This document shows positions 1 through 64,000 of a DNA stretch of 64,000 bases, one piece after another. The stretch is from Porphyromonas uenonis DSM 23387 = JCM 13868 (GTDB lineage: Bacteria > Bacteroidota > Bacteroidia > Bacteroidales > Porphyromonadaceae): assembly GCF_000482365.1 (NCBI RefSeq), contig NZ_KI535310.1:8956-72955 (forward strand), written 5' to 3'. A program made the translations under genes and the position numbers. The first letter of the stretch is position 1; each line of letters opens with the position of its first letter. The notes below the pieces were generated by a model. That model searched no databases and was not told where the DNA came from. It saw only the letters and a program-made list of their open reading frames with translations.

Positions 1-360
1 CAATCCGCTCTTTTTGAGGTAGAGCAACACCTTCATTTTGTCTGTTTGCATACGCTTCTGTTTTTATGGGCAAAGTTACCCGTTACCGAAGCGTTCTCAG
101 CTATGCAAAGCGTTGTATATCAGAGCAACAGCAACCAAATCGCAGAAAGTTCACTTACCGAATACTCTTCCGTCAGTTACCTGCTCCTACCTCTTCGTTA
201 CCATTCGGAGAATGGGCTAACGATTTGGTAACGGAACTTCTGCACAAATCCACGCTTTCTGCACTTTACCTCGCAGTGCAAATCACAGAGATATCGTGCA
301 AATCCCTCTCATTTCCATTCACTTACCCGCAATCCTCTCCCTAATGCCCTTCCCCCTAAT
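1..360. other. Intergenic stretch, no gene recognised
   Basis: I see no convincing gene here. The reading frames present are short, overlap in several frames and resemble no family I know. The stretch contains several GTTACC/GGTAAC words, but no tRNA, riboswitch or terminator could be made out. It may carry the upstream region of a gene lying left of the window. Confidence 0.4.
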
Positions 361-478
361 AGTTCCTCCGCTGGAACTAAAAAGTTCCTCCGCTGGAACT
401 GAAAAGTTCCTCCACTGGAACTGAAGAGTTCCTCCCTTGGAACTAAAAAGTTCCAAGAGGGGAACTCTTTTTGGAACT
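361..478. repeat. Palindrome array A, 22-bp period (AGTTCC-N6-GGAACT)
   Basis: Five 18-bp palindromes, each AGTTCC, a 6-nt core, then GGAACT, start at 361, 383, 405, 427 and 449. Spacers are 4 nt (aaaa, gaaa, gaag, aaaa), so the period is exactly 22 bp. A half unit follows at 473-478. Cores are TCCGCT twice, TCCACT, TCCCTT and AAGAGG. The reverse complement of the array matches the array at 29481-29620, including flanking bases. It lies beyond the 3' end of fhs and codes for nothing recognisable. Confidence 0.9.
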
Positions 479-563
479 CGTATATACTACTAAACCAGCA
501 CGATATGAGCAGCCTTTTATTAGGATAGGCGGAGTATTCGTTATGGGGAGATAGGAAACGAAG

Positions 564-606
564 AGGTCGCACAGGAACTACGGCGATGTAGTCTCCCATG
601 CGACCT
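564..606. terminator. Inverted repeat downstream of fhs, possible terminator
   Basis: AGGTCGCA at 564-571 pairs with TGCGACCT at 599-606. A second small stem (CTACTG/CAGTAG, 622-640) lies nearer to fhs. Neither has a clear T-run on the minus strand, so a role in ending the fhs transcript is only a guess. Confidence 0.3.
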
Positions 607-661
607 AACTCTGAGGGTGAGCTACTGACGAGTGCAGTAGTCTCTATGTGGTGAGGGCTTA

Positions 662-2332
662 CTAGCTCAGCCCCTCGATCTGACCATCGACGATGTCCAT
701 GTGGACGGCCTGTGGTTCCTTGGGCAGGCCTGGCATACGCATGATGCTACCCATGATGACGACAATCATCTCGGCGCCGCTGTTGAGGACGATATCCTCG
801 ACCTTCATATCAAAGCCTCGCATGTCGCCATATCCCTTGGGATCTGCCGAGAAGGAGTACTGCGTCTTGGCGATGCAGATAGGATAGCGCTCCATGTTGA
901 GCTCTTGGATACGAGCGAGCTTCTTCTCAGCCTTGCTACTATAGGTCACGTTGGCAGCACCGTAGATGCGCTTGGCGATGTGCTCTACTTTCGTTTTGAC
1001 CGGCTCGCTGAGCTGATAGACGTGATCGATAGGCTCTGAGGGATGCTTCTCAATCGTCTTGACGACCAGCTTCGCCAGCTCGGTAGCACCCTTGCCACCC
1101 TCACTGTAAGCATTGTTGATCGCAAAGCCACAACCTAGGACCTGCTCGCAGTGATTGCGGACAATCTCGATCTCCTCGTCTGTGTCGGTAGCGTAGCGGT
1201 TGAAGGCGACGACCACCGTCTGCCCGAAGTTGTGCAGATTGTGCACGTGACGATCTAGATTCGCAAGACCCTTACGGACACCCTCTATGTCCTTCTCGTA
1301 GATCTGCTTTTCGTGGACATCACCGTGCATCTTAAGACCAGCGAGGGTAGCGACGATGACCGTTAGTTTAGGCGTTATGCCTGCTACTTGGCACTTGATG
1401 TCGAGGAACTTCTCCGCACCGAGGTCGGCACCGAAGCCAGCCTCCGTGATGGTGTAGTCGCAGCAAGACATAGCCATCTTTGTCGCGAGGATCGAGTTAC
1501 ATCCGTGAGCAATATTAGCAAAAGGTCCGCCATGTATGAAAGCTGGGGTTCCTTCGGTGGTCTGCACGAGGTTCGGCTTGATCGCATCCTTTAGAAGGAT
1601 GGTGATAGCGCCACCGACGCCCAGGTCCTTGACACGAAATGGCTCCTTAGCCTTGGTGTAGCCGAGGAGGATATTGTCGATACGACGACGCAGGTCGTCT
1701 AGGTCAGAAGCGAGGCAAAGGATCGCCATGATCTCACTCGCAGGGGTGATATCAAAGCCAGTCTCCGTGGGGATGCCATTACCGACGCCCCCTAAACCCG
1801 TGATGCAGTTGCGCAGGGAGCGATCGTTGACGTCGAGGACGCGCTTCCAGAGCACCTCGGAGAGTCCCTCGCAACTATTTCTATTCTGATAGATATAGTT
1901 GTCTAGAAGCGCAGTGATCATGTTGTGCGCTGAGGTGATGGCGTGAAAGTCGCCCGTGAAGTGGAGGTTGATGTTCTCCATCGGGAGCACCTGAGCGTAA
2001 CCACCACCAGCGGCACCACCCTTCATACCGAAGCAGGGACCGAGGGAGGGCTCGCGAAGCGCTACAGCAGCACTCTTGCCGATCTTGTTAAGCCCGAGGG
2101 CTAGACCGATAGAGACGGTTGTCTTACCGACACCCGCCTTGGTCGGCGTGATGGCGGTCACGAGGATGAGGTTACTCTGCGCTACCTTGTCGGGGTCTAT
2201 CCGATCGAGGGAGACCTTGCCAATGTAGTGGCCATAAGGCTCTAGTTCACTGTCTGTGATGTTTAGCTGGTGAGCGATCTCCTCAATAGGCTTGAGCTCA
2301 CACTCACGAGCTATCTGAATATCTGATTTCAT
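662..2332 (-). CDS. fhs: Formate--tetrahydrofolate ligase
   Basis: This enzyme makes 10-formyl-tetrahydrofolate from formate, THF and ATP in the cytoplasm, feeding purine and formyl-Met synthesis. The 556-residue product is full length for the family. The P-loop [11 protein letters not shown] lies near residues 62-72. The glycine-rich family segment [19 protein letters not shown] follows with HFTGDFHAI behind it. The start at 2332 ([10 protein letters not shown]) matches family N-termini. It is a single-gene unit transcribed away from the tRNA gene. With thyA and pabABC elsewhere in the window it belongs to one-carbon metabolism. Confidence 0.97.
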
Positions 2333-2422
2333 TGTAGTACTATGTTAGTGTATAAGTAAAAAGGCACCCCCTACAGGGTCGGGTAGACCACTATAGACGA
2401 CGCCCTAGCTAAACAAGATAAG

Positions 2423-2495
2423 AGCCGAAAGCCGGACTCGAACCGGCGACCTACTCATTACGAATGAGTTGCTCTACCAACTGAGCTATTTCGGC
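2423..2495 (-). tRNA. tRNA-Thr (anticodon CGT)
   Basis: On the minus strand the 73 nt fold as a standard cloverleaf. The acceptor arm is GCCGAAA with TTTCGGC, and the D arm is GCTC/GAGC. The anticodon stem is ACTCA/TGAGT with loop TTCGTAA, giving anticodon CGT, which reads ACG. The T arm is GCCGG-TTCGAGT-CCGGC. The CCA end is not encoded and the discriminator base is T. It has its own promoter at 2511-2541. Confidence 0.95.
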
Positions 2496-2510
2496 GTCTC
2501 ATTGACGATG

Positions 2511-2541
2511 CAAAAGTACAACAAACTTTTGATACTACAAA
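2511..2541 (-). promoter_or_regulatory. Promoter of tRNA-Thr
   Basis: Read on the minus strand there is TTTG (2541-2538), 19 nt, then TACTTTTG (2518-2511). This is the Bacteroidota primary sigma pattern TTTG-N19-21-TAnnTTTG. The tRNA begins 15 nt downstream of the -7 box, leaving a very short leader. Confidence 0.8.
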
Positions 2542-2845
2542 GAGGATGCGCTTTGAGTTTGCTTTCGCCACCCGCTTTACTAAAGAAAAGCTATCCAATA
2601 CCGACAACTTAGTAGACAAAACAGAGAGACCAAAGATTCCAATTGGAAAACTTCCGAAAAGCTCATTTTTCTCAAACGACTAGTCTACAAGCTATTGCGA
2701 ATTACATTTGGAAAACTTTTCAACAGCCATCGTTTTCGAAGTTGTTTTATTTGGTTATCTCGTAGGAAAGCAGTAATATTGCAATCGAAACAAACAAGGA
2801 TGCCCTACGCTACCCATTCTTTCGTCAATCTGCGATCTATATATA
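2542..2845. other. A+T-rich intergenic stretch before the riboswitch
   Basis: No gene is seen. Small palindromes such as TTCCAATTGGAA (about 2638-2649) and isolated GGAAAACTT words resemble decayed members of the palindrome arrays found elsewhere in the window. The nrdD promoter should lie near 2820-2845, but no clear TAnnTTTG box was found. Confidence 0.4.
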
Positions 2846-3050
2846 ATAGGGTGAACTAGCGCATACCGCCTAGTCACTGGGAAACTGGTGTGAGTCCAGT
2901 ACAGAACCCGCTGCTGTAATTCTCGCCTTGGAGGAGGATCACATATCCACTGTCTTAGCTTCATAAGATGGGAAGGAGATTACTCCGAGCAGGGCTACGC
3001 TACACAGAGCATAGTCCCGACGAGATAAGTCAGAAGACCGACCCTAGCAT
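2846..3050 (+). promoter_or_regulatory. Cobalamin (B12) riboswitch upstream of nrdDG
   Basis: The region carries the B12 aptamer landmarks in order. ACTGGGAAACTGGTGTGAGTCC lies at 2875-2896, split here as ACTGGGAAACTGG then TGTGAGTCC. GAACCCGCTGCTGTAA follows at 2904-2919. GGGAAGGAG appears near 2970, and the 3' signature AAGTCAGAAGACCG lies at 3027-3040. A closing stem pairs TAGGGT (2847-2852) with ACCCTA (3041-3046). nrdD starts about 105 nt later. Such switches usually turn expression off when adenosylcobalamin is present. The expression platform was not resolved, although a GTCGCT/GAGCGAC hairpin sits near 3079-3098. Confidence 0.9.
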
Positions 3051-3154
3051 ACAGAGATCGTAAGGGATAAGACGAGGAGTGTCGCTAGAAGAGCGACAGT
3101 CGCACGAGAGATGGACGAAGCGTGGCAACCTACATTACTTTCGGGAATTGAAGT

Positions 3155-5554
3155 ATGACAACAACTATCAAACAAATCATCAAGCGGGATGGGCTTCAGG
3201 AGCCATTTACCCCGTCCAAGATTGAGAACGCCGTTCTCAAAGCCTACATCGCCACAGGTCAGACCGAGTGTCTCCAAGAGGCGAAGACAGTAACCATGGG
3301 CGTCCTCGGACGCATCGATCAGGAGGTCATCTCTGTCGAGGAGGTACAAGATCTCGTCGAGAGCGAGCTCATGAAGGTGCAGCCTGAGGTGGCTAAACGC
3401 TACATACTCTATCGCGAGTGGCGCAACACGGAGCGTCAGAAGAAGAGCGAGCTCAAGCGCAACCTCGACGGCATCGTCACCATCGACAGCAACGATGTCA
3501 ATCTGAGTAACGCCAATATGAGCAGTCACACGCCCGCTGGGCAGATGATGACCTTCGCATCTGAAGTCTCTAAGGACTACACCTACCGCTACCTGCTCCC
3601 CACGCAGTATGCTGAGGCGCACCGTCGTGGCGATATCCACATCCACGACCTCGACTACTACCCAACCAAGACGACCACCTGTATCCAATACGACCTGGCG
3701 GATCTCTACGAGCGGGGCTTCCACACGAAGAATGGTAGCATACGCACGCCTCAGAGCATCCAAAGCTATGCCACGCTGGCGACGATCGTCTTCCAGACGA
3801 ACCAAAACGAGCAGCATGGAGGACAGGCGATACCAGCCTTTGACTTCTTCATGGCTCCTGGCGTCTACAAGACTTTTCTCAAGCATATCGCCGACACGAC
3901 CCGCCTATTCCTTCACTGCCAGGGAGCCACAGACCTGCCCTCAGTGCAAGAGATACGAGAGCTGGCTGGTCAGCATCTAGACAGTATCGTCCCGACCTCG
4001 ACGGCGGTGACGAATCTGTGTCAAGCTCTAGGCCAGCGGGTCAATAAGGAGATACCACGCAAAGAACTGGTCTTCCTGATCAATCAAGCGATCGAGCGCA
4101 CACGTCGTGACACGCATCAGGCGATGGAGGGCTTCATTCACAACCTCAACACGATGCACTCGCGTGGTGGCAATCAGGTTGTCTTTAGCTCGATCAACTA
4201 TGGTACCGACACCTCGGCCGAGGGACGTATGGTCATTGAGGAGCTGATGAAAGCAACTACCGAAGGTCTAGGCGTAGGTGGCGAAGTGCCAGTCTTCCCA
4301 ATACAGATCTTTAAGGTCAAGGACGGGGTCAACTACTCCGAGGCGGACTTCGACCGTGCGATGAAAGACTTCGACCGTGCTGTGGCTGGGGAGATAGAGT
4401 TTGAGACGCCAAACTTCGACCTCTTCCTGAAGGCTTGCGAGACAACGGCGAAGGCGCTTTTCCCCAACTTTGTCTTCCTCGATACGCCCTTCAATCATAG
4501 TGATGAGTGGGATGCGGAGGACCCGCTGCGCTACCGTCATGAGCTAGCCACAATGGGATGCCGTACGCGTGTCTTTGAAAATATCAATGGTCCACGCACC
4601 TCCATCGGTCGTGGCAATCTCTCCTTTACGACGATCAATCTACCTCGCCTAGCCATCGAAGCAATGCGCTATGCTAAGGAGCAGATGGGTACGAAGGAGG
4701 ATATAGGCAAAATGCGCAGTATAGCAATCAATAAGCTCTACACTTCAATTCGTGAGATGGCTCGGCTCGTAGGCGAGCAGCTACACACGCGCTACGAGTT
4801 TCAGGCGACAGCCTTGGCGCGTCAGTTCCCCTTCATGATGGGCAATGATGTCTGGAAGGGCGGGGGTGCCCTACGTCCCAACGATCCTGTCGGTCACGTG
4901 ATAGACAGCGGTACGCTCGGCATCGGCTTCATCGGTGGGCACAACGCTATGTGCGCCATCTACGGCGAGGGACACGGCACCAACCAGGATGCTTGGCACA
5001 CACTCTACCACTGCATCGAGATCATGGGTGAGGTAGCACAGGAGTTCAAGGAGCGCTACCATCTCAACTACTCCGTACTAGCCACTCCAGCTGAGGGTCT
5101 CTCAGGTCGCTTCACGCGCCTCGACCGTAAGCGCTACGGGGTCATCGAGGGGGTCAACGATAGAGCTTACTATGTCAACTCCTTCCACATCGATGTCAAG
5201 GAGGAGATCCACATTGCGGACAAGATACGTCTGGAGGCTCCCTTCCACGCACTCACGCTAGGAGGACACATTACTTATATAGAGCTCGATGGCGAGGCTA
5301 AGAAGAATGTCAAGGCGATCGCCAAGATTGTCAAGCTAATGCAAGACAACCACATTGGCTACGGCTCTATCAATCACCCGATAGACACTTGTCGCGAATG
5401 TCACTACAAAGGGGTCATCTATGCGAAGTGCCCGATATGTGGTGGCGAAGACATACTACGTATGCGCCGCATCACGGGCTACCTGACGGGCGACCTCGCC
5501 TCATGGAACTCCGCCAAGCGTGCCGAAGAGGCTGATCGCGTCAAGCATCACTAG
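3155..5554 (+). CDS. nrdD: Anaerobic (class III) ribonucleoside-triphosphate reductase
   Basis: NrdD reduces ribonucleoside triphosphates to deoxy forms without oxygen, using a glycyl radical. Of 799 residues, about 1-95 form an ATP-cone allosteric domain (IIKRDGLQEPFTPSKIENAV). The C-terminus holds the Cys4 zinc site (C746, C749, C759, C762). The radical loop RITGYLTG follows, with the radical glycine at about residue 775. nrdG, the activase, starts 24 bp downstream. The B12 riboswitch ahead implies it is turned down when cobalamin is plentiful, presumably because a B12-dependent class II reductase encoded elsewhere takes over. That second enzyme is inferred, not seen. Confidence 0.97.
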   Translation: MTTTIKQIIKRDGLQEPFTPSKIENAVLKAYIATGQTECLQEAKTVTMGVLGRIDQEVISVEEVQDLVESELMKVQPEVAKRYILYREWRNTERQKKSELKRNLDGIVTIDSNDVNLSNANMSSHTPAGQMMTFASEVSKDYTYRYLLPTQYAEAHRRGDIHIHDLDYYPTKTTTCIQYDLADLYERGFHTKNGSIRTPQSIQSYATLATIVFQTNQNEQHGGQAIPAFDFFMAPGVYKTFLKHIADTTRLFLHCQGATDLPSVQEIRELAGQHLDSIVPTSTAVTNLCQALGQRVNKEIPRKELVFLINQAIERTRRDTHQAMEGFIHNLNTMHSRGGNQVVFSSINYGTDTSAEGRMVIEELMKATTEGLGVGGEVPVFPIQIFKVKDGVNYSEADFDRAMKDFDRAVAGEIEFETPNFDLFLKACETTAKALFPNFVFLDTPFNHSDEWDAEDPLRYRHELATMGCRTRVFENINGPRTSIGRGNLSFTTINLPRLAIEAMRYAKEQMGTKEDIGKMRSIAINKLYTSIREMARLVGEQLHTRYEFQATALARQFPFMMGNDVWKGGGALRPNDPVGHVIDSGTLGIGFIGGHNAMCAIYGEGHGTNQDAWHTLYHCIEIMGEVAQEFKERYHLNYSVLATPAEGLSGRFTRLDRKRYGVIEGVNDRAYYVNSFHIDVKEEIHIADKIRLEAPFHALTLGGHITYIELDGEAKKNVKAIAKIVKLMQDNHIGYGSINHPIDTCRECHYKGVIYAKCPICGGEDILRMRRITGYLTGDLASWNSAKRAEEADRVKHH

Positions 5555-5578
5555 CCTCTCAAGCCTCTGGCTTCTCAA

Positions 5579-6049
5579 ATGAATGTCCTCAAGGTCATAC
5601 CCGAGACCATCCTCGACGGTGATGGGATACGCTGCTCCATCTACTTAGCAGGCTGCTCCCATCACTGTCCAGGGTGTCACAACCCTGAGAGTCACAGTCC
5701 GCTCGCAGGCACACCCCTGACGGAGGAGTACCTGCAGCAGATCATTGACAGGATCAACGACAATCCCCTCCTCGACGGCATCACGCTGAGTGGAGGGGAT
5801 CCGATGTTCAGTCCCGAGGAGCTACTCACGCTCCTCAAGCGTCTCAAGAGCGACACGGGGCTAGAGATCTGGTGCTACACAGGCTACACGCTCGAGCAGA
5901 TCGAGCAAGACCCCACACGCGCCCCACTGCTAGACTATATAGATGTACTCGTCGATGGACGCTTCGTACAGAGTCTCTACGACCCTCAGCTCTCCTTCAG
6001 AGGCAGCTCCAATCAGCGCATCATAGCCCTGCACAAAGCGCAGCGCTAG
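5579..6049 (+). CDS. nrdG: Anaerobic ribonucleotide reductase activating protein (radical SAM)
   Basis: NrdG cleaves S-adenosylmethionine to install the glycyl radical on NrdD. The 156-residue product has the radical-SAM cluster motif CSHHCPGC (CX3CX2C) at about residues 27-34, and the SAM-binding segment LSGGDPMF near residue 71. Size and order fit the class III system. It lies 24 bp after nrdD, so it is co-transcribed and shares the B12 control. Confidence 0.95.
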   Translation: MNVLKVIPETILDGDGIRCSIYLAGCSHHCPGCHNPESHSPLAGTPLTEEYLQQIIDRINDNPLLDGITLSGGDPMFSPEELLTLLKRLKSDTGLEIWCYTGYTLEQIEQDPTRAPLLDYIDVLVDGRFVQSLYDPQLSFRGSSNQRIIALHKAQR

Positions 6050-6127
6050 CTAAAGTCAAGCCCCACGCTCCTCCTCTGCCACGCTCCGACCAGTGCCAGG
6101 AGATAACAAAGAAGCAGAAAGGAACCT

Positions 6128-6246
6128 CCCCGAGATATTTCCAAAGATTTTCCAGCCTTGGAAAATCAAATTTCCAAGGGAGGAAAAGTAGTTTTCCAAG
6201 GAAGGAAACTTTGCTTTCCAGCGTTGGAAAACGAGCGTTCCCCTAG
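6128..6246. repeat. Palindrome array C (TTTTCC-N6-GGAAAA)
   Basis: Successive palindromes have arms TTTCC/TTTTCC and GGAAA/GGAAAA around 6-nt cores AGCCTT, AAGGGA, AAGGAA and AGCGTT. The layout is that of arrays A and B. The innermost TTCC...GGAA is kept while the outer arm changes from AG to TT. The array lies between nrdG and the rpsP promoter. No coding function is seen in 6050-6380. Confidence 0.75.
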
Positions 6247-6309
6247 AGGAGCGGACGATCAGACGGCAATAAATCTTGGGAAGGTGATGGTGGGGTAAAC
6301 TTTTTTGCG

Positions 6310-6317
6310 TACCTTTG
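6310..6317 (+). promoter_or_regulatory. -7 promoter box for rpsP
   Basis: TACCTTTG matches the Bacteroidota -7 consensus TAnnTTTG and lies 63 nt before the rpsP start. It follows a T-run. No good TTTG box was seen 19-21 nt upstream. Confidence 0.7.
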
Positions 6318-6380
6318 CACGGTTCGTACGAGCCAAGGCTCTTGACGGACATCCAAATCATTCAAATCTCAATATCAACA

Positions 6381-6992
6381 ATGGCAACTAAAATCAGACT
6401 ACAAAGATTCGGTCGTCGTGGCTACCCCTTCTACCGTATCGTCATCGCTGATAGCAGGGCTCCACGGGATGGAAAGTTTATTGAGAGGATAGGTTCTTAT
6501 AATCCGAACACTAATCCTGCTACAATAGATTTGAAGTTTGACCGCGCTCTCTATTGGCTCAAGGTCGGTGCACAGCCTAGTGACACCGTACGTCGCATCC
6601 TCTCACGTGAGGGTGTCCTCCTTAAGAAGCACCTCGATGGTGGTGTCGCCAAGGGTGCATTCACACAGGAGGTCGCAGACCAGCGCTTTGAGGCATGGCA
6701 CACGAACAAGCAGCAGCTCCTCAAGGGAGTCGCTGAGCGTGACCAGCAGAAGGCTCAGGATATGGCTCAGAAGCAGCACGAGGCTGAGGAAGAGCAAAAT
6801 AAGGAGCGTAGCAAGGCACTAGAGGAGAAGAAAGCAGCCATCGAGCGCGAGAAGGCTGAAGCTGAGGCCGCTGCTAAGGCTGAAGCTGAGGCTGCCGAGG
6901 AGGCTAATGCTACCGAGGAAGCACCAGCTGCTGAGGAAGCTCCAGCCACCGAGGAGGCACCAGCTACCGAAGAGGCTCCCGCTGCTGAGTAA
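6381..6992 (+). CDS. rpsP: 30S ribosomal protein S16 with long acidic C-terminal tail
   Basis: S16 is a small-subunit assembly protein. The start ATG at 6381 gives [14 protein letters not shown], the conserved N-terminus. An in-frame upstream ATG at 6315 lies in the promoter and is rejected. The S16 fold covers about residues 1-85. The rest of the 203 residues is a lysine/glutamate/alanine-rich helix followed by a tail of EEAPA(A/T) repeats. Tails are common on Bacteroidota S16, but this one is long and compositionally biased. A terminator follows at 7067-7106. Confidence 0.96.
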
Positions 6993-7066
6993 GCTAACAA
7001 GCTACATAACCTCTACGACATATCAAGTCGTATAGACACGGATACGTATGTATCATGATATCCAGT

Positions 7067-7106
7067 GAGACCCAGACTGCATAACTTTGTGTAGTCTGGG
7101 TTTCTC
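7067..7106 (+). terminator. Terminator after rpsP
   Basis: GAGACCCAGACTGC (7067-7080) pairs with GTAGTCTGGGTTTCTC (7091-7106), followed by a weak T-rich stretch (GTTTG). It fits a rho-independent stop after rpsP. Confidence 0.65.
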
Positions 7107-7154
7107 GTTTGAGCTGACCGATCTATCTATGTGACAGTCACCCTCCCTCTCATC

Positions 7155-8399
7155 ATGACATCTCCACAACTACAATACCACACCACTACCCAGGGACTAC
7201 GTATCGTCTACTACCCTATCCCCAGCCAGGTCACCTATATAGGCTACATGGTACAGACGGGGTCGGCTCACGATCCGCAGCCTTACCATGGACTGGCACA
7301 CTGTACGGAGCACATGCTCTTTAAGGGAACGCATAGACGACACGCTCTGCACTTGGTGAATCGGGTCGAGGCAGTGGGGGCCGACCTCAATGCTTTTACC
7401 ACTAAGGAGGATACGACCCTGCACATATCAATCCCCTCACGCTACGCACTCAGAGCCGTTCATCTGCTCACGGATATCGTGCTCAATAGCTACATACCAG
7501 CCGAAGAGCTGAGCAAGGAGCAGGAGGTGATCATTGAGGAGATTGCTAGCTACCTAGATGCTCCGAGCGAGCGGATATACGATGAGTTTGAGGAGTTGCT
7601 CTTTGGTGGCACTCCGCTTGCGCACAATATCCTAGGCTCTGAGCAGTCGGTCAGACGTATCTCCTCGTCTGTGGTACGACGCTTTATGGATCAGTACTAC
7701 CGTCCCGACAATATGGTGCTGGGCATCTGGGGCGAGATAGACTTTGCCAAGGCAGTGGAGATGATCGAACATCTCTACAGCGAGCCACGAGTAGCTGCGG
7801 GAGATCCATTTAAGGTGCCAAAGGTCAAGCCCACGACCACTCCCGAGCGACTCATCGCCAAGACGCACCACTATCGCACTAACCAGAGCCACTGCATCAT
7901 CGGGACACATGCTCCGAGCCTGCACGACCGTGAGCGCTACGCTATGACGCTCTTCAACAACTTCGTCGGTGGTCCCGCCATCTCCTCACAGCTGAACCTA
8001 CATCTGCGTGAAGAGCTGGGACTAGTCTACAGTGTCGAGGCTAGCTACACGCCCTACCTAAGCGATGGCGTCTGGAACGTTTACCTAGGCACGGGGAGCG
8101 ACACGTTACAGCAAGCTGTTGAGGCGGTGCATAGCATCCTAGACCGCTATGTCACTAGCCCCATGAGTACGGAGCAACTAGCCATCAGCAAGCAGCAGAT
8201 CGTGGGGCAGCTACTCCTCGCCAATGACCAGCACGACAGCGAGCTTATCACCATGCTCAAGAGCTACCTCTACTTCGGCAGGGTCAGTAGCGTCGCTGAG
8301 GTCTCCGAACGCATACAGGCGATCACGCCAGAAGAAGTCACCGATACCGTCAGTCGCTACCTCACGAGAGCGCAGCGACATACGCTCATCTACAAGTAG
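7155..8399 (+). CDS. M16 family zinc peptidase (single-unit)
   Basis: This is a pitrilysin/insulinase-type metalloprotease, related to the processing-peptidase and YmxG group. Of 414 residues, HCTEHMLFKGT carries the inverted zinc motif HXXEH near residue 50. A C-terminal inactive-type M16 half follows. There is no signal peptide, so it probably acts in the cytoplasm. ATG at 7155 is preferred. An in-frame GTG at 7131 would add eight residues not typical of the family. It stands alone between rpsP and plsC. The substrate is unknown. Confidence 0.88.
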   Translation: MTSPQLQYHTTTQGLRIVYYPIPSQVTYIGYMVQTGSAHDPQPYHGLAHCTEHMLFKGTHRRHALHLVNRVEAVGADLNAFTTKEDTTLHISIPSRYALRAVHLLTDIVLNSYIPAEELSKEQEVIIEEIASYLDAPSERIYDEFEELLFGGTPLAHNILGSEQSVRRISSSVVRRFMDQYYRPDNMVLGIWGEIDFAKAVEMIEHLYSEPRVAAGDPFKVPKVKPTTTPERLIAKTHHYRTNQSHCIIGTHAPSLHDRERYAMTLFNNFVGGPAISSQLNLHLREELGLVYSVEASYTPYLSDGVWNVYLGTGSDTLQQAVEAVHSILDRYVTSPMSTEQLAISKQQIVGQLLLANDQHDSELITMLKSYLYFGRVSSVAEVSERIQAITPEEVTDTVSRYLTRAQRHTLIYK

Positions 8400-8411
8400 T
8401 AGAGCTACATC

Positions 8412-8789
8412 GCGAAGGAGGTCAGGGCTGACGCATGATAATCAGCCGTCTAGAAGCTACACATGACGATAGCTAGGAAATAGGCATTTCGTCTATCGCT
8501 ACACAGTGTCTACGGATCCTCTCTGATTACGCCTTCCTCCCGAAGAATTAAATTCCTACCTAGGAATTTGCCAAATAGCTACCTAGAAATTTCCCCAATA
8601 GGTACCTAGGAAATAAAAAATTCTTCGGAGGAATCAAATGAAACTTCGGAAGAATCAAAAAATAAGTCCGAAGAATTTGCCATTTCCTAGGTAGGAAATG
8701 GGCAAATTTCTAGGTACTTATTTGGCAAATTCCTAGGTTGGAAATCAGACGAGCGCATTTTTATCATGCGTCACCCCTGCGAAGGAGGT
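8412..8789. repeat. 11-bp target-site duplication flanking MITE copy 1
   Basis: The 11-mer GCGAAGGAGGT occurs directly at 8412-8422 and 8779-8789, immediately outside the element at 8423-8778. This is the expected scar of a transposition event. Confidence 0.85.
8423..8778 (+). mobile_element. MITE-like non-coding element, copy 1
   Basis: The element begins CAGGGCTGACGCATGATAA and ends TTATCATGCGTCACCCCT, terminal inverted repeats of about 18 bp with one mismatch. It codes for nothing. The inside is dense in small palindromes: CCTAGG-centred units (ACCTAGGAAT) outside and TTCGGAGGAATC/TTCGGAAGAATC units in the middle. It aligns over its length with the reverse complement of 29633-30012. An 11-bp direct repeat flanks it. 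Its right end lies 32 bp before the plsC -7 box. No transposase of this family was found in the window, so it would depend on one supplied elsewhere. Confidence 0.88.
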
Positions 8790-8810
8790 GAATGTCAAGG
8801 GCTTTTTCAC

Positions 8811-8818
8811 TACCTTTG
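8811..8818 (+). promoter_or_regulatory. -7 promoter box for plsC-phosphatase operon
   Basis: TACCTTTG lies 55 nt before the chosen plsC ATG. Any -33 box would fall at the edge of the MITE scar (8779-8789). No TTTG is visible there. Confidence 0.65.
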
Positions 8819-8872
8819 TGAACGCTGAGGCAAGTGCTACAGACTCAGTACGTGAGACAACCCAACCTCTCT

Positions 8873-9622
8873 ATGCTACTACGGATACTATACATTATAT
8901 ATATAGTCTTATTTGCGGCTCCCATTTATGCGGTCCTTACCATCATCTTAGCAGTCATTATGACGGTGGGCTGCTTGCTCGGCTTTGGCAAGTTCTTTAG
9001 CTACTACCCTGGACTCATCTGGTCGTGGCTAGGACTAATCCTATCCCTCTGTCCCGTCACCGTACGAGGGCGCAAGAACTACGACAAGAAGGCCGGACCC
9101 TACGTGGTCATGGCAAATCATCAGGGAGCCTACGACATCTTCCTCCTCTACGGCTTCCTCGGCATCCCCTTCAAGTGGGTGATGAAAGAGTCGCTACGGC
9201 GTGTTCCCTTCGTGGGTAAAGCGTGCGAGGTAGCGGGCTTTATCTTTGTCAATGGGCATAGCATACAGAACATTCGCAACTCGCTAGACGAAGCGAAGCG
9301 TTCGCTCGGTGATGGTTACTCTATCTTTATCTTCCCCGAGGGCAGTCGTACCCGCACAGGGCGTATGCAGCCCTTCAAAAAGGGGGGCTTCGTCATAGCC
9401 GACGAACTAGACATACCGATCATTCCTGTCTCCATCTCGGGCTCCTATGGAGTAATGCGTGCTGGCTCGCTCCTACCCCACTGGCGTCGCCTCTACCTAG
9501 ACATACACCAGCCTATTCATCCTCGTGAGTTCCACACCTCAGATCAGCCGATGCAAGACCTCCGCGAGCAGGTCTACCATACGATACAGCAAGGCATCCA
9601 CGATGGCACAGAGCAACTCTAG
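8873..9622 (+). CDS. plsC: 1-acyl-sn-glycerol-3-phosphate acyltransferase
   Basis: This membrane enzyme adds the second acyl chain to lysophosphatidate in phospholipid synthesis. The 249-residue product has one or two N-terminal membrane segments (about residues 1-55). The acyltransferase motif NHQGAYD (HX4D) lies near residue 82, and the phosphate-binding motif FPEGSRTRTG near 155. ATG 8873 is preferred over GTG 8834, which is only about 15 nt after the -7 box. The stop overlaps the phosphatase start, so the two are translationally coupled. Confidence 0.9.
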   Translation: MLLRILYIIYIVLFAAPIYAVLTIILAVIMTVGCLLGFGKFFSYYPGLIWSWLGLILSLCPVTVRGRKNYDKKAGPYVVMANHQGAYDIFLLYGFLGIPFKWVMKESLRRVPFVGKACEVAGFIFVNGHSIQNIRNSLDEAKRSLGDGYSIFIFPEGSRTRTGRMQPFKKGGFVIADELDIPIIPVSISGSYGVMRAGSLLPHWRRLYLDIHQPIHPREFHTSDQPMQDLREQVYHTIQQGIHDGTEQL

Positions 9623-10112
9623 CACCACGGCTCCTTATCGCATCCTCTTCGTCTGCCTAGGCAATATCTGTCGCTCGCCTCTCGCTGAGGCTATCATGCG
9701 GCAGCTTCTAGCCGAAGACCCAGCGACTTCATCTCGGATTGAGGTGGACTCGGCTGGCATCGGCGGTTGGCACCAAGGCAGTCTACCAGATCCACGAATG
9801 CGTGCTCATGCGGCAAGACGAGGAATTGAGATGACACACCGGGCGAGGCAGGTGACGGATAGAGACTTTGAGACCTTTGACCTAATCGTCGCCATGGACG
9901 ATGGCAACTACGAGGCGCTACGTGAGCTGGCGCCTACGTTAGAGCAGCAGGCGAAGGTCGTGCGCATGGCGGACTACCTCGAGCAGATGCCGTGGGATCA
10001 CATACCCGACCCATACTACGGTGGAGCTTCGGGCTTTGAGCTAGTCCTCGACCTACTCACCGAGGCGTGTACCCGTCTATACCATCGTTGCGCCGCTCAG
10101 AGCGATAAGTAA
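9603..10112 (+). CDS. Low-molecular-weight protein tyrosine phosphatase
   Basis: This cytoplasmic phosphatase belongs to the LMW-PTP family. The P-loop VCLGNICRSP has the CX5R signature, with nucleophile C18 and R24 of 169 residues. The acid loop DPYYGG lies near residue 138. ATG 9603 lies inside the last codons of plsC (20-nt overlap). In other bacteria such enzymes reverse tyrosine kinases of capsule export. No kinase lies nearby, so the target is unknown. Confidence 0.93.
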   Translation: MAQSNSSTTAPYRILFVCLGNICRSPLAEAIMRQLLAEDPATSSRIEVDSAGIGGWHQGSLPDPRMRAHAARRGIEMTHRARQVTDRDFETFDLIVAMDDGNYEALRELAPTLEQQAKVVRMADYLEQMPWDHIPDPYYGGASGFELVLDLLTEACTRLYHRCAAQSDK

Positions 10113-10141
10113 ACAAGTGAGGGGGACAGCACTACTTTTCG

Positions 10142-10149
10142 TACTTTTG
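10142..10149 (+). promoter_or_regulatory. -7 promoter box for the transferase operon
   Basis: TACTTTTG fits TAnnTTTG and lies 46 nt before the ATG at 10196. No -33 box was found. Confidence 0.6.
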
Positions 10150-10195
10150 CGCTGGACTTATTACGATCCTAATTAACGAGCAATCTTTGATTCTG

Positions 10196-11959
10196 ATGTT
10201 TCCTAAGATAAAAAGGCTTCTCTCCATCTGTGGCGGCTATCTCAAGCAACTGTGGGGACGCATGTGTAGCATGCCGACCCTCTTTGTCTTCCTGACACTC
10301 CTGCAGGTGATCATGGGTGGCTTAATGATACTTCACCTTCGCATGGAGATGCCTCTGCTCCTTTGGCTGGGAGGCTATATCGCCGGCACAGCGATACTGA
10401 TGACGCTCCCCGCCATCCTGCCTCAGCGGTGGTGGCGCATCACGTGGACTAGCCTGATCGTACTGCTCTCGGCTGTACTATTTATATATGAGTACTATCT
10501 CCTGACACAGCACGGCACACTCCTGACGCAGACTGTATTGCTACAGTACTATACGCCCCGTGCCGACGAGGTGTGTCGCTCACTACTACTCTGGAGCATA
10601 CCGCTGCGCTCCCTCCTAAAGTCCATCGGGCTACTCTGTGTCATCTCCCTCGCGACTTGGTTAATACGCAAGGGCTGGGGACTACTCTCTCTGATACTAT
10701 TGGTGCTCATATCTGGTGTGCCACACGCCATGCAGATTAGCCCGATAGTGGCCGAAGGTATCTCCAATGATGAGGCTTACACCCTCGCTCACGAGTACAA
10801 TATGATGAGTCGCTACATCGGGACGACGCTAGGAGTCTTTGCCAATCAAAAGCGATACGATGATATGGCGCAGAACTTATGGAAAAACGTTCCGACCAAC
10901 GTTCGTCTCATGCCTCAGCGTCAGCCGCACAATGTGGTGGTCATCATCGGCGAGTCTCTACGTCGCTTAGATATGCACTGCTACGGCTACCCGCTAGAGA
11001 ATACACCACACCTAGACTCGCTCGTACGCTCGGGCTCACTCACGCTATATGACGATGTCGTCTGCCCACAGCCCAACACAATCACCTCACTGCGACGTGT
11101 CCTCACCATACGAGGAGAGGATGAGCAGGCGCCTTGGGATGCCACGACTACGCTACCTATCGCTTTCTCCTCCGCTGGCTACAAAACTTATTGGTGTAGC
11201 AATCAAGAGATGGCTGGAGATTGGATCGAGGAGGTGTCGCTCATAGCCTCTACCGCAGATAGCTCGTACTACACAGAGGGAAGCACCTCTAGTGCCTTGC
11301 ACTGGAAGGCTGGTCGAGTCAAGTACGATGAACTCCTCCTCCCACATCTAACGGACTACCGACAGACCACTTCGCCTAGCGGTCATCTACTTGTGATGAC
11401 CCACCTAATGGGTAATCATGCAGCCTTTGCCGATAGATACCCACACGACCGCTTTGGCCGCTTTACGGCTGAAGATGTGAGGCAATTGGAGCCTCACCTC
11501 AGTGCCGGCGAGGCGCAAAACTCGGCAGAGTATATGAACTCTATCCTCTACAACGACTACATCGTCTCAGAGATTATCAAGTACTACAGCCAAAGCTCCT
11601 CCATTGTCATCTACTTCTCCGACCATGGACTAGCTCGCTATGACAATCCCGAGGCACCTCATCAAGCAGCTCACTCAGTCTCTGAGAGGTCCCTCCAGAT
11701 ACCCTTCATGGTCTATATGTCCGACCAGTTTGCAGCTGAGAATCCAGACGTCCTACTAGCCGTACAGCGCGCTAAGTACAAGCCCTTCATGACGGACCTT
11801 TTCACCTCTTCACTGATGGGACTGATGGGGATCCAGTCAAACTATACCATCCCCCGCTTACAGCTGTGGAGTCTCCAGTACGACGCCACCCGACCTAGAC
11901 GTATCAAGGGCTTTGGCACTGAGGTCACCTTCACCCCTAAGCATCCAGATCAGCTATGA
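10196..11959 (+). CDS. Phosphoethanolamine transferase-like inner-membrane protein (sulfatase superfamily)
   Basis: The 587-residue protein has about five N-terminal membrane helices (to about residue 175) and a periplasmic alkaline-phosphatase-fold domain, the plan of EptA/CptA enzymes that decorate lipid A or LPS core with phosphoethanolamine. Catalytic landmarks are present: IIGESLRR with the nucleophile position in GES (about 252-254), then YGYPLENTP. HLMGNH lies near 403-408 and the metal site FSDHG near 475-477. ATG 10196 is chosen; TTG 10187 is also in frame. Its stop overlaps the next gene in ATGA. The substrate is inferred from family. Confidence 0.85.
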   Translation: MFPKIKRLLSICGGYLKQLWGRMCSMPTLFVFLTLLQVIMGGLMILHLRMEMPLLLWLGGYIAGTAILMTLPAILPQRWWRITWTSLIVLLSAVLFIYEYYLLTQHGTLLTQTVLLQYYTPRADEVCRSLLLWSIPLRSLLKSIGLLCVISLATWLIRKGWGLLSLILLVLISGVPHAMQISPIVAEGISNDEAYTLAHEYNMMSRYIGTTLGVFANQKRYDDMAQNLWKNVPTNVRLMPQRQPHNVVVIIGESLRRLDMHCYGYPLENTPHLDSLVRSGSLTLYDDVVCPQPNTITSLRRVLTIRGEDEQAPWDATTTLPIAFSSAGYKTYWCSNQEMAGDWIEEVSLIASTADSSYYTEGSTSSALHWKAGRVKYDELLLPHLTDYRQTTSPSGHLLVMTHLMGNHAAFADRYPHDRFGRFTAEDVRQLEPHLSAGEAQNSAEYMNSILYNDYIVSEIIKYYSQSSSIVIYFSDHGLARYDNPEAPHQAAHSVSERSLQIPFMVYMSDQFAAENPDVLLAVQRAKYKPFMTDLFTSSLMGLMGIQSNYTIPRLQLWSLQYDATRPRRIKGFGTEVTFTPKHPDQL

Positions 11960-13623
11960 AAAAGGCTCTCTTCAACTACCTCCAGGGGGTCAAAGCTAGG
12001 GCTCCTCAGCTAGTATGGCTACTGATTGCGATGCTAGCGATCTTGACGCTCAATAATCTCGTCCTCAGAGATCTGCTCTCAAAGAGTGCTCCTTATCTAT
12101 CTAAGGAGAATATTCCCCTACTATGGGACACCCTCTGGATGGCTACCCTACTCTACGTCATCCCCACCCTGATACCCCATCGCATCACACGCAAGGTAGT
12201 CCTCATCACTGAGCTGGTACTGGTCAGTGCCGTACACATTATGGATCTCTACCTCGTCAGTACCTACCAGATGCCCTACTGTGACGCTATCGCCACACCT
12301 ATCTTTGCGACCAATCCTGGAGAGGCACACGGCTTCTTCAAGTCGCTACGACTAGATATGCCCTTCATGCTACGAGAGTGGGGCAAGCTACTACTGGCCA
12401 TCTTTCTACCGCTCGGAGGCTCTTGGTTGATCAGTCGTGCCAAGGATGCTAAAAAGGGGCTTTCTCCCGAACGTATCACACGCTTCCAGAAATATAGCTC
12501 CACAATCCTCTTCATAGTGGTCCTCGTCGGGGCACACATACTCGGTATCAGCTACCTACGTAAGACTCGTATAGTGGCTAGCGAAGGGGGTATCCAGTAC
12601 AATATCCACGCTCCTATAGCTCGCCTCTATCTGAGCAGTCGTATGTTATGTCAAAACGCTAAGCACTGCGCTCTCAACTACAGACCTCGGCAAGCGACAC
12701 CTCAAGAGGTAACCGTAGACTCGCTCCTACCACCGCACAATGTTGTGCTGGTCGTCGCCGAAGATATCTACCCGCACCTGATGCACTGTTACAATCCTAT
12801 CGTTAGCGACAACACCCCCGCCATAGACTCCCTCCAGCAGACTGGCTCTCTCATCAAGCTCGATAGCATCTATAGTGCCTCTGACAATGCGGCTCTCGCA
12901 GCTGCCTGGACGCTCTCCCTATGTCCTAAGGATAGTCCTGACAGTTGGGATACCTACCCCTCTATCTATAGTATCTTTCGAGTAGCAGGCTACGACACCT
13001 ATTGGCTGGACAACACTCCACGCATAGCTCACGGACTAGATGTCTACCCCCCGCTAGCAGCCGACTGCGATGACCTCTTCTTTACCAATCTCCGTGCAGA
13101 CGATCAGGACTGGACAGACCAAATCCCCTACGACGATGCTGTTCTCAACTACCTCAAGCCGCTAAAAGACCAGTCCCGCCTCACCACCATCCATCTCTTA
13201 GGAGGTCGGAGTAACATTTGGTGGCGCATCCCCGAGGAGTTCTACAGGTACAACCGTCTATCTGCAAACACCGACATAAGCCTGTCTGGCGATGCACTAG
13301 ACCACCTAGCTCAGTACTACAATGTCGTCTACTACCAGGATGACCTCCTCAAGCGAATCGTAACGTACTACCAGGACACCCCCACGATACTTATCTTCTG
13401 TAGCCCCGTAGGCGTATACGGTGAGTGGCACCCCTACTCCAGCGATCAGGTGACTCCCGACACTAGAGCGCAGGTGCCGATGCTACTCTACCTCTCCCCA
13501 GCTATGCAACGCATATCGCCCACCCTACGAGATCAGCTGCTACAACTCAATACAGAGCGACACAACCTCAGCGACCTACCTCAGATACTGATGCGTCTCT
13601 CTGGCATCAAGGTCTCTTTGTAA
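11956..13623 (+). CDS. Catalytically degenerate paralogue of the upstream transferase (pseudoenzyme)
   Basis: This 555-residue membrane protein is collinear with its neighbour: N-terminal helices, then the same fold (HNVVLVVAED...HCYN...NTPAIDSL; AGYDTYWLDN). At each active-site position the residues are lost. GES becomes AED (268-270), HLMGNH becomes HLLGGRS (413-419), and SDHG becomes SPVG (483-486). The frame is intact, so this is not a decayed gene. The 4-nt ATGA overlap couples it to the active paralogue, which suggests a partner or regulator role. That role is inferred. Confidence 0.82.
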   Translation: MKKALFNYLQGVKARAPQLVWLLIAMLAILTLNNLVLRDLLSKSAPYLSKENIPLLWDTLWMATLLYVIPTLIPHRITRKVVLITELVLVSAVHIMDLYLVSTYQMPYCDAIATPIFATNPGEAHGFFKSLRLDMPFMLREWGKLLLAIFLPLGGSWLISRAKDAKKGLSPERITRFQKYSSTILFIVVLVGAHILGISYLRKTRIVASEGGIQYNIHAPIARLYLSSRMLCQNAKHCALNYRPRQATPQEVTVDSLLPPHNVVLVVAEDIYPHLMHCYNPIVSDNTPAIDSLQQTGSLIKLDSIYSASDNAALAAAWTLSLCPKDSPDSWDTYPSIYSIFRVAGYDTYWLDNTPRIAHGLDVYPPLAADCDDLFFTNLRADDQDWTDQIPYDDAVLNYLKPLKDQSRLTTIHLLGGRSNIWWRIPEEFYRYNRLSANTDISLSGDALDHLAQYYNVVYYQDDLLKRIVTYYQDTPTILIFCSPVGVYGEWHPYSSDQVTPDTRAQVPMLLYLSPAMQRISPTLRDQLLQLNTERHNLSDLPQILMRLSGIKVSL

Positions 13624-13645
13624 ACCTACTCCCCACACACAAAGG

Positions 13646-13690
13646 TTGCCACACCTATGGGACTTCGAGCCTCATTCGTGTGGCAATTGT
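13646..13690 (+). terminator. Terminator after the transferase operon
   Basis: TTGCCACAC (13646-13654) pairs with GTGTGGCAA (13678-13686), followed by TTGTTTT. It ends 23 nt after the operon stop. Confidence 0.65.
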
Positions 13691-13726
13691 TTTCTCCCGA
13701 GGAATTTTCCACAATAGCTACCGAGG

Positions 13727-13766
13727 AACTGAGACGAGCTCTTTTTTTTTATCATGCGTCAGCCCT
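13727..13766 (+). mobile_element. Solo right end of the MITE-like family
   Basis: GAGACGAGCTC, a T-run, then TTATCATGCGTCAGCCCT matches the right end of the full copies (8740-8778). A GAGGAATTTTCC-like palindrome remnant precedes it. No left end or 11-bp duplication was found, so it is a truncated relic or solo end. It lies 55 bp before the -7 box at 13822. Confidence 0.65.
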
Positions 13767-13821
13767 AGGCTACTCGAAGTCCAGGGGGACGCTCTCTATT
13801 GCTTTGCTTCAAAACATTTTA

Positions 13822-13829
13822 TATCTTTG
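13822..13829 (+). promoter_or_regulatory. -7 promoter box for the secreted endopeptidase
   Basis: TATCTTTG lies about 214 nt before the ATG at 14044, leaving a long untranslated leader. No gene or known riboswitch was recognised in that leader. Confidence 0.6.
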
Positions 13830-14043
13830 CCTGAGGTATGTAACCAGACCGAAAGCGAACACGATAGAACCGAAACATACTATCACACCAATAGCTACAA
13901 GGTCAGGTGCGCTCGTGCCCTCACCACCGAGGACGTGGTCACTAGGGTGCACGGAGAGTGCATCTGACGAGGATTCACTGGCTCTGTACCTAAAGAGAGA
14001 TCTATCTACTACTTAAGCAACCATACAATACGAACGAAGACTG

Positions 14044-16923
14044 ATGCATCACTTAACGAATCGACTGATCCTGCGGATTCTCTTTCCGCTCTGCCTTCTC
14101 GCTGTAGCCAATAGCGGTAGCGCACAACAATCCTTCGGGGGCAGACCACAGCTCCTCGGAGAGGGTACACTACGTACCGCAACGGCAGGTATATCGCTTG
14201 CCCCAGACTTTAACCCTCAAGACTTACTCCGCAAAGAGGCATGGCACGAAGGGACACTCCAGCGCAAACCTTACAACGTCGGCAAGGTAGTCCCATGCTC
14301 CATCGACTTCGCCACAGCTGCTGAGCTCATCGGCTCCGTAGCAGGCACTGACATCTACCGACTAGAGATAGATATGGAGCAGACACCTGTAGGTCTGAAT
14401 CTGTACTACTCCGACTTCTTCATTCCCCAGGGTGGTCGACTCTATATCTACACACCTAGTGGCGATCAGCTCCTCGGAGCCTACACACACGAGACACATC
14501 CTCGGCATGGGGCCTTTGCCTCTGAGCCTCTGAGCGGTAATAAGCTCATATTAGACTATGAGGCTCCTAGAGGCTCTGCTAGGCCCTCTATCCAGATCAG
14601 TGGCGTGGGCTACCTCTACCGCTCGACAATGCAGGCGATGCCTACGATAGAGCGCGAAGACGGCTCAGATCCTGGCAGAGACAAGTACTGTCAAATCAAT
14701 GTTAACTGCCCCGAAGGCGACAAGTGGCAAGAGCAGAAGAGTAGCTCCGTCATCTATATGCCTATCTTTGCGGACGGTAGTATGTCTCTCTGCTCGGGCA
14801 ACCTCATCAACAATGTCAAGGGAGACTTCAAGCCTTATATCCTCACAGCAGCACACTGCTCTGGCGAGGGTGAGACGAAAGACCCCTCGGTAGGAGCATT
14901 TAAAGGAGACTTCGGTATAGACCAGGAGAAGATGGATCAGTGGATTTTTGGCTTTCACTATGAGAAGCCACGCTGCAACAATAGTGACTACGGCTTCCAA
15001 ACGACCAAGACACTCACCGGCGCTACGATCCGCACCTACACATCTCCCTATGGTTACTCCGATGGTATGCTCCTAGAGCTCAAGGAGGATATACCTCTCG
15101 ACTACCGTGTCTACTACTCGGGTTGGAATGCTACTGAGAGCGATACTTGGCGTACTGGAGCGGGTATCCATCACCCTGCAGGAGATGCGACCAAGATTGC
15201 CCTATACAGTGGAGGCATGAGTCTTGGTCAGTGGAGGGAAGGCCTTGCAACGAATCCTACAACCTTAGGGGGGCTGTATGATCACTACAAGCTCATGTTT
15301 GACAAAGGGAATACCGAGGGTGGCTCTTCTGGTTCGCCACTATACAATGAGCAAAAAGAGCAGATCGGCACTCTGACAGGTGGTATGACAGCTACCTGCG
15401 CTCAAGACGGATTCTATGGACGTCTCAGCTCACACTTCAACAAGTACAAGGACAAGGGCAAGCTCCACCACATGGATATGTACCTTGACCCAGAGAATAC
15501 GGGAGCTCTCAAGGTGGCTGGCACATGGCGCCAGGGATACGAGCCTTTTGCCCCTATACGTGAGCTACGTGGTAAGCTAGACCTCCAGGACCACCCCAAG
15601 GTAGAGCTCGAGTGGGATGCAGTTCCTGCACATGCACAGGGCTACCCCATCAGCTATCAGATATACCGTAATGGCATACTACTCAAGGAGGTGACAGAGA
15701 CGAAGTATACAGACCAGCTAACCTCAGACCTGACAGCACCAGGCTCTGTCAGCTATGCTGTCAAGGCTATCTATGATGTCGAAGGCAAGCCAGCCTCTAC
15801 CCCTGCTGCTTACCGTACCATCTATACGGGTAAACTCGTCAAAGAGGTCAAGGCTAATGTCAAGGCTAATGATGCAAATGGAGGAGTCTCACTCTCTTGG
15901 TCAGCTCCTCTCAATGCGCAGATCGTCTCTAAGATTGCGGACAGAGCAAAGATGCATCCTGTCAAAGCATCCCACAGCGGGGTATCTGCTACTAACAAAA
16001 GTTTTGATTTACGCTACTTTGACAAGTTCCGCTTAGGGCTCTCACCCTTTGACAAGCCACTCTATGTGCTCCAAGTCAACATCCTCCCTGTGCCAAGTAG
16101 CAAAGGCAGACTACACTATATCTATTTGCGCCAGAAACTCAATAATAGCCCCGAATACATTCAATTCTATAAAAGTCCCAAGGAAAAGGATGTAACTGGA
16201 GCGCCTGAGTGGCTCTCGGTACCTCTCCTAAAGCCATTTAAGCTACACATGGAGGAGAATCTTGAAGTAGGATATAAAATTCCAACAGACCTTCCACACG
16301 AGGTGTACATCGATACAAACTCTAAGGATGAATACATTAGTGTGGACGGAGGTCTCGCTGCTCTCTTTTCTCGTGGTATAGGTGAGTTTGAACCAATGAC
16401 TAACTTTACAGACCAAGGCTACATGGCTATCGAGCTGGTTGTCTCTGACAATCCTACGCTCACCCGAGGCGATACGATCCGTGAGACCTTCACACGTGGC
16501 CCACTGCCCGTTCCACTCCCCGAGGTCAAAGGCTACGCGGTCTATCGCAATGACGAGCTTATCTCCCAGATTGAGCCTACCCAACTCTCTTACCAAGACG
16601 CTGCAGGCAAGGAGGGTGACAACTACCGTATCGAGGTACTGTACGAAGCTCCCGAGAAGCTCGCTGTAGATAAGGGTATAAAGGGCGCTCAGCAGCCTTA
16701 TCTCTATCCTTCTATCATACGAGATCTGGCGACCCTCACTGAGGCGGACGAGGCGCTATCGCTACAGCTCTACGACCTGTCAGGACGCTGTCTCCTAGCG
16801 CTACAAGGCGATGCGCTACGTAGCTCTATTGATCTGACCGATCTACCCGAGGGCTCATACATTGCGCTCATACGTACTGCACAAGAGACCTTCACGCAGA
16901 GAGTTGTGATTAAACGGAATTAA
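14044..16923 (+). CDS. Secreted lysyl-endopeptidase-like serine protease, T9SS cargo
   Basis: The 959-residue precursor has a signal peptide (about 1-27, cut after GSAQ). A trypsin-fold domain carries the full triad: TAAHC (H271), SDGMLLELKED (D340) and GGSSGSPL (S429). That layout fits the lysyl endopeptidase (PepK/Achromobacter protease I) group. Fibronectin-III-like modules follow (about 520-610 and 830-880), with a cleaved-adhesin-like region between. The last 65 residues are a type A T9SS sorting domain (LQLYDLSGRCLL...LPEGSYIALIRT...QRVVIKRN). It is therefore exported across the outer membrane. Cleavage specificity is inferred. Confidence 0.88.
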   Translation: MHHLTNRLILRILFPLCLLAVANSGSAQQSFGGRPQLLGEGTLRTATAGISLAPDFNPQDLLRKEAWHEGTLQRKPYNVGKVVPCSIDFATAAELIGSVAGTDIYRLEIDMEQTPVGLNLYYSDFFIPQGGRLYIYTPSGDQLLGAYTHETHPRHGAFASEPLSGNKLILDYEAPRGSARPSIQISGVGYLYRSTMQAMPTIEREDGSDPGRDKYCQINVNCPEGDKWQEQKSSSVIYMPIFADGSMSLCSGNLINNVKGDFKPYILTAAHCSGEGETKDPSVGAFKGDFGIDQEKMDQWIFGFHYEKPRCNNSDYGFQTTKTLTGATIRTYTSPYGYSDGMLLELKEDIPLDYRVYYSGWNATESDTWRTGAGIHHPAGDATKIALYSGGMSLGQWREGLATNPTTLGGLYDHYKLMFDKGNTEGGSSGSPLYNEQKEQIGTLTGGMTATCAQDGFYGRLSSHFNKYKDKGKLHHMDMYLDPENTGALKVAGTWRQGYEPFAPIRELRGKLDLQDHPKVELEWDAVPAHAQGYPISYQIYRNGILLKEVTETKYTDQLTSDLTAPGSVSYAVKAIYDVEGKPASTPAAYRTIYTGKLVKEVKANVKANDANGGVSLSWSAPLNAQIVSKIADRAKMHPVKASHSGVSATNKSFDLRYFDKFRLGLSPFDKPLYVLQVNILPVPSSKGRLHYIYLRQKLNNSPEYIQFYKSPKEKDVTGAPEWLSVPLLKPFKLHMEENLEVGYKIPTDLPHEVYIDTNSKDEYISVDGGLAALFSRGIGEFEPMTNFTDQGYMAIELVVSDNPTLTRGDTIRETFTRGPLPVPLPEVKGYAVYRNDELISQIEPTQLSYQDAAGKEGDNYRIEVLYEAPEKLAVDKGIKGAQQPYLYPSIIRDLATLTEADEALSLQLYDLSGRCLLALQGDALRSSIDLTDLPEGSYIALIRTAQETFTQRVVIKRN

Positions 16924-16952
16924 CTTTAAGCTCTCTAAGCAAGCAAAGGTGA

Positions 16953-16990
16953 CTGAGGAGGAAGTAGCTCGCCAAGAGGCTTCCCCTCAG
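16953..16990 (+). terminator. Hairpin after the endopeptidase gene
   Basis: CTGAGGAGGAAG (16953-16964) pairs with CTTCCCCTCAG (16980-16990). There is no T-run after it, so termination is uncertain. Confidence 0.35.
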
Positions 16991-17033
16991 CACCCAGCTT
17001 AAACAGATTACAAACCCTAAACGAACAAATACT

Positions 17034-18473
17034 ATGATGAGGCTAACAAGATCTATATCTCTACTCGTGATCGTCGCCCTCTCATCATTCATATGGAGTG
17101 CGGCACAGGTGGACTGGGATGACGACGCGTACTACGTTCCCTCCAGCACGCCTCAGCAGGATAGTCGTTCTAGCAATCCGTGGGGCGACGACAAGGATCA
17201 GTATGATGACCAAGACGAGCTCGATGCCTACAACCATCGTGGCAAAGAGTACACGGGAGAGCGCGGACGGAGCTACTCCTCTTCGCAGCCACAGAAAGGT
17301 GTAGGCAAGTATAGCCGTCGCATCTCTCGCTTTCACAATCCGGCCACTGTATACATATACGACTCGGACAATGTAGACGTATACTACAACGAGGATGGCA
17401 CCTACGGGATCTACACCTACCCCGACCGCTACGACTACGTAGCTGACCGATACAACCCCGTCGGCATCTCTATCAATCTGTGGAGCCCTGGCTGGTATCC
17501 CTCTTGGGACTACTACTATGACTATATGTGGTACAGCTCTTGGTATCCATGGTACACGAACCGCTACGCCTACCCTTACAGCTGGGGTGGCTACGGTTAC
17601 TGGGGACCTTCCATTTGGTATACCAATCCCTGGTCGTGGGGCGGTAGCTATTGGTACGGATACTACCCACACTACGGAGGCTACGGCTACGGTGCTGGCT
17701 ATAACAATGGATACTGGGACGGATACTATGCTGGCTCGTACGGCATCTACGACCCATACTATGGTAACTATGTCAAGCCCTCGACCTACTACTCCAACGG
17801 TCGCCTAGGTAGCAGCTACTATGACAAGAACAATAGCAGCAACCCACGCGCCTCTCGGGGCAACCAAGGTACACTCTCGGGCAATGCTCGTAGAGGTTCG
17901 CTAGACACATCAGCTTCTAGTCGCAACGAGGTGGCTGACCGGGGCAACTTCTGGAGGGATGACCGCAATCGTGTCTATGACAATACGCAGGGACGCAGCG
18001 CACGTGGATCGTACGACCAGTCAAGCAGTGCACGCCGTAGCTCCTCTGAGCAGTACCAGCAAGGCTCCGCACGCTCTCGCCGTGGCTCTTACTTTGAGGG
18101 TAGTAGCACGGTAAGACAGGAGAGGCAGGTCTCCTCACCTAGTCGCAGTTACGACACGGGTTCCGCACGCTCTCGTCGTGGTAGCTACAACGCCTCAACG
18201 ACTAGCCAGAGAAGAAGCTATGATACTCCAAGTAGAAGCTATCGCGAAAACAACAGCTCCTCCTCCGTACGCTCTAACCGAGGCAACAGTAGCTGGCAGG
18301 GAAGCTCTTCTAGCTCTTCCGCTCGTAGCAGTCGCAGTCGCAGTTACGACTCTCCCAGCTCTAGATCATCCTCTAGCAGTAGCTTTGGATCGTCCTCCTC
18401 TTCTTCATCAAGAAGCAGTAGTTCATCCAGTAGCTCCTCCTCTTCTGGCCGCAGTGCTAGAGGACGCCGATAG
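17034..18473 (+). CDS. Secreted low-complexity protein, Tyr/Trp/Gly-rich then Ser/Arg-rich
   Basis: I do not recognise a function. The 479-residue product has a signal peptide (about 1-25, SAAQV). An acidic Asp/Tyr segment follows. Residues about 145-265 are dominated by Tyr, Trp and Gly (repeats such as YWGPSIWYTNPWSWGG). From about 275 to the end the protein is Ser/Arg-rich, with SARSRRGSY-type motifs recurring and long serine runs. Similar aromatic-rich secreted proteins occur in Bacteroidota. An envelope or matrix role is possible but unproven. Two ATGs at 17034 and 17037 are both possible starts. Confidence 0.7.
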   Translation: MMRLTRSISLLVIVALSSFIWSAAQVDWDDDAYYVPSSTPQQDSRSSNPWGDDKDQYDDQDELDAYNHRGKEYTGERGRSYSSSQPQKGVGKYSRRISRFHNPATVYIYDSDNVDVYYNEDGTYGIYTYPDRYDYVADRYNPVGISINLWSPGWYPSWDYYYDYMWYSSWYPWYTNRYAYPYSWGGYGYWGPSIWYTNPWSWGGSYWYGYYPHYGGYGYGAGYNNGYWDGYYAGSYGIYDPYYGNYVKPSTYYSNGRLGSSYYDKNNSSNPRASRGNQGTLSGNARRGSLDTSASSRNEVADRGNFWRDDRNRVYDNTQGRSARGSYDQSSSARRSSSEQYQQGSARSRRGSYFEGSSTVRQERQVSSPSRSYDTGSARSRRGSYNASTTSQRRSYDTPSRSYRENNSSSSVRSNRGNSSWQGSSSSSSARSSRSRSYDSPSSRSSSSSSFGSSSSSSSRSSSSSSSSSSSGRSARGRR

Positions 18474-18489
18474 TAAACACTTCTAAGTA

Positions 18490-18535
18490 TGAGACTTGTA
18501 TCATTAGCCACCACACTCAGGATCTGACTAATGGT
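18490..18535 (+). terminator. Hairpin after the low-complexity protein gene
   Basis: GAGACTTG...ATTAG pairs with CTAAT...CAAGTCTC over about 18490-18544, then ATTCGTTT. It is a plausible transcript end, although the T-run is weak. Confidence 0.5.
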
Positions 18536-18572
18536 CAAGTCTCATTCGTTTATACACCCACACATATAGACT

Positions 18573-20186
18573 ATGCTTCGACACTATTTCATTCCCCTCA
18601 TAAGCTCAGCCCTCCTACTCATCACGGGGAGCTACCTATCCGCACAGACCCATGACAATGCGCTACGCTTTAGCACCGAGACCCTCGACGGGACGGCTCG
18701 CTACCAGGCTATGGGTGGAGCCTTCGGCGCTGTAGGCGCTGACTACGGTAGCTTGCGACAAAACCCCGCTGGTCTAGGGCTCTTTCGCAGTAACGAGATA
18801 CAAGGAACCATCTCCTTCGGGCAGAATCTGGACAAAGCCACTTGGTATAATGAGCAGTACAAGAAGGGACGCACCGCCTTCGGGGGCAATATGTCCGTCG
18901 TGCTAACGACACCGCTCAGAGGGTCGGGCCTATCCTTCAACTTCGCCCTAGGCTTCTACCAGCGTCAAAGCTTCGCTCGCTCCTTTGACGTAAGCAACCA
19001 TCATATCACGGACTTCTCACTAGCAGACTACACGGCCCTTATCACGCCGACCAATGTCTCTTCCGAGGATCTCCTCAGCAAAAATGCTTATGGCAACGTC
19101 CGCGCACCTTGGCTCACCATACTAGGACATGGAGCTGGCTGGACAGTGCCACATCCAAACGGCTTCTACGAGAGTGCCTTCAAATATAGCGACAAGGGGG
19201 GTATCTTAGGGCCGAGCAATTCGCAACTACGGGTCAACGAGCGTGGAGGGATCCAGGACTTCGACTTCACCTGCGGGCTTAACTACAACGACCGCCTCTA
19301 CTTCGGTCTAGGCGTCAAGCTCAGTGCGCTAGACTATCGGATGAACTCCTACTACGGCGAGGACTTCATAGACAAGGACTACCTAGAGCTCGCCAACGAG
19401 CTTCGCACTTCAGGCTCTGGCGCATCAGTTAGCTTCGGCTTGATCGCTCGTGTCTCAGACCATCTGCGCTTAGGCGCTGCTGTACAGACTCCCACATGGT
19501 TCACACTGCAAGACAACTACGTGGCAGGAGCCGAGTCTCGACACCTACGAGTAGACAAAGAGGGCAAGCCTCTACCCGAGAAGGATTGGACAGTCAAGGA
19601 TCAGACACCTAGCGATGCTGCTTGGCAATACCAGCTACAGACCCCAACAAAGATCGTCCTCAGTGGAGCCTTCGTCGGGAGGCATGGCATGCTAAGCCTC
19701 GACTATGAGCTGGCCAACTACTCGGGGATCCAGCTCAAAGACACCTATGGTCCTTTTGTCGATGACAACAAACTGATGAAGGAGTACTTCACCCCGATGC
19801 AGAGCACCCTACGTGTCGGTGGTGAGCTGAGAGTCTCGCCTCAGTTCAGTCTTCGTGCGGGTGGATACTGGAGACAAGCTCCTATGAAGGCGAGCTTCGA
19901 CTCCGATCCTAAGCAGAGTGCCAAGATCCATGTCAACGAGGCTGGTACCGTGCCGCACTACGAGATCGTCGGCATGGGCTATGGCGTCACGGGCGGACTA
20001 GGCTGGCGCTTCTCACCCTCCTCTTATGTAGATCTAGCGGTCGTCTATCAGGGACAAAAGTCTCACATGTACCCCTTCCCGACAGGTTACGATGAGAAGA
20101 CTAAGTTTCACGTTGAGACGCCTCAGGCTATCCAGCTACAGAAGCAGCGCATCTACGGGGTAGCCACCTTCGGCTTTAAGTTCTAA
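18573..20186 (+). CDS. OmpP1/FadL/TodX-family outer-membrane protein
   Basis: A signal peptide (about 1-25, cut after LSAQ) is followed by the FadL-family opening segment (DGTARYQAMGGAFGAVGADYG, split here as DGTARYQAMGG and AFGAVGADYG) and NPAGLGLFRS. Alternating amphipathic strands run to a C-terminal aromatic (GFKF), as in outer-membrane barrels. Its 537 residues suit the family. Such proteins import hydrophobic compounds; the substrate here is unknown. The next gene starts 22 bp later on the same strand. Confidence 0.85.
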   Translation: MLRHYFIPLISSALLLITGSYLSAQTHDNALRFSTETLDGTARYQAMGGAFGAVGADYGSLRQNPAGLGLFRSNEIQGTISFGQNLDKATWYNEQYKKGRTAFGGNMSVVLTTPLRGSGLSFNFALGFYQRQSFARSFDVSNHHITDFSLADYTALITPTNVSSEDLLSKNAYGNVRAPWLTILGHGAGWTVPHPNGFYESAFKYSDKGGILGPSNSQLRVNERGGIQDFDFTCGLNYNDRLYFGLGVKLSALDYRMNSYYGEDFIDKDYLELANELRTSGSGASVSFGLIARVSDHLRLGAAVQTPTWFTLQDNYVAGAESRHLRVDKEGKPLPEKDWTVKDQTPSDAAWQYQLQTPTKIVLSGAFVGRHGMLSLDYELANYSGIQLKDTYGPFVDDNKLMKEYFTPMQSTLRVGGELRVSPQFSLRAGGYWRQAPMKASFDSDPKQSAKIHVNEAGTVPHYEIVGMGYGVTGGLGWRFSPSSYVDLAVVYQGQKSHMYPFPTGYDEKTKFHVETPQAIQLQKQRIYGVATFGFKF

Positions 20187-20208
20187 CTCACTTCATCGCT
20201 TTACACTT

Positions 20209-20922
20209 ATGTCACTATCTTCCAAAGCTTGGGATCGCTTCCTCAATATCCTCTTACGCTCGGACATGGCTCGCGTCAACCGCGTCGAGTGGCTCACCGA
20301 TGTACTCTACCCCTTTCTCTCTATCACGGAGCTAGAGCAACTCGCCACGGAGCCTCCGCACCGCTTTCTCTCAGTGAAAGTCCTCAACCACATAGCCAAC
20401 CAAGAGATACGTCGCCACACCGAACTCCTAGCTATGGGCTCGGCAGGTAGCAGTCTCACCGGCTGCGTAGGCACCTGGGTCGGCATACCGACAGAGCTAG
20501 CGCAGTACAGCGTCAACATCCTCCTCTTGATACAAAAGCTCTCTTACCTCTACGGCTGGGACGACTTCTTCACCTACGGATCTGTGACGACAGAGACCAG
20601 AGCGCGCTTTACCTTCCTCATGGGTAGCATGCTCGGCATACGTGAGGCCGATGAGCTCCTGCGCAGTGCGTGCACACTATACCAGGGGCAAGTCTCCATC
20701 ACACCGATGCGCTATCTAGGCAAAGAGTCCCCCATCGACAAGGTCATAGCCGAGATCTCAAAGCGTCTCCTCATCCTATCCGCCAAGGGTGGCATCACCG
20801 CCTGGATCGGTCGCAAGGCGCCACTCATCGGAGTCACCCTCGGAGCCACCTCCTCATACCTCCTCGTCAAGCCTTCGCTCGTACGTCTCAAGGTGCTCCT
20901 ACGCGACCTCATGCAGGCGTAA
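20209..20922 (+). CDS. EcsC-family-like protein
   Basis: The 237-residue protein has a central hydrophobic segment (GSSLTGCVGTWVGIPTELAQ, then NILLLIQKLSYLYGWDDFF). This resembles the EcsC family pattern of glycine-rich helix, IPTE, then YGWD. A second glycine/alanine segment (AKGGITAWIGRKAPLIG) lies near the end. The biochemical role of the family is not known. It follows the FadL-like gene closely and may share its transcript. Confidence 0.6.
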   Translation: MSLSSKAWDRFLNILLRSDMARVNRVEWLTDVLYPFLSITELEQLATEPPHRFLSVKVLNHIANQEIRRHTELLAMGSAGSSLTGCVGTWVGIPTELAQYSVNILLLIQKLSYLYGWDDFFTYGSVTTETRARFTFLMGSMLGIREADELLRSACTLYQGQVSITPMRYLGKESPIDKVIAEISKRLLILSAKGGITAWIGRKAPLIGVTLGATSSYLLVKPSLVRLKVLLRDLMQA

Positions 20923-20964
20923 GTCTCCGAGTGAGCGGCTCTTTCGTGCATCTCAATAAATCCG

Positions 20965-20972
20965 TACCTTTG
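20965..20972 (+). promoter_or_regulatory. -7 promoter box for the DUF4494 gene
   Basis: TACCTTTG lies 38 nt before the ATG at 21011. Confidence 0.65.
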
Positions 20973-21010
20973 CCCCACATCAATTCACTTTTTAGACGAA
21001 TAGCAACTAT

Positions 21011-21463
21011 ATGGCCAATTGGTTTGAATGCAAGGTGACCTACGAAAAGATGGTCGACAACGGAACGCCCAAGCGTACCTCCGAGGGGTACCTCGTACAG
21101 GGCGACACCTATACGGAGATTGAAGAAAGACTCACTAAGGAGCTCACGCCCTTTACCTCTCTAGGCGAACTAATCATCAATACGATCAAGCGGATCAAGC
21201 TCGCAGAGCTCTTCCTCTCTGATCACCCCGAGGACGACCGCTTCTATCGCTGCAAAGTCAACTTCATCTCGCTCGACGAGACGAGAGGTGTCGAGAAGCG
21301 CACCGCAGCTGCTATGATCGTGCAGAGCGATAGCCTGCCCAACGCCCTCAAGCGCCTCGAGAAGGAGATGTCCACGACTCTCTCTCCCTACGAGATAGCC
21401 GCCATCACCGAGACCATCATCATGGACGCTTGGCCGATAGACTTCTCCAAGCCCAACGAATAA
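21011..21463 (+). CDS. DUF4494 protein
   Basis: The 150-residue protein matches the Bacteroidota DUF4494 pattern: an N-terminal WFECKVTYEKM, then KVNFISLDE and a C-terminal ETIIMDAWPID. There is no signal or membrane segment, so it is cytoplasmic. Function is unknown. Adjacency to the YggS gene is, to my knowledge, common in this phylum. Confidence 0.8.
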   Translation: MANWFECKVTYEKMVDNGTPKRTSEGYLVQGDTYTEIEERLTKELTPFTSLGELIINTIKRIKLAELFLSDHPEDDRFYRCKVNFISLDETRGVEKRTAAAMIVQSDSLPNALKRLEKEMSTTLSPYEIAAITETIIMDAWPIDFSKPNE

Positions 21464-21474
21464 TCTATCCCCAT

Positions 21475-21520
21475 GGAGAGACTGTTACCCAGACAAGACA
21501 GGTAGCAGTCTCTCTTTTGT
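21475..21520 (+). terminator. Terminator after the DUF4494 gene
   Basis: GGAGAGACTGTTACC (21475-21489) pairs with GGTAGCAGTCTCTC (21501-21514), followed by TTTTG. Confidence 0.8.
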
Positions 21521-21551
21521 ATTCTATACACCCTCTTTTCCCCCACACATC

Positions 21552-22217
21552 ATGATCGCAGAGCGTCTAGCAGAGATACGGAGTCAGATACCAGCGCAGG
21601 TGCAGCTGGTCGCCGTCTCCAAGTTTCACCCCGTAGAGTCCGTCCGTGAGGCTTACGAAGCTGGTCAGCGACTCTTTGGCGAAAACCGTGCTCAGGAACT
21701 TGCCGAAAAAGCTCCCCAGCTCCCCGAAGACATTCAGTGGCACTTCATCGGCACCCTCCAGCGTAACAAGGTCAAGTATATCGTCCCCTACGTATCTCTC
21801 ATCGAGAGCGTTGACTCCGAGTCACTCCTCCAGGAGATCGTCAAGCAGGCGAACCGCTTCGACCGCCAGCTACGCATCCTCCTGCAGTACAAGATAGCTC
21901 AAGAAGAGAGCAAGAGCGGGCTAGACCACGCTGAGCTCCTAGCACTCGTGGATCACTACCTAGCGACACCCGAGTGGCGGGAGCGCATCACCATCTGCGG
22001 CTTGATGGGTATGGCGACACTGACGGCGGACAAAGAGCAGATACGTCACGAGTTTGACACGCTCCGGGCCCTACAGGCGGAGCTACGAGAGCGCTACCCC
22101 GACATCTCGTGGGACGAGCTCTCCATGGGCATGAGCAGTGACTGGCCCCTAGCCGTAGAGGCGGGCTCCACCATCGTACGCATCGGCACCGCCATCTTTG
22201 GCGAGCGACAATACTAG
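21552..22217 (+). CDS. YggS-family pyridoxal phosphate homeostasis protein
   Basis: A single-domain alanine-racemase-fold protein of 221 residues that binds PLP and buffers its pool. The PLP lysine lies in VAVSKFHP near residue 26. FGENRAQEL and WHFIGTLQRNK are the family signatures, and the phosphate site MSSDWPLAVEAGSTIVRIG is near the C-terminus. It is the last gene before a strong terminator. Confidence 0.95.
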   Translation: MIAERLAEIRSQIPAQVQLVAVSKFHPVESVREAYEAGQRLFGENRAQELAEKAPQLPEDIQWHFIGTLQRNKVKYIVPYVSLIESVDSESLLQEIVKQANRFDRQLRILLQYKIAQEESKSGLDHAELLALVDHYLATPEWRERITICGLMGMATLTADKEQIRHEFDTLRALQAELRERYPDISWDELSMGMSSDWPLAVEAGSTIVRIGTAIFGERQY

Positions 22218-22271
22218 CAGCGAGCCGCTCCCCCATCGCCCTCTGACGGAAGTCAGACGCCCTCTCACGTA

Positions 22272-22318
22272 GAGGAGACTTAATCGCAGATTAGATGCGG
22301 TTAAGTCTCCTCTTTTTT
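22272..22318 (+). terminator. Strong terminator after the YggS gene
   Basis: GAGGAGACTTAA (from 22272) pairs with TTAAGTCTCCTC (to 22312), followed by TTTTTT. Confidence 0.88.
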
Positions 22319-22360
22319 GTCTAATCCGTTCAGCAACCCTAGTTAGTTCGGTCAAAAGTG

Positions 22361-22368
22361 TACCTTTG
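22361..22368 (+). promoter_or_regulatory. -7 promoter box for the TonB receptor-lipoprotein pair
   Basis: TACCTTTG lies 88 nt before the ATG at 22456. An apparent in-frame TTG at 22366 sits inside this box and cannot be the start. Confidence 0.7.
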
Positions 22369-22455
22369 TACCAGTTAACTGCAAGGGTGGAGCGTGAACT
22401 GACAGTCGGCGATCACGCTTTAAACTCTCATTTAGCAACGTATAGCGACCTACTT

Positions 22456-24882
22456 ATGATCTATTTACGTCGATATGACTTTGCCGTGGGGCTACTGGCT
22501 CTCCTACTGATGATGCTCGCCACGCCACTTAGCGGGCAAGCACAAAAGCAAGCGCAGCGCAAGTTCACGATCAATGGCTTCGTGCATGACGTACAGAGTG
22601 GCGAGACGCTGATCGCCGCCAATGTGATGGAGCTCAACAGCCGCACAGGTGCCGTTACGAATGAGTTCGGCCACTACTCGCTGACGCTCCCAGCGGGAGA
22701 GGTGCGCCTGCAGTTTTCCTACGTCGGCTACCAGAGCGACACGATACGTCTGCAGCTATCATCCGATACGACGCTCTCGGCTTCGCTCATTGAGGGTCAG
22801 CTCCTCGGCGAGGTGGTCGTGGTGGGTAGTCCGAATCCCTCGGGCGTTGAGACAGCCACGATTGGCGCACAACATATATCGGCGAGCGAGATCAAGCGAC
22901 TGCCCGCTTTCTTTGGCGAGCAAGATGTGATCAAGGCGCTACAACTGCTACCCGGCGTACAGAGCGGTTCGGAGGGTTCGTCGGGACTCTTCGTGCGAGG
23001 TGGCGATCCAGACCAAAACTTGATCCTCATGGACGGTATCTCGCTCTACAATCCGAATCACATGCTGGGAGCATTCTCGACCTTCAACCCCGATGCGGTG
23101 AAGTCGGTGACGCTGTACAAGGGCACCTTCCCCTCTCGTTACGGGGGGCGTCTCTCTTCGGTCGTGGATGTACGTCTCAAAGATGGCGACCTGCAGGAGT
23201 ACCACGGCAATGTGAGTGTGGGACTCATCTCCTCAAAGATAAATGTCGAGGGACCTATCGTCAAGGATCGCACCACCTTCAACTTCTCAGCACGGCGCAC
23301 CTACCTAGACCTGCTGGCTGCGATGGCTTTTGCGATACGTAATCGCCAGGAGGGCGAGGATGGCGAGAAGATGAAGGGCGGATATGACTTTCACGACCTG
23401 AATCTGAAGGTGACGCACCGCTTCTCAGATAGAGATCAGTTGTACCTCTTCGGCTACTATGGCAACGACCGTCTCTGGACACGCTATACTAGTGGAGATG
23501 ACAAGCAGCAGATGTCTTGGCTGTGGGGCAATGCGATGGGTTCGCTGCGGTGGAACCATGTCATCAACGGACAGCTCTTTCTCAATACCACCGCCTCCTA
23601 CACGCAGTACCGCTCTAGGCTACGCATGAAGATGCAGGAGACCAAGGATCAGCCACCCGTAGCGATGAGCTACGACTCGGGCATCCGTGATTGGCTCCTA
23701 ACGAGCGAGCTACACTACTCGCCTGTCGAGCAGCATCAGTTGCTCTTCGGAGCCAACTACACCTTCCACACCTTTCGCCCTGAGATGACTTCGGTGCGGG
23801 TGAACGGCAAGGACTTCAACGACTTCACTGGGACGGATTTTGACGTTTTCGGGAGCAATCCTCAGATTTATGCCCACGAAGCTTCACTCTACGCTGAGGA
23901 TGAGATGAAGCTGGGGGACAAGTGGACCTTTAATGCGGGGCTGCGCTACAGCTTCTATTATGTGCGTGGCAAGGGCTACCATAATATAGAGCCTCGTGTG
24001 AGTGCTGCTTGGCGCATCACGCCTGCCCTAACGGCTAAGGTGGGCTACGCTCTGATGACACAGCATGTGCACCTCTTGACGAACAATAGCCTGAGCCTGC
24101 CTACGGATCTGTGGGTGCCCTCGACGGACCGCATCAAGCCGATGCACGTACACCACTTTACGGCGGGGCTATTCCTCCATGTGCCTCAGTGGGGCGACTT
24201 CTCGGTAGAGGGCTACTACAAGCCTCTGAGCAATGTACTGGAGTACAAGGAGGGCTCTTTCTTTTATGGTGTCTCGACAAACTGGGAGCAGATGGTTGCC
24301 ATGGGACGTGGCACGGCTTACGGTCTGGAGCTGCTCTGGCAGCGTAAGGTGGGTAAGCTGACGGGCTGGGTGAGCTACGCCTGGGCTCGTACGTGGCGCA
24401 CCTTCGACCAGCCGGGCGAGGAGCTCAACTTCGGGCGCACCTTCCCCGCTAAGTATGACCGCATCCACGACTTTAAGATCACTGCGATGTATCAGCTGAG
24501 CAAGAGCTGGGACTTTGCCGCCACTTGGGTCTTTGCCTCGGGCCAGACGGGAACCATCGCAACGCACGAGTACGGTGGTATGAAAGATCCACTAGCTCCA
24601 TCAATGTATGGCGCAGCGGGGTCGCTAAACTATGTGTCTGAGCGCAATAACTACCGCTTCAAACCTTACCACCGACTGGATCTAAGCGTCACCTACACGA
24701 AGCATCACAAGCGGGGCAAGAGCTTGTGGAACCTAAGCGTCTACAATGTCTACAATAATATGAACCCCTTCCTGGTCACGCCTGTGAGCGAGAAGACGGG
24801 CGACCACTCTTACCGCACCGTGCTGCAGCAGGTGACGATCTTCCCGATCCTGCCCAACATCAGCTACACCTACTCCTTTTAG
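22456..24882 (+). CDS. TonB-dependent outer-membrane receptor with carboxypeptidase-regulatory-like domain
   Basis: The 808-residue protein (from ATG 22456) has a signal peptide ending near SGQAQ. A CarboxypepD_reg-like domain follows (about 40-125, FTINGFVHDVQSGETLIAAN). The plug is next (QDVIKALQLLPGVQSGSEG, then GLFVRGGDPDQNLILMDG). A long barrel ends in ISYTYSF, a typical C-terminal aromatic. The following gene is a DUF4249 lipoprotein, a frequent partner. The pair probably imports a nutrient or cofactor through TonB; the ligand cannot be told from sequence. Confidence 0.92.
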   Translation: MIYLRRYDFAVGLLALLLMMLATPLSGQAQKQAQRKFTINGFVHDVQSGETLIAANVMELNSRTGAVTNEFGHYSLTLPAGEVRLQFSYVGYQSDTIRLQLSSDTTLSASLIEGQLLGEVVVVGSPNPSGVETATIGAQHISASEIKRLPAFFGEQDVIKALQLLPGVQSGSEGSSGLFVRGGDPDQNLILMDGISLYNPNHMLGAFSTFNPDAVKSVTLYKGTFPSRYGGRLSSVVDVRLKDGDLQEYHGNVSVGLISSKINVEGPIVKDRTTFNFSARRTYLDLLAAMAFAIRNRQEGEDGEKMKGGYDFHDLNLKVTHRFSDRDQLYLFGYYGNDRLWTRYTSGDDKQQMSWLWGNAMGSLRWNHVINGQLFLNTTASYTQYRSRLRMKMQETKDQPPVAMSYDSGIRDWLLTSELHYSPVEQHQLLFGANYTFHTFRPEMTSVRVNGKDFNDFTGTDFDVFGSNPQIYAHEASLYAEDEMKLGDKWTFNAGLRYSFYYVRGKGYHNIEPRVSAAWRITPALTAKVGYALMTQHVHLLTNNSLSLPTDLWVPSTDRIKPMHVHHFTAGLFLHVPQWGDFSVEGYYKPLSNVLEYKEGSFFYGVSTNWEQMVAMGRGTAYGLELLWQRKVGKLTGWVSYAWARTWRTFDQPGEELNFGRTFPAKYDRIHDFKITAMYQLSKSWDFAATWVFASGQTGTIATHEYGGMKDPLAPSMYGAAGSLNYVSERNNYRFKPYHRLDLSVTYTKHHKRGKSLWNLSVYNVYNNMNPFLVTPVSEKTGDHSYRTVLQQVTIFPILPNISYTYSF

Positions 24883-24894
24883 CTTGAGACCACT

Positions 24895-25923
24895 ATGAGA
24901 CCTATACAATATATTCAGTTAGCCAGCAGCGCACTACTCATCACACTCCTCGCGAGCTGTCGGACGACTATTCCCCTCGACCTAGGCGACAACACGCCAC
25001 GCATCGTCATCAATGCGGTCGCCACAGAGCAGCAGGGCATCGACATATCGCTCTCCGAGAGCAAGCCGACGGGTGTCTCTTCTTCCACTACGAATGTCTA
25101 CTATCCCTACTACCACCCCGACTGTCCCTATCGTATGACGTTCAGGGTCAACGACCAGCTCATACCGATCAACGAAGTGGCGCAATACAAGCCCCAGACT
25201 GGCGACCGCATAGCGATCTCGGTAGAGAAGCCTGGGCTCAAGACTGCTTCTGCCACTACCACCGTACCTACACAGCCTACCGTGGGCACCGTAGAGGTCA
25301 AGACGCTAGACAAAAGTCGTCGTACCTCGTGGGTGAGCAATGCTTCAAACGTAAAGCTACAGAAAGGTCAGTACCTAGAAGTACAAAACTACGAACTATC
25401 CGTCCCGCTCCAAGGCATCACGAAGGATGGCTTCTACCGTATCATCGTAGAGCGGCAAGCAGTGATGCGAGGAGAGGGCATCCAACCAGAGGAATACCGA
25501 TGGTTTCAGGAGCAGCTGCAGGACCCAAGCTTAGCAAAGTTTAGCAGCGGCGATCTGATCTTCGAGTCGGCCAAAGCCTACCCGATGAATCTACTCGCTG
25601 GCTCTAACGTCTCCACAAGCGACTACACGCTCAGGACGACGCTCTCCTTTGCCACGAAGGTCTGCAATGCCGATGGCTCTACAGATGAGGCGCAGACTAC
25701 GAGCGAGGTCTCGGACTATGTCGCCTTGCGTGTCACAGTCTATGCGATCACGGGCGACCTCTATCACTACTGGCAGACGGTTACCTCAGACCGCTATAAT
25801 GGCATGAGTGAGACGGGGCTCTCGGAGCCTATCCTCATCTACAACAACATCCACGACGGTCTCGGCATACTCGGCAGTATGGCTGCGAGCCAGCGTCAGG
25901 ATCTTAAGGTCGTAACACGCTAA
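24895..25923 (+). CDS. DUF4249-type lipoprotein
   Basis: A lipobox (LLASC) at about residues 18-22 predicts a lipid-anchored protein of 342 residues. The following IPLDLGDNTPRIVINAVATE and an Ig-like N-terminal part fit the DUF4249 family, found next to TonB receptors in Bacteroidota. It starts 12 bp after the receptor stop, so the two are one operon. It may act as the surface partner of the receptor; this is inferred from context. Confidence 0.78.
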   Translation: MRPIQYIQLASSALLITLLASCRTTIPLDLGDNTPRIVINAVATEQQGIDISLSESKPTGVSSSTTNVYYPYYHPDCPYRMTFRVNDQLIPINEVAQYKPQTGDRIAISVEKPGLKTASATTTVPTQPTVGTVEVKTLDKSRRTSWVSNASNVKLQKGQYLEVQNYELSVPLQGITKDGFYRIIVERQAVMRGEGIQPEEYRWFQEQLQDPSLAKFSSGDLIFESAKAYPMNLLAGSNVSTSDYTLRTTLSFATKVCNADGSTDEAQTTSEVSDYVALRVTVYAITGDLYHYWQTVTSDRYNGMSETGLSEPILIYNNIHDGLGILGSMAASQRQDLKVVTR

Positions 25924-25938
25924 TGCGGTGAAAGACTT

Positions 25939-27009
25939 ATGACACAAAAGACTCTACAGATGCTTCCCGAATGGGCTCCACAAGATGCGATCCTCCTCGC
26001 CTGGCCACACAGCCAGAGCGACTGGGCTCCGATCCTACACGAGGTACAGCGCACCTACTGCGACATCATCGAGCAGGTGACACGCTTCGAGCCCGTCGTG
26101 CTACTCGTGCCTGAAGATCCAGACGAGTACACCACTCTGCCGTCGGAGCTACGCTCGCGTTGCCTACTCGTCCCCTGCCCGACCAACGATACGTGGTGCC
26201 GTGACTACGGTCCGCTGGCTCTCCAGAGTCCCAGTGGCGCACGAGGCTTGGTAGACTTCACCTTCAACGCTTGGGGTGGTAAGTTTGGCGCTACACTAGA
26301 CAATCAAGTGGTACGTAACCTCGTCGCTGACAAGCTCTTTGCCCCAGAGGTCGCTTACATAGACGCCTTGGACTTAACCTTCGAGGGGGGAGCCTTGGAG
26401 TGTAATGGCGAGGGCTTCCTCTTGACCACCAAGTCCTGCGTAGAGGATTCGCACCGCAATCCGCATCTCTGCGAGACACCTCACATATATGAGGAGTTGC
26501 TAGCTCGTCTCGGACTGACCGACTACTGCTCGCTCGAAGTGGCTCCCCTACCGGGCGACGATACCGATGGACATATAGACACGATTGCCCGCTTTGTGGA
26601 CCCCGACACTATTATATATGTCTCCCCGAGCGACCCTACGGCGCAGAGCTTCGCCGCCTTGACACAGCTAGAGCGTCAGCTACAAGAGCTAGCTCGTCAG
26701 CGTCCCGCCTTGCGACTGATCGCTCTCCCCGATGTGGGCGACTTCCCCTCACACTATGAGGCGGACTGCCTCATACCAGCTACCTATGCGAACTTTCTCC
26801 TCGTTGACGGTGCGCTCCTGCTCCCCATCTACGGTCGCAGCACCGACAGCGAGGCGCAGCGCATCCTCCAGCAAGCACTGCCTCACCTTGAGGTCGTGCC
26901 GATCGACTGCTCCATACTGCTCGAGCAGCACGGCAGTCTGCACTGCATCTCCATGCAGATACCGCAAGGCTTCCTCAACCCCTCACTTCTAGACACCATA
27001 ACAAGATGA
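25939..27009 (+). CDS. aguA: Agmatine deiminase
   Basis: The enzyme converts agmatine to N-carbamoylputrescine plus ammonia. The 356-residue product has the guanidine-modifying fold landmarks: WCRDYGP, then LTFEGGALECNG. The catalytic DGHID follows near residue 213 and the nucleophile cysteine in HGSLHCISMQ is near residue 336. There is no signal peptide, which argues against a secreted peptidylarginine deiminase of the P. gingivalis type. Its stop overlaps the aguB start in ATGA, which supports the two-step route to putrescine. Confidence 0.9.
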   Translation: MTQKTLQMLPEWAPQDAILLAWPHSQSDWAPILHEVQRTYCDIIEQVTRFEPVVLLVPEDPDEYTTLPSELRSRCLLVPCPTNDTWCRDYGPLALQSPSGARGLVDFTFNAWGGKFGATLDNQVVRNLVADKLFAPEVAYIDALDLTFEGGALECNGEGFLLTTKSCVEDSHRNPHLCETPHIYEELLARLGLTDYCSLEVAPLPGDDTDGHIDTIARFVDPDTIIYVSPSDPTAQSFAALTQLERQLQELARQRPALRLIALPDVGDFPSHYEADCLIPATYANFLLVDGALLLPIYGRSTDSEAQRILQQALPHLEVVPIDCSILLEQHGSLHCISMQIPQGFLNPSLLDTITR

Positions 27010-27881
27010 AAGTAGGTATCATACAGCAGCACAACGGTGCTGACCATACGAACAATATCCACCGCCTCCAGGAGCGCATCCGCCAGCTAGCCCACGAAGG
27101 TGCCGAGCTAATCGTCCTACAAGAGTTGCACAACGGACTGTACTTCTGCCAGACCGAAGATGTCGCACTCTTTGACCAAGCGGAGACGATACCGGGGCCA
27201 TCCACCGAAAGCTTCGGCGCCTTAGCGCGTGAACTGGGCGTCGTGATCGTCCTCTCACTCTTTGAGAAGCGCGCCACAGGCCTTTATCACAACACCGCCG
27301 TAGTACTAGAGCGAGACGGCTCCATAGCGGGTCGCTATCGCAAGATGCACATACCGGACGACCCCGCCTACTACGAGAAGTTTTACTTCACTCCAGGCGA
27401 CCTAGGCTTCGAGCCGATCGACACTTCCGTAGGTCGCCTCGGCATCCTCATCTGCTGGGATCAGTGGTACCCCGAGGCTGCACGGCTTATGGCGCTCAAG
27501 GGCGCCGAACTACTCATCTACCCGACCGCCATCGGCACCGCAGCTTACGACACGCCCGAAGAGCAGCAGCGCCAGATCGATGCGTGGCAACTGGTGCAGC
27601 GTGGTCATGCCGTCGCCAACAACCTCCCCGTCATTGCGGTGAATCGTGTCGGCTACGAACCCGACCCCTCAGGCGTCACCGAGGGGATACAGTTTTGGGG
27701 TCACAGCTTCGTCACAGGTCAGCAGGGCGAGATGCTCTGTGATCTGAGCCAGACCGAGGAGGCGGGCGCCGTCGTGGAGCTCGACCTAGAGCGTACCGAG
27801 CTCGTCCGACGCTGGTGGCCTTACCTGCGCGATCGGCGCATAGAGAGCTACGGAGAGATCACCCGTCGCTACATTGATTGA
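27006..27881 (+). CDS. aguB: N-carbamoylputrescine amidohydrolase
   Basis: A nitrilase-fold amidase of 291 residues that releases putrescine, CO2 and ammonia from N-carbamoylputrescine. The Glu-Lys-Cys triad is visible: LQELHNGLYF (Glu), RKMHIPDDP (Lys) and LICWDQWYPE (Cys, near 147). It is translationally coupled to aguA by the 4-nt ATGA overlap. Together they turn arginine-derived agmatine into polyamine precursor. Confidence 0.94.
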   Translation: MKVGIIQQHNGADHTNNIHRLQERIRQLAHEGAELIVLQELHNGLYFCQTEDVALFDQAETIPGPSTESFGALARELGVVIVLSLFEKRATGLYHNTAVVLERDGSIAGRYRKMHIPDDPAYYEKFYFTPGDLGFEPIDTSVGRLGILICWDQWYPEAARLMALKGAELLIYPTAIGTAAYDTPEEQQRQIDAWQLVQRGHAVANNLPVIAVNRVGYEPDPSGVTEGIQFWGHSFVTGQQGEMLCDLSQTEEAGAVVELDLERTELVRRWWPYLRDRRIESYGEITRRYID

Positions 27882-27934
27882 GCCATTTGTGAAGGTCAAA
27901 TAGGCAAAAGAGTGATTTATTCCTCCGAAACTGC

Positions 27935-27942
27935 TAACTTTG
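27935..27942 (+). promoter_or_regulatory. -7 promoter box for the TPR membrane protein
   Basis: TAACTTTG lies 50 nt before the ATG at 27993. Confidence 0.65.
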
Positions 27943-27992
27943 CAGGCAATAGCTCATTCCACATAGAATAACATAAAACGAATTGATATAGT

Positions 27993-28682
27993 ATGGCATT
28001 AAAAGAATCTGGGTCACAAGGCTCTCACCACTCTGAGGAGATTGTGTCTCGTAGCGAGCAATTCATTGAGAAGTACAGCAAGGTCATCATTTGGTGTGTG
28101 CTGGGCGTCATCGTGCTAGGTGTAGGCATCTGGCTCTACATCAGCAAGGTGGTCAAGCCTCGTGCCGACAAAGCAGCTGCACAGCTATACCTTGCTGAGG
28201 AGCAGTTTATGGCAGGTGCTGACAGCGCTGCACTCAACGCTCCTGCAGCTGGAGCCATGGGACTCCTAGAGATTGCTGACAAGTATAGCAGCACCGACGC
28301 TGGCAAGCTGGCTCACGCCTACGCTGGTATCATCTACTACGACGAGGGCAAGTACGAGGAGGCTATCCGTGAGCTCAAAGAGTTCAAAGCTAAGGAGAAG
28401 ATGGTCGCTCCCTCTATCACCCGTCTCATCGGCGACTGCTACGTAGAGCTAGGCAAGTACGACGAAGCTGCTAAGTACTTTATGGACGCAGCCAAGGCTG
28501 CCGACAACCCCGTTGTCTCTCCGAGCTGTCTTATCAAGGCAGGCCATGTCTACGAGGAGCTAGGTCAGTATGACAAGGCACTCAAGGCTTACAAAGAGAT
28601 CCAGGACAAGTACTACACAGCGCCTGAGTCTGAGAGCATCGAGGCTTCGATCATACGCGTAGAGGCTAAGCTTAAGAAATAG
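27993..28682 (+). CDS. Membrane-anchored TPR protein (YfgM-like)
   Basis: The 229-residue protein has one membrane helix (about 33-52, VIIWCVLGVIVLGVGIWLYI) after a short charged N-terminus. Several tetratricopeptide repeats follow (AHAYAGIIYYDEGKYEEAIR; YVELGKYDEAAKYFMDAAK; AGHVYEELGQYDKALKAYKE). The plan is that of YfgM/AncA chaperone-associated proteins, with the repeats probably in the periplasm. It precedes ribH in many Bacteroidota as far as I recall, although no shared pathway is known. Confidence 0.8.
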   Translation: MALKESGSQGSHHSEEIVSRSEQFIEKYSKVIIWCVLGVIVLGVGIWLYISKVVKPRADKAAAQLYLAEEQFMAGADSAALNAPAAGAMGLLEIADKYSSTDAGKLAHAYAGIIYYDEGKYEEAIRELKEFKAKEKMVAPSITRLIGDCYVELGKYDEAAKYFMDAAKAADNPVVSPSCLIKAGHVYEELGQYDKALKAYKEIQDKYYTAPESESIEASIIRVEAKLKK

Positions 28683-28685
28683 ATT

Positions 28686-28858
28686 TTTAGAGGTTAGACT
28701 TTAGAGATTAGACTTTAGAAGTTAGAGATTAGAAGCAAGAGATTAGACTTCCGATCACTCCGATCCACTCCGATAGCTCTGATCCCTCCGATCTCTAAAG
28801 TCTAACCTCTAACCTCTAACCTCTAAAGTCTAATCTCTAACCTCTAACCTCTAAAATC
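28686..28858. repeat. CTCTAA-type repeat forming a long inverted repeat before ribH
   Basis: The left half is built of TTAGAGGTTAGACTTTAGAG-like words. The right half is built of their complements (CTCTAAAGTCTAACCTCTAA), so about 60 nt on each side can pair. Between them lie CCGATC/CTCCGAT words. An 18-mer here (28766-28783, CACTCCGATAGCTCTGAT) recurs at 53481-53498 before thyA. A shorter CTCTAA array recurs at 56469-56516 after pabC. The repeat runs to within 2 nt of the ribH ATG. Confidence 0.85.
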
Positions 28859-28859
28859 C

Positions 28860-29366
28860 ATGTCTTCACAACTCCACAGCCAGCAGACACCGGCTCACTA
28901 CACGCTCCAGCACAGGCGCACGGCGGACGTACGTCGCATCGCTGTCGTCTACTCGGAGTGGAATGCTGAGATCACTCACGCCCTCCGCGACGGAGCTGTC
29001 ACGACACTCCTAGAGTGCGGACTAGAGCGCCAGCAGATCGAGACCTTCTCCGTGCCAGGTGCCTTCGAGCTAACCTATACGGCTACCCTACTCAGTGAGG
29101 CGCCCCAACCCTACGACGCTATCATCATCATCGGATGCGTCATACGTGGCGAGACCTCGCACTACGACCTCATCTGCAACAGCGTCACCGAGGGAGCTAC
29201 CGAGCTCAACCTACGTGGCAAGGCGCCTGTCATCTTCGGGCTCGTCACTGTCGAGAACATCGAACAGGCTCGTGCCCGCTCTGGCGGTGCCGTAGGCAAC
29301 AAAGGCTCCGAGTGTGCCATCGCTGCGCTCCAGATGATCGACATCAGAGCTGAGATACAAGGGTAA
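28860..29366 (+). CDS. ribH: 6,7-dimethyl-8-ribityllumazine synthase
   Basis: This enzyme performs the penultimate step of riboflavin synthesis and usually assembles as a 60-mer or pentamer. In 168 residues the family motifs are intact: VVYSEWNAEIT near 30, SVPGAFELTYTA near 62, GCVIRGETSHYD near 87 (with the catalytic His), and FGLVTVENIEQA near 123. The ATG at 28860 directly follows the CTCTAA inverted repeat. A separate promoter was not seen, so it may be read from the TPR gene through the hairpin. Confidence 0.96.
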   Translation: MSSQLHSQQTPAHYTLQHRRTADVRRIAVVYSEWNAEITHALRDGAVTTLLECGLERQQIETFSVPGAFELTYTATLLSEAPQPYDAIIIIGCVIRGETSHYDLICNSVTEGATELNLRGKAPVIFGLVTVENIEQARARSGGAVGNKGSECAIAALQMIDIRAEIQG

Positions 29367-29387
29367 TACCCTGACCTATATTACGAC

Positions 29388-29425
29388 AAGTCCCTAGTGC
29401 TATCTGTAGCGCTAGGGACTTTTAT
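29388..29425 (+). terminator. Terminator after ribH
   Basis: AAGTCCCTAGTGC (29388-29400) pairs with GCGCTAGGGACTT (29409-29421), followed by TTTATCATTTT. Confidence 0.85.
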
Positions 29426-29480
29426 CATTTTAGGGCATAGGGTGCTTCGCTCGTATCGTACTGTATCCGTAGCACATACG

Positions 29481-29620
29481 AGTTCCAAAAGCAGTTCCCC
29501 TCTTGGAACTTTTTAGTTCCAAGGCAGGAACTTTTTAGTTCCAAGGCAGGAACTTTTTAGTTCCAGCGGAGGAACTTTTCAGTTCCAACGGAGGAACTTT
29601 TCGGTTCCAACGTAGGGGGC
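29481..29620. repeat. Palindrome array B, 22-bp period, inverted relative of array A
   Basis: Six units start at 29493, 29515, 29537, 29559, 29581 and 29603, each AGTTCC, a 6-nt core and GGAACT with tttt/tttc spacers. Cores are CCTCTT, AAGGCA twice, AGCGGA, AACGGA and AACGTA. The last unit is decayed (GGTTCC...GGGGGC). The first unit and the flank ATACGAGTTCCAAAA match the reverse complement of array A. It ends 13 bp before MITE copy 2. Confidence 0.9.
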
Positions 29621-29621
29621 A

Positions 29622-30023
29622 AAGCTTTCGGTCAGGGTTGACGCATGATGAAAATGAGCTCGTTTCATTTCCTACCTAGGAATTGCCAAAATTCCTACCT
29701 AGGAAATGGCCAAATTCTTCGGACTTATTTTTTGATTCCTCCGAAGTTTCATTTGATTCCTCCGAAGTTTCATTTGATTCCTCCGAAGTATTTTTGATTT
29801 CCTAGGTAGGAATTGGGCAAATTCCTAGGTACCTATTTGGCAAATTCCTAGGTACCTATTTGGCAAATTCCTAGGTAGGAATTCCATTCTTCGGAAGGAG
29901 TGCGTAATCAGAGAGGTTCCGTAGCCACACTCTGTAGCGATAATCGAAAAGCCTGTTTCCTAGTTATCGTCACGTGCAGCTTCTAGACGGCTGGTTATAA
30001 TACGTCAGCCCTAAGCTTTCGGT
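29622..30023. repeat. 11-bp target-site duplication flanking MITE copy 2
   Basis: The 11-mer AAGCTTTCGGT occurs directly at 29622-29632 and 30013-30023, immediately outside the element. Its sequence differs from the scar of copy 1, as expected for independent insertions. Confidence 0.87.
29633..30012 (-). mobile_element. MITE-like non-coding element, copy 2 (inverted)
   Basis: The reverse complement aligns along its length with copy 1 (8423-8778). It has the same ends (left here CAGGGTTGACGCATGATG, right ATACGTCAGCCCT). It also shares the segment CAGCCGTCTAGAAGCT, the CTCTGATTACGC segment and the CCTAGG and TTCGGAGGAATC palindrome units. It is about 25 bp longer because it has extra internal repeat units: CCTAGG units at 23-bp spacing and TTCGGAGGAATCAAATGAAAC repeated at 21-bp spacing (last word split: TTCGGAGGAATC, AAATGAAAC). 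An 11-bp direct repeat flanks it. Its end lies 42 bp before the typA -7 box. Confidence 0.88.
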
Positions 30024-30054
30024 CTGCTCTGCACTACGCTAATGCCGTTTTTCG

Positions 30055-30062
30055 TACCTTTG
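30055..30062 (+). promoter_or_regulatory. -7 promoter box for typA
   Basis: TACCTTTG lies 35 nt before the typA ATG and 43 nt after the end of MITE copy 2. Confidence 0.7.
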
Positions 30063-30097
30063 TACCCGTATAACTATAGGACAGAAGCTCCACACAC

Positions 30098-31900
30098 ATG
30101 CAAGAAATACGAAATATCGCCATCATCGCTCACGTCGACCACGGTAAGACGACCCTTGTCGACAAAATGCTCCTCGCAGCCAAGCTCTTTAGAGAGGACA
30201 AAGCTGCCGAGGTCGACACCTTTCTAGACAATAACGACCTAGAGCGAGAGCGAGGTATCACGATCGTTTCTAAGAATGTCAGCATCACCTACAAGGGGGT
30301 CAAGATCAACGTCATAGACACCCCAGGACACGCCGACTTCGGCGGTGAGGTGGAGCGCGTGCTCAACATGGCCGACGGGTGCCTGCTACTCGTAGACGCC
30401 TTCGAGGGACCGATGCCTCAGACCCGCTTCGTACTGCAGAAAGCCCTCGCCATAGGACTTAAGCCGATCGTCGTCATCAACAAGGTGGATAAGCCCAACT
30501 GCCGCCCCATGGAGGTGCAGGATATGGTCTTCGACCTGATGGCTTCGCTAGAGGCGACCGATGATCAGCTTGACTTCGTCACTCTCTTCGGTAGTGCCAA
30601 GCAGGGCTGGATGAGCCGTGACGTGGAGAAGCCTACGGAAGACATCACGCCCCTACTTGATGCGATCATCTCTGAGATCCCCGCACCACAACAGCTGGAC
30701 GGACCTCTGCAGATGCTCATCACCTCGCTGGACTACAGCTCCTACGTGGGACGTATCGCCGTGGGGCGCGTGCATCGTGGCACCATACACAACGGCGACA
30801 CCGTGCTCCTCTGCCACAAAGAGCGTGAGCCACATCGTGAGAAGGTCAAGGAGCTCTACACTTTTGAGGGTATTGGCAAGGCAAAAGCGGACTCTGTCTC
30901 CAGTGGCGACATCTGCGCCATCGTGGGCTTTGACCACTTTGAGATTGGCGACACGATCGCTGACCCTGAGCATGCCGAGGCGCTAGACACGATCTCGGTC
31001 GATGAGCCGACGATGTCGATGCTCTTTACGATCAATAACTCTCCCTTCTACGGACGAGAAGGTAAGTTTGTCACCTCTCGCCATATCCATGAGCGTCTGA
31101 TGCGTGAGCTGGATAAGAACCTCGCTCTGCGTGTCGAGACGACTGACCAGGCGGACTCGTGGAACGTCTTCGGCCGTGGCGTCCTGCACCTCTCCGTGCT
31201 GATCGAGACGATGCGCCGTGAGGGTTACGAGCTACAGGTGGGTCAGCCTCAGGTCATTATCAAGGAGATCGATGGCGTACGGTGCGAGCCTATCGAAGAA
31301 CTGACGATCAATCTCCCCGACGAGACCAGTAGCCGTATCATTGATATGGTCATACAGCGCAAGGGCGAGATGACCGCCATGGAGAGCAAGAACGGTCGTA
31401 CGCACCTCGTCTTCACAATACCTTCGCGTGGCATCATCGGACTCAACAACAGCGTCTTGACCGCTTCGGCTGGTGAAGCTGTCATAGCACACCGCTTCCT
31501 GGAGTTTGGACCTTGGCGCGGAGATATCGAGCGTCGCAACAATGGTAGCATCATAGCGGGTGAGAGCGGTACCGCTTTTGCCTATGCGCTGAATAACCTC
31601 CAGAGCCGCGGACGCTTCTTCATCGCTCCTCAAGAGGAGGTTTACGCTGGTCAGGTGATCGGCGAGCATACGAAGGACAACGACCTGACGGTCAACGTCT
31701 GCAAGAGCAAGAAGCTCACCAACATGCGTGCCGCCGGTAGTGATGACAAGGTAGCTCTCGCGCCTCCCGTCGTCTTCAGCCTAGAGGATGCGCTGGAGTA
31801 TATCAAGGCAGACGAGTATGTGGAGGTCACGCCTAAGTCTATGCGTCTGCGCAAGATACTCCTCAACGAGCTAGACCGCAAGCGCGCCAACAAAGCATAA
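30098..31900 (+). CDS. typA: Translational GTPase TypA/BipA
   Basis: A ribosome-binding GTPase of the EF-G type involved in 50S assembly and stress or cold adaptation. The 600-residue length fits. G1 is AHVDHGKTT (about 10-18), with the effector ERERGITI following. G3 is DTPGHADF near 74 and G4 is NKVD near 128. EF-G-like domains III and V and the TypA-specific C-terminal domain (ending [17 protein letters not shown]) follow. Confidence 0.97.
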
Positions 31901-31932
31901 ACAATCCAATCACTTCATAAACACAACAAACT

Positions 31933-32487
31933 ATGAAAAGAATCGCACTACTCATCATCGCCATGCTCACGCTTGGCTTTGCAGCGCAGGCTCAGTCCAC
32001 CTTTAGCAAGGGGACGACGACTGCCAACCTCGGACTCGGTATCGGTGGTACCCTCTTCAGTGATGACTACAATGTCATCCTACCTCCGCTATCTCTAGGT
32101 ATCGACCACAGCGTAGTCAGTGGTCTCTTTGATGGCAACGGATCTATCGGTGTGGGTGGGTACTTTGCCACTGAGCTCTATCACATCAAGGGTTATGACA
32201 AGGGACTCTGGAATCAGACAATAATCGGTCCGCGCGGATCTCTGCACTACCAGTTTGTAGATAGGCTCGACACCTACTTCAGCCTCGTGCTAGGTCTTAA
32301 GCTCATTAGCTGGGACTATAAAGTAACGGTTCCTGGAGGCAAAGTCAAGAGCAAGGACACCACGACAGATTTCGGTTGGGGGGCGCACATCGGTACTCGC
32401 TACTATCTCTCCGACCGCTGGGCTATCATGGGTGAGTTTGGTTATGGACTAACCTATCTCTCACTCGGTGCCACCTATCGCTTCTAA
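31933..32487 (+). CDS. Small outer-membrane beta-barrel protein
   Basis: The 184-residue precursor has a signal peptide (about 1-20, AAQAQ). Amphipathic strands then end in ATYRF, a C-terminal aromatic typical of outer-membrane barrels. It resembles the eight-strand OmpA/PorT-like barrels of Bacteroidota. The specific role is unknown. It follows typA by 32 bp and ends at a shared bidirectional terminator. Confidence 0.75.
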   Translation: MKRIALLIIAMLTLGFAAQAQSTFSKGTTTANLGLGIGGTLFSDDYNVILPPLSLGIDHSVVSGLFDGNGSIGVGGYFATELYHIKGYDKGLWNQTIIGPRGSLHYQFVDRLDTYFSLVLGLKLISWDYKVTVPGGKVKSKDTTTDFGWGAHIGTRYYLSDRWAIMGEFGYGLTYLSLGATYRF

Positions 32488-32514
32488 GTCTTAGCGAAGC
32501 GCTACAACACAATC

Positions 32515-32552
32515 AAAGCAGGAGACGACTTACGAGTTGTCTCCTGCTTTTG
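32515..32552. terminator. Bidirectional terminator between the barrel gene and xerD
   Basis: AAAGCAGGAGACGACT pairs with AGTTGTCTCCTGCTTT around a short loop. A- and T-runs on both sides would serve both convergent genes. Confidence 0.85.
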
Positions 32553-32571
32553 CATTTAAAACTGTGTAGGG

Positions 32572-33498
32572 TCACTCGTCATGCGACGCAGGGTGCTGCT
32601 GATTGCGAGGGTGGTAGCGCAAGATGTCGGCACGGAGTGCAGTGCGGTCCACGTGGGTGTAGACCTCTGTCGTCGCTATGCTTTCGTGCCCCATCATCAG
32701 CTGGATAGCGTGCAGGTCGGCTCCGCCCTCAAGGAGGTGCGTAGCAAAGCTATGGCGCAACGTGTGCGGACTGATCTCCTTATGTATGCCCGCCAGCTCA
32801 GCAAGCGTGCGGATCAGGCAGAAGACCGTGATGCGAGAGATCGGTTGACCACGACGTGAGATGAAGATATACTGATCATATTCAGGCTTCGCATTATAGC
32901 GATAGGGATCATTGAGATAGCGCTGCACATCAGAGACCGCCTTGGGACTCATCGGCACCAGACGCTCTTTGCGACCCTTGCCCCAGACGTGCAGATAGCC
33001 TTCGTCGAGGAAGACATCGGAATAGGTCAGCCCGCAAAGCTCCGACACACGTAGCCCGCAACTGTAGAGCACCTCTATGATCGCCGTGTCTCGTGAGGCC
33101 TCGATACGATCCTCGTCGATAGCTCCGAGTAGGCTGTCTATCTCTGCCAGCGTGAGCACCTCCGGGAGCTTCTTATGTATCGGTGGCGTCTGCAGCATAT
33201 CTGTCGGGTCACGCTCTATCTCCTCTTCTAGCGATAGGAAGCGAAAGAAACTCTTGACCCCGCTCAGCACACGAGCCAGCGAACGCATCGAGATGCCTAA
33301 GTCCAGCAGATGCGCCGCAAAGTTATTGAGATGCAGCAGCGTTACCTCCCGCAGACTCAGCCCCATATCGTCTATGTAGGTGTAGAGCTTGTCCACGTCG
33401 TAGAGGTAGGAGTCGATACTATTGTCCGAGAGGTGTTGCTCCAGCCTCAGATAAGTTTTGTAGCGCTGTATTAGTTGCTGTCTTGGTTCTAGACTCAT
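32572..33498 (-). CDS. xerD: XerC/XerD-type tyrosine recombinase
   Basis: A 308-residue site-specific recombinase with a SAM-like N-terminal domain (about 1-90) and the catalytic domain. All active residues are visible: SCGLRVSEL (Arg), GKGRKERLVP (Lys), HTLRHSFATH (His, Arg), MGHESI (His) and EVYTHV (Tyr). No attachment sites or phage genes lie nearby, and the length matches chromosomal Xer proteins. A role in chromosome dimer resolution is therefore likely. Whether it is XerC or XerD cannot be settled by eye. Confidence 0.88.
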   Translation of the reverse strand: MSLEPRQQLIQRYKTYLRLEQHLSDNSIDSYLYDVDKLYTYIDDMGLSLREVTLLHLNNFAAHLLDLGISMRSLARVLSGVKSFFRFLSLEEEIERDPTDMLQTPPIHKKLPEVLTLAEIDSLLGAIDEDRIEASRDTAIIEVLYSCGLRVSELCGLTYSDVFLDEGYLHVWGKGRKERLVPMSPKAVSDVQRYLNDPYRYNAKPEYDQYIFISRRGQPISRITVFCLIRTLAELAGIHKEISPHTLRHSFATHLLEGGADLHAIQLMMGHESIATTEVYTHVDRTALRADILRYHPRNQQHPASHDE

Positions 33499-33516
33499 TG
33501 CAAGGGAGTTTCTTAC

Positions 33517-33524
33517 TATCTTTG
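33517..33524 (+). promoter_or_regulatory. -7 promoter box for aroQ
   Basis: TATCTTTG lies 43 nt before the ATG at 33568, in the divergent gap with xerD. Confidence 0.6.
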
Positions 33525-33567
33525 CCGTACGAAGTTAGCCATTTGCATCTAAACCGACAAGTTTACT

Positions 33568-34047
33568 ATGTCTATAAATAGTTTGACCGAACCCCTTGCT
33601 ACACCGACCACGGACAAGCCAGCCATACTCATCCTCAATGGTCCTAACCTGATCCAGGTGGGTCAGCGCGAAGCCGAGATCTACGGCTCGACCCCTCTAG
33701 TCCCCTACTTGGAACAACTAGCAAGTGCCACCACGGAGGCGACCATTGCCATCCGCTACTCGCACTACGAGGGCGCACTCATCGAGTACCTCTACATGGC
33801 CCAGGAGCTAGGCTACCAAGCGGTCATACTCAATGCGGGGGGCTATACGCACACCTCCGTAGCTATCGCAGACACGATACGCGCTATCTCTCTACCAGTC
33901 ATCGAGGTGCACATCTCCCAGCCACTAGCCCGTGAGTCTTACCGCCACACCTCGCTCATAGCACCCTATTGCCGTGGGAGTATCGCTGGCTTTGGCGTGG
34001 CCAGCTACGACTTAGCCGTACGAGCAGCTCTTCAGCTGAGCCGTTGA
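33568..34047 (+). CDS. aroQ: 3-dehydroquinate dehydratase, type II
   Basis: The enzyme dehydrates 3-dehydroquinate in the shikimate pathway, forming dodecamers. The 159 residues show ILILNGPNLIQVGQREAEIY with the family NGPN opening. YSHYEGALIEYL, NAGGYTHTSVAI and IEVHISQPLARESYRHTS follow. Several family positions differ from the common consensus (NPGAYTHT becomes NAGGYTHT, SNHEG becomes SHYEG), but the catalytic His and Arg regions are kept. Confidence 0.9.
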   Translation: MSINSLTEPLATPTTDKPAILILNGPNLIQVGQREAEIYGSTPLVPYLEQLASATTEATIAIRYSHYEGALIEYLYMAQELGYQAVILNAGGYTHTSVAIADTIRAISLPVIEVHISQPLARESYRHTSLIAPYCRGSIAGFGVASYDLAVRAALQLSR

Positions 34048-34067
34048 CACCTTATATTACATAGACT

Positions 34068-34715
34068 ATGGACGCAGAGCTAGAGCTTTATGCCCAGCAA
34101 CACAGCTCCTTCGGGGATCCCCTACTAGACGAGTTACTCCGCACCGCCTATGTGCGCCTCCTACAGCCGAGGATGGTGTGTGGAGCTACGCAGGCGGGAC
34201 TACTCTCGATGCTCATCAAGCTCAGTGGTACCAAGCGTGTCCTGGAGCTGGGTGCTTATAGTGGTTACTCAACGATAGCCATGGCGATGGCGCTCAAACC
34301 TGTGAGTGGAGAGATCGACTCCATCGAGTGTGATGCCGAGATGATCCACTTCCTCTCCCCTTTTGTAGCACGCAGCGGGTGTGCCGAGCGCATTCACATA
34401 CACCACGGTCAGGCTCTAGAGCTGATGCCCGCACTACTAGCGCAGCAAGACTACGATCTCGTCTACATTGATGCCAACAAGCGTCAGTACCCTGACTACT
34501 ACCAGCTACTGCGCAAACACCTACGCCCTGGGGCGATCATCCTAGCGGACAATACCCTTTGGGACGGTAAGGTAACCGTCCCAACGACCCATCACGACCT
34601 ACAGCTGGAAGGGATCCAGCATTTCAACGAACTGGTAGCTCAGGACAGCGGTGTGGAGCAGCTCCTCCTACCGCTCCGTGATGGGCTCACGATCATTCGC
34701 ATCTTGTCCGCTTAG
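34068..34715 (+). CDS. SAM-dependent O-methyltransferase (caffeoyl-CoA OMT family)
   Basis: The 215-residue cytoplasmic protein carries the SAM-binding motif VLELGAYSGYSTIAMAMAL near residue 60, an acidic SIECDAEM strand end, and the metal-site region YDLVYIDANKRQYPDYY then LADNTLWDGKV. These are typical of the OMT_3 family. The native substrate is unknown. It follows aroQ by 20 bp and its stop overlaps the convergent gene by 4 nt. Confidence 0.88.
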   Translation: MDAELELYAQQHSSFGDPLLDELLRTAYVRLLQPRMVCGATQAGLLSMLIKLSGTKRVLELGAYSGYSTIAMAMALKPVSGEIDSIECDAEMIHFLSPFVARSGCAERIHIHHGQALELMPALLAQQDYDLVYIDANKRQYPDYYQLLRKHLRPGAIILADNTLWDGKVTVPTTHHDLQLEGIQHFNELVAQDSGVEQLLLPLRDGLTIIRILSA

Positions 34716-35335
34716 TCAGGCTGAGCGGGAGCAATAGGCTTTGGCTCTTGGGAGGGCAGTTCAGCCGGTGTAGGTGTTGCCACCGTGGTGGGCTTGGTTG
34801 TGTCACTCTTCGCCTGCATCTTATACGAGGTCACCTCGTTGCGCAGCTTGATCAACTCCTCACGTTGCTCAGCCGTGAGCTTGTTGAGCTTGAGCCACTC
34901 TAGGAGAGCACGCACAGCCAGTCCGATCGTGATGACCGTGACCGCACCGATAGCGCCCGACCAAGAGACCGTGACGAAGGGCAGATCCTGCGTAGGCGTA
35001 CGCCACCCGAAGAGCGCCTTGCAGAGGATCGGCATAAAGAGCGCAACCACCGCCACGATCACCACAAAAGCGATATAGCCACCGAAGTGACGACGACGCA
35101 TCATGTGCCCAGCGACATAGTAGTAGTTGAGGTAGAAGATTGCGACCAGAAAGATATCCAGCAGCCATGTAGAGAGATAGTGTGATGGCTCTTGCCAGAA
35201 GGACTTAGCCATTGTACTGCTCTGTCCGATCAGGATGGACTGGATCAGCACGATGACAAGCCATGCGACTAGATAGATTAGCCAAGAGTAGCTCTTCGTC
35301 GAGCTTTGCTTTGTAACAGTAGCGTCTTGTTTCAT
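34712..35335 (-). CDS. Membrane protein resembling the sensor half of a LytS-type histidine kinase, kinase domain absent
   Basis: From ATG 35335 the product is 207 residues. It has four membrane segments (about 18-38, 52-72, 85-110, 125-150), then a charged helix (LNKLTAEQREELIKLRNEV) and a Thr/Pro-rich tail. The membrane part, with FYLNYYYVAGHMMRRRHFGG, resembles the sensor region of Bacteroidota LytS/YehU kinases. The charged helix sits where the kinase linker would be, but no His-kinase or ATPase domain follows. An upstream in-frame start at 35485 lies across the promoter region of the divergent gene and is rejected. Confidence 0.6.
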   Translation of the reverse strand: MKQDATVTKQSSTKSYSWLIYLVAWLVIVLIQSILIGQSSTMAKSFWQEPSHYLSTWLLDIFLVAIFYLNYYYVAGHMMRRRHFGGYIAFVVIVAVVALFMPILCKALFGWRTPTQDLPFVTVSWSGAIGAVTVITIGLAVRALLEWLKLNKLTAEQREELIKLRNEVTSYKMQAKSDTTKPTTVATPTPAELPSQEPKPIAPAQPD

Positions 35336-35469
35336 AGTACAGGTAGACTTATAGTTATTACACCACAAAGATACAACAGGATAACGAAAGAAGCCTATCA
35401 TGCCACCTGAAATTGCGCATTTGAAGTGGTGTTGCTCTTGACACAGTGTGTGTAGTCCATAAAATAAGG

Positions 35470-35477
35470 TATATTTG
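35470..35477 (+). promoter_or_regulatory. -7 promoter box for the TPR lipid/membrane protein gene
   Basis: TATATTTG lies 25 nt before the ATG at 35503. Confidence 0.6.
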
Positions 35478-35502
35478 TAGCACACAACAATCGAGCAAAT
35501 CT

Positions 35503-36687
35503 ATGAAGCGATTAGGAATCGGTCTAGTGATCTTACTAGGTCTAGTATTGATCACTCTATACCTAGTGAAGATCAGCACGCGAAACCAGGACAAAGAACT
35601 CCCCACATCCCAAGATAGCCTCTTAACCCTTGCATCCACTCCTGCTGAAGCATATCAGCAAGACTCGAAGGATCTTGGCGTGAATGAGTCCCGGGCTGAG
35701 GAGACAAATCTTGCTATAGAGAAGTTAAGCCGACATGGTGACGACAAGGATCATACGCTCTATAAGCATCTATGTTTTTTGTTGACTCGTTCTGACGATG
35801 ACGCAAGATGGATATCTAAGCTCCAAGAGGAGATGCGCAAGCAACCCAATCGCCCCGAGTGGACACTCCTGCTCGCGACCCTATACGATAGCTCGTGTCA
35901 TGCAGATTGTGAGCAAGCTCTCTACTACTTCCAGAAAGCTCTAAAAGTGGTACCTCGAAGTGGTTACTTTTACTTATCAACTATTGAGCAGATGGCAAGA
36001 TGCTATGTAGAGTTGGGAAGTCTAGACTCCGCTCTAATGTACACAGACATGGCGATCGAGACAGACCCTTCCTTCGCAGGCTATCACTACAACAAGGCGA
36101 TGATACTCCACGCTTTTGGAGATACAAAAGCTGCCATCACAGAGCTCGATAACTACTTCGCACATCCCAATAGCGACAAAGACGACGCTCAGGCTTACTA
36201 CAAGCGAGCTTACTACAAGACTGAGATCAAAGACCTCTCTGGCGCACTCGCTGATGTAGAGCAAGCAATGGCAAAAGACACCGCCCCCACCGCCTCAGCA
36301 TACCTAATCCGTGGAGACATCTATGCTGCTCAAGGGAAGGGCAAGCAGGCCAAAGCCGACTACAAGACCGTACTAGAAGAAACCTTTGGCGATAAATCTC
36401 TCACACGCGTCTTTGCCCTCGTTGGTTGGGGGCATAAGAAGCAAGCAATGCAAATCCTAACCGATAACATCAAGAAGTGTAAAGAGCTAGGTATCTTAGA
36501 CGATAGCAACTTCTATCTCCTGCTTCGTACGCTCATAGAGCATAGGTATGTAGAGCTGGCTCGCTACTTCTGGGAGATCTCTGCGGAGTGGGGTTATCCC
36601 TATCCTTGCATCGGTAAAAACACACGGGTCGTGCGAAACAATCCAAAGTATAAGGAACTACAAAAGAGGGGGGTCAACATCCTGTAA
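35503..36687 (+). CDS. TPR-repeat protein with N-terminal membrane anchor
   Basis: The 394-residue protein (ATG 35503) has a membrane helix at about 4-24 (GIGLVILLGLVLITLYLV). TPR units follow between about 130 and 320 (YYFQKALKVVPRSGYFYLS; SALMYTDMAIETDPSFAGYH; AYLIRGDIYAAQGKGKQAKA). The C-terminal 60 residues are not recognised. Repeats probably face the periplasm. No specific partner is evident. Confidence 0.7.
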   Translation: MKRLGIGLVILLGLVLITLYLVKISTRNQDKELPTSQDSLLTLASTPAEAYQQDSKDLGVNESRAEETNLAIEKLSRHGDDKDHTLYKHLCFLLTRSDDDARWISKLQEEMRKQPNRPEWTLLLATLYDSSCHADCEQALYYFQKALKVVPRSGYFYLSTIEQMARCYVELGSLDSALMYTDMAIETDPSFAGYHYNKAMILHAFGDTKAAITELDNYFAHPNSDKDDAQAYYKRAYYKTEIKDLSGALADVEQAMAKDTAPTASAYLIRGDIYAAQGKGKQAKADYKTVLEETFGDKSLTRVFALVGWGHKKQAMQILTDNIKKCKELGILDDSNFYLLLRTLIEHRYVELARYFWEISAEWGYPYPCIGKNTRVVRNNPKYKELQKRGVNIL

Positions 36688-36745
36688 TCCTCCGGCTGTT
36701 TATGAACGCGCCAGACGAATCTACAACGATTTGAAAATTATTTGC

Positions 36746-36753
36746 TACCTTTG
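36746..36753 (+). promoter_or_regulatory. -7 promoter box for the barrel protein at 36783
   Basis: TACCTTTG lies 29 nt before the ATG at 36783. Confidence 0.6.
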
Positions 36754-36782
36754 GTTTCACAAGCAAGTATAACCAATCAAAT

Positions 36783-37406
36783 ATGAATACCCTTATGAAC
36801 AGCTTACTCAGAAAAGTCTTCGCACTCTGCGCTCTCGTCCTCGCCATGGGATACTCTCTCTCAGCACAAGTAGTCGTCGTGCAGAGCGAGCCAGAGGCTC
36901 CACTACCACAGACGCTCAACGAGGTGCGCCTCAACCTCCTAGCACCCGTAGCCTTCAAGGCTGTCTCACTCGAGTACGAGCGCTCCACAACCAAGGTAAA
37001 AGACCTAGGCTTCGGAGCTACCATCAGCGCCAGCTTTGCCAAGACGGGAGACTATGAGACCACACTCTTCCCCACCTTTGGCGTGATGCCCTATGCTCGC
37101 TGGTACTTCGGTGGCAAGAAGCTCTCAATGACAAGACCTAACTCAGGCTTCTTTATTGAGGCAAACACGGCTATCAACTACCATCGCTTTACCAGAAAGA
37201 ACTACGACGGGATGAATAACCAAACGACAAGCGAGACCAAGCAAGGCGCCTCTTGGGGTATCGGTCTCGGTGGCGGCTGGAAGTTCGTCTCTCGGAGCAA
37301 CTGGAGTGGCGAGATCAGTCTACGTGCGGGACGCAATCTTGTAAAGGGCGAAGGCGCTGACGACTTCTACGTCTACCCCGCTATCTCCGTGGGCTACCGC
37401 TTCTAA
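36783..37406 (+). CDS. Outer-membrane beta-barrel protein
   Basis: The 207-residue precursor has a signal peptide (about 1-30, SLSAQ), though the start could be the second ATG at 36798. It opens with EVRLNLLAPVAFKAVSLEYE, a pattern of DUF3575-like barrels. It ends with YPAISVGYRF, a barrel C-terminus. Function is unknown. It is a single-gene unit bounded by its own promoter and terminator. Confidence 0.72.
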   Translation: MNTLMNSLLRKVFALCALVLAMGYSLSAQVVVVQSEPEAPLPQTLNEVRLNLLAPVAFKAVSLEYERSTTKVKDLGFGATISASFAKTGDYETTLFPTFGVMPYARWYFGGKKLSMTRPNSGFFIEANTAINYHRFTRKNYDGMNNQTTSETKQGASWGIGLGGGWKFVSRSNWSGEISLRAGRNLVKGEGADDFYVYPAISVGYRF

Positions 37407-37432
37407 GCGCACATACATCATCCTATTTTTAT

Positions 37433-37468
37433 GGGGAGGATACCAAGCGACGGTGTCCTCCCCTTTTT
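37433..37468 (+). terminator. Terminator after the barrel gene
   Basis: GGGGAGGATACC (from 37433) pairs with GGTGTCCTCCCC (to 37463), followed by TTTTT. Confidence 0.85.
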
Positions 37469-37568
37469 CTTTGAAAGCGCTTCTGCTGAGTTCATCCTTG
37501 AGAAATCGAAGTTTTCTATGGAGGGAAAATCAAAAACAGCTCCCGAGCTATTTGGATTTCCTCGGAAG

Positions 37569-37606
37569 AAACTGAGACAAATTCATTTTTTATCATGTGT
37601 CAGCTC
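37569..37606 (+). mobile_element. Solo, decayed right end of the MITE-like family
   Basis: AACTGAGACAAATTCA then TTTTTTATCATGTGTCAGCTCC matches the right end of the full copies with several changes. Upstream (37500-37568) are GGAAAATC and CCTCGGAAGAAAC palindrome remnants. No left end or duplication was found. It lies 43 bp before the -7 box at 37650. Confidence 0.55.
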
Positions 37607-37649
37607 CGCTCTGCAAATCTAGGACAATCGATGGTTTGTGAAAAGTGAG

Positions 37650-37657
37650 TATCTTTG
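37650..37657 (+). promoter_or_regulatory. -7 promoter box for the large M16 peptidase
   Basis: TATCTTTG lies 152 nt before the ATG at 37810, leaving a leader with no recognised element. Confidence 0.6.
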
Positions 37658-37809
37658 CATCTGGGTGCATGTACTAGATTTAAGTGAAGACCTCTTGCAA
37701 CATATACTGGGCTCCACTCGTCTACATAATAGTGTATGTCTATAGCACTACACCCACGATTTTTGAACTGACAACTAGTAATACATCAATAACTTTTAGA
37801 CAACTAGAT

Positions 37810-40647
37810 ATGAATCTAAAGCGAATGCTGTCTATGACTGTGGTCCTCCTGACGCTGCTGCTACCTCGTGTAGCCTTTGCTCAGGACATGAGTCAACCAC
37901 TACCCATAGACCCACAAGTACGTACGGGCAAGCTCCCCAACGGGCTGACCTACTTCATCCGTCACAACGAGCAACCGAAGAATCGTGCTGAGTTTTACAT
38001 CGCTCAGCGTGTCGGATCTATCCTCGAGGAGGAGAATCAGCGCGGTCTGGCTCACTTCCTAGAGCACATGTGCTTCAATGGCACGAAGAACTTCCCTGAC
38101 AAGACACTCATCAGCTACCTTGAGTCAAACGGTATGCGCTTCGGCTACAACCTCAATGCCTATACGGGTATTGACGAGACGGTCTACACGCTTATGGAGG
38201 CACCTACAGAGCGCAACGGCTTCATCGATAGCTGCCTACTCATCCTACACGACTGGAGTGGCTTCGTAACCCTAGCCGACGAGGAGATAGATAAGGAGCG
38301 TGGTGTCATCACCGAGGAGTGGCGCTCACGCGACAATGCGCAGATGCGTATGCTCAATACGGCACTCCCCAAGCTCTACCCCAACAACCGCTACGGTCAT
38401 CGCTTGCCTATCGGTCTGATGAGCGTAGTCAACGGCTTTAAGTACAACGAGCTACGCGACTACTACCACAAGTGGTATCGCCCCGATCTACAGGCTATCA
38501 TCGTAGTAGGTGATGTCGATGTAGACTATGTGGAGAAGAAGATCAAAGAGATGTTTGCCGACATCCCCGCACCTGTCAACGCTGCTGAGCGTGTCTACTT
38601 CCCCGTAGAGGACAATGATGAGCCTCTCGTAGCTATCGAGAAGGACAAGGAGGCTACCAGCACCGACATTATGGTTATGTTCAAGACAGACGCTATGCCT
38701 GTCGAGATGACCCGCACCATCGCTGGCGTCATGAAGAACTACCTATATGGCGTCACAAACCGCATCATTGATGAGCGCTTTACAGACCTTATGCACAAGC
38801 CTAACCCCGCTTTCATCCGTGCTAGTGGCTATATAAGCAACTACTTCCTCGCTCAGACTAAGGACGCTCTAACCTTCAGCGCCACGGCACGTGAGGGCGA
38901 ACTAGACGTAGCACTCAAGGCTCTTATGGCTGAGATAGAGCGCATACGCCAGTATGGCTTCACACAGGGTGAGTATGAGCGTGCACGCACCGGCCTCCTC
39001 AAGGCTTTTGAAAACAGCTACAACGAGCGTGAGACGCGCAAGAACAGCGCCTACGCTAACGAGTACAAGGACTACTTCACCACCGGTGGATACATCCCAG
39101 GTATCGAGATGGAGAAGGCCATCATGGAGCAAGTTGCTAAAAATATACCCCTAGATGTAGTCAACCAGATGGTACAGTCTCTCATCGGGGACAAGAACAT
39201 GGTTCTTATGCTCACGGCTCCCGACAAGAAGGGTCTAGCGCTACCTACCGAGGCTGAGCTAATCACTAAGGTCAACGAGTACCGCAAGCTCCCCGTAGAG
39301 CCTATCAAGGACGCTGTATCTGATATGAAGCTGATGGAGAAGGCTCCAAAGGCTGGCAAGGTAACCAAGCGTGAGGACAACCTCAAGTTTGGTACGACGC
39401 GCCTCACACTGAGCAACGGTATGGTAGTCTACCTTAAGACGACTGACTACAAGAAGAATCAGATCTCACTCACAGCTGTCGCTCCTGGTGGTACCAACGC
39501 TTACCTCAAGAACGCTAAGGATCTACCCAACATCAAGAACCTCAGCAGCGTCGTCGCACTGGGTGGTGTAGGCAAGTTTGACAATCCTACCCTCACCAAG
39601 GCACTCACGGGTCGTAGCGTCTCTGCTTCGGGCTCTATGGGTGGCACGAGAACTTACTTCAGTGGTATCTCTACGCTTGAGGATATGGAGACCTTCTTCC
39701 AGCTCCTCTACCTTCGCATGACGCAGCCTAGACAGGATGCTGATGCCTTTACAAACTGGCGCACCAATACGATCGAGCAGATCAAGAACATGGAGTCCAA
39801 TCCTATGGTTCCCTTCCAGGACTCGCTCATATATGCGCTCTACAACAACGATCCTCAGATGCGACGTGCTACCATTGCTGAGATAGAAGCTGTCGACTAC
39901 GGCCGTGTGATGCAGATCTGGAAGGAGCGCATCGCTGATCTAGGAGACCTACAGCTCTACTTCATCGGCAATGTAACTCCAGAGCAGCTCATTCCTTACC
40001 TAGAGAAGTATGTAGCCTCTGTACCCACCAAGGGTCGTAAGCACGACATGTGCAAGGAGCTCGTACCCGCAGTACGTCAGGGCTCTATGCGCATTGACTT
40101 CAAGAAGGAGCTCGCTACTCCTATGGCTATGGTCATAGCAGCTTATACGGGCAAGCTACCCTACACGCTCCACAACGACCTAGCTATGGAGGTCCTCGGT
40201 GGTGTCATGGATCAGGTCTACACAGCAACCGTCCGTGAGGACGAGGGTGGCACCTATGGTGTTAGCTCGGGAGGATCTATCAGTGACAATCCTGAGGGCG
40301 AGACAGTCTTCCAGATCTTCTACCAGACAGATCCTGAGAAGGTAGACAGACTCAACAAGATTATCTACGCAGAGCTTGACAAGGTAGCCAAGAACGGTCC
40401 CAACAAGGAGATGTTTGACAAGACAATCCTCAATATGAAGAAGGACTACGCTGAGAATCTCAAGAAGAACGGCTACTGGCTCGACCATATGGTCGACTTC
40501 TTCTTCGATGGTCGTGACTTCCAGACTGACTACGAAAAGACGCTCAACGGCATCACGCCCGCAGACGTTCAGAAGATCGCTCAGGAGATCCTCAAGCAGG
40601 ATAACCACATCGAGGTCATCATCCGCGATGCTAAGAAAGCTAAGTAA
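37810..40647 (+). CDS. Large exported M16 zinc peptidase (two-unit, PqqL-like)
   Basis: The 945-residue precursor (ATG 37810) has a signal peptide ending near VAFAQ and two M16 halves. The active half carries LAHFLEHMCFNGT (HXXEH) near residue 80, with the distal zinc Glu in the following helix (EEIDKERGVITEEW region). The C-terminal half lacks a zinc motif, as usual. It is probably periplasmic or outer-membrane associated and degrades peptides in this peptide-fermenting lineage. The in-frame GTG at 37684 is only 26 nt past the -7 box and adds a non-family segment, so it is rejected. Confidence 0.9.
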   Translation: MNLKRMLSMTVVLLTLLLPRVAFAQDMSQPLPIDPQVRTGKLPNGLTYFIRHNEQPKNRAEFYIAQRVGSILEEENQRGLAHFLEHMCFNGTKNFPDKTLISYLESNGMRFGYNLNAYTGIDETVYTLMEAPTERNGFIDSCLLILHDWSGFVTLADEEIDKERGVITEEWRSRDNAQMRMLNTALPKLYPNNRYGHRLPIGLMSVVNGFKYNELRDYYHKWYRPDLQAIIVVGDVDVDYVEKKIKEMFADIPAPVNAAERVYFPVEDNDEPLVAIEKDKEATSTDIMVMFKTDAMPVEMTRTIAGVMKNYLYGVTNRIIDERFTDLMHKPNPAFIRASGYISNYFLAQTKDALTFSATAREGELDVALKALMAEIERIRQYGFTQGEYERARTGLLKAFENSYNERETRKNSAYANEYKDYFTTGGYIPGIEMEKAIMEQVAKNIPLDVVNQMVQSLIGDKNMVLMLTAPDKKGLALPTEAELITKVNEYRKLPVEPIKDAVSDMKLMEKAPKAGKVTKREDNLKFGTTRLTLSNGMVVYLKTTDYKKNQISLTAVAPGGTNAYLKNAKDLPNIKNLSSVVALGGVGKFDNPTLTKALTGRSVSASGSMGGTRTYFSGISTLEDMETFFQLLYLRMTQPRQDADAFTNWRTNTIEQIKNMESNPMVPFQDSLIYALYNNDPQMRRATIAEIEAVDYGRVMQIWKERIADLGDLQLYFIGNVTPEQLIPYLEKYVASVPTKGRKHDMCKELVPAVRQGSMRIDFKKELATPMAMVIAAYTGKLPYTLHNDLAMEVLGGVMDQVYTATVREDEGGTYGVSSGGSISDNPEGETVFQIFYQTDPEKVDRLNKIIYAELDKVAKNGPNKEMFDKTILNMKKDYAENLKKNGYWLDHMVDFFFDGRDFQTDYEKTLNGITPADVQKIAQEILKQDNHIEVIIRDAKKAK

Positions 40648-40728
40648 ATGAAGTTAGCAATCCTACGGGACGTCTATCACACTCTGTGACAGAAGCCTCC
40701 GTAAGGAACTAGCAATACGAAATAGCAA

Positions 40729-40771
40729 GAGCGAGTAACTCTAGGGCTTCACCCTCCGAGTTGCTCGCTCT
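40729..40771 (+). terminator. Terminator-like hairpin after the M16 peptidase gene
   Basis: AGAGCGAGTAACTC (40729-40742) pairs with GAGTTGCTCGCTCT (40758-40771), followed by a weak T-containing tail. Confidence 0.65.
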
Positions 40772-40863
40772 CACTATATCAGCGACCGCATCTAGTCGAG
40801 CTAATTCTAGGACTTGACGAGCTCTAAGTCAAAAAAATATTACGAAGATGTTGCGCTAGCGTG

Positions 40864-40894
40864 TTGCATATATGAAGAATAAGTCTTACCTTTG
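40864..40894 (+). promoter_or_regulatory. Promoter of a short non-coding transcript
   Basis: TTG at 40864-40866, 20 nt, then TACCTTTG at 40887-40894 is a good Bacteroidota promoter. It has no coding frame downstream before a terminator. Confidence 0.7.
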
Positions 40895-40899
40895 CACTG

Positions 40900-40965
40900 T
40901 GTTTTTCATGGTGTTAGATTTTAAGGTTAATGAGAAGGGGCTGTCTTAGGACAGCCCCTTTTTTA
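40900..40965 (+). ncRNA. Candidate small RNA, about 65 nt
   Basis: A promoter at 40864-40894 is followed after some 40 nt by a perfect intrinsic terminator. There AAGGGGCTGTC (40935-40945) pairs with GACAGCCCCTT (40950-40960), then TTTTT. The interval contains GTTTTTCATGGTGTTAGATT and no start codon with a usable frame. I have an impression of having seen similar TTTTTCAT...TTAGATTT segments in other Bacteroidales but cannot name a family. It could be a small RNA or an attenuated leader. Confidence 0.55.
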
Positions 40966-41034
40966 TTTATCTAGTCCTAGAGCCATTTATCCTAAGAACT
41001 CGGATGGGATAGCTCTACTCTGAGATATTTTCAT

Positions 41035-41042
41035 TACCTTTG
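41035..41042 (+). promoter_or_regulatory. -7 promoter box for the thiamine operon
   Basis: TACCTTTG lies directly before the TPP riboswitch, about 8-10 nt from the expected transcription start. Confidence 0.75.
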
Positions 41043-41050
41043 CATCAGAC

Positions 41051-41140
41051 TCTTAGGGGTGCCACAGTGCGACTGCGTGGTGGCTGAGATGAGACCCTCG
41101 ACCTGATCCAGATAATACTGGCGTAGGCAAAGAGAACGAC
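41051..41140 (+). promoter_or_regulatory. TPP (THI-box) riboswitch
   Basis: The aptamer shows the THI-box landmarks in order: AGGGGTGCC, then GGCTGAGATGAGACCC, then GACCTGATCCAGATAATACTG with GCGTAGGCAAAG closing. It controls thiSC-fusion-GHF. The terminator at 41215-41256 is the likely expression platform, giving transcription stop when thiamine pyrophosphate is bound. Confidence 0.95.
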
Positions 41141-41214
41141 TACACGCTGACCGTGCAGACTCTCATACTGGGACACCCTACTTGTCAAGCCCTTGAGCTT
41201 GGCGGTACACACTA

Positions 41215-41265
41215 AGAGTTTTACATACCAGACTAACGAAGGTATGTAGGCTCTTTTTCTTTTTA
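41215..41265 (+). terminator. Riboswitch-controlled terminator before thiS
   Basis: AGAG...ACATACC (41215-41229) pairs with GGTATGT...CTCT (41241-41254), followed by TTTTCTTTTT. It lies between the aptamer and thiS with no gene between. Confidence 0.8.
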
Positions 41266-41273
41266 TATGGCTT

Positions 41274-41474
41274 ATGCAAGTAACGATCAATAAGACTCCA
41301 CATGACCTGCCGGCAGGTACCTCGCTACTAGAGGCGGTATCGCCTGTCGTCGCAACGCTCGACCACACGGCGCTAGCGGTCAATCATCGTGTCATACCAC
41401 GTGATGCCTGGCCTACGCACCAGCTCTGTGAGGGTGATGCCGTCACGATCATTACCGCAGCTATGGGTGGCTAA
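41274..41474 (+). CDS. thiS: Thiamine biosynthesis sulfur carrier ThiS
   Basis: A 66-residue ubiquitin-fold sulfur carrier. The C-terminal Gly-Gly (TAAMGG), which becomes the thiocarboxylate, is intact. It supplies sulfur to ThiG for the thiazole ring. It is the first gene of the TPP-controlled operon. Confidence 0.95.
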   Translation: MQVTINKTPHDLPAGTSLLEAVSPVVATLDHTALAVNHRVIPRDAWPTHQLCEGDAVTIITAAMGG

Positions 41475-41503
41475 GTCACACCTCTTCTTCCAAACACACT
41501 TAA

Positions 41504-43288
<1,785 letters not shown>

Positions 43289-43309
43289 TCAGTTACCTCC
43301 CGACGCCCC

Positions 43310-45340
43310 ATGATCATCATCACACCGCCCGAACGTCAGTGTATCGAAGATGTAGCTGGCGATATCATTGATGTCGTAAGAAGCTGCATCTGTAAGGTAC
43401 ACCTGCGTATGCCTGGAGCTTCTGAGGCTGACTTTAGAAAAGTCTTAGACAGTCTAGAGCCCGCCTATCACCAGTATGTCGTGCTGTGTGATCACTATGC
43501 GCTACTGGCGGAGTATGACGTGGCGGGCGTCTACCTACCCTATCGTCGTGTGTCGGAGTGGAGGGATATCCCTCTCGCTCCTCACCAGACGATAGCGGTC
43601 GGGGCCCATTCGATCCAAGAGCTGCAAGAGCTACCCTTCACACCACACTACGCCTTGCTCAGTCCACTCTTTGATAGCATTAGCAAGGAGGGCTATCAGG
43701 GCAATCCCGCGTTACTTTCGTGTCGGGAGGCATTGATCAAGCTTCCTTACCCCGTCTACGCTCTTGGGGGCATCACCCCCGAAAGGCAAGAGACCGTGGC
43801 AAAGGCAGGCTACGCTGGGGTCGCTGTACTGGGAGACATCTGGTCGCAACCGCAGGAACAACGACAAGAGCGTCTGGATCAGTACCAAACGCCCGCCATC
43901 CTGACCGTTGCGGGTCACGACCCTACATCAGGAGCTGGCATCGGCGTAGACACCCGCATTGCAAACGACTTATGCGTGCAGTGCTACAGCGTTATATCTA
44001 CGCTCACGGCACAGAGTCTGCACCGCTTCGTCTCTGCTACCGCTACGCCGTCCGACCAACTACAGGCATCGCTGACGACGCTCCTCACCGACCACCCAGT
44101 CACCGTGGCTAAGCTCGGTATGGTGCAGGACTTACAGCAGGCGATACAGATCGTTGCGCAGATGAAGGCGCTAGGCGTCAAGCGAATCATTTGGGACCCT
44201 ATTCTCCAGCCCACAGCAGCCGAGGAGACGCAGCCCCGCCTCTGGGCAGAGGAGCAGGACAAGCTCGCTACCCTACTGAATGAGGTGAGCCTCGTCACGC
44301 CCAATAAGCCTGAGGCTCAGGCGCTCTTCGGCACAGACGATCCCGCAGAGCTCCAGCGCATTGCTCAGAAGCACGACGTGGCTATCCTACTCAAGGGTGG
44401 ACACGACACCACTTCGCCACATCTTGTCATCAACCATCTGATCACCAGCGACGGCATCTATCCCTGCTACACGCATCGCTACGACAAGTCGATCCACGGC
44501 ACAGGCTGTATGCTCTCCGCAGCGATCGCCAGCTACTGGGCTATGGAGTACAGCCTCGTTAGCTCTGTGCAGCATGCTTGCCACTACCTCGCCACTATCT
44601 TTGCGGGGCAACCAAACCGTTCTGGGCGACAGCTACTTTACCCCAAGTTTCTTTCAGGAAATTGGAAGAAGAAACATCTATACGCACACTTTGCCCTGCA
44701 ATATGTGACCAACGAGTCAGACCCCGACAGGCTATATAATAAGGTGTCCCAGTACCTCGAGGCGGGCGGGCGCTGGGTGCAGCTACGACTCAAGGAGGCG
44801 ACCACCGAGGAGCGCATCGAGATGGGACTGCGCCTCCGCACACTGACCGATCGCTACCATGCCTGCTTACTCATCGACGACGACATCATCGCCACCATCG
44901 CTGTTGACGCTGACGGGGTTCACCTCGGCAAGCGAGACTGTCCTCCACAAGAGGCACGGCGCATCCTAGGCGAAGAGTACATCATCGGCTATACGGTCAA
45001 TAGCCTTGACGACCTACCGCCTGCCTTGGCGGCCAACATTGACTACATCGGCGTGGGTCCCTATCGAGACACACAGACCAAGGCTCTCCTCGCTCCTATC
45101 CTGGGCTTAGAGGGGATCTCGCAGATCGCTCAGCAAGCTCTAGAGACTGATCGCTGCTACACCCTTCCTCTGATCGTGGCTATCGGAGGCATACAGCCGG
45201 AAGATGCTGAGACGCTCTTAGGCAACGAAAACATTGACGGCATCGCCGTGAGCGGTGCCATCGAGCACGCCACCGATATGGCCCATACCGTATCACAGTT
45301 ACGGCGTGGCAGATCAAGCTTTCCTAAATATATCCTATAG
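43310..45340 (+). CDS. Three-domain thiamine protein: ThiE/TenI-like, ThiD kinase, ThiE synthase
   Basis: The 676-residue product joins three units. Residues about 1-192 form a TIM barrel of the TenI/ThiE type (VHLRMPGASEADF; ALGGITPERQ; GVAVLGDIW). Residues about 195-445 are ThiD, the HMP/HMP-phosphate kinase (AGHDPTSGAGIGVD, SLVTPNKPEA, HGTGCMLSAAIA). Residues about 455-676 are ThiE, thiamine phosphate synthase (WVQLRLKEA, DGVHLGKRD, YIGVGPYRDTQTK, AIGGIQPEDAE). The C-terminal unit looks complete. The first lacks several ThiE phosphate-binding residues and may aid thiazole handling. The reading frame is intact, so this is a true fusion. Confidence 0.88.
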   Translation: MIIITPPERQCIEDVAGDIIDVVRSCICKVHLRMPGASEADFRKVLDSLEPAYHQYVVLCDHYALLAEYDVAGVYLPYRRVSEWRDIPLAPHQTIAVGAHSIQELQELPFTPHYALLSPLFDSISKEGYQGNPALLSCREALIKLPYPVYALGGITPERQETVAKAGYAGVAVLGDIWSQPQEQRQERLDQYQTPAILTVAGHDPTSGAGIGVDTRIANDLCVQCYSVISTLTAQSLHRFVSATATPSDQLQASLTTLLTDHPVTVAKLGMVQDLQQAIQIVAQMKALGVKRIIWDPILQPTAAEETQPRLWAEEQDKLATLLNEVSLVTPNKPEAQALFGTDDPAELQRIAQKHDVAILLKGGHDTTSPHLVINHLITSDGIYPCYTHRYDKSIHGTGCMLSAAIASYWAMEYSLVSSVQHACHYLATIFAGQPNRSGRQLLYPKFLSGNWKKKHLYAHFALQYVTNESDPDRLYNKVSQYLEAGGRWVQLRLKEATTEERIEMGLRLRTLTDRYHACLLIDDDIIATIAVDADGVHLGKRDCPPQEARRILGEEYIIGYTVNSLDDLPPALAANIDYIGVGPYRDTQTKALLAPILGLEGISQIAQQALETDRCYTLPLIVAIGGIQPEDAETLLGNENIDGIAVSGAIEHATDMAHTVSQLRRGRSSFPKYIL

Positions 45341-45365
45341 ACATACATTCTAATTTACTATATAC

Positions 45366-46148
45366 ATGCAGACTAAGTCATTGAAAATCGGAGATCACGA
45401 CTTCACCTCGCGCCTCTTCATCGGAACTGGCAAATTTGCCAACAATCAACTAATGTCAGACGCCCTCGACGCTTCTGGCAGCGAGCTTATCACCGTCGCG
45501 CTTCGCCGAGTAGAGACCTCTGCAGGCCTCCACGATACACTCATTGAGAGCATCACACGCCCCAATGTCATCATCCTACCCAACACCTCTGGCGCACGCA
45601 CTGCCGATGAGGCGATCTATGCGGCACAGCTAGCCCGTGAGGCGCTACATACCAACTGGATCAAACTAGAGGTACACCCCGATCCCAAGTACCTTCTCCC
45701 CGATGCTATGGAGACGCTCCGCGCCACCGAGCAACTCGTCAAGGAGGGCTTCATCGTCATGCCATACATACAGGCAGACCCTGTGCTCTGTAAGCGACTT
45801 GAGGAGGTCGGTGCACCTTGCGTCATGCCCCTCGGTGCTCCGATCGGGAGCAATATGGGACTCACCACGCGAGACATGCTACGCATCATCATCGCTGAGA
45901 GCACCGTCCCCGTAGTTGTAGACGCTGGTATCGGTCGCCCCTCGCACGCTGCCGAGGCTATGGAGCTAGGAGCCGATGCGGTACTCGTCAACACCGCTAT
46001 CTCTACCGCTGCCGACCCTGTAGCTATGGCCATCGCCTTTAGAAAAGCTGTCGAAGCTGGTCGCTCAGCTTACGAGATGGGTCTGCACCAGCCCGCCACC
46101 GATATGACCGCCACCGCCACTTCACCACTCCAAGGATTCTTTGACTAA
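45366..46148 (+). CDS. thiG: Thiazole synthase
   Basis: ThiG forms the thiazole phosphate from DXP, dehydroglycine and ThiS thiocarboxylate. The 260-residue barrel keeps VALRRVE (Schiff-base lysine region nearby), [38 protein letters not shown] and [20 protein letters not shown]. Its stop overlaps the thiH start by one base (TAATG). Confidence 0.96.
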
Positions 46149-47254
46149 TGACATTCTACGATTATAAGCAGCAGTACAATTGGGAGCAGGAGTGTGCTGA
46201 GTTTGACACCTTTACTGCTCAAGATGTAGAGCACGCCATCGCTACAGCTACGCCTACCCTACGCGACTTCAAGGCACTCATCTCCCCCGCTGGAGATGCT
46301 TACCTAGACGCTATGGCGACCAAAGCACAGCAGCTCAGCATCGAGCGTTTTGGCAAGACCATACGCATGTACGAGCCTCTCTACCTTTCTAACTATTGCC
46401 ACAACCACTGCGTCTACTGTGGGTTCAATCAGGAGAACAAGATCGTCCGGAAGGTACTCACCATGGAGGAGGTACAGGCTGAGGCAAAAGCTATCGCCGA
46501 CATGGGCTTCACCCATATCCTCCTCGTGGCTGGCGAGTCGCCCAAGCATGCTGGCGTCGACTACTACCGTCAGGTCATCGAGCTCATCCGCCCCATGTTT
46601 GCGCAAATATCGATCGAGGTACAGCCTATGTCTGTCGAGGATTACAAAGTTCTCGTCGAGGCGGGCGCACACTACGTCTGCGTCTATCAGGAGACCTACA
46701 ACGAGGAGAGCTATCCACGCTTTCACCCCAAGGGGCTTAAGGCCAACTACCGCTTCCGCCTAGAGACGCCCGACAGAGCTGCCGAGGCGGGCTTTCGCAA
46801 AGTCGGTATCGGTGCCCTCCTAGGACTAGACAACTGGCGCACGGATGCTTTCTTTACAGCGCTACACCTAGACTATCTAGAGAGCCACCACTGGCAGACC
46901 AAGTACTCCATCTCACTACCCCGTCTGCGTCCGCACGTAGGTTCCTACATGCCTGCAGACCCGATCAACGACCGTCAGATGGTACAGCTCATCTGCGCCT
47001 ACCGCATCTTCGATCCCGAGGTCGAGATCTCGCTATCCACACGTGAGAGCAGTGCCTTCAGAGATATGGCTGTACGCATCGGCGCCAACTCTATGAGTGC
47101 CGGCAGTAGCACACAGCCTGGCGGTTATGTCGATCCTAATCCTGAGCTCGAGCAATTCTCTATCAACGACTCACGCTCTCCCGAAGAGATGATCGCTGCT
47201 ATCAAAGCACAGGGATACGAAGTCATCTGGAAAGACTGGGACCAGTGGATGTAA
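46148..47254 (+). CDS. thiH: 2-iminoacetate synthase (tyrosine lyase)
   Basis: A radical SAM enzyme that cleaves tyrosine to dehydroglycine for the thiazole ring, used by anaerobes in place of glycine oxidase. Of 368 residues, CHNHCVYCGF (CX3CX2C) binds the cluster near residue 83. SLPRLRPHVGSY and the late GSSTQPGGY are family motifs. Its end overlaps thiF by 10 nt. Confidence 0.95.
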   Translation: MTFYDYKQQYNWEQECAEFDTFTAQDVEHAIATATPTLRDFKALISPAGDAYLDAMATKAQQLSIERFGKTIRMYEPLYLSNYCHNHCVYCGFNQENKIVRKVLTMEEVQAEAKAIADMGFTHILLVAGESPKHAGVDYYRQVIELIRPMFAQISIEVQPMSVEDYKVLVEAGAHYVCVYQETYNEESYPRFHPKGLKANYRFRLETPDRAAEAGFRKVGIGALLGLDNWRTDAFFTALHLDYLESHHWQTKYSISLPRLRPHVGSYMPADPINDRQMVQLICAYRIFDPEVEISLSTRESSAFRDMAVRIGANSMSAGSSTQPGGYVDPNPELEQFSINDSRSPEEMIAAIKAQGYEVIWKDWDQWM

Positions 47255-47988
47255 CCCGCACGCCCCACGACAACACGGGCAACGCTGGCATCGCTGACAG
47301 CGCACGATACGAGCGTCAGCTACAGCTCCCCGAGATAGGTCCCGAGGGTCAGCGACTACTCGCTCAGACGAGCGTGGCAGTCGTTGGCGCTGGGGGCTTG
47401 GGGGCTCCTATACTTTACTACCTTACGGCTGCAGGCATCGGGCGCATCGCCATCATCGACTGTGATGTCGTCTCCCCGTCCAATCTCCAGCGTCAGATCC
47501 TCTACGGTGAGTCCGACCTCGCACACCCCAAAGCCATCCAGGCGCAAAAGCGTCTCACCGCGCTCAATAGTACCCTCCATATCGAGGCCATCACCGAGCG
47601 ACTCAACGAAGCCAATGTGGCGACCCTACTAGCCGACTACCAGATCATCGTCGACGCTACGGACAACTACCCTACACGCTACCTCCTAGACGACTACACC
47701 CATAGCACCGCCAAGCCGCTTGTGCATGGAGCCATCGAGGGGTGGCGAGGACAATGTACTATCTTTGCGCCCTCTAGTAGTCTACGTTATCGCGACCTGT
47801 ACAGCGAACCGCACAGCGCAGAGAAGACCGTACCGCCCGGCGTCATCGGCGCCACCGCTGGTGTCATCGGTAGCATCCAAGCGAGTCAAACGCTCCAGCT
47901 AGCCTTAGGGCAGACGCCCGCCCTCCTCGGCAAGCTCCTCACCGTCGACCTGTGGCACGGCTCGTGGCACACCTTCGACCTCGCCTGA
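47245..47988 (+). CDS. thiF: ThiF/MoeB-type adenylyltransferase lacking the usual zinc cysteines
   Basis: ThiF adenylates the ThiS C-terminus. The 247 residues have RYERQLQLPEIGPEGQ, the ATP site VVGAGGLGAPILYYL near residue 50, and SNLQRQILY with the catalytic Arg. ATDNYPTRYLL and VIGATAGVIGSIQASQ follow. The two CXXC zinc pairs normal in E1-like ThiF/MoeB are absent (the region reads SEPHSAEKTVPPGVIG). Position, operon and length support ThiF. A terminator follows. Confidence 0.88.
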   Translation: MDVTRTPHDNTGNAGIADSARYERQLQLPEIGPEGQRLLAQTSVAVVGAGGLGAPILYYLTAAGIGRIAIIDCDVVSPSNLQRQILYGESDLAHPKAIQAQKRLTALNSTLHIEAITERLNEANVATLLADYQIIVDATDNYPTRYLLDDYTHSTAKPLVHGAIEGWRGQCTIFAPSSSLRYRDLYSEPHSAEKTVPPGVIGATAGVIGSIQASQTLQLALGQTPALLGKLLTVDLWHGSWHTFDLA

Positions 47989-48029
47989 TACAAACCAAGC
48001 ACAAGTAACCCATCCATACGTCCATAACT

Positions 48030-48068
48030 AAGAGACTGTCGCCCCCGAGGTGGCAGTCTTTTCTTTTG
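48030..48068 (+). terminator. Terminator of the thiamine operon
   Basis: AAGAGACTGTCGCC pairs with GGTGGCAGTCTT, followed by TTCTTTT (to about 48067). Confidence 0.8.
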
Positions 48069-48107
48069 GGTAGCTCGACGATTGTTCGCCAAATCGCTCA
48101 AAGCGTC

Positions 48108-48193
48108 AGTTTCCTACCCATGAAACTAGAGTTTCCTACCCATGAAACTGGAGTTTCCTACCTATGAAACTGTAGTTTCACCCGTATGAAACT
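48108..48193. repeat. Palindrome array D, 22-bp period (AGTTTC-N8-GAAACT)
   Basis: Four 20-bp palindromes start at 48108, 48130, 48152 and 48174, with 2-nt spacers. Arms are AGTTTC and GAAACT, and cores are CTACCCAT twice, CTACCTAT and ACCCGTAT. The arm and core differ from arrays A/B, yet the 22-bp repeat distance is identical. It lies 42 bp before the pdxH -7 box. Confidence 0.9.
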
Positions 48194-48234
48194 ACAATTG
48201 GCTCGCAGGATCAGAGCGTTAAGAGCAAATTCCG

Positions 48235-48242
48235 TATCTTTG
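48235..48242 (+). promoter_or_regulatory. -7 promoter box for pdxH-tsaB
   Basis: TATCTTTG lies 69 nt before the pdxH ATG at 48311. The in-frame GTG at 48257 is only about 15 nt past it and is rejected. Confidence 0.65.
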
Positions 48243-48310
48243 TGAGCGAATGAGGGGTGAGCGAGCTCATCTGTGGCTTCGCAGCACCCTCCTATGACAC
48301 CTTATTAGTT

Positions 48311-48958
48311 ATGGATCTACATTACGAAGACATACGACGTGACTACGGGCGCAGGAGCCTCAGCCGTAAGGATCTGACGGACGATCCCTTTGACCTGGTC
48401 AGACTATGGCTACAAGAGGCTGTGGACGATCCTAAGGTCCTAGAGCCTACGGCTGTGCTGGTCTGCACCAGTACACCCGATGGACACCCTAGTTCGCGGA
48501 CCGTATTGCTCAAGGAGCTACTCGGCGAGGAGTTTATCTTCTACAGCAACTACGAGAGTCGCAAGGGTCAGCAGATGGCTGCCAATCCACACGTCAGCCT
48601 CACCTTCCTCTGGCACGAGCTGGAGCGACAGATACATGTCGAGGGGACGGTGCGACACCTAGAGCCTGAGATCAGTGATCAGTACTTCGCCACGCGACCC
48701 TACAAGAGCCGTATCGGAGCACGCATATCGCCTCAGAGCCACCCGATACCTGACCGCAACTACATTTACACGCACTTTGTCACGGAGGCCGCTAAGTTTG
48801 CCCTGCAGACTGTACCCCGCCCCGACAACTGGGGAGGCTTTGCGGTGCTGCCTAGTCGTATAGAGTTTTGGCAGGGTCGTCCTAGTCGTCTGCACGACCG
48901 CTTCCTCTATGAGCGTCAGGAGGACAATTCGTGGACTATCAACCGTCTGGCACCCTAG
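48311..48958 (+). CDS. pdxH: Pyridoxamine 5'-phosphate oxidase
   Basis: An FMN enzyme that makes PLP from PNP or PMP. From ATG 48311 it is 215 residues, close to E. coli PdxH. Motifs are DPFDLVRLWLQEA, SRTVLLKEL, YSNYESRKGQQM and a C-terminal RPSRLHDRFLYER...WTINRLAP, which is the family ending. The enzyme uses oxygen as acceptor in aerobes; its use in an anaerobe is a mild curiosity but common in Bacteroidota. tsaB follows after 5 nt. Confidence 0.94.
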   Translation: MDLHYEDIRRDYGRRSLSRKDLTDDPFDLVRLWLQEAVDDPKVLEPTAVLVCTSTPDGHPSSRTVLLKELLGEEFIFYSNYESRKGQQMAANPHVSLTFLWHELERQIHVEGTVRHLEPEISDQYFATRPYKSRIGARISPQSHPIPDRNYIYTHFVTEAAKFALQTVPRPDNWGGFAVLPSRIEFWQGRPSRLHDRFLYERQEDNSWTINRLAP

Positions 48959-48963
48959 TGCTT

Positions 48964-49644
48964 ATGAACGCAATGAAACCTGTACTCCTAGCTATCGACA
49001 CCGCCCTGCAGGGGTGTAGCGTCGCTGTGACCGACAGCGAGCAGGTCCTATACGCTAAGGTGTACCAAGAGACAGAAATATCTAATGCGGTGCTCATCGG
49101 ACGCTACACAGAGGAGGCTATCAGCTGGTGTCAAGAGCAGGGCTACCAGATAGCAGCCATAGCGACGACCGATGGTCCGGGCTCCTACACGGGGCTGCGC
49201 ATAGGGGCTGCACTGGCCAAGGGACTAGCCTTCGGGCGGAGCATCCCGCTCATTGCCGTCTCCACTTTGCAGCTCCTATTGGCGGGCTTGCCGAGCTTCG
49301 CTGGTGAGACCGTTGCGCTGCTCGATGCGGGGCATGGAAACGCTTATCAGCAGACTTTCGACGCCGAGGGGGCACCTCGTGACAAAGCAACTTTTGTCAC
49401 CATCTCATCAGATTGGCACGCACCCGCTGAGAGCCGTATCGTCTATGTCGGCTCGCTACCCGTAGAGGGTACCGCTGTCGCTCCGCCAACGGCCGAAACG
49501 CTCGCCACCGTGGCGCGCAGATACTGGCTGGAGGAGCGATACGTCGACACCGCCTACTGGGAGCCAAACTATGTCAAGCCCTACAAGGCAGTCGTGGGAC
49601 AAAACAAAGTCCTCGAGCGACTCAAACTATCTAAACAAGCATAA
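48964..49644 (+). CDS. tsaB: tRNA threonylcarbamoyladenosine biosynthesis protein TsaB
   Basis: TsaB is the non-catalytic partner of TsaD in making t6A37 on ANN-decoding tRNAs. The 226-residue ASKHA-fold protein has LLAIDTALQGCSVAV at the N-terminus, then TTDGPGSYTGLRIGAALAKG and LLDAGHGNAYQQ. ATG 48964 is chosen, 5 nt after the pdxH stop. A second ATG at 48973 (MKPVLLAID) is equally plausible. Confidence 0.92.
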   Translation: MNAMKPVLLAIDTALQGCSVAVTDSEQVLYAKVYQETEISNAVLIGRYTEEAISWCQEQGYQIAAIATTDGPGSYTGLRIGAALAKGLAFGRSIPLIAVSTLQLLLAGLPSFAGETVALLDAGHGNAYQQTFDAEGAPRDKATFVTISSDWHAPAESRIVYVGSLPVEGTAVAPPTAETLATVARRYWLEERYVDTAYWEPNYVKPYKAVVGQNKVLERLKLSKQA

Positions 49645-49664
49645 ACCACAACTACGACCTAAAT

Positions 49665-50549
49665 ATGATCAAAGATATCATCGTACTTGCCAAGCAAGTC
49701 CCCGACACACGTAATGTCGGCAAAGATGCTATGAAGGCTGACGGCACTGTGAACCGTGCCGCCCTCGACGCTATCTTTAACCCCGAGGATCTAAACGCGC
49801 TCGAGCAGGCGCTCCGTATCAAGGAGCAGAACCCCGACTGCCGTGTCTCCGTACTCACCATGGGGCCTCCCCGTGCTGCTGAGATCATTCGTGAGGCGCT
49901 CTACCGTGGCGCTGACCACGGTTACCTGCTGACCGATAGAGCTTTCGCTGGGGCTGATACGCTTGCCACAAGCTACGCTTTGGCCTGCGCTATACGTCAT
50001 ATCTACAAGGGCGGACTACCCGACCTCATCCTCGGTGGCCGTCAGGCTATCGATGGCGACACCGCTCAGGTGGGGCCGCAGGTGGGTGAGAAGCTCGGCA
50101 TCAACGTAGTCACCTACTGCGAGCAGATCGATCAGATAGAGGGCGACCAGCTCACCATCACCCGCCGTCTGGAGCATGGCGTGGAGACGGTACGTGCTCA
50201 CAAGCCACTCCTGCTGACGGTCACGGGCAGCGCAGCACCCTGTCGCCTGCGCAATGCTAAGCGTGTACAGAAGTACAAGTATGCAGCCTCGGCTCTAGAG
50301 CTAGACGCACTGCCCGAGACATGGCGCAAGCGTATAGAGCGCAATCCGGAGGAGCTGACGATCGACATCTTGACGGCTGAGAGCACGGGCGCAGACATCG
50401 TTCAGTGCGGTCTCTCGGGCTCTCCGACGAAGGTCAAGAGTATCGAGAGCGTCGTCTTTAAGGCTAAGGAGGTGATGCACCTCTCCAGCAGCGATGCCGA
50501 CCTAGAGACTTTGATACAAACCCTATTAGCAAACCACACCATCGGCTGA
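49665..50549 (+). CDS. etfB: Electron transfer flavoprotein, beta subunit
   Basis: EtfB of 294 residues opens with IIVLAKQVPDT and has AIDGDTAQVGPQVGEKLGI, then the EtfB signature region VETVRAHKPLLLTVTG. With etfA and the acyl-CoA dehydrogenase it forms an electron-transfer unit. In clostridia and related anaerobes such units couple crotonyl-CoA reduction to electron bifurcation. In this lineage it would fit butyrate formation. Confidence 0.94.
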   Translation: MIKDIIVLAKQVPDTRNVGKDAMKADGTVNRAALDAIFNPEDLNALEQALRIKEQNPDCRVSVLTMGPPRAAEIIREALYRGADHGYLLTDRAFAGADTLATSYALACAIRHIYKGGLPDLILGGRQAIDGDTAQVGPQVGEKLGINVVTYCEQIDQIEGDQLTITRRLEHGVETVRAHKPLLLTVTGSAAPCRLRNAKRVQKYKYAASALELDALPETWRKRIERNPEELTIDILTAESTGADIVQCGLSGSPTKVKSIESVVFKAKEVMHLSSSDADLETLIQTLLANHTIG

Positions 50550-50589
50550 AAGAGTGCCGCTTTTGCACACCCATATAATAAGACAGACT

Positions 50590-51603
50590 ATGAACAATCT
50601 ATTCGTATACCTAGAGATCGAAGATGGGAGCGTACACGACGTCAGCCTAGAGCTACTCACCAAGGGGCGCTCACTGGCCAACCAGCTGGGCGTGGCACTA
50701 GAGGCGATAGCTATCACCGACCGCGCTGAGGGGATCGCCGACACGGTCATGCCCTATGGCGTAGACAAGCTACACCTCTTCGTAGACCCTCGTCTAGAGC
50801 ATTACCAAACGCTACCACACGCGAGCATCGTCATCAAGCTATTCCAGCAGGAGAAGCCGCAGATCTGCCTCCTCGGTGCGACAACCATAGGACGTGACCT
50901 AGGACCTCGTGTCTCCTCGTCACTCGGCAGCGGACTAACTGCTGACTGTACCTCTCTGGAGATCGGCGACTATACAGACAAGGACAAGGAGTTCAAGAAC
51001 CTCCTTTACCAGATCCGCCCAGCTTTCGGTGGCAACATCGTGGCAACCATTGTCAACCCTGAGCATCGTCCACAGATGGCGACAGTACGCCCTGGTGTGA
51101 TGAAGAAGGAGATTTACAAAGCTGACCACAAGGGCGAGGTGATCAACCATTCGGTGGCTGACTTCGTTCATGATGAGGACTTTGTCATTGAGATCATCGA
51201 CCGCCACGTTGCCAAGAGCAAGATTAACCTTGGCGGAGCCCCCATCATCGTATCGGGAGGCTACGGTGTCGGTAGTGCTGAGAGCTTTGAGCTGCTTCAC
51301 GAGCTGGCCGATCTCCTAGGCGGAGAGGTAGGTGCTACGCGTGCAGCCGTCGATGCGGGCTTTACCGAGCATGAGCGACAGATAGGACAGACTGGTGTGA
51401 CCGTACGACCTAAGCTATACATCGCCTGCGGTATTAGTGGACAGATACAGCATGTGGCTGGTATGCAGGAGAGCTCCATGATCATCTCTATCAATACGGA
51501 CCCCGACGCTCCGATCAACACGATCGCTGACTACGTCATCACGGGACGTATCGAGGAGGTTATCCCCAAGCTCATCAAGTACTACAAGCAAAACTCTAAG
51601 TAA
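50590..51603 (+). CDS. etfA: Electron transfer flavoprotein, alpha subunit
   Basis: From ATG 50590 it is 337 residues. The C-terminal FAD domain is clear: PIIVSGGYGVGSAESFELLH, VGATRAAVDAGF, GQTGVTVRPKLYIACGISG, QHVAGMQESSMIISINTDPD. It starts 40 nt after etfB and precedes the dehydrogenase by 21 nt. Confidence 0.95.
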   Translation: MNNLFVYLEIEDGSVHDVSLELLTKGRSLANQLGVALEAIAITDRAEGIADTVMPYGVDKLHLFVDPRLEHYQTLPHASIVIKLFQQEKPQICLLGATTIGRDLGPRVSSSLGSGLTADCTSLEIGDYTDKDKEFKNLLYQIRPAFGGNIVATIVNPEHRPQMATVRPGVMKKEIYKADHKGEVINHSVADFVHDEDFVIEIIDRHVAKSKINLGGAPIIVSGGYGVGSAESFELLHELADLLGGEVGATRAAVDAGFTEHERQIGQTGVTVRPKLYIACGISGQIQHVAGMQESSMIISINTDPDAPINTIADYVITGRIEEVIPKLIKYYKQNSK

Positions 51604-51624
51604 TTCCCTCTAGACGACAGAATC

Positions 51625-53355
51625 ATGGCAAACTTCTATACAGACAATCCACATATACAGTACCACCTCCAGCATCCGCTCATGGAGCGCATTGCACGGC
51701 TTAAGGAGCGTGACTACGCCGATGCTGACCAGTATGACTATGCCCCCTCAGACTATGCCGATGCGCTGGATAGTTACCAGCGTGTACTAGAGATAGTCGG
51801 TGAGGTGTGTGGCGAGGTGATCGCGCCCAATGCAGCCGAGGTGGACCTGACGGGTCCAACGCTCCACGAGGGACGTGTCTCTTACGATCCGCTCACGGCG
51901 CAAAACCTAGACACCGTACGACAGACTGGACTCATGGGTATGGCACTTCCCCGTCGCTACGGAGGACTCAACATGCCGATCACTCCTTATATTATGGCTG
52001 CCGACATGGTCTCACGTGCTGACGCTGGCTTTGAGAATCTCTGGGGACTACAGGACTGCGCCGAGACGCTTTACGAGTTTGGCTCTGAGGATCAGCGTGA
52101 GCGCTTCCTCCCCCGTGTTTGCGCCGGTGAGACGATGTCTATGGACTTGACCGAGCCTGATGCAGGTAGTGACCTGCAGGCCGTTATGCTCAAGGCTACC
52201 TACAATGAGGCTGACCAGCAGTGGTACCTCAACGGTGTCAAGCGCTTTATCACCAATGGCGATTCCGATATCCACCTCGTACTGGCACGTAGTGAGGAGG
52301 GAACCAAGGATGCGCGTGGTCTCTCCATGTTTATCTATGATGCTAAGAAGGGGGGCGTGACCGTCCGCCGCATAGAGAACAAGATGGGTATCAAGGGTGT
52401 CCCCACCTGCGAGCTTGTCTTCAAGGATGCTCCAGCCGAGCTATGTGGTGATCGACGTCTAGGACTCATTCGCTACGTCATGTCTCTGATGAATGGTGCT
52501 CGTCTAGGCATCATGGCGCAAGCTGTCGGTATCTCCGAGGCTGCCTATCGTGAGGCTAAGGCTTACGCTGCTGACCGTCATCAGTATGGGCACGCCATCG
52601 ACAAGTTCCCCGCTGTCTATGAGATGCTAGCCCTCATACGTGCTAAGGCTGACGCAACCCGTGCGCATCTCTACGAGACGAGCCGCTTCGTGGATATGTA
52701 CAAGGCTTACGACGACATAGCTCGTGAGCGCAAGCTTACCCCCGAGGAGCGCAAGGAGCAGAAGTACTACAGCCGTCTGGCTGACGCTTATACGCCTATT
52801 GGCAAAGGCATGAGCACCGAGCTAGCCAACCAAAACGTCTACGACTGCATCCAGATATACGGTGGCTCAGGCTATATGAAGGACTACACCTGCGAGCGTC
52901 TCTATCGTGACGTGCGTATCACCAACATCTACGAGGGTACCACGCAGCTACAGGTCGTAGCGGCTATCCGCCACGTCACCACGGGCACATACTTCGCACG
53001 CCTAGAGGAGTACCAGCAGGTAGCTGTCTCGCCCGAGTGGCAGGAGACGAAGGAGCTACTAGCCACTTGGATAGAGCGTGCCAAGGCTTGCACCGAGCTC
53101 GTCACCGAGGCAAAGGATCAGACCCTCCTCGACTACCACGCTCGTCGTCTCGTCGAGATGTGTGGGCACTGCATCTTCGCACACCTGCTACTCATCGCAG
53201 CGCAGGAGCGTCCCGACCTCTACGAGCACTCCACACACGTATATATACAGTACGCCAGTGGAGAGATGGACAAGTGCGAGGGGCAGATACGTCGCTTCGA
53301 TCCCAAGCAGCTCCAGCACTACGCTGTGCAGACCTCTACGCCCGCTGAGGCGTAG
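51625..53355 (+). CDS. Acyl-CoA dehydrogenase (butyryl-CoA-type)
   Basis: An FAD enzyme of 576 residues with an extended C-terminal domain. Motifs are MDLTEPDAGSDLQAV, WYLNGVKRFITNGD, YGGSGYMKDYTCERLYRDVR and the catalytic-base segment IYEGTTQLQ. The dehydrogenase core ends near residue 440. The last 130 residues resemble the acyl-CoA oxidase-like tail of longer Bacteroidota members. Placement after etfBA points to reduction of crotonyl-CoA in butyrate formation. Chain-length preference cannot be read by eye. Confidence 0.9.
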   Translation: MANFYTDNPHIQYHLQHPLMERIARLKERDYADADQYDYAPSDYADALDSYQRVLEIVGEVCGEVIAPNAAEVDLTGPTLHEGRVSYDPLTAQNLDTVRQTGLMGMALPRRYGGLNMPITPYIMAADMVSRADAGFENLWGLQDCAETLYEFGSEDQRERFLPRVCAGETMSMDLTEPDAGSDLQAVMLKATYNEADQQWYLNGVKRFITNGDSDIHLVLARSEEGTKDARGLSMFIYDAKKGGVTVRRIENKMGIKGVPTCELVFKDAPAELCGDRRLGLIRYVMSLMNGARLGIMAQAVGISEAAYREAKAYAADRHQYGHAIDKFPAVYEMLALIRAKADATRAHLYETSRFVDMYKAYDDIARERKLTPEERKEQKYYSRLADAYTPIGKGMSTELANQNVYDCIQIYGGSGYMKDYTCERLYRDVRITNIYEGTTQLQVVAAIRHVTTGTYFARLEEYQQVAVSPEWQETKELLATWIERAKACTELVTEAKDQTLLDYHARRLVEMCGHCIFAHLLLIAAQERPDLYEHSTHVYIQYASGEMDKCEGQIRRFDPKQLQHYAVQTSTPAEA

Positions 53356-53384
53356 AGGGCTGTAGACACGGACGGACGCACAAT

Positions 53385-53466
53385 ACGAGTAACCCTTTGT
53401 AGGGACGCTCGATCTGAGCGTCCGTCCCCGTCAAAACAAATACGACCGTGCGTCCCTACAAGGACT
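53385..53466. repeat. REP/MITE-like element, GTAGGGACG family
   Basis: GAGTAACCCTTTGTAGGGACG at 53389-53409 (split GAGTAACCC, TTTGTAGGGACG) leads into CTCGATCTGAGCG. CCCCGT follows, and then GACCGTGCGTCCCTACAAGG in inverted sense to 53462. The same words recur at 55735-55860, 56299-56466 and 58107-58237. It separates the acyl-CoA dehydrogenase from thyA. Confidence 0.75.
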
Positions 53467-53480
53467 ATCTGTATCAGATT

Positions 53481-53530
53481 CACTCCGATAGCTCTGATAG
53501 TTCCGATAGCTCAGATAGCTCAGACACCTC
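53481..53530. repeat. 9-bp tandem repeat before thyA
   Basis: Units GATAGCTCT, GATAGTTCC, GATAGCTCA, GATAGCTCA and GACACCTCC follow one another. The leading 18-mer CACTCCGATAGCTCTGAT is identical to 28766-28783 before ribH. In one frame it would read Ser-Asp-Ser repeats fused to ThyA, but the native start is downstream. Confidence 0.75.
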
Positions 53531-53549
53531 CTATTCTCCCCACTCCACT

Positions 53550-54347
53550 ATGCAGCAATACCTTGACCTGATAGAGCGTGTCCTCACCGAGGGCAACGAA
53601 CGTACTGACCGCACGGGCACTGGCACCGTCGGTGTCTTCGGACATCAGATGACCTTTGACCTGGCCGACGGCTTCCCCTTGCTCACCACCAAGAAGCTAC
53701 ACCTGCGCAGCATCATTCACGAGCTACTATGGTTCCTCAAGGGCGATACTAACCTTCAGTACCTGCACGACAACAAGGTCTCTATCTGGGACGAGTGGGC
53801 CGACGAAGCGGGCGACCTAGGGCCCATCTACGGGGCGCAGTGGAGACATTGGTTCGACCCACACACGGGGCAGACCATTGACCAGATGCAGCAAGCGCTC
53901 GACCTGATACGTCATCAGCCCGACAGCCGCCGCATAGTCGTCTCAGCGTGGAACGTTGCCGACCTACCCCTCATGCACCTCTCCCCCTGTCACTGTCTCA
54001 TGCAGTACTACGTCGTGGGGGACAAACTAGACCTGCAGCTCTATCAGCGCAGTGCCGACATCTTCCTCGGGGTCCCCTTCAACATCGCCTCCTACGCCCT
54101 CCTCCTCATGATGACAGCGCAAGTCACAGGGCTACGCCCCGGACGCTTCATCCACACCCTTGGCGATGCACATTTATATAAGAACCATCTCGAGCAGGCG
54201 CGACTGCAGCTCACCCGCACGCCACGCCCACTCCCTACGATGACCCTCCGAGACCGAGGGCAGTCGCTCTTCGACTTCGTCTACGACGACTTCACCCTCA
54301 CCGATTACAACCCCTATCCGCACATCCCTGCGCCCGTCTCCGTCTAG
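53550..54347 (+). CDS. thyA: Thymidylate synthase
   Basis: ThyA methylates dUMP to dTMP using methylene-THF. ATG 53550 gives [12 protein letters not shown] and 265 residues, matching the family. The catalytic cysteine is in [11 protein letters not shown] near residue 147, and [19 protein letters not shown] and [11 protein letters not shown] are present. An upstream in-frame GTG at 53448 runs through the REP-like and 9-bp repeats and is rejected. Confidence 0.97.
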
Positions 54348-54387
54348 TTTCCGCAAGATAGCTCTCTCCTCACACTTTCTTCACCGC

Positions 54388-54417
54388 TTGTTAATTCAAA
54401 AGATATTGTTATCTTTG
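54388..54417 (+). promoter_or_regulatory. Promoter of the Ig-like lipoprotein gene
   Basis: TTG at 54388-54390, 19 nt, then TATCTTTG at 54410-54417 gives a full Bacteroidota promoter, 70 nt before the ATG. Confidence 0.78.
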
Positions 54418-54487
54418 CATCAGGAGGGTAGACGACAGAGCCTATCATCTTACAAATAGACATTCACCAATAACCAACACAATAACT

Positions 54488-55489
54488 ATGACAAAAAAAA
54501 TCTTACTAGCGCTCGCAGCGCTCACAGCACTCACACTGTGCTTCTCGTCCTGTAAGAAGGACAACAAAGGCAATAACCCCACACCCACAGATGTCAAGCT
54601 TGCTGTTAGTCCAGACAATCTAACTGTAATGATTGGCAAGACCGCAGCTCTAGAGATCAAGACCAAGCCAGCTAACGCTGAGTACACTTGCATCTCTAAG
54701 GATCCCGCTATCGCAACTGTCGACAAGAAGGGCGTCATCACAGGTGTCGCTGAGGGCAAGACCACAGTGACCGTAACCGCAGGTACTGCTACTAAGGATG
54801 TAACTGTTAAGGTTATTCCTCTCGCTGACCTCAAGGACGATATGTACATCGGTCTTTACGACAATGGACTGGAGAAGAAAATCCCTGCGATCTACATGCC
54901 TTACAAAGCAGCTGACCTAACAAAGGCTAAGCAGCAAGAGATTATCTACGCTATGACCTCTAAGGGTTGGGAGTTCACGCATTACAAAAATGATCCAAAT
55001 AGCGATATGGCTTTCCTATTCCAAGCTCCAGAGGAAAAGGCTCAGGATTGGCAGATGAAAGGCTTCGCATACTATCACAACCCTAAAAAGGGCAATAAAT
55101 TCTGTGTAGGCACTCAGAGTGCGTGGAAGGGAATTGATCCTCTCGCACCAGAAGATAAGCTTGATGCAAATGGCAAGGAGATAAACAAGTTGATCAGAAC
55201 CGTTGCTAAGGCTTACGGCTTTACAGAGGACTATTCTTCAGGCACACTAAAAGATGGATCAAATGCGTTTAGTGCTTACAACCTATCAAGAGGAAAAGAT
55301 CAGCCTCTAGAGCTTTTGGCTTATTCTGATAAGGTTGATGATCCAAAAGATGGAATTGTCTACATTGTTAGCTTCCAGATCACTTGCAGAGGTCCTAAGG
55401 CACCGTCATCTCTAGCTACTCGTACGGCTATTCGCCCAGTACTTGATGAGAACGTTGATCTAAGCATGCTACTTCGCAAGAATAAGTAA
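54488..55489 (+). CDS. Lipoprotein with bacterial Ig-like (BIG2) domain
   Basis: A signal peptide ends in the lipobox FSSC at about residue 20, so the 333-residue protein is lipid anchored. Residues about 37-115 form a BIG2 domain (LAVSPDNLTVMIGKTAALEI; DKKGVITGVAEGKTTVTVTA). The remaining 215 residues are not recognised. The coding sequence from about 54940 on looks more A+T-rich than its neighbours, which may mean a different history. Surface location is possible but unproven. Confidence 0.8.
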   Translation: MTKKILLALAALTALTLCFSSCKKDNKGNNPTPTDVKLAVSPDNLTVMIGKTAALEIKTKPANAEYTCISKDPAIATVDKKGVITGVAEGKTTVTVTAGTATKDVTVKVIPLADLKDDMYIGLYDNGLEKKIPAIYMPYKAADLTKAKQQEIIYAMTSKGWEFTHYKNDPNSDMAFLFQAPEEKAQDWQMKGFAYYHNPKKGNKFCVGTQSAWKGIDPLAPEDKLDANGKEINKLIRTVAKAYGFTEDYSSGTLKDGSNAFSAYNLSRGKDQPLELLAYSDKVDDPKDGIVYIVSFQITCRGPKAPSSLATRTAIRPVLDENVDLSMLLRKNK

Positions 55490-55549
55490 TCACCCGTGAG
55501 ACTATGCTGTAGCACAAATACGACTACACCATAGTACTCCTAGCGTATG

Positions 55550-55596
55550 CCATCCGCTCCTCTTTGCCTAGCAAGGAAGAGCGGATGGTTCTTTTT
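55550..55596 (+). terminator. Terminator after the Ig-like lipoprotein gene
   Basis: CCATCCGCTCCTCTTTGCC pairs with AAGGAAGAGCGGATGG around TAGC, followed by TTCTTTTT. Confidence 0.88.
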
Positions 55597-55599
55597 ATA

Positions 55600-55870
55600 A
55601 GCCACCATACCACAGCTGTCAGCCCCCGTTACTCACATGCCTAGACAAAAGGTCAGACGCAAACCGTCGGGACGCACGATAGCGTGCCTAGCGGGAGAGG
55701 GACCGTTGTGTCAAAGCGATAGGTGTAATCATTCGTGGGGGCGGACCTGCGTGTCCGCCCGATAAATAAATGTGGGCATATTAGTCGCTTGTCAATAACG
55801 GACGGACACTCAGGTCCGTCCCTACCCTATACTCCGCAAATCGTTACTCGTCAAGTGTGACCCTACAAAG
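55600..55870. repeat. REP/MITE-like palindromes upstream of rpmH
   Basis: GGGCGGACCTGCGTGTCCGCCC (about 55740-55761; halves GGGCGGACC and TGTCCGCCC) and GGACGGACACTCAGGTCCGTCC (about 55800-55821; halves GGACGGAC and GTCCGTCC) are related palindromes. CAAATCGTTACTCGTCAAG at 55837-55855 is the same border word as at 58222-58240. No gene is seen here. Confidence 0.6.
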
Positions 55871-55923
55871 GGTTGTTCGTAAGTTTTTTGCGAAGTAGAG
55901 GCGACGGGTAAATATATTTTTTG

Positions 55924-55931
55924 TACCTTTG
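55924..55931 (+). promoter_or_regulatory. -7 promoter box for rpmH
   Basis: TACCTTTG lies 72 nt before the rpmH ATG. Confidence 0.68.
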
Positions 55932-56003
55932 CCAACCGAAGCCTTTACTCATAGCGAGTGAGTCCTTCACCATAGTAATCATAAGCATCAGAGACATACC
56001 GAT

Positions 56004-56150
56004 ATGAAGCGTACATTCCAACCATCGAACCGTAAGAGAAAGAACAAGCACGGATTTAGAGCTCGTATGGCGACTGCATCAGGTCGCAAGGTACTAGCTA
56101 TGCGTCGCGCCAAGGGTCGCGCTAAGCTATCCGTATCTGACGAGTACTAG
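56004..56150 (+). CDS. rpmH: 50S ribosomal protein L34
   Basis: The 48-codon gene encodes [20 protein letters not shown] followed by [20 protein letters not shown] and KLSVSDEY. This is a complete L34. Many annotation cut-offs would miss it because it is so short. It has its own promoter and terminator. The usual rnpA neighbour is not next to it. Confidence 0.97.
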
Positions 56151-56220
56151 TATCCCGTCGCACCTCTTTCCTAACCCATAAGGTTACATGCTCTAGATAG
56201 CTCCCTATCTAGCGCATGTG

Positions 56221-56268
56221 CAGGCTCACACCTAGAGCATACGTCACTCTGGGTGTGAGCCTGTTTTT
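56221..56268 (+). terminator. Terminator after rpmH
   Basis: CAGGCTCACACC (56221-56232) pairs with GGTGTGAGCCTG (56252-56263), followed by TTTTTG. Confidence 0.87.
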
Positions 56269-56298
56269 GTCAAGAGAGCGAGAGAGAATCCTCTTAAC

Positions 56299-56466
56299 AT
56301 GTAACCCTTTGTAGGGACGCACGGTCGTGCGTCCGTTGTAGTACAGCAAGACGTGTAACGGCTGTAGGGACGCTCGGTCGAGCGTCCGTCCCCGTTAAAA
56401 CCACAACGCTATAACCTTTGATACAACGGACGCACGACCGTGCGTCCCTACAAAGTGCTACTCGTC
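56299..56466. repeat. REP/MITE-like element, GTAGGGACG family (three palindromes)
   Basis: Three palindromes lie here. They are GGGACGCACGGTCGTGCGTCC at about 56313-56333 (arms GGACGCACG and CGTGCGTCC), GGGACGCTCGGTCGAGCGTCC at about 56367-56387 (arms GGACGCTCG and CGAGCGTCC), and the inverted copy ending GTGCGTCCCTACAAAG at 56438-56453. The first two lead with TGTAGGGACG and the last ends with its complement. The element fills the convergent gap between rpmH and pabC. No gene is seen. Confidence 0.75.
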
Positions 56467-56468
56467 CC

Positions 56469-56520
56469 TCTAGCCTCTAACCTCTAATCTCTAATCTCTA
56501 ACTTCTAATCTCTAATTCTA
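56469..56520. repeat. CTCTAA-type tandem repeat overlapping the pabC 3' end
   Basis: CCTCTAACCTCTAATCTCTA and following TCTAACTTCTAATCTCTAAT continue as 7-10 nt variants of the words before ribH (28800-28856). The pabC stop (56498-56500) and its last codons lie inside the repeat. Confidence 0.75.
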
Positions 56521-57103
56521 TCCGCTCCGACCACGGCATCATCGCATTGATGAGGGCGATGCGATCGTAGGCGGGTAGTGTAGCGAGCGGTATGTCTCGA
56601 GGTGTCAGTACGCCCTCGGCGATCAGATGCGCGCGCTGCACCCCAGCAAGTAGTGGCACACGAGGCGTGTACCAGCGATTCCCTTGGCGCAAAGCGATAT
56701 TCGTGTAGGAGCTGTCCGTGAGCAAGCCCTCCTCATTGACGATCACGATCTCATCCGCCTCACCACGCAACTCCAGTAGTGCTTGCAAAGCTTCCCGGTC
56801 GGCCCACTTGAGATGGTAGTCCAGCGCAGGCGCAGCGACAGCTCTTAGCGATCCGATCGTACGCCGATGATAAGGAGCGTAGCCCACCTCCAGAGGCTCC
56901 GCATCATATAGGAGACGACACTTGACCACCCCCATGAGTGACGCCGGACAAGGGTGCTGCGCCAGATAGTCCGCCAGTCGCCAGCGAGGCTTGACGCCAT
57001 ACTCAGCGAGCGACCGGTCGACACGCTCTTGGTGCAGGGGCAGCAGCTCCGGCTCGCCATCTACGTAGCGGATGCTCTCTAGTAATAACGGTACTCGACT
57101 CAT
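56498..57103 (-). CDS. pabC: Aminodeoxychorismate lyase-like aminotransferase class IV protein
   Basis: PabC releases pyruvate from aminodeoxychorismate to give p-aminobenzoate. From ATG 57103 the product is 201 residues, shorter than E. coli PabC (about 269). It keeps the class IV PLP core: VKCRLLYD, HLKWADREALQALLELRGEA with the lysine, DEIVIVNEEGLLTDSSYTNI and PRVPLLAGVQRAHLI. Its start overlaps the pabB stop in ATGA. The final residues ELEIRS are encoded by the CTCTAA repeat. Confidence 0.85.
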   Translation of the reverse strand: MSRVPLLLESIRYVDGEPELLPLHQERVDRSLAEYGVKPRWRLADYLAQHPCPASLMGVVKCRLLYDAEPLEVGYAPYHRRTIGSLRAVAAPALDYHLKWADREALQALLELRGEADEIVIVNEEGLLTDSSYTNIALRQGNRWYTPRVPLLAGVQRAHLIAEGVLTPRDIPLATLPAYDRIALINAMMPWSERIELEIRS

Positions 57104-58068
57104 ACGAATGGTAGATAAACTTTCTGACACACCTCCCGATACTCCTCCGCACAGTGACTATTGATCGTGATCCCGCCACCGCTACGGTAGCGCAGCGCTC
57201 CATCCGCCTGCTGCTCTATGAAGCGTATCATCACGCCACTGTCCAGCGTCTCCCCGTCGAAGTATCCACAGATGCCCGTGTAAAAGCCTCTCGGCTCCCC
57301 CTCCGCTGTGGCGATAGCCCGTACGGTCGCCTCCTTGGGCGCTCCGCTAATAGAGCCCGCCGGGAGCAGTTCGCTCAGGATACTCCCGAGATGAGCACGC
57401 CAGTCGGGAGCAAGCTGCCCAACGATCTCCGAGCTCACCTGAAGCAAGTGTCCACGACTAGTAACCAATTCATCGATATACCTAAAGCGCCTCACCGCCA
57501 CGTCGTGGCTCACGCAGCTCAAGTCGTTGCGTATCAGATCAGTGATCGTGTAGTGCTCGGCCGTCTCCTTGTAGTCGCTGAGGATCGTCGCAGCTGCATC
57601 GGGCAGGGTCGCATCTATCGTCCCCTTCATCGGGTAGCAACTAATCTCATTCCCCACGATGCGCACGAAGGTCTCAGGCGAAAAGCAAACGAACCGCCCT
57701 GGCAGATAGCACTTATAGCGAGCTTGCGAACGAAGGAAGACCTCTTCCAGCGAGATATTCAGCTCTATGGGAGTCGCCACCGTCAGATTGGCCAAAAAGC
57801 TATCGCCCCGCTCCAACGCATGACGGATCACTGCGAAACGCTCCGCATAAGCCTCCTCGCTGATCGGCGTGGCGCGTAGCACAGCAGGCGTATCGCTCAC
57901 GGAGCGTGCCAAGCGATTGGTCACGCCACCAATATCGAAGAGTAGCTCTTGCTGCGCCAATGGCTCCTCCAGAAGGATCAGTTCGCTCATCTCGTAGTCT
58001 AGGCAGAAGACAAAGGGCTTGCCCTGCCCGCCCAGTTCGTTGAGCCTATCAATCATCGATTGCTTCAT
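57100..58068 (-). CDS. pabB: Aminodeoxychorismate synthase component I
   Basis: PabB aminates chorismate with ammonia from PabA. From ATG 58068 the 322-residue chorismate-binding domain has the ADC-synthase lysine in CYPMKGTIDAT. YKETAEHYTITDLIRNDL, PAGSISGAPKEATVRAIA and GFYTGICGYFDGETLDSGV follow. The variable N-terminal domain of longer PabB proteins is missing, as in many Bacteroidota. The start codon lies inside a 23-bp direct repeat (58066-58088) created at the edge of a REP/MITE-like insertion. A longer frame to 58155 is made of insertion sequence and is rejected. Confidence 0.92.
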   Translation of the reverse strand: MKQSMIDRLNELGGQGKPFVFCLDYEMSELILLEEPLAQQELLFDIGGVTNRLARSVSDTPAVLRATPISEEAYAERFAVIRHALERGDSFLANLTVATPIELNISLEEVFLRSQARYKCYLPGRFVCFSPETFVRIVGNEISCYPMKGTIDATLPDAAATILSDYKETAEHYTITDLIRNDLSCVSHDVAVRRFRYIDELVTSRGHLLQVSSEIVGQLAPDWRAHLGSILSELLPAGSISGAPKEATVRAIATAEGEPRGFYTGICGYFDGETLDSGVMIRFIEQQADGALRYRSGGGITINSHCAEEYREVCQKVYLPFV

Positions 58069-58273
58069 ATCATTCACTCTTTCTGCATTATGTATCCGCT
58101 CCACGAGACGAGTAACGGCTTGTAGGGACGCTCGGTCGAGCGTCCGTTGTGTCAAAGGTTACAGCATCGTTGTTTTAACGGGGACGGACGCCCTCCCTCT
58201 AGACACGATCGTGCGTCCCTACAAATCGTTACCCGTCAAGGGCGTTTGGACATATCATTCACTCTTTCTGCAT
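58066..58273. repeat. 23-bp direct repeat flanking the insertion upstream of pabB
   Basis: The 23-mer CATATCATTC-ACTCTTTCTGCAT occurs at 58066-58088 and again, identical, at 58251-58273. It brackets the element at 58089-58250. The left copy contains the pabB start codon (CAT at 58066-58068 on the plus strand); the right copy holds a vestigial duplicate of it. Confidence 0.88.
58089..58250. mobile_element. REP/MITE-like insertion in the pab intergenic region
   Basis: The 162-bp non-coding insert contains GACGAGTAACGGCTTGTAGGGACG near its left side (words GACGAGTAAC and TTGTAGGGACG). Its right side has the inverted form CGTCCCTACAAATCGTTACCCGTC (words CGTCCCTACAAA and GTTACCCGTC). Palindrome GGACGCTCGGTCGAGCGTCC lies at 58127-58146 (arms GGACGCTCG and CGAGCGTCC). 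It belongs to the GTAGGGACG family seen at 53385, 55735 and 56299. The 23-bp duplication at its edges shows it as an insertion. Confidence 0.75.
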
Positions 58274-58320
58274 CCCAAGCTTCGTTTGTATCTGCAAATA
58301 TACTATCTTCGTGGCTTGTA

Positions 58321-58896
58321 ATGAAACATCTACTGATAGCCGACAATCACGACTCCTTTGTCTACAACCTCGTAGAACTCTTGCGCCAGCTCGACGAGTG
58401 CACCCTGGAGATACACTACACGGAGCAGATCACGCCCGCCATGGTAGCGCGCAGTCACGGCATCCTACTCTCTCCAGGGCCTGGGATCCCCACGGAGCAG
58501 AGCCATCTGATGGAGCTCATCGACAGCTACCACACGGAGCTACCCATGCTGGGTGTCTGCCTAGGACATCAAGCACTCGCAGCCTACTGCGGTGCTGAGT
58601 TAGTGCAGCTTCGCGCACCCCTCCACGGGCATACCGACCAACTCATCATCGAGCATCACGACGAACTGCTACGAGACATCCCGACAGGTAGCCACATCGG
58701 TCGGTATCACTCGTGGGTCGTGCAGCCAGACAACCTCCCCGACACGCTACAAGTCTCGGCACACGCGCAGTCCGACGGCACCATCATGGCGCTACGGCAT
58801 TGCGACCTGCCGCTCTGGGGCGTACAGTTTCACCCCGAGAGCTACATCTCCGACCACGGACGCTGCTATCTGCACAACTTCATCGCCCAGCTCTAG
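58321..58896 (+). CDS. pabA: Aminodeoxychorismate synthase component II (glutamine amidotransferase)
   Basis: PabA supplies ammonia to PabB. From ATG 58321 the 191-residue class I amidotransferase opens with IADNHDSFVYNLVELL. It has LSPGPGIPTEQ, the nucleophile cysteine in GVCLGHQALAAYCG near residue 80, and the His-Glu pair in VQFHPESYISDHG. It is divergent from pabBC, so the two subunits are driven by separate promoters around the insertion. TrpG is an alternative, but the pabBC neighbours favour PabA. A weak -7 like box TATCTTCG lies at 58304-58311. Confidence 0.9.
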   Translation: MKHLLIADNHDSFVYNLVELLRQLDECTLEIHYTEQITPAMVARSHGILLSPGPGIPTEQSHLMELIDSYHTELPMLGVCLGHQALAAYCGAELVQLRAPLHGHTDQLIIEHHDELLRDIPTGSHIGRYHSWVVQPDNLPDTLQVSAHAQSDGTIMALRHCDLPLWGVQFHPESYISDHGRCYLHNFIAQL

Positions 58897-58910
58897 CGCC
58901 CCTCCCCCCG

Positions 58911-59046
58911 CCCTTCAGCCAAAATCACTTTTCCAAAAGCTACTTTCGCACGAAAAGTCGCTTTTCAAAAAGCGAACTCTATCGCAAATCGGACAACCCG
59001 ATGGACGAGTAACGATCGTGCGCTACTACGGCGGGTTACTCGTCCG
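58911..59046. repeat. Palindrome-rich gap before thrS
   Basis: Imperfect palindromes lie at about 58928-58978 (CACTTTTCCAAAAG; CGCTTTTCAAAAAGCG). GGACGAGTAAC (59002-59012) faces GTTACTCGTCC (59034-59044). The last pair repeats the border word of the GTAGGGACG family and may be a short member of it. No gene is seen. Confidence 0.55.
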
Positions 59047-59113
59047 ATGCGCTCCGAGCGGACTGTACGTCAGAGTGAAATGTGCGGAGGGATATCCGTG
59101 AGTGCTTTTTTTG

Positions 59114-59121
59114 TACCTTTG
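59114..59121 (+). promoter_or_regulatory. -7 promoter box for the thrS-infC-rpmI-rplT operon
   Basis: TACCTTTG after a T-run lies 72 nt before the thrS ATG. The in-frame start at 59047 lies upstream of it and is rejected. Confidence 0.72.
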
Positions 59122-59138
59122 CGGTGTATATACCTTTT

Positions 59139-59171
59139 GGAGCATGTTGCCGTGGCAACGGTCTCCTTTTT
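59139..59171 (+). promoter_or_regulatory. Possible attenuator in the thrS leader
   Basis: GGAGCATGTTGCC (59139-59151) pairs with GGCAACGGTCTCC (59154-59166), followed directly by TTTTT. It looks like an intrinsic terminator but sits inside the leader, between the -7 box and the thrS start. Control of thrS by attenuation is therefore plausible. No T-box aptamer was recognised. Confidence 0.55.
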
Positions 59172-59193
59172 AGTCGACTACAACACACCACTT

Positions 59194-61146
59194 ATGTCTG
59201 ATCAGATACATATCACGCTACCCGATGGGAGTGTTAAGGAAATGAAGCAGGGCTCGACCCCGCTAGATATAGCTAATAGCATCAGCGAGCGACTGGCGCA
59301 GGAGGTCCTAGCGGCCGAGTGCGATGGCAAACTCATAGATGTGCGCACTCCGCTCATGCAGGACGCCCACATCAAGCTCCTCAAGTGGGAGGACGAGGGT
59401 GGTAAGCACGCTTTCTGGCACACCTCGGCTCACCTGATGGCGGAGGCACTGCAGGAGCTTTACCCTGGCGTACAGTTTGGCATAGGACCTGCTATCGAGG
59501 CGGGCTTTTACTATGATATAGATACTGGCGATGAGCTAATCAAAGCGGAGGATCTACCGAAGATCGAGGCTAAGATGCTCGAATTGGCGCGTCGCAAGGA
59601 GACGCTCGAGCGCAAAGCGATCTCTAAGAGCGATGCGCTGGACTTCTTCAAGAAGACGGGACAGGGCTACAAGCTAGAGCTAATCAACGATCTAGAGGAT
59701 GGCACCATCACGACCTATACGCAGGGTGCCTTCACCGACCTATGCCGTGGTCCGCACCTTCCCTCTACCGCACCTATCAAGGCAGTCAAGCTGCTGAGCG
59801 TGGCTGGCGCTTACTGGCGTGGCGATGAGACGCGCAAGCAGTTGACTCGTATATATGGTATCACCTTCCCAAAGAAGAAACTCCTGGATGAGTACCTTGC
59901 TTTGCTCGAAGAGGCAAAGAAGCGCGACCACCGTAAGATAGGTAAGGAGCTGGAGCTCTTCGCCTTCTCACAGCGTGTCGGACAGGGCTTGCCTCTCTGG
60001 CTACCACGTGGCACACAGCTCAGACTCAAGCTGGAGGACTTCCTCAAGCGTATCCAAAAGCGCTACGGCTATCAGCAGGTGATGACACCTCACATCGGCA
60101 ATGTGGAGCTATACAAGACGAGTGGCCACTATGCTAAGTATGGTGCTGACTCATTTCAAGTAATCACGACACCGCAAGAGGGGGAGGCTTTCATGCTTAA
60201 ACCGATGAACTGCCCCCACCACTGCGAGATATACAAGCTCAAGCCACACTCCTACAGGGATCTGCCTGTGCGTCTGGCTGAGTTTGGTACAGTCTATCGC
60301 TACGAGCAGAGCGGTGAGCTACACGGATTGACACGTGTACGTGGCTTCACGCAAGACGATGCCCACATCTTCTGCCGTCCTGATCAGGTCAAGGAGGAGT
60401 TCCTCAAGGTGATGGAGATCATCTTCATCATCTTTAGAGCGCTAGACTTTGAGAACTTTGAGGCGCAGATCTCGCTACGCAGCCAGACTGACCGTAGCAA
60501 GTACATCGGTAGCGAGGAGAACTGGGATCGTGCTGAGCAAGCTATCATCGAGGCTTGTCAGGAGGCTGGTCTACCCGCTCACGTTGAGTACGACGAGGCT
60601 GCTTTCTACGGACCAAAGCTTGACTTTATGGTCAAGGATGCTCTCGGTAGACGCTGGCAGCTGGGTACGATCCAGGTCGACTACAACCTACCCGAGCGCT
60701 TTGAGCTAGAGTACACCGGCGAGGACAATCAGAAGCACCGTCCGGTGATGATACACCGCGCACCCTTTGGGTCGATGGAGCGATTCGTAGCGGTACTCAT
60801 AGAGCACACGGCGGGCAAGTTCCCCCTCTGGCTGGCTCCCGACCAGGTGGTCATACTACCAGTCTCAGAGCGCTTCAACGAATACGCATACGAGGTGGCA
60901 GCAACTCTAGGCGAGCATGACATCAACGTATCGGTCGATGACCGCAACGAGAAGGTGGGTCGCAAGATCCGTGACAATGAGCTCAAGCGCATCCCCTACA
61001 TGCTGATCGTCGGTGAGCAGGAGCAAGCTGACGGCACAGTCTCAGTGCGTAAGCAAGGCGAGGGTGATGCTGGTACAGAAAAAATTAGTACCTTTGCCGA
61101 GCGTATCCTTCAGGAGATAGAGAGTCAGATGAACGCTAATGCGTAG
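59194..61146 (+). CDS. thrS: Threonine--tRNA ligase
   Basis: A class II aminoacyl-tRNA synthetase of 650 residues. It has a TGS domain (about 1-62, [11 protein letters not shown]), an editing domain with [11 protein letters not shown] near 75, and the catalytic core with [13 protein letters not shown] (zinc Cys/His) and [19 protein letters not shown]. The C-terminal anticodon domain carries [20 protein letters not shown] 59194 yields the conserved [13 protein letters not shown]. It heads the thrS-infC-rpmI-rplT order usual in bacteria. Confidence 0.97.
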
Positions 61147-61248
61147 TCCCCACCCTTTATCCCGACAGATCGCATCAATCTAAGTACTTGATCCAATAAC
61201 CAAACCTAGCACACTGCTAACAAATCACTAACTGCTAATTGCAGACGA

Positions 61249-61878
61249 ATGGCAAACAGTAGAAATTTCAGACGTCCACCCATCAAAGAGCAACCGAACC
61301 GCATCAACGAGCAGATACCTCACCGCGAGGTACGTCTGGTCGGTGACAACGTAGATCAGGGAGTCTACCCTATCCAACAGGCTCGTCGTATAGCTGAGCT
61401 TCAGGGGCTAGACCTTGTGGAGATCTCGCCAAACGCAGAGCCTCCCGTATGTCGTGTGACTGACTATCAGAAGTTTCTCTATCAGCAGAAGAAGCGACAG
61501 AAGGAGCAGAAGGCTAAGCAGGCTAAGGTGGTGGTCAAGGAGATTCGCTTCGGGCCTCAGACAGATGACCACGACTACAACTTCAAGCTACGTCACGCCG
61601 AGGGCTTTCTCAAGGATGGCTTTAAGGTCAAGGCGTACGTCTTCTTCCGTGGTCGCAGCATCCTCTTTAAGGATCAGGGCGAGATACTTCTTCTCCGCTT
61701 TGCCAATGACCTAGAGGAGCTAGCACGTGTGGAGAGTATGCCCGTGCTAGAGGGTAAGCGCATGACGATTATGTTGGCGCCCAAGCCCGCCTCTGCCAAG
61801 GGTAAGAAGAAGGAGCCGAAGCAGACCAGCGAGGAGCCGACGGATCAGGAAGCATCTGAGGAAAACGATAGCGAATAG
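61249..61878 (+). CDS. infC: Translation initiation factor IF-3
   Basis: IF-3 of 209 residues. The N-domain has [20 protein letters not shown] and [21 protein letters not shown]. The linker is [19 protein letters not shown]. The C-domain has [12 protein letters not shown]. An acidic/lysine tail of about 30 residues ([20 protein letters not shown]) extends past the usual end. The ATG start is explicit, unlike the AUU of E. coli infC, so start-codon autoregulation of that kind is not evident. Confidence 0.97.
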
Positions 61879-61909
61879 TCATAACACAGACACATTCATA
61901 AGCAAGTAA

Positions 61910-62000
61910 ATCCACCTACTCCACCCGCTACGCCAGGTGCGTAGCAGACTATCCAAACGGGCATAGGCGTGCCTCTAGGTAGTTGGTCGGAGGGGTGAGT
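61910..62000 (+). promoter_or_regulatory. Structured leader between infC and rpmI, possible L20 target
   Basis: In the 159-nt gap, GCTACGC (61927-61933) pairs perfectly with GCGTAGC (61939-61945), and GGCATAGGCGTGCC forms a second hairpin. ACTCCACCC (about 61917-61925) can pair imperfectly with GGGGTGAGT (about 61992-62000) to enclose both. L20 autoregulates rpmI-rplT in other bacteria by binding such a leader. That role here is inferred. Confidence 0.45.
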
Positions 62001-62037
62001 CTAACAATAGTTTCACACAAATCAAAATCCAAACAAA

Positions 62038-62232
62038 ATGCCTAAACAGAAGACAGTATCAGGCGCTAAGAAGCGTTTTTTCCTGACAGGTAGCGGACGC
62101 ATTAAGCGTAAGCATGCGTACAAGAGTCACATCCTCACCAAAAAGAGCAAGAAGCGTAAGCGCAATCTTACCTACACTGCTCTCGTGCACCCGCACAATG
62201 AGCATAGCGTTAAGGAGATGCTCAACCTCTAA
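62038..62232 (+). CDS. rpmI: 50S ribosomal protein L35
   Basis: The 64-residue basic protein has the L35 pattern: [20 protein letters not shown], then [20 protein letters not shown] and a C-terminal VKEMLNL. It is followed by rplT after 58 nt in the standard order. Confidence 0.97.
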
Positions 62233-62290
62233 ACCGAGGATTCAACAGAGTTTAGTACGTATCTATCAAACACACTAATCGACACAAGAA

Positions 62291-62638
62291 ATGCCTAGAT
62301 CAGTAAATCACGTCGCTTCACGAGCTAAGCGCAAGAGAATACTCAAGCTAACACGCGGATACATCGGTGCCCGCAGAAACGTATGGACCGTAGCCAAGAA
62401 TGGCTGGGAGAAGGGTCTCACCTATGCCTACCGTGACCGCAAGAATAAGAAGCGCTCTTTCCGTGCTCTATGGATACAGCGTATCAATGCGGCTGCACGC
62501 CTAGAGGGTATGACCTACTCTACACTCATGGGTGCCCTACACAAGCAGGGGATTGAGATCAATCGTAAGGTCCTCGCTGACCTCGCTATGAACAATCCCG
62601 AAGCCTTTAAGTCTATCTGCGAAAAGGCTAGAGGCTAA
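62291..62638 (+). CDS. rplT: 50S ribosomal protein L20
   Basis: L20 of 115 residues, an early 50S assembly protein. The N-terminus is [41 protein letters not shown] follows in two parts ([10 protein letters not shown] and [11 protein letters not shown]), then [20 protein letters not shown]. It ends the operon before a long hairpin. Confidence 0.97.
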
Positions 62639-62660
62639 ACGAGCACTCCTCTAATACAGA

Positions 62661-62790
62661 GCCTAGGCGCAAGACACAGGACGCACGATGTCTCCTTTAC
62701 GACATCACGATCTTGAGTCTTGCGTCTAGTCATTCATTTAATCTATCTCCTATCGAGTTGCTACCGGAGGGTAGCAGGCTCCTTTTGTCA
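62661..62790 (+). terminator. Two hairpins between rplT and purB
   Basis: A long imperfect hairpin runs from CCTAGGCGCAAGAC (about 62663) to GTCTTGCGTCTAG (about 62729), with GATGTC/GACATC inside. A second, GAGTTGCTACC...GGGTAGCAGGCTC (62755-62781), is followed by CTTTT. The second is the better terminator. Confidence 0.6.
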
Positions 62791-62819
62791 TCTTACCACA
62801 CTCTTCAATCCACAACAGT

Positions 62820-64000
62820 ATGTCCGCTCTTCAAGCAATCTCTCCCCTAGATGGTCGCTATGCGAGCAAGACGGCTCCCCTAGCTGCTTATAGCTCTGAG
62901 TCGGCGCTCATCCGCTATCGTGTACGCATCGAGGTGGAGTACCTCATAGCACTCACCCAAGCGATACCCGCACTAAGCAAAGCCATCACTGAGACTAAGC
63001 AACAGGCTCTACGAAAGCTCTACAAGGAGTGGTCCACAGAGGCTGCGCAGGAGGTCAAGGATATAGAGGCTACGACCAATCACGATGTCAAGGCTGTCGA
63101 GTACTACATCAAGCGTCACCTCCCTCAGCTCGGACTAGAGGAGATAGAGGAGTATGTCCACTTCGGACTAACTTCACAAGATGTCAATAATACCGCCTTC
63201 CCGCTCATGCTTCGTGAGGCGCTGCACGAGGTTTACCTCCCTACCCTTCAGAAGCTCATCGAGCAGCTTCGTCAGCTCGCCAATGAGTGGCACGATGTCG
63301 CTATGCTGGCTCGTACGCATGGTCAGCCTGCTAGCCCGACGCGTCTAGGCAAAGAGATCATGGTCTTCGTCTATCGCTTGGAGCAGCAGACGAAAGCTTT
63401 GGAGCAGGTGCCCATCACGGGCAAGTTTGGCGGAGCCACGGGCAACTTCAATGCGCACCATGTCGCCTACCCAGCGATTGACTGGGTTGCTTTTGGCAAC
63501 AGCTTCCTCACATCACTAGGTCTGGAGCGTGAGCAGTACACGACGCAGATCTCCAACTACGACAATCTCGCCGCTCTCTTTGAGGCGATGGCGCGTATCA
63601 ACACAATCCTCATCGATCTCGCTCGAGACTTCTGGAGCTACATCTCTATGGGTTACTTCGGGCAGAAGATCAAGGCGGGAGAGGTTGGCTCCAGTGCCAT
63701 GCCTCACAAGGTTAACCCCATTGACTTTGAGAATGCCGAGGGCAATCTCGGGCTAGCTAATGCGGTGGCTCTGCATCTAGCCTCCAAGCTTCCTATCTCT
63801 CGTCTGCAGCGTGACCTAACCGACTCAACGGTGATCCGCAATCAGCTCGTTCCGATGGGCTACACGATGATCGCTTTCAGCAGTCTCTCCAAGGGACTCG
63901 GCAAGCTGGTCATTCACCCCGAGCGCATCGCTCATGACCTCGACTGCAACTGGGCTGTCGTCGCCGAGGCTATCCAGACGATCCTCCGCCGTGAGGGTTA
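62820..64000 (+). CDS. purB: Adenylosuccinate lyase (3' end beyond the window)
   Basis: PurB acts twice in purine nucleotide synthesis, releasing fumarate from SAICAR and adenylosuccinate. ATG 62820 gives MSALQAISPLDGRYASKTAP and at least 393 residues remain open to the window end. Motifs are TNHDVKAVEYYIK, HFGLTSQDVNNTAFP, ARTHGQPASPTRLGKE, GKFGGATGNFNAHH and the fumarase-superfamily signature GSSAMPHKVNPIDFEN. The long HFGLTSQDVNN form is the E. coli-type PurB. It is truncated only by the window. Confidence 0.96.
   Translation, partial: MSALQAISPLDGRYASKTAPLAAYSSESALIRYRVRIEVEYLIALTQAIPALSKAITETKQQALRKLYKEWSTEAAQEVKDIEATTNHDVKAVEYYIKRHLPQLGLEEIEEYVHFGLTSQDVNNTAFPLMLREALHEVYLPTLQKLIEQLRQLANEWHDVAMLARTHGQPASPTRLGKEIMVFVYRLEQQTKALEQVPITGKFGGATGNFNAHHVAYPAIDWVAFGNSFLTSLGLEREQYTTQISNYDNLAALFEAMARINTILIDLARDFWSYISMGYFGQKIKAGEVGSSAMPHKVNPIDFENAEGNLGLANAVALHLASKLPISRLQRDLTDSTVIRNQLVPMGYTMIAFSSLSKGLGKLVIHPERIAHDLDCNWAVVAEAIQTILRREG

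Follow-up and report, generated by a model that had tools for sequence, protein, structure and literature searches.

MITEs are common in bacteria, and the genus Porphyromonas already offers several examples. The BrickBuilt MITE of P. gingivalis (PMC4596501) is a multicopy, intergenic element with an interior of ~23-nt repeats, a terminal repeat of the IS5 type (GAGACCTTTGCA), the repeat unit AGAYCATARTATCCTCTCRTRTG, and short, variable target duplications (CT, GAAA, AAAAA as printed). The same work (Table 2) lists the IS5-type elements MITEPgRS/MITE464 and ISPg4 of P. gingivalis, which are characterized by the repeat GAGACTGTTGCA. The ISAs1-family insertion sequences, defined by a transposase of the NF033564 type (PF13808 plus PF01609), are autonomous elements, and the term ISAs1 does not occur in the text of the MITE review PMC10969869. 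Outside bacteria, the yeast retrotransposons Ty1, Ty3 and Tf1, with unrelated machinery, integrate at a set place near promoters and thereby leave genes intact. Here we describe dozens of copies of a small element of Porphyromonas that shares its ends with an ISAs1-type insertion sequence and whose copies recur at one fixed distance upstream of promoter boxes, which is unusual for bacterial mobile DNA.

The element was examined in a window of 64,000 nucleotides from Porphyromonas uenonis DSM 23387 = JCM 13868 (assembly GCF_000482365.1, contig NZ_KI535310.1, denoted C6 below). A preliminary description, made from the sequence alone, had recognized at 8412-8789 a non-coding, MITE-like unit of 356 bp with terminal inverted repeats, an 11-bp target-site duplication and a palindromic interior. 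This observation is confirmed, with small corrections of the limits. The inverted repeats are CAGGGCTGACGCATGATAA at 8423-8441 (plus strand) and TTATCATGCGTCACCCCTG at 8761-8779 (minus strand), 19 bp each and 95% complementary; the right repeat had been cut one base short, so that the element is 357 bp long and occupies 8423-8779 (plus strand). The direct repeat GCGAAGGAGGT is indeed present at 8412-8422 and 8779-8789, but on the right its first G is the last base of the element, whereas on the left the eleventh base is a coincidence. The true duplication is the 10-mer CGAAGGAGGT (8413-8422 and 8780-8789), as confirmed by the 10-bp duplications at other copies.

The interior consists of a leader module (8442-8548, plus strand) and an array of ~23-nt palindromic bricks (8549-8750, plus strand, limits approximate), with CCTAGG-type bricks outside and three TTCGGA-type core bricks inside. 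The arms of this array, 8553-8629 and 8667-8743, are 86% complementary, and the DNA folds far better than shuffled sequences (z = -11.45). If the long hairpin were kept for its own sake, the two arms of one copy would be expected to match each other better than the arms of different copies. They do not: in 55 arrays the mean score was 56.6 within an element and 59.3 between elements, and 99.87% of permutations reached the observed value. Thus, a maintained hairpin is not supported, we see no evidence for a function of the array, and for now we take it to be a passenger minisatellite. A search against Rfam returned no match above the gathering score in window positions 5900-14000. Within the element, no terminator-like sites were found, and the only promoter-like sites were two overlapping ones predicted by E. 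coli rules, which do not fit this phylum.

The likeness to BrickBuilt "in plan" but not in sequence, as proposed in the preliminary description, is supported. The BrickBuilt unit has no match in the window at 3 mismatches, and its terminal repeat has 11 matches in the window at 2 mismatches (5.4 expected), none of them inside 8412-8789. The GAGACTGTTGCA repeat of ISPg4/MITEPgRS does occur in this genome, but as the end of a separate small IS5-type element nested in or next to several copies of the present family (loci L013, L015, L036, L044, L202, L204 and L205; L numbers denote the loci extracted from the genomes studied).

The element belongs to a large family, hereafter family 1. A search of the same genome (G000; 2.25 Mb, 29 contigs) with the 378-bp query listed, besides the window copy, at least 21 places spanning 340 bp or more at 77-89% identity; only 40 of 145 candidates were scored in this search, and the copy at 29633 is missing from it. 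Within two mismatches, the terminal repeat occurs 103 times in G000, 133 times in G025, 50 in G022, 37 in G001 and 34 in G024 (all four are other genomes of the genus), and 0-12 times in the other 21 genomes of the genus examined. The loci fetched from G000 contain 55 distinct brick arrays, 51 with a 53-nt core and 4 with a 74-nt core, some of which have lost their ends and one of which is of mixed type. The longer core, with one additional 21-nt brick (L023, L024, L027, L048), indicates minisatellite-like variation.

Within the window, the terminal repeat matches six places at up to 3 mismatches, against 0.17 expected. Two of these bound a second complete copy (29633-30013, minus strand, 381 bp, leader at the right, four core bricks as judged by eye), not mentioned in the preliminary description of this finding, with the perfect 10-bp duplication AGCTTTCGGT at 29623-29632 and 30014-30023. 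Of the others, one belongs to a truncated relative at 13683-13767 (left limit approximate), with the right-hand repeat at 13749-13767 and a few bricks, and another to a decayed remnant at 37500-37608 (left limit approximate), with the repeat at 37590-37608 (3 mismatches). A further array of short palindromes (TTTCC...GGAAA, ~22-nt spacing), without ISAs1 ends, lies between two genes at 6135-6240; the family 1 copy in L002 is inserted inside a similar array.

The outer bricks differ between lineages, whereas the core bricks are alike. The outer bricks are of the CCTAGG type in G000 (195 CCTAGG and 0 CCACGTGG in 45 arrays; loci L001-L052) and of the CCACGTGG type in the arrays of relatives (0 CCTAGG and 80 CCACGTGG in 24 arrays; L054-L061, L114-L149), although two G000 loci examined later do contain CCACGTGG (L208, and L209, which is mixed). 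Hence, a CCTAGG variant seems to have spread in this lineage. The presence of the core bricks in four relatives first suggested a free-standing repeat. However, in two of the three G001 stretches looked at (L213, L214) the array lies between ISAs1-type ends, whereas many other arrays of relatives show no recognizable end within 500 bp, so that for these a free-standing status remains possible. In related species, ISAs1-type mini elements of about 100 bp (L213, L214, L056, L057) are often found beside a brick array and have a leader like that of the MITE families (AGCTACACAT). A second ISAs1-MITE family in G000 (384-385 bp; L038 2571-2955, L021 1113-1496, L210 827-1210) carries about seven 22-nt tandem repeats and a leader related to that of family 1 (0 of 500 shuffles reached the score), the resemblance to the window copy covering the first ~50 bp of the leader. 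In L021, the element of this second family is nested in a family 1 copy with its own 10-bp duplication.

Could these be static palindromic repeats or a minisatellite rather than a mobile element? The brick interior and the loss of one or both ends in many copies might suggest so, but the duplications and empty sites make this extremely unlikely. In 36 pairings of left and right ends (some being alternative pairings of one locus), the adjoining 10-mers agree at 10/10 in 8, at 9/10 in 5, at 8/10 in 4 and at 7/10 in 3, the other 16 agreeing at 5 or fewer positions. Of 1260 pairings between different entries, 6 reach 7/10 or more, and the two at 10/10 are evidently alternative pairings of L020 and L021 that share a left flank. 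The site orthologous to that of the window copy lacks the element in G022 and G025 and contains the 10-mer once, with one substitution. Of 13 further insertion sites tested in four relatives, five gave a match across the whole joined site in at least one relative: L020 and L050 with the exact single 10-mer in G024, L009 with 9/10 in G024, L035 in all four relatives (9/10 in three, 8/10 in G001), and L015 in all four, diverged, with 1-4 gapped positions. The other eight gave partial or single-flank matches, or none (L005), and are uninformative. Together with the nesting in L021, the unrelated duplications and precise empty sites speak against a static repeat.

As for the partner, the interpretation offered in the preliminary description was only partly supported: the MITE assignment holds, but mobilization by an IS4-family element with 11-bp duplications does not find support. 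Duplications of 10-12 bp do occur in IS4 relatives; however, the autonomous elements found with this terminal repeat, in searches aimed at the PF13808 transposase rather than at IS4, are of the ISAs1 family, and the duplications are 10 bp, so that the IS4 reading appears very improbable on present evidence. A PF13808 profile search of G000 gave one hit, a fragment at the end of contig C4 preceded by the same terminal repeat, and 16 of 26 genomes of the genus have such hits. In G025, 1318-bp elements carry perfect 19-bp repeats (CAGGGCTGACGCATTATAA at both ends), with 10-bp duplications (aaggtggact; gattcttaga) at two of the three copies looked at. Some G000 MITE copies match this repeat letter for letter, and the ends of the window MITE are identical to it except at one variable base (G/T in the left repeat) and, on the right, for C/G at one position. 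One element of another genome of the genus (G010) and one of two elements of a further one (G006), with near-identical repeats, also show 10-bp duplications. The G025 transposase belongs to ISAs1 (NF033564, E = 1.6e-85), with PF13808 and PF01609 domains. The MITE, in contrast, is short and has no transposase, and its leader and tail show no kinship with the sub-terminal parts of the IS beyond chance (fractions of shuffles reaching the score: 0.48 and 0.99 for the leader, 0.09 and 0.34 for the tail).

In G000, the first 361 bases (L198) and the last 375 bases (L053) of the 228-kb contig C4 are the right and left halves of an ISAs1 IS flanked by the same 10-mer ATCCCCCCGA, as if contig end and start join through one IS copy, that is, a circle or a misassembly. 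A third fragment lies on contig C14. All three fragments have open frames, but no complete copy is assembled, so that activity in this strain is unproven. Since the fragments found lie on C4 and C14 and not on C6, the statement that the window contains no transposase fits the data as far as ISAs1 is concerned.

The unexpected result concerns the sites of insertion. Upon listing the outward flanks, we noticed that the Bacteroidetes -7 promoter box TAnnTTTG (the consensus, with TTTG near -33, is given in PMC9330008 and PMC7366714) recurred at one offset. In 29 elements, 14 of 28 outward boxes began at offset 41 from the element end, against 3 inward boxes. Among all 85 distinct ends in the G000 loci fetched, the box starts at 41 in 19, at 42 in 5, at 43 in 1 and at 30-32 in 6, with 0 at 38-40 and 0 at 44-49; inward boxes number 2 in 85 ends. 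Random offsets in the same flanks (20000 trials for each genome) gave a mean of 0.53 and a maximum of 5 (0.37 and 5 with 84 ends and a wider range). Because some ends in different species may be orthologous, each genome was treated on its own. The peak is separately present in G025 (6 of 86 at 41, 4 at 42, 3 at 40; null mean 0.28, maximum 5), where it is modest, in G001 (6 of 39; 0.17, maximum 3) and in G022 (8 of 41; 0.21, maximum 4), and perhaps in G024 (1 of 5). Pooled over 198 ends, IS ends included, the counts at offsets 36-47 are 0, 2, 1, 1, 3, 35, 7, 1, 0, 0, 0, 2. The fixed spacing is strong in the genome of the window and is replicated more modestly in others. With a looser box (5 of 6 letters), G025 and G001 also show 11 and 9 ends, respectively, at offset 31, but 10 of 11 and 9 of 9 of these share one repeated flank (AATAATTTA) of larger composite elements and are therefore not counted; the exact-box counts are not affected. 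Many ISAs1-type ends in these two genomes (L217, L220, L239, L214, L338 and others) abut one repeated flank (..CAATAATTTAGA..CTACA), so these genomes carry larger composite elements with internal ends.

Within the window, the second complete copy has the box TACCTTTG exactly 41 nt beyond its end (30055-30062, plus strand), before a 600-aa ORF at 30098 that, by eye, looks like a GTPase of the TypA/BipA kind; the remnant ending at 37608 has the box TATCTTTG exactly 41 nt beyond its end (37650-37657), and the truncated relative ending at 13767 has an outward box at 54 nt. The window copy itself has TACCTTTG at 31 nt, not 41 (8811-8818, plus strand), before the acyltransferase gene (8834-9622), and this box is also present in two relatives that lack the element. 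Of the 14 insertions with duplications at 9/10 or better (13 from the pairings above plus the copy at 29633), six have a box at 41 (L015, L021, L038, L048, L050 and 29633), three at 30-31 (L001, which is the window copy, L020 and L212), one at 37 (L026), and four have no exact box at either end (L002, L005, L009, L013). Overall, 61 of the 85 ends have no exact box at 41 or 42, although about half of all ends should point away from any promoter. Which end faces the promoter does not seem to matter (leader 9 of 31, tail 11 of 32, unclassified 4 of 22). Two copies without a matching duplication have a box at 41 on both sides (L006, L014), as expected if two dispersed copies recombined, which is an inference. 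The flanks differ from locus to locus, and the box is present at the empty sites of L001, L015, L020 and L035 in the relatives aligned, so it is not part of the element; at L050 in G024, however, its letters are not conserved.

The ISAs1 IS loci behave alike. Of 40 ends listed from loci with a PF13808 transposase in other genomes of the genus, not every one of which holds a complete IS, a box lies at 41 for L062, L067, L068, L069, L070, L079, L080, L086 and L088, at 40 for L083 and L084, and at 39 for L078; these come from eight genomes and have differing terminal repeats, whereas the remaining ends have boxes elsewhere or none. The IS ends of G000 itself have the box at 42 (L053) and, with a box one letter off, at 41 (L246). 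In a sample of 295 genomes of the class Bacteroidia, 11 had a match to the transposase, and eight loci outside Porphyromonas had recognizable ends: L252 has a 9-bp duplication and a box at 40 (9 + 31), L258 (L264 is the same site) a box at 41, L251 a box at 39 on both sides, without a matching duplication, and L261 a box one letter off at 42, whereas L247, L248, L250 and L254 have none at 39-42. Where the duplication is known, the constant is about 31 bp from its near edge to the box. In contrast, the IS5-type ends (GAGACTGTTGCA, up to 1 mismatch) in the same loci, a convenience control since these loci were chosen around ISAs1 ends, comprise 114 ends with 19 boxes scattered from 5 to 107 and none at 33-44. 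In gammaproteobacteria, 12 ISAs1 copies with perfect 10-bp duplications (of 26 loci examined for ends, 14 gave none) provided a small sample of 24 flanks with no clear -10-type box at a fixed offset, the highest count, TAnnnT in 4 of 24 at offset 47, being reached by 16% of shuffles. The trait may be confined to Bacteroidota, or hidden in gammaproteobacteria by looser promoters.

Could such a pattern result from untargeted insertion, followed by selection against insertions that hit genes or promoters? Twenty-six of 29 insertion points checked lie outside ORFs of 100 aa or more, so purging of harmful insertions probably acts. Nevertheless, survival should give a broad range beyond a minimum distance, not 19 hits at one offset with none at 38-40 and 44-49, and the IS5-type ends in the same loci show no peak. 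We consider this explanation very unlikely.

Taken together, these data support, with high confidence, a scenario in which the element is a non-autonomous transposon moved in trans by an ISAs1-family DDE transposase that would recognize the shared 19-bp terminal repeat and make a 10-bp staggered cut. In these Bacteroidota, the machinery would select targets at a fixed position relative to sigma-ABfr promoters, with the near edge of the 10-bp target 31 bp (less often about 21 bp, one helical turn closer) upstream of the -7 box, so that the element would land just behind the promoter and leave the -33 and -7 elements whole, which would allow many copies to accumulate. The assignment to MITEs and to ISAs1 is near certain. 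The copies, the terminal repeats, the duplications, the empty sites, the existence of an IS with the same ends, the fixed spacing and its absence for another element type are established by the sequence comparisons; by contrast, mobilization in trans by this transposase, the attribution of the spacing to target choice rather than survival, and the reading of either promoter-bound RNA polymerase or the promoter DNA are inferred, no transposition having been observed and no transcription start having been mapped here.

Regarding what is being read, one possibility is that the transposase or a host DNA-binding protein contacts the -7 box and its T-tract directly, without participation of RNA polymerase. 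The 35 aligned targets show at most 0.21 bit at any position in the duplicated 10 bp and up to offset 24, followed by a T-rich stretch at 33-38 and the box. However, the box lies 31 bp from the nearer cut, which we infer to be a long reach for direct contact, and the T-tract plus box may simply be what promoters here look like, so that the sequence data do not separate the two views and this one can be held only tentatively. The alternative, about equally tentative, is that the ISAs1-family transposases of Bacteroidota use promoter-bound RNA polymerase (sigma-ABfr holoenzyme) as a landing beacon, the transpososome docking at the upstream edge of the polymerase and cutting 31 bp (or about 21 bp) upstream of the -7 box. 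This would be a bacterial counterpart of the promoter-tethered integration of yeast retrotransposons, and it would make the ends of such MITEs a genome-written map of promoters.

To our knowledge, a bacterial transposon family whose copies sit at one base-exact distance upstream of promoters has not been described, and literature searches on ISAs1 and MITEs, on ISAs1 in Porphyromonas, on ISAs1 target sites and promoters, and on target choice involving RNA polymerase showed, among titles and abstract beginnings of open-access papers, no ISAs1 MITE in Porphyromonas and no fixed promoter distance, so that the novelty is provisional. What is added here is an ISAs1-type case next to the IS5-type brick-bearing MITEs of Porphyromonas. 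If the spacing reflects targeting, it would explain how a 2.25-Mb genome tolerates over a hundred element ends, give a testable link between transposition and transcription, offer a way to place DNA next to promoters, and let MITE ends predict promoters in a phylum with its own promoter type.
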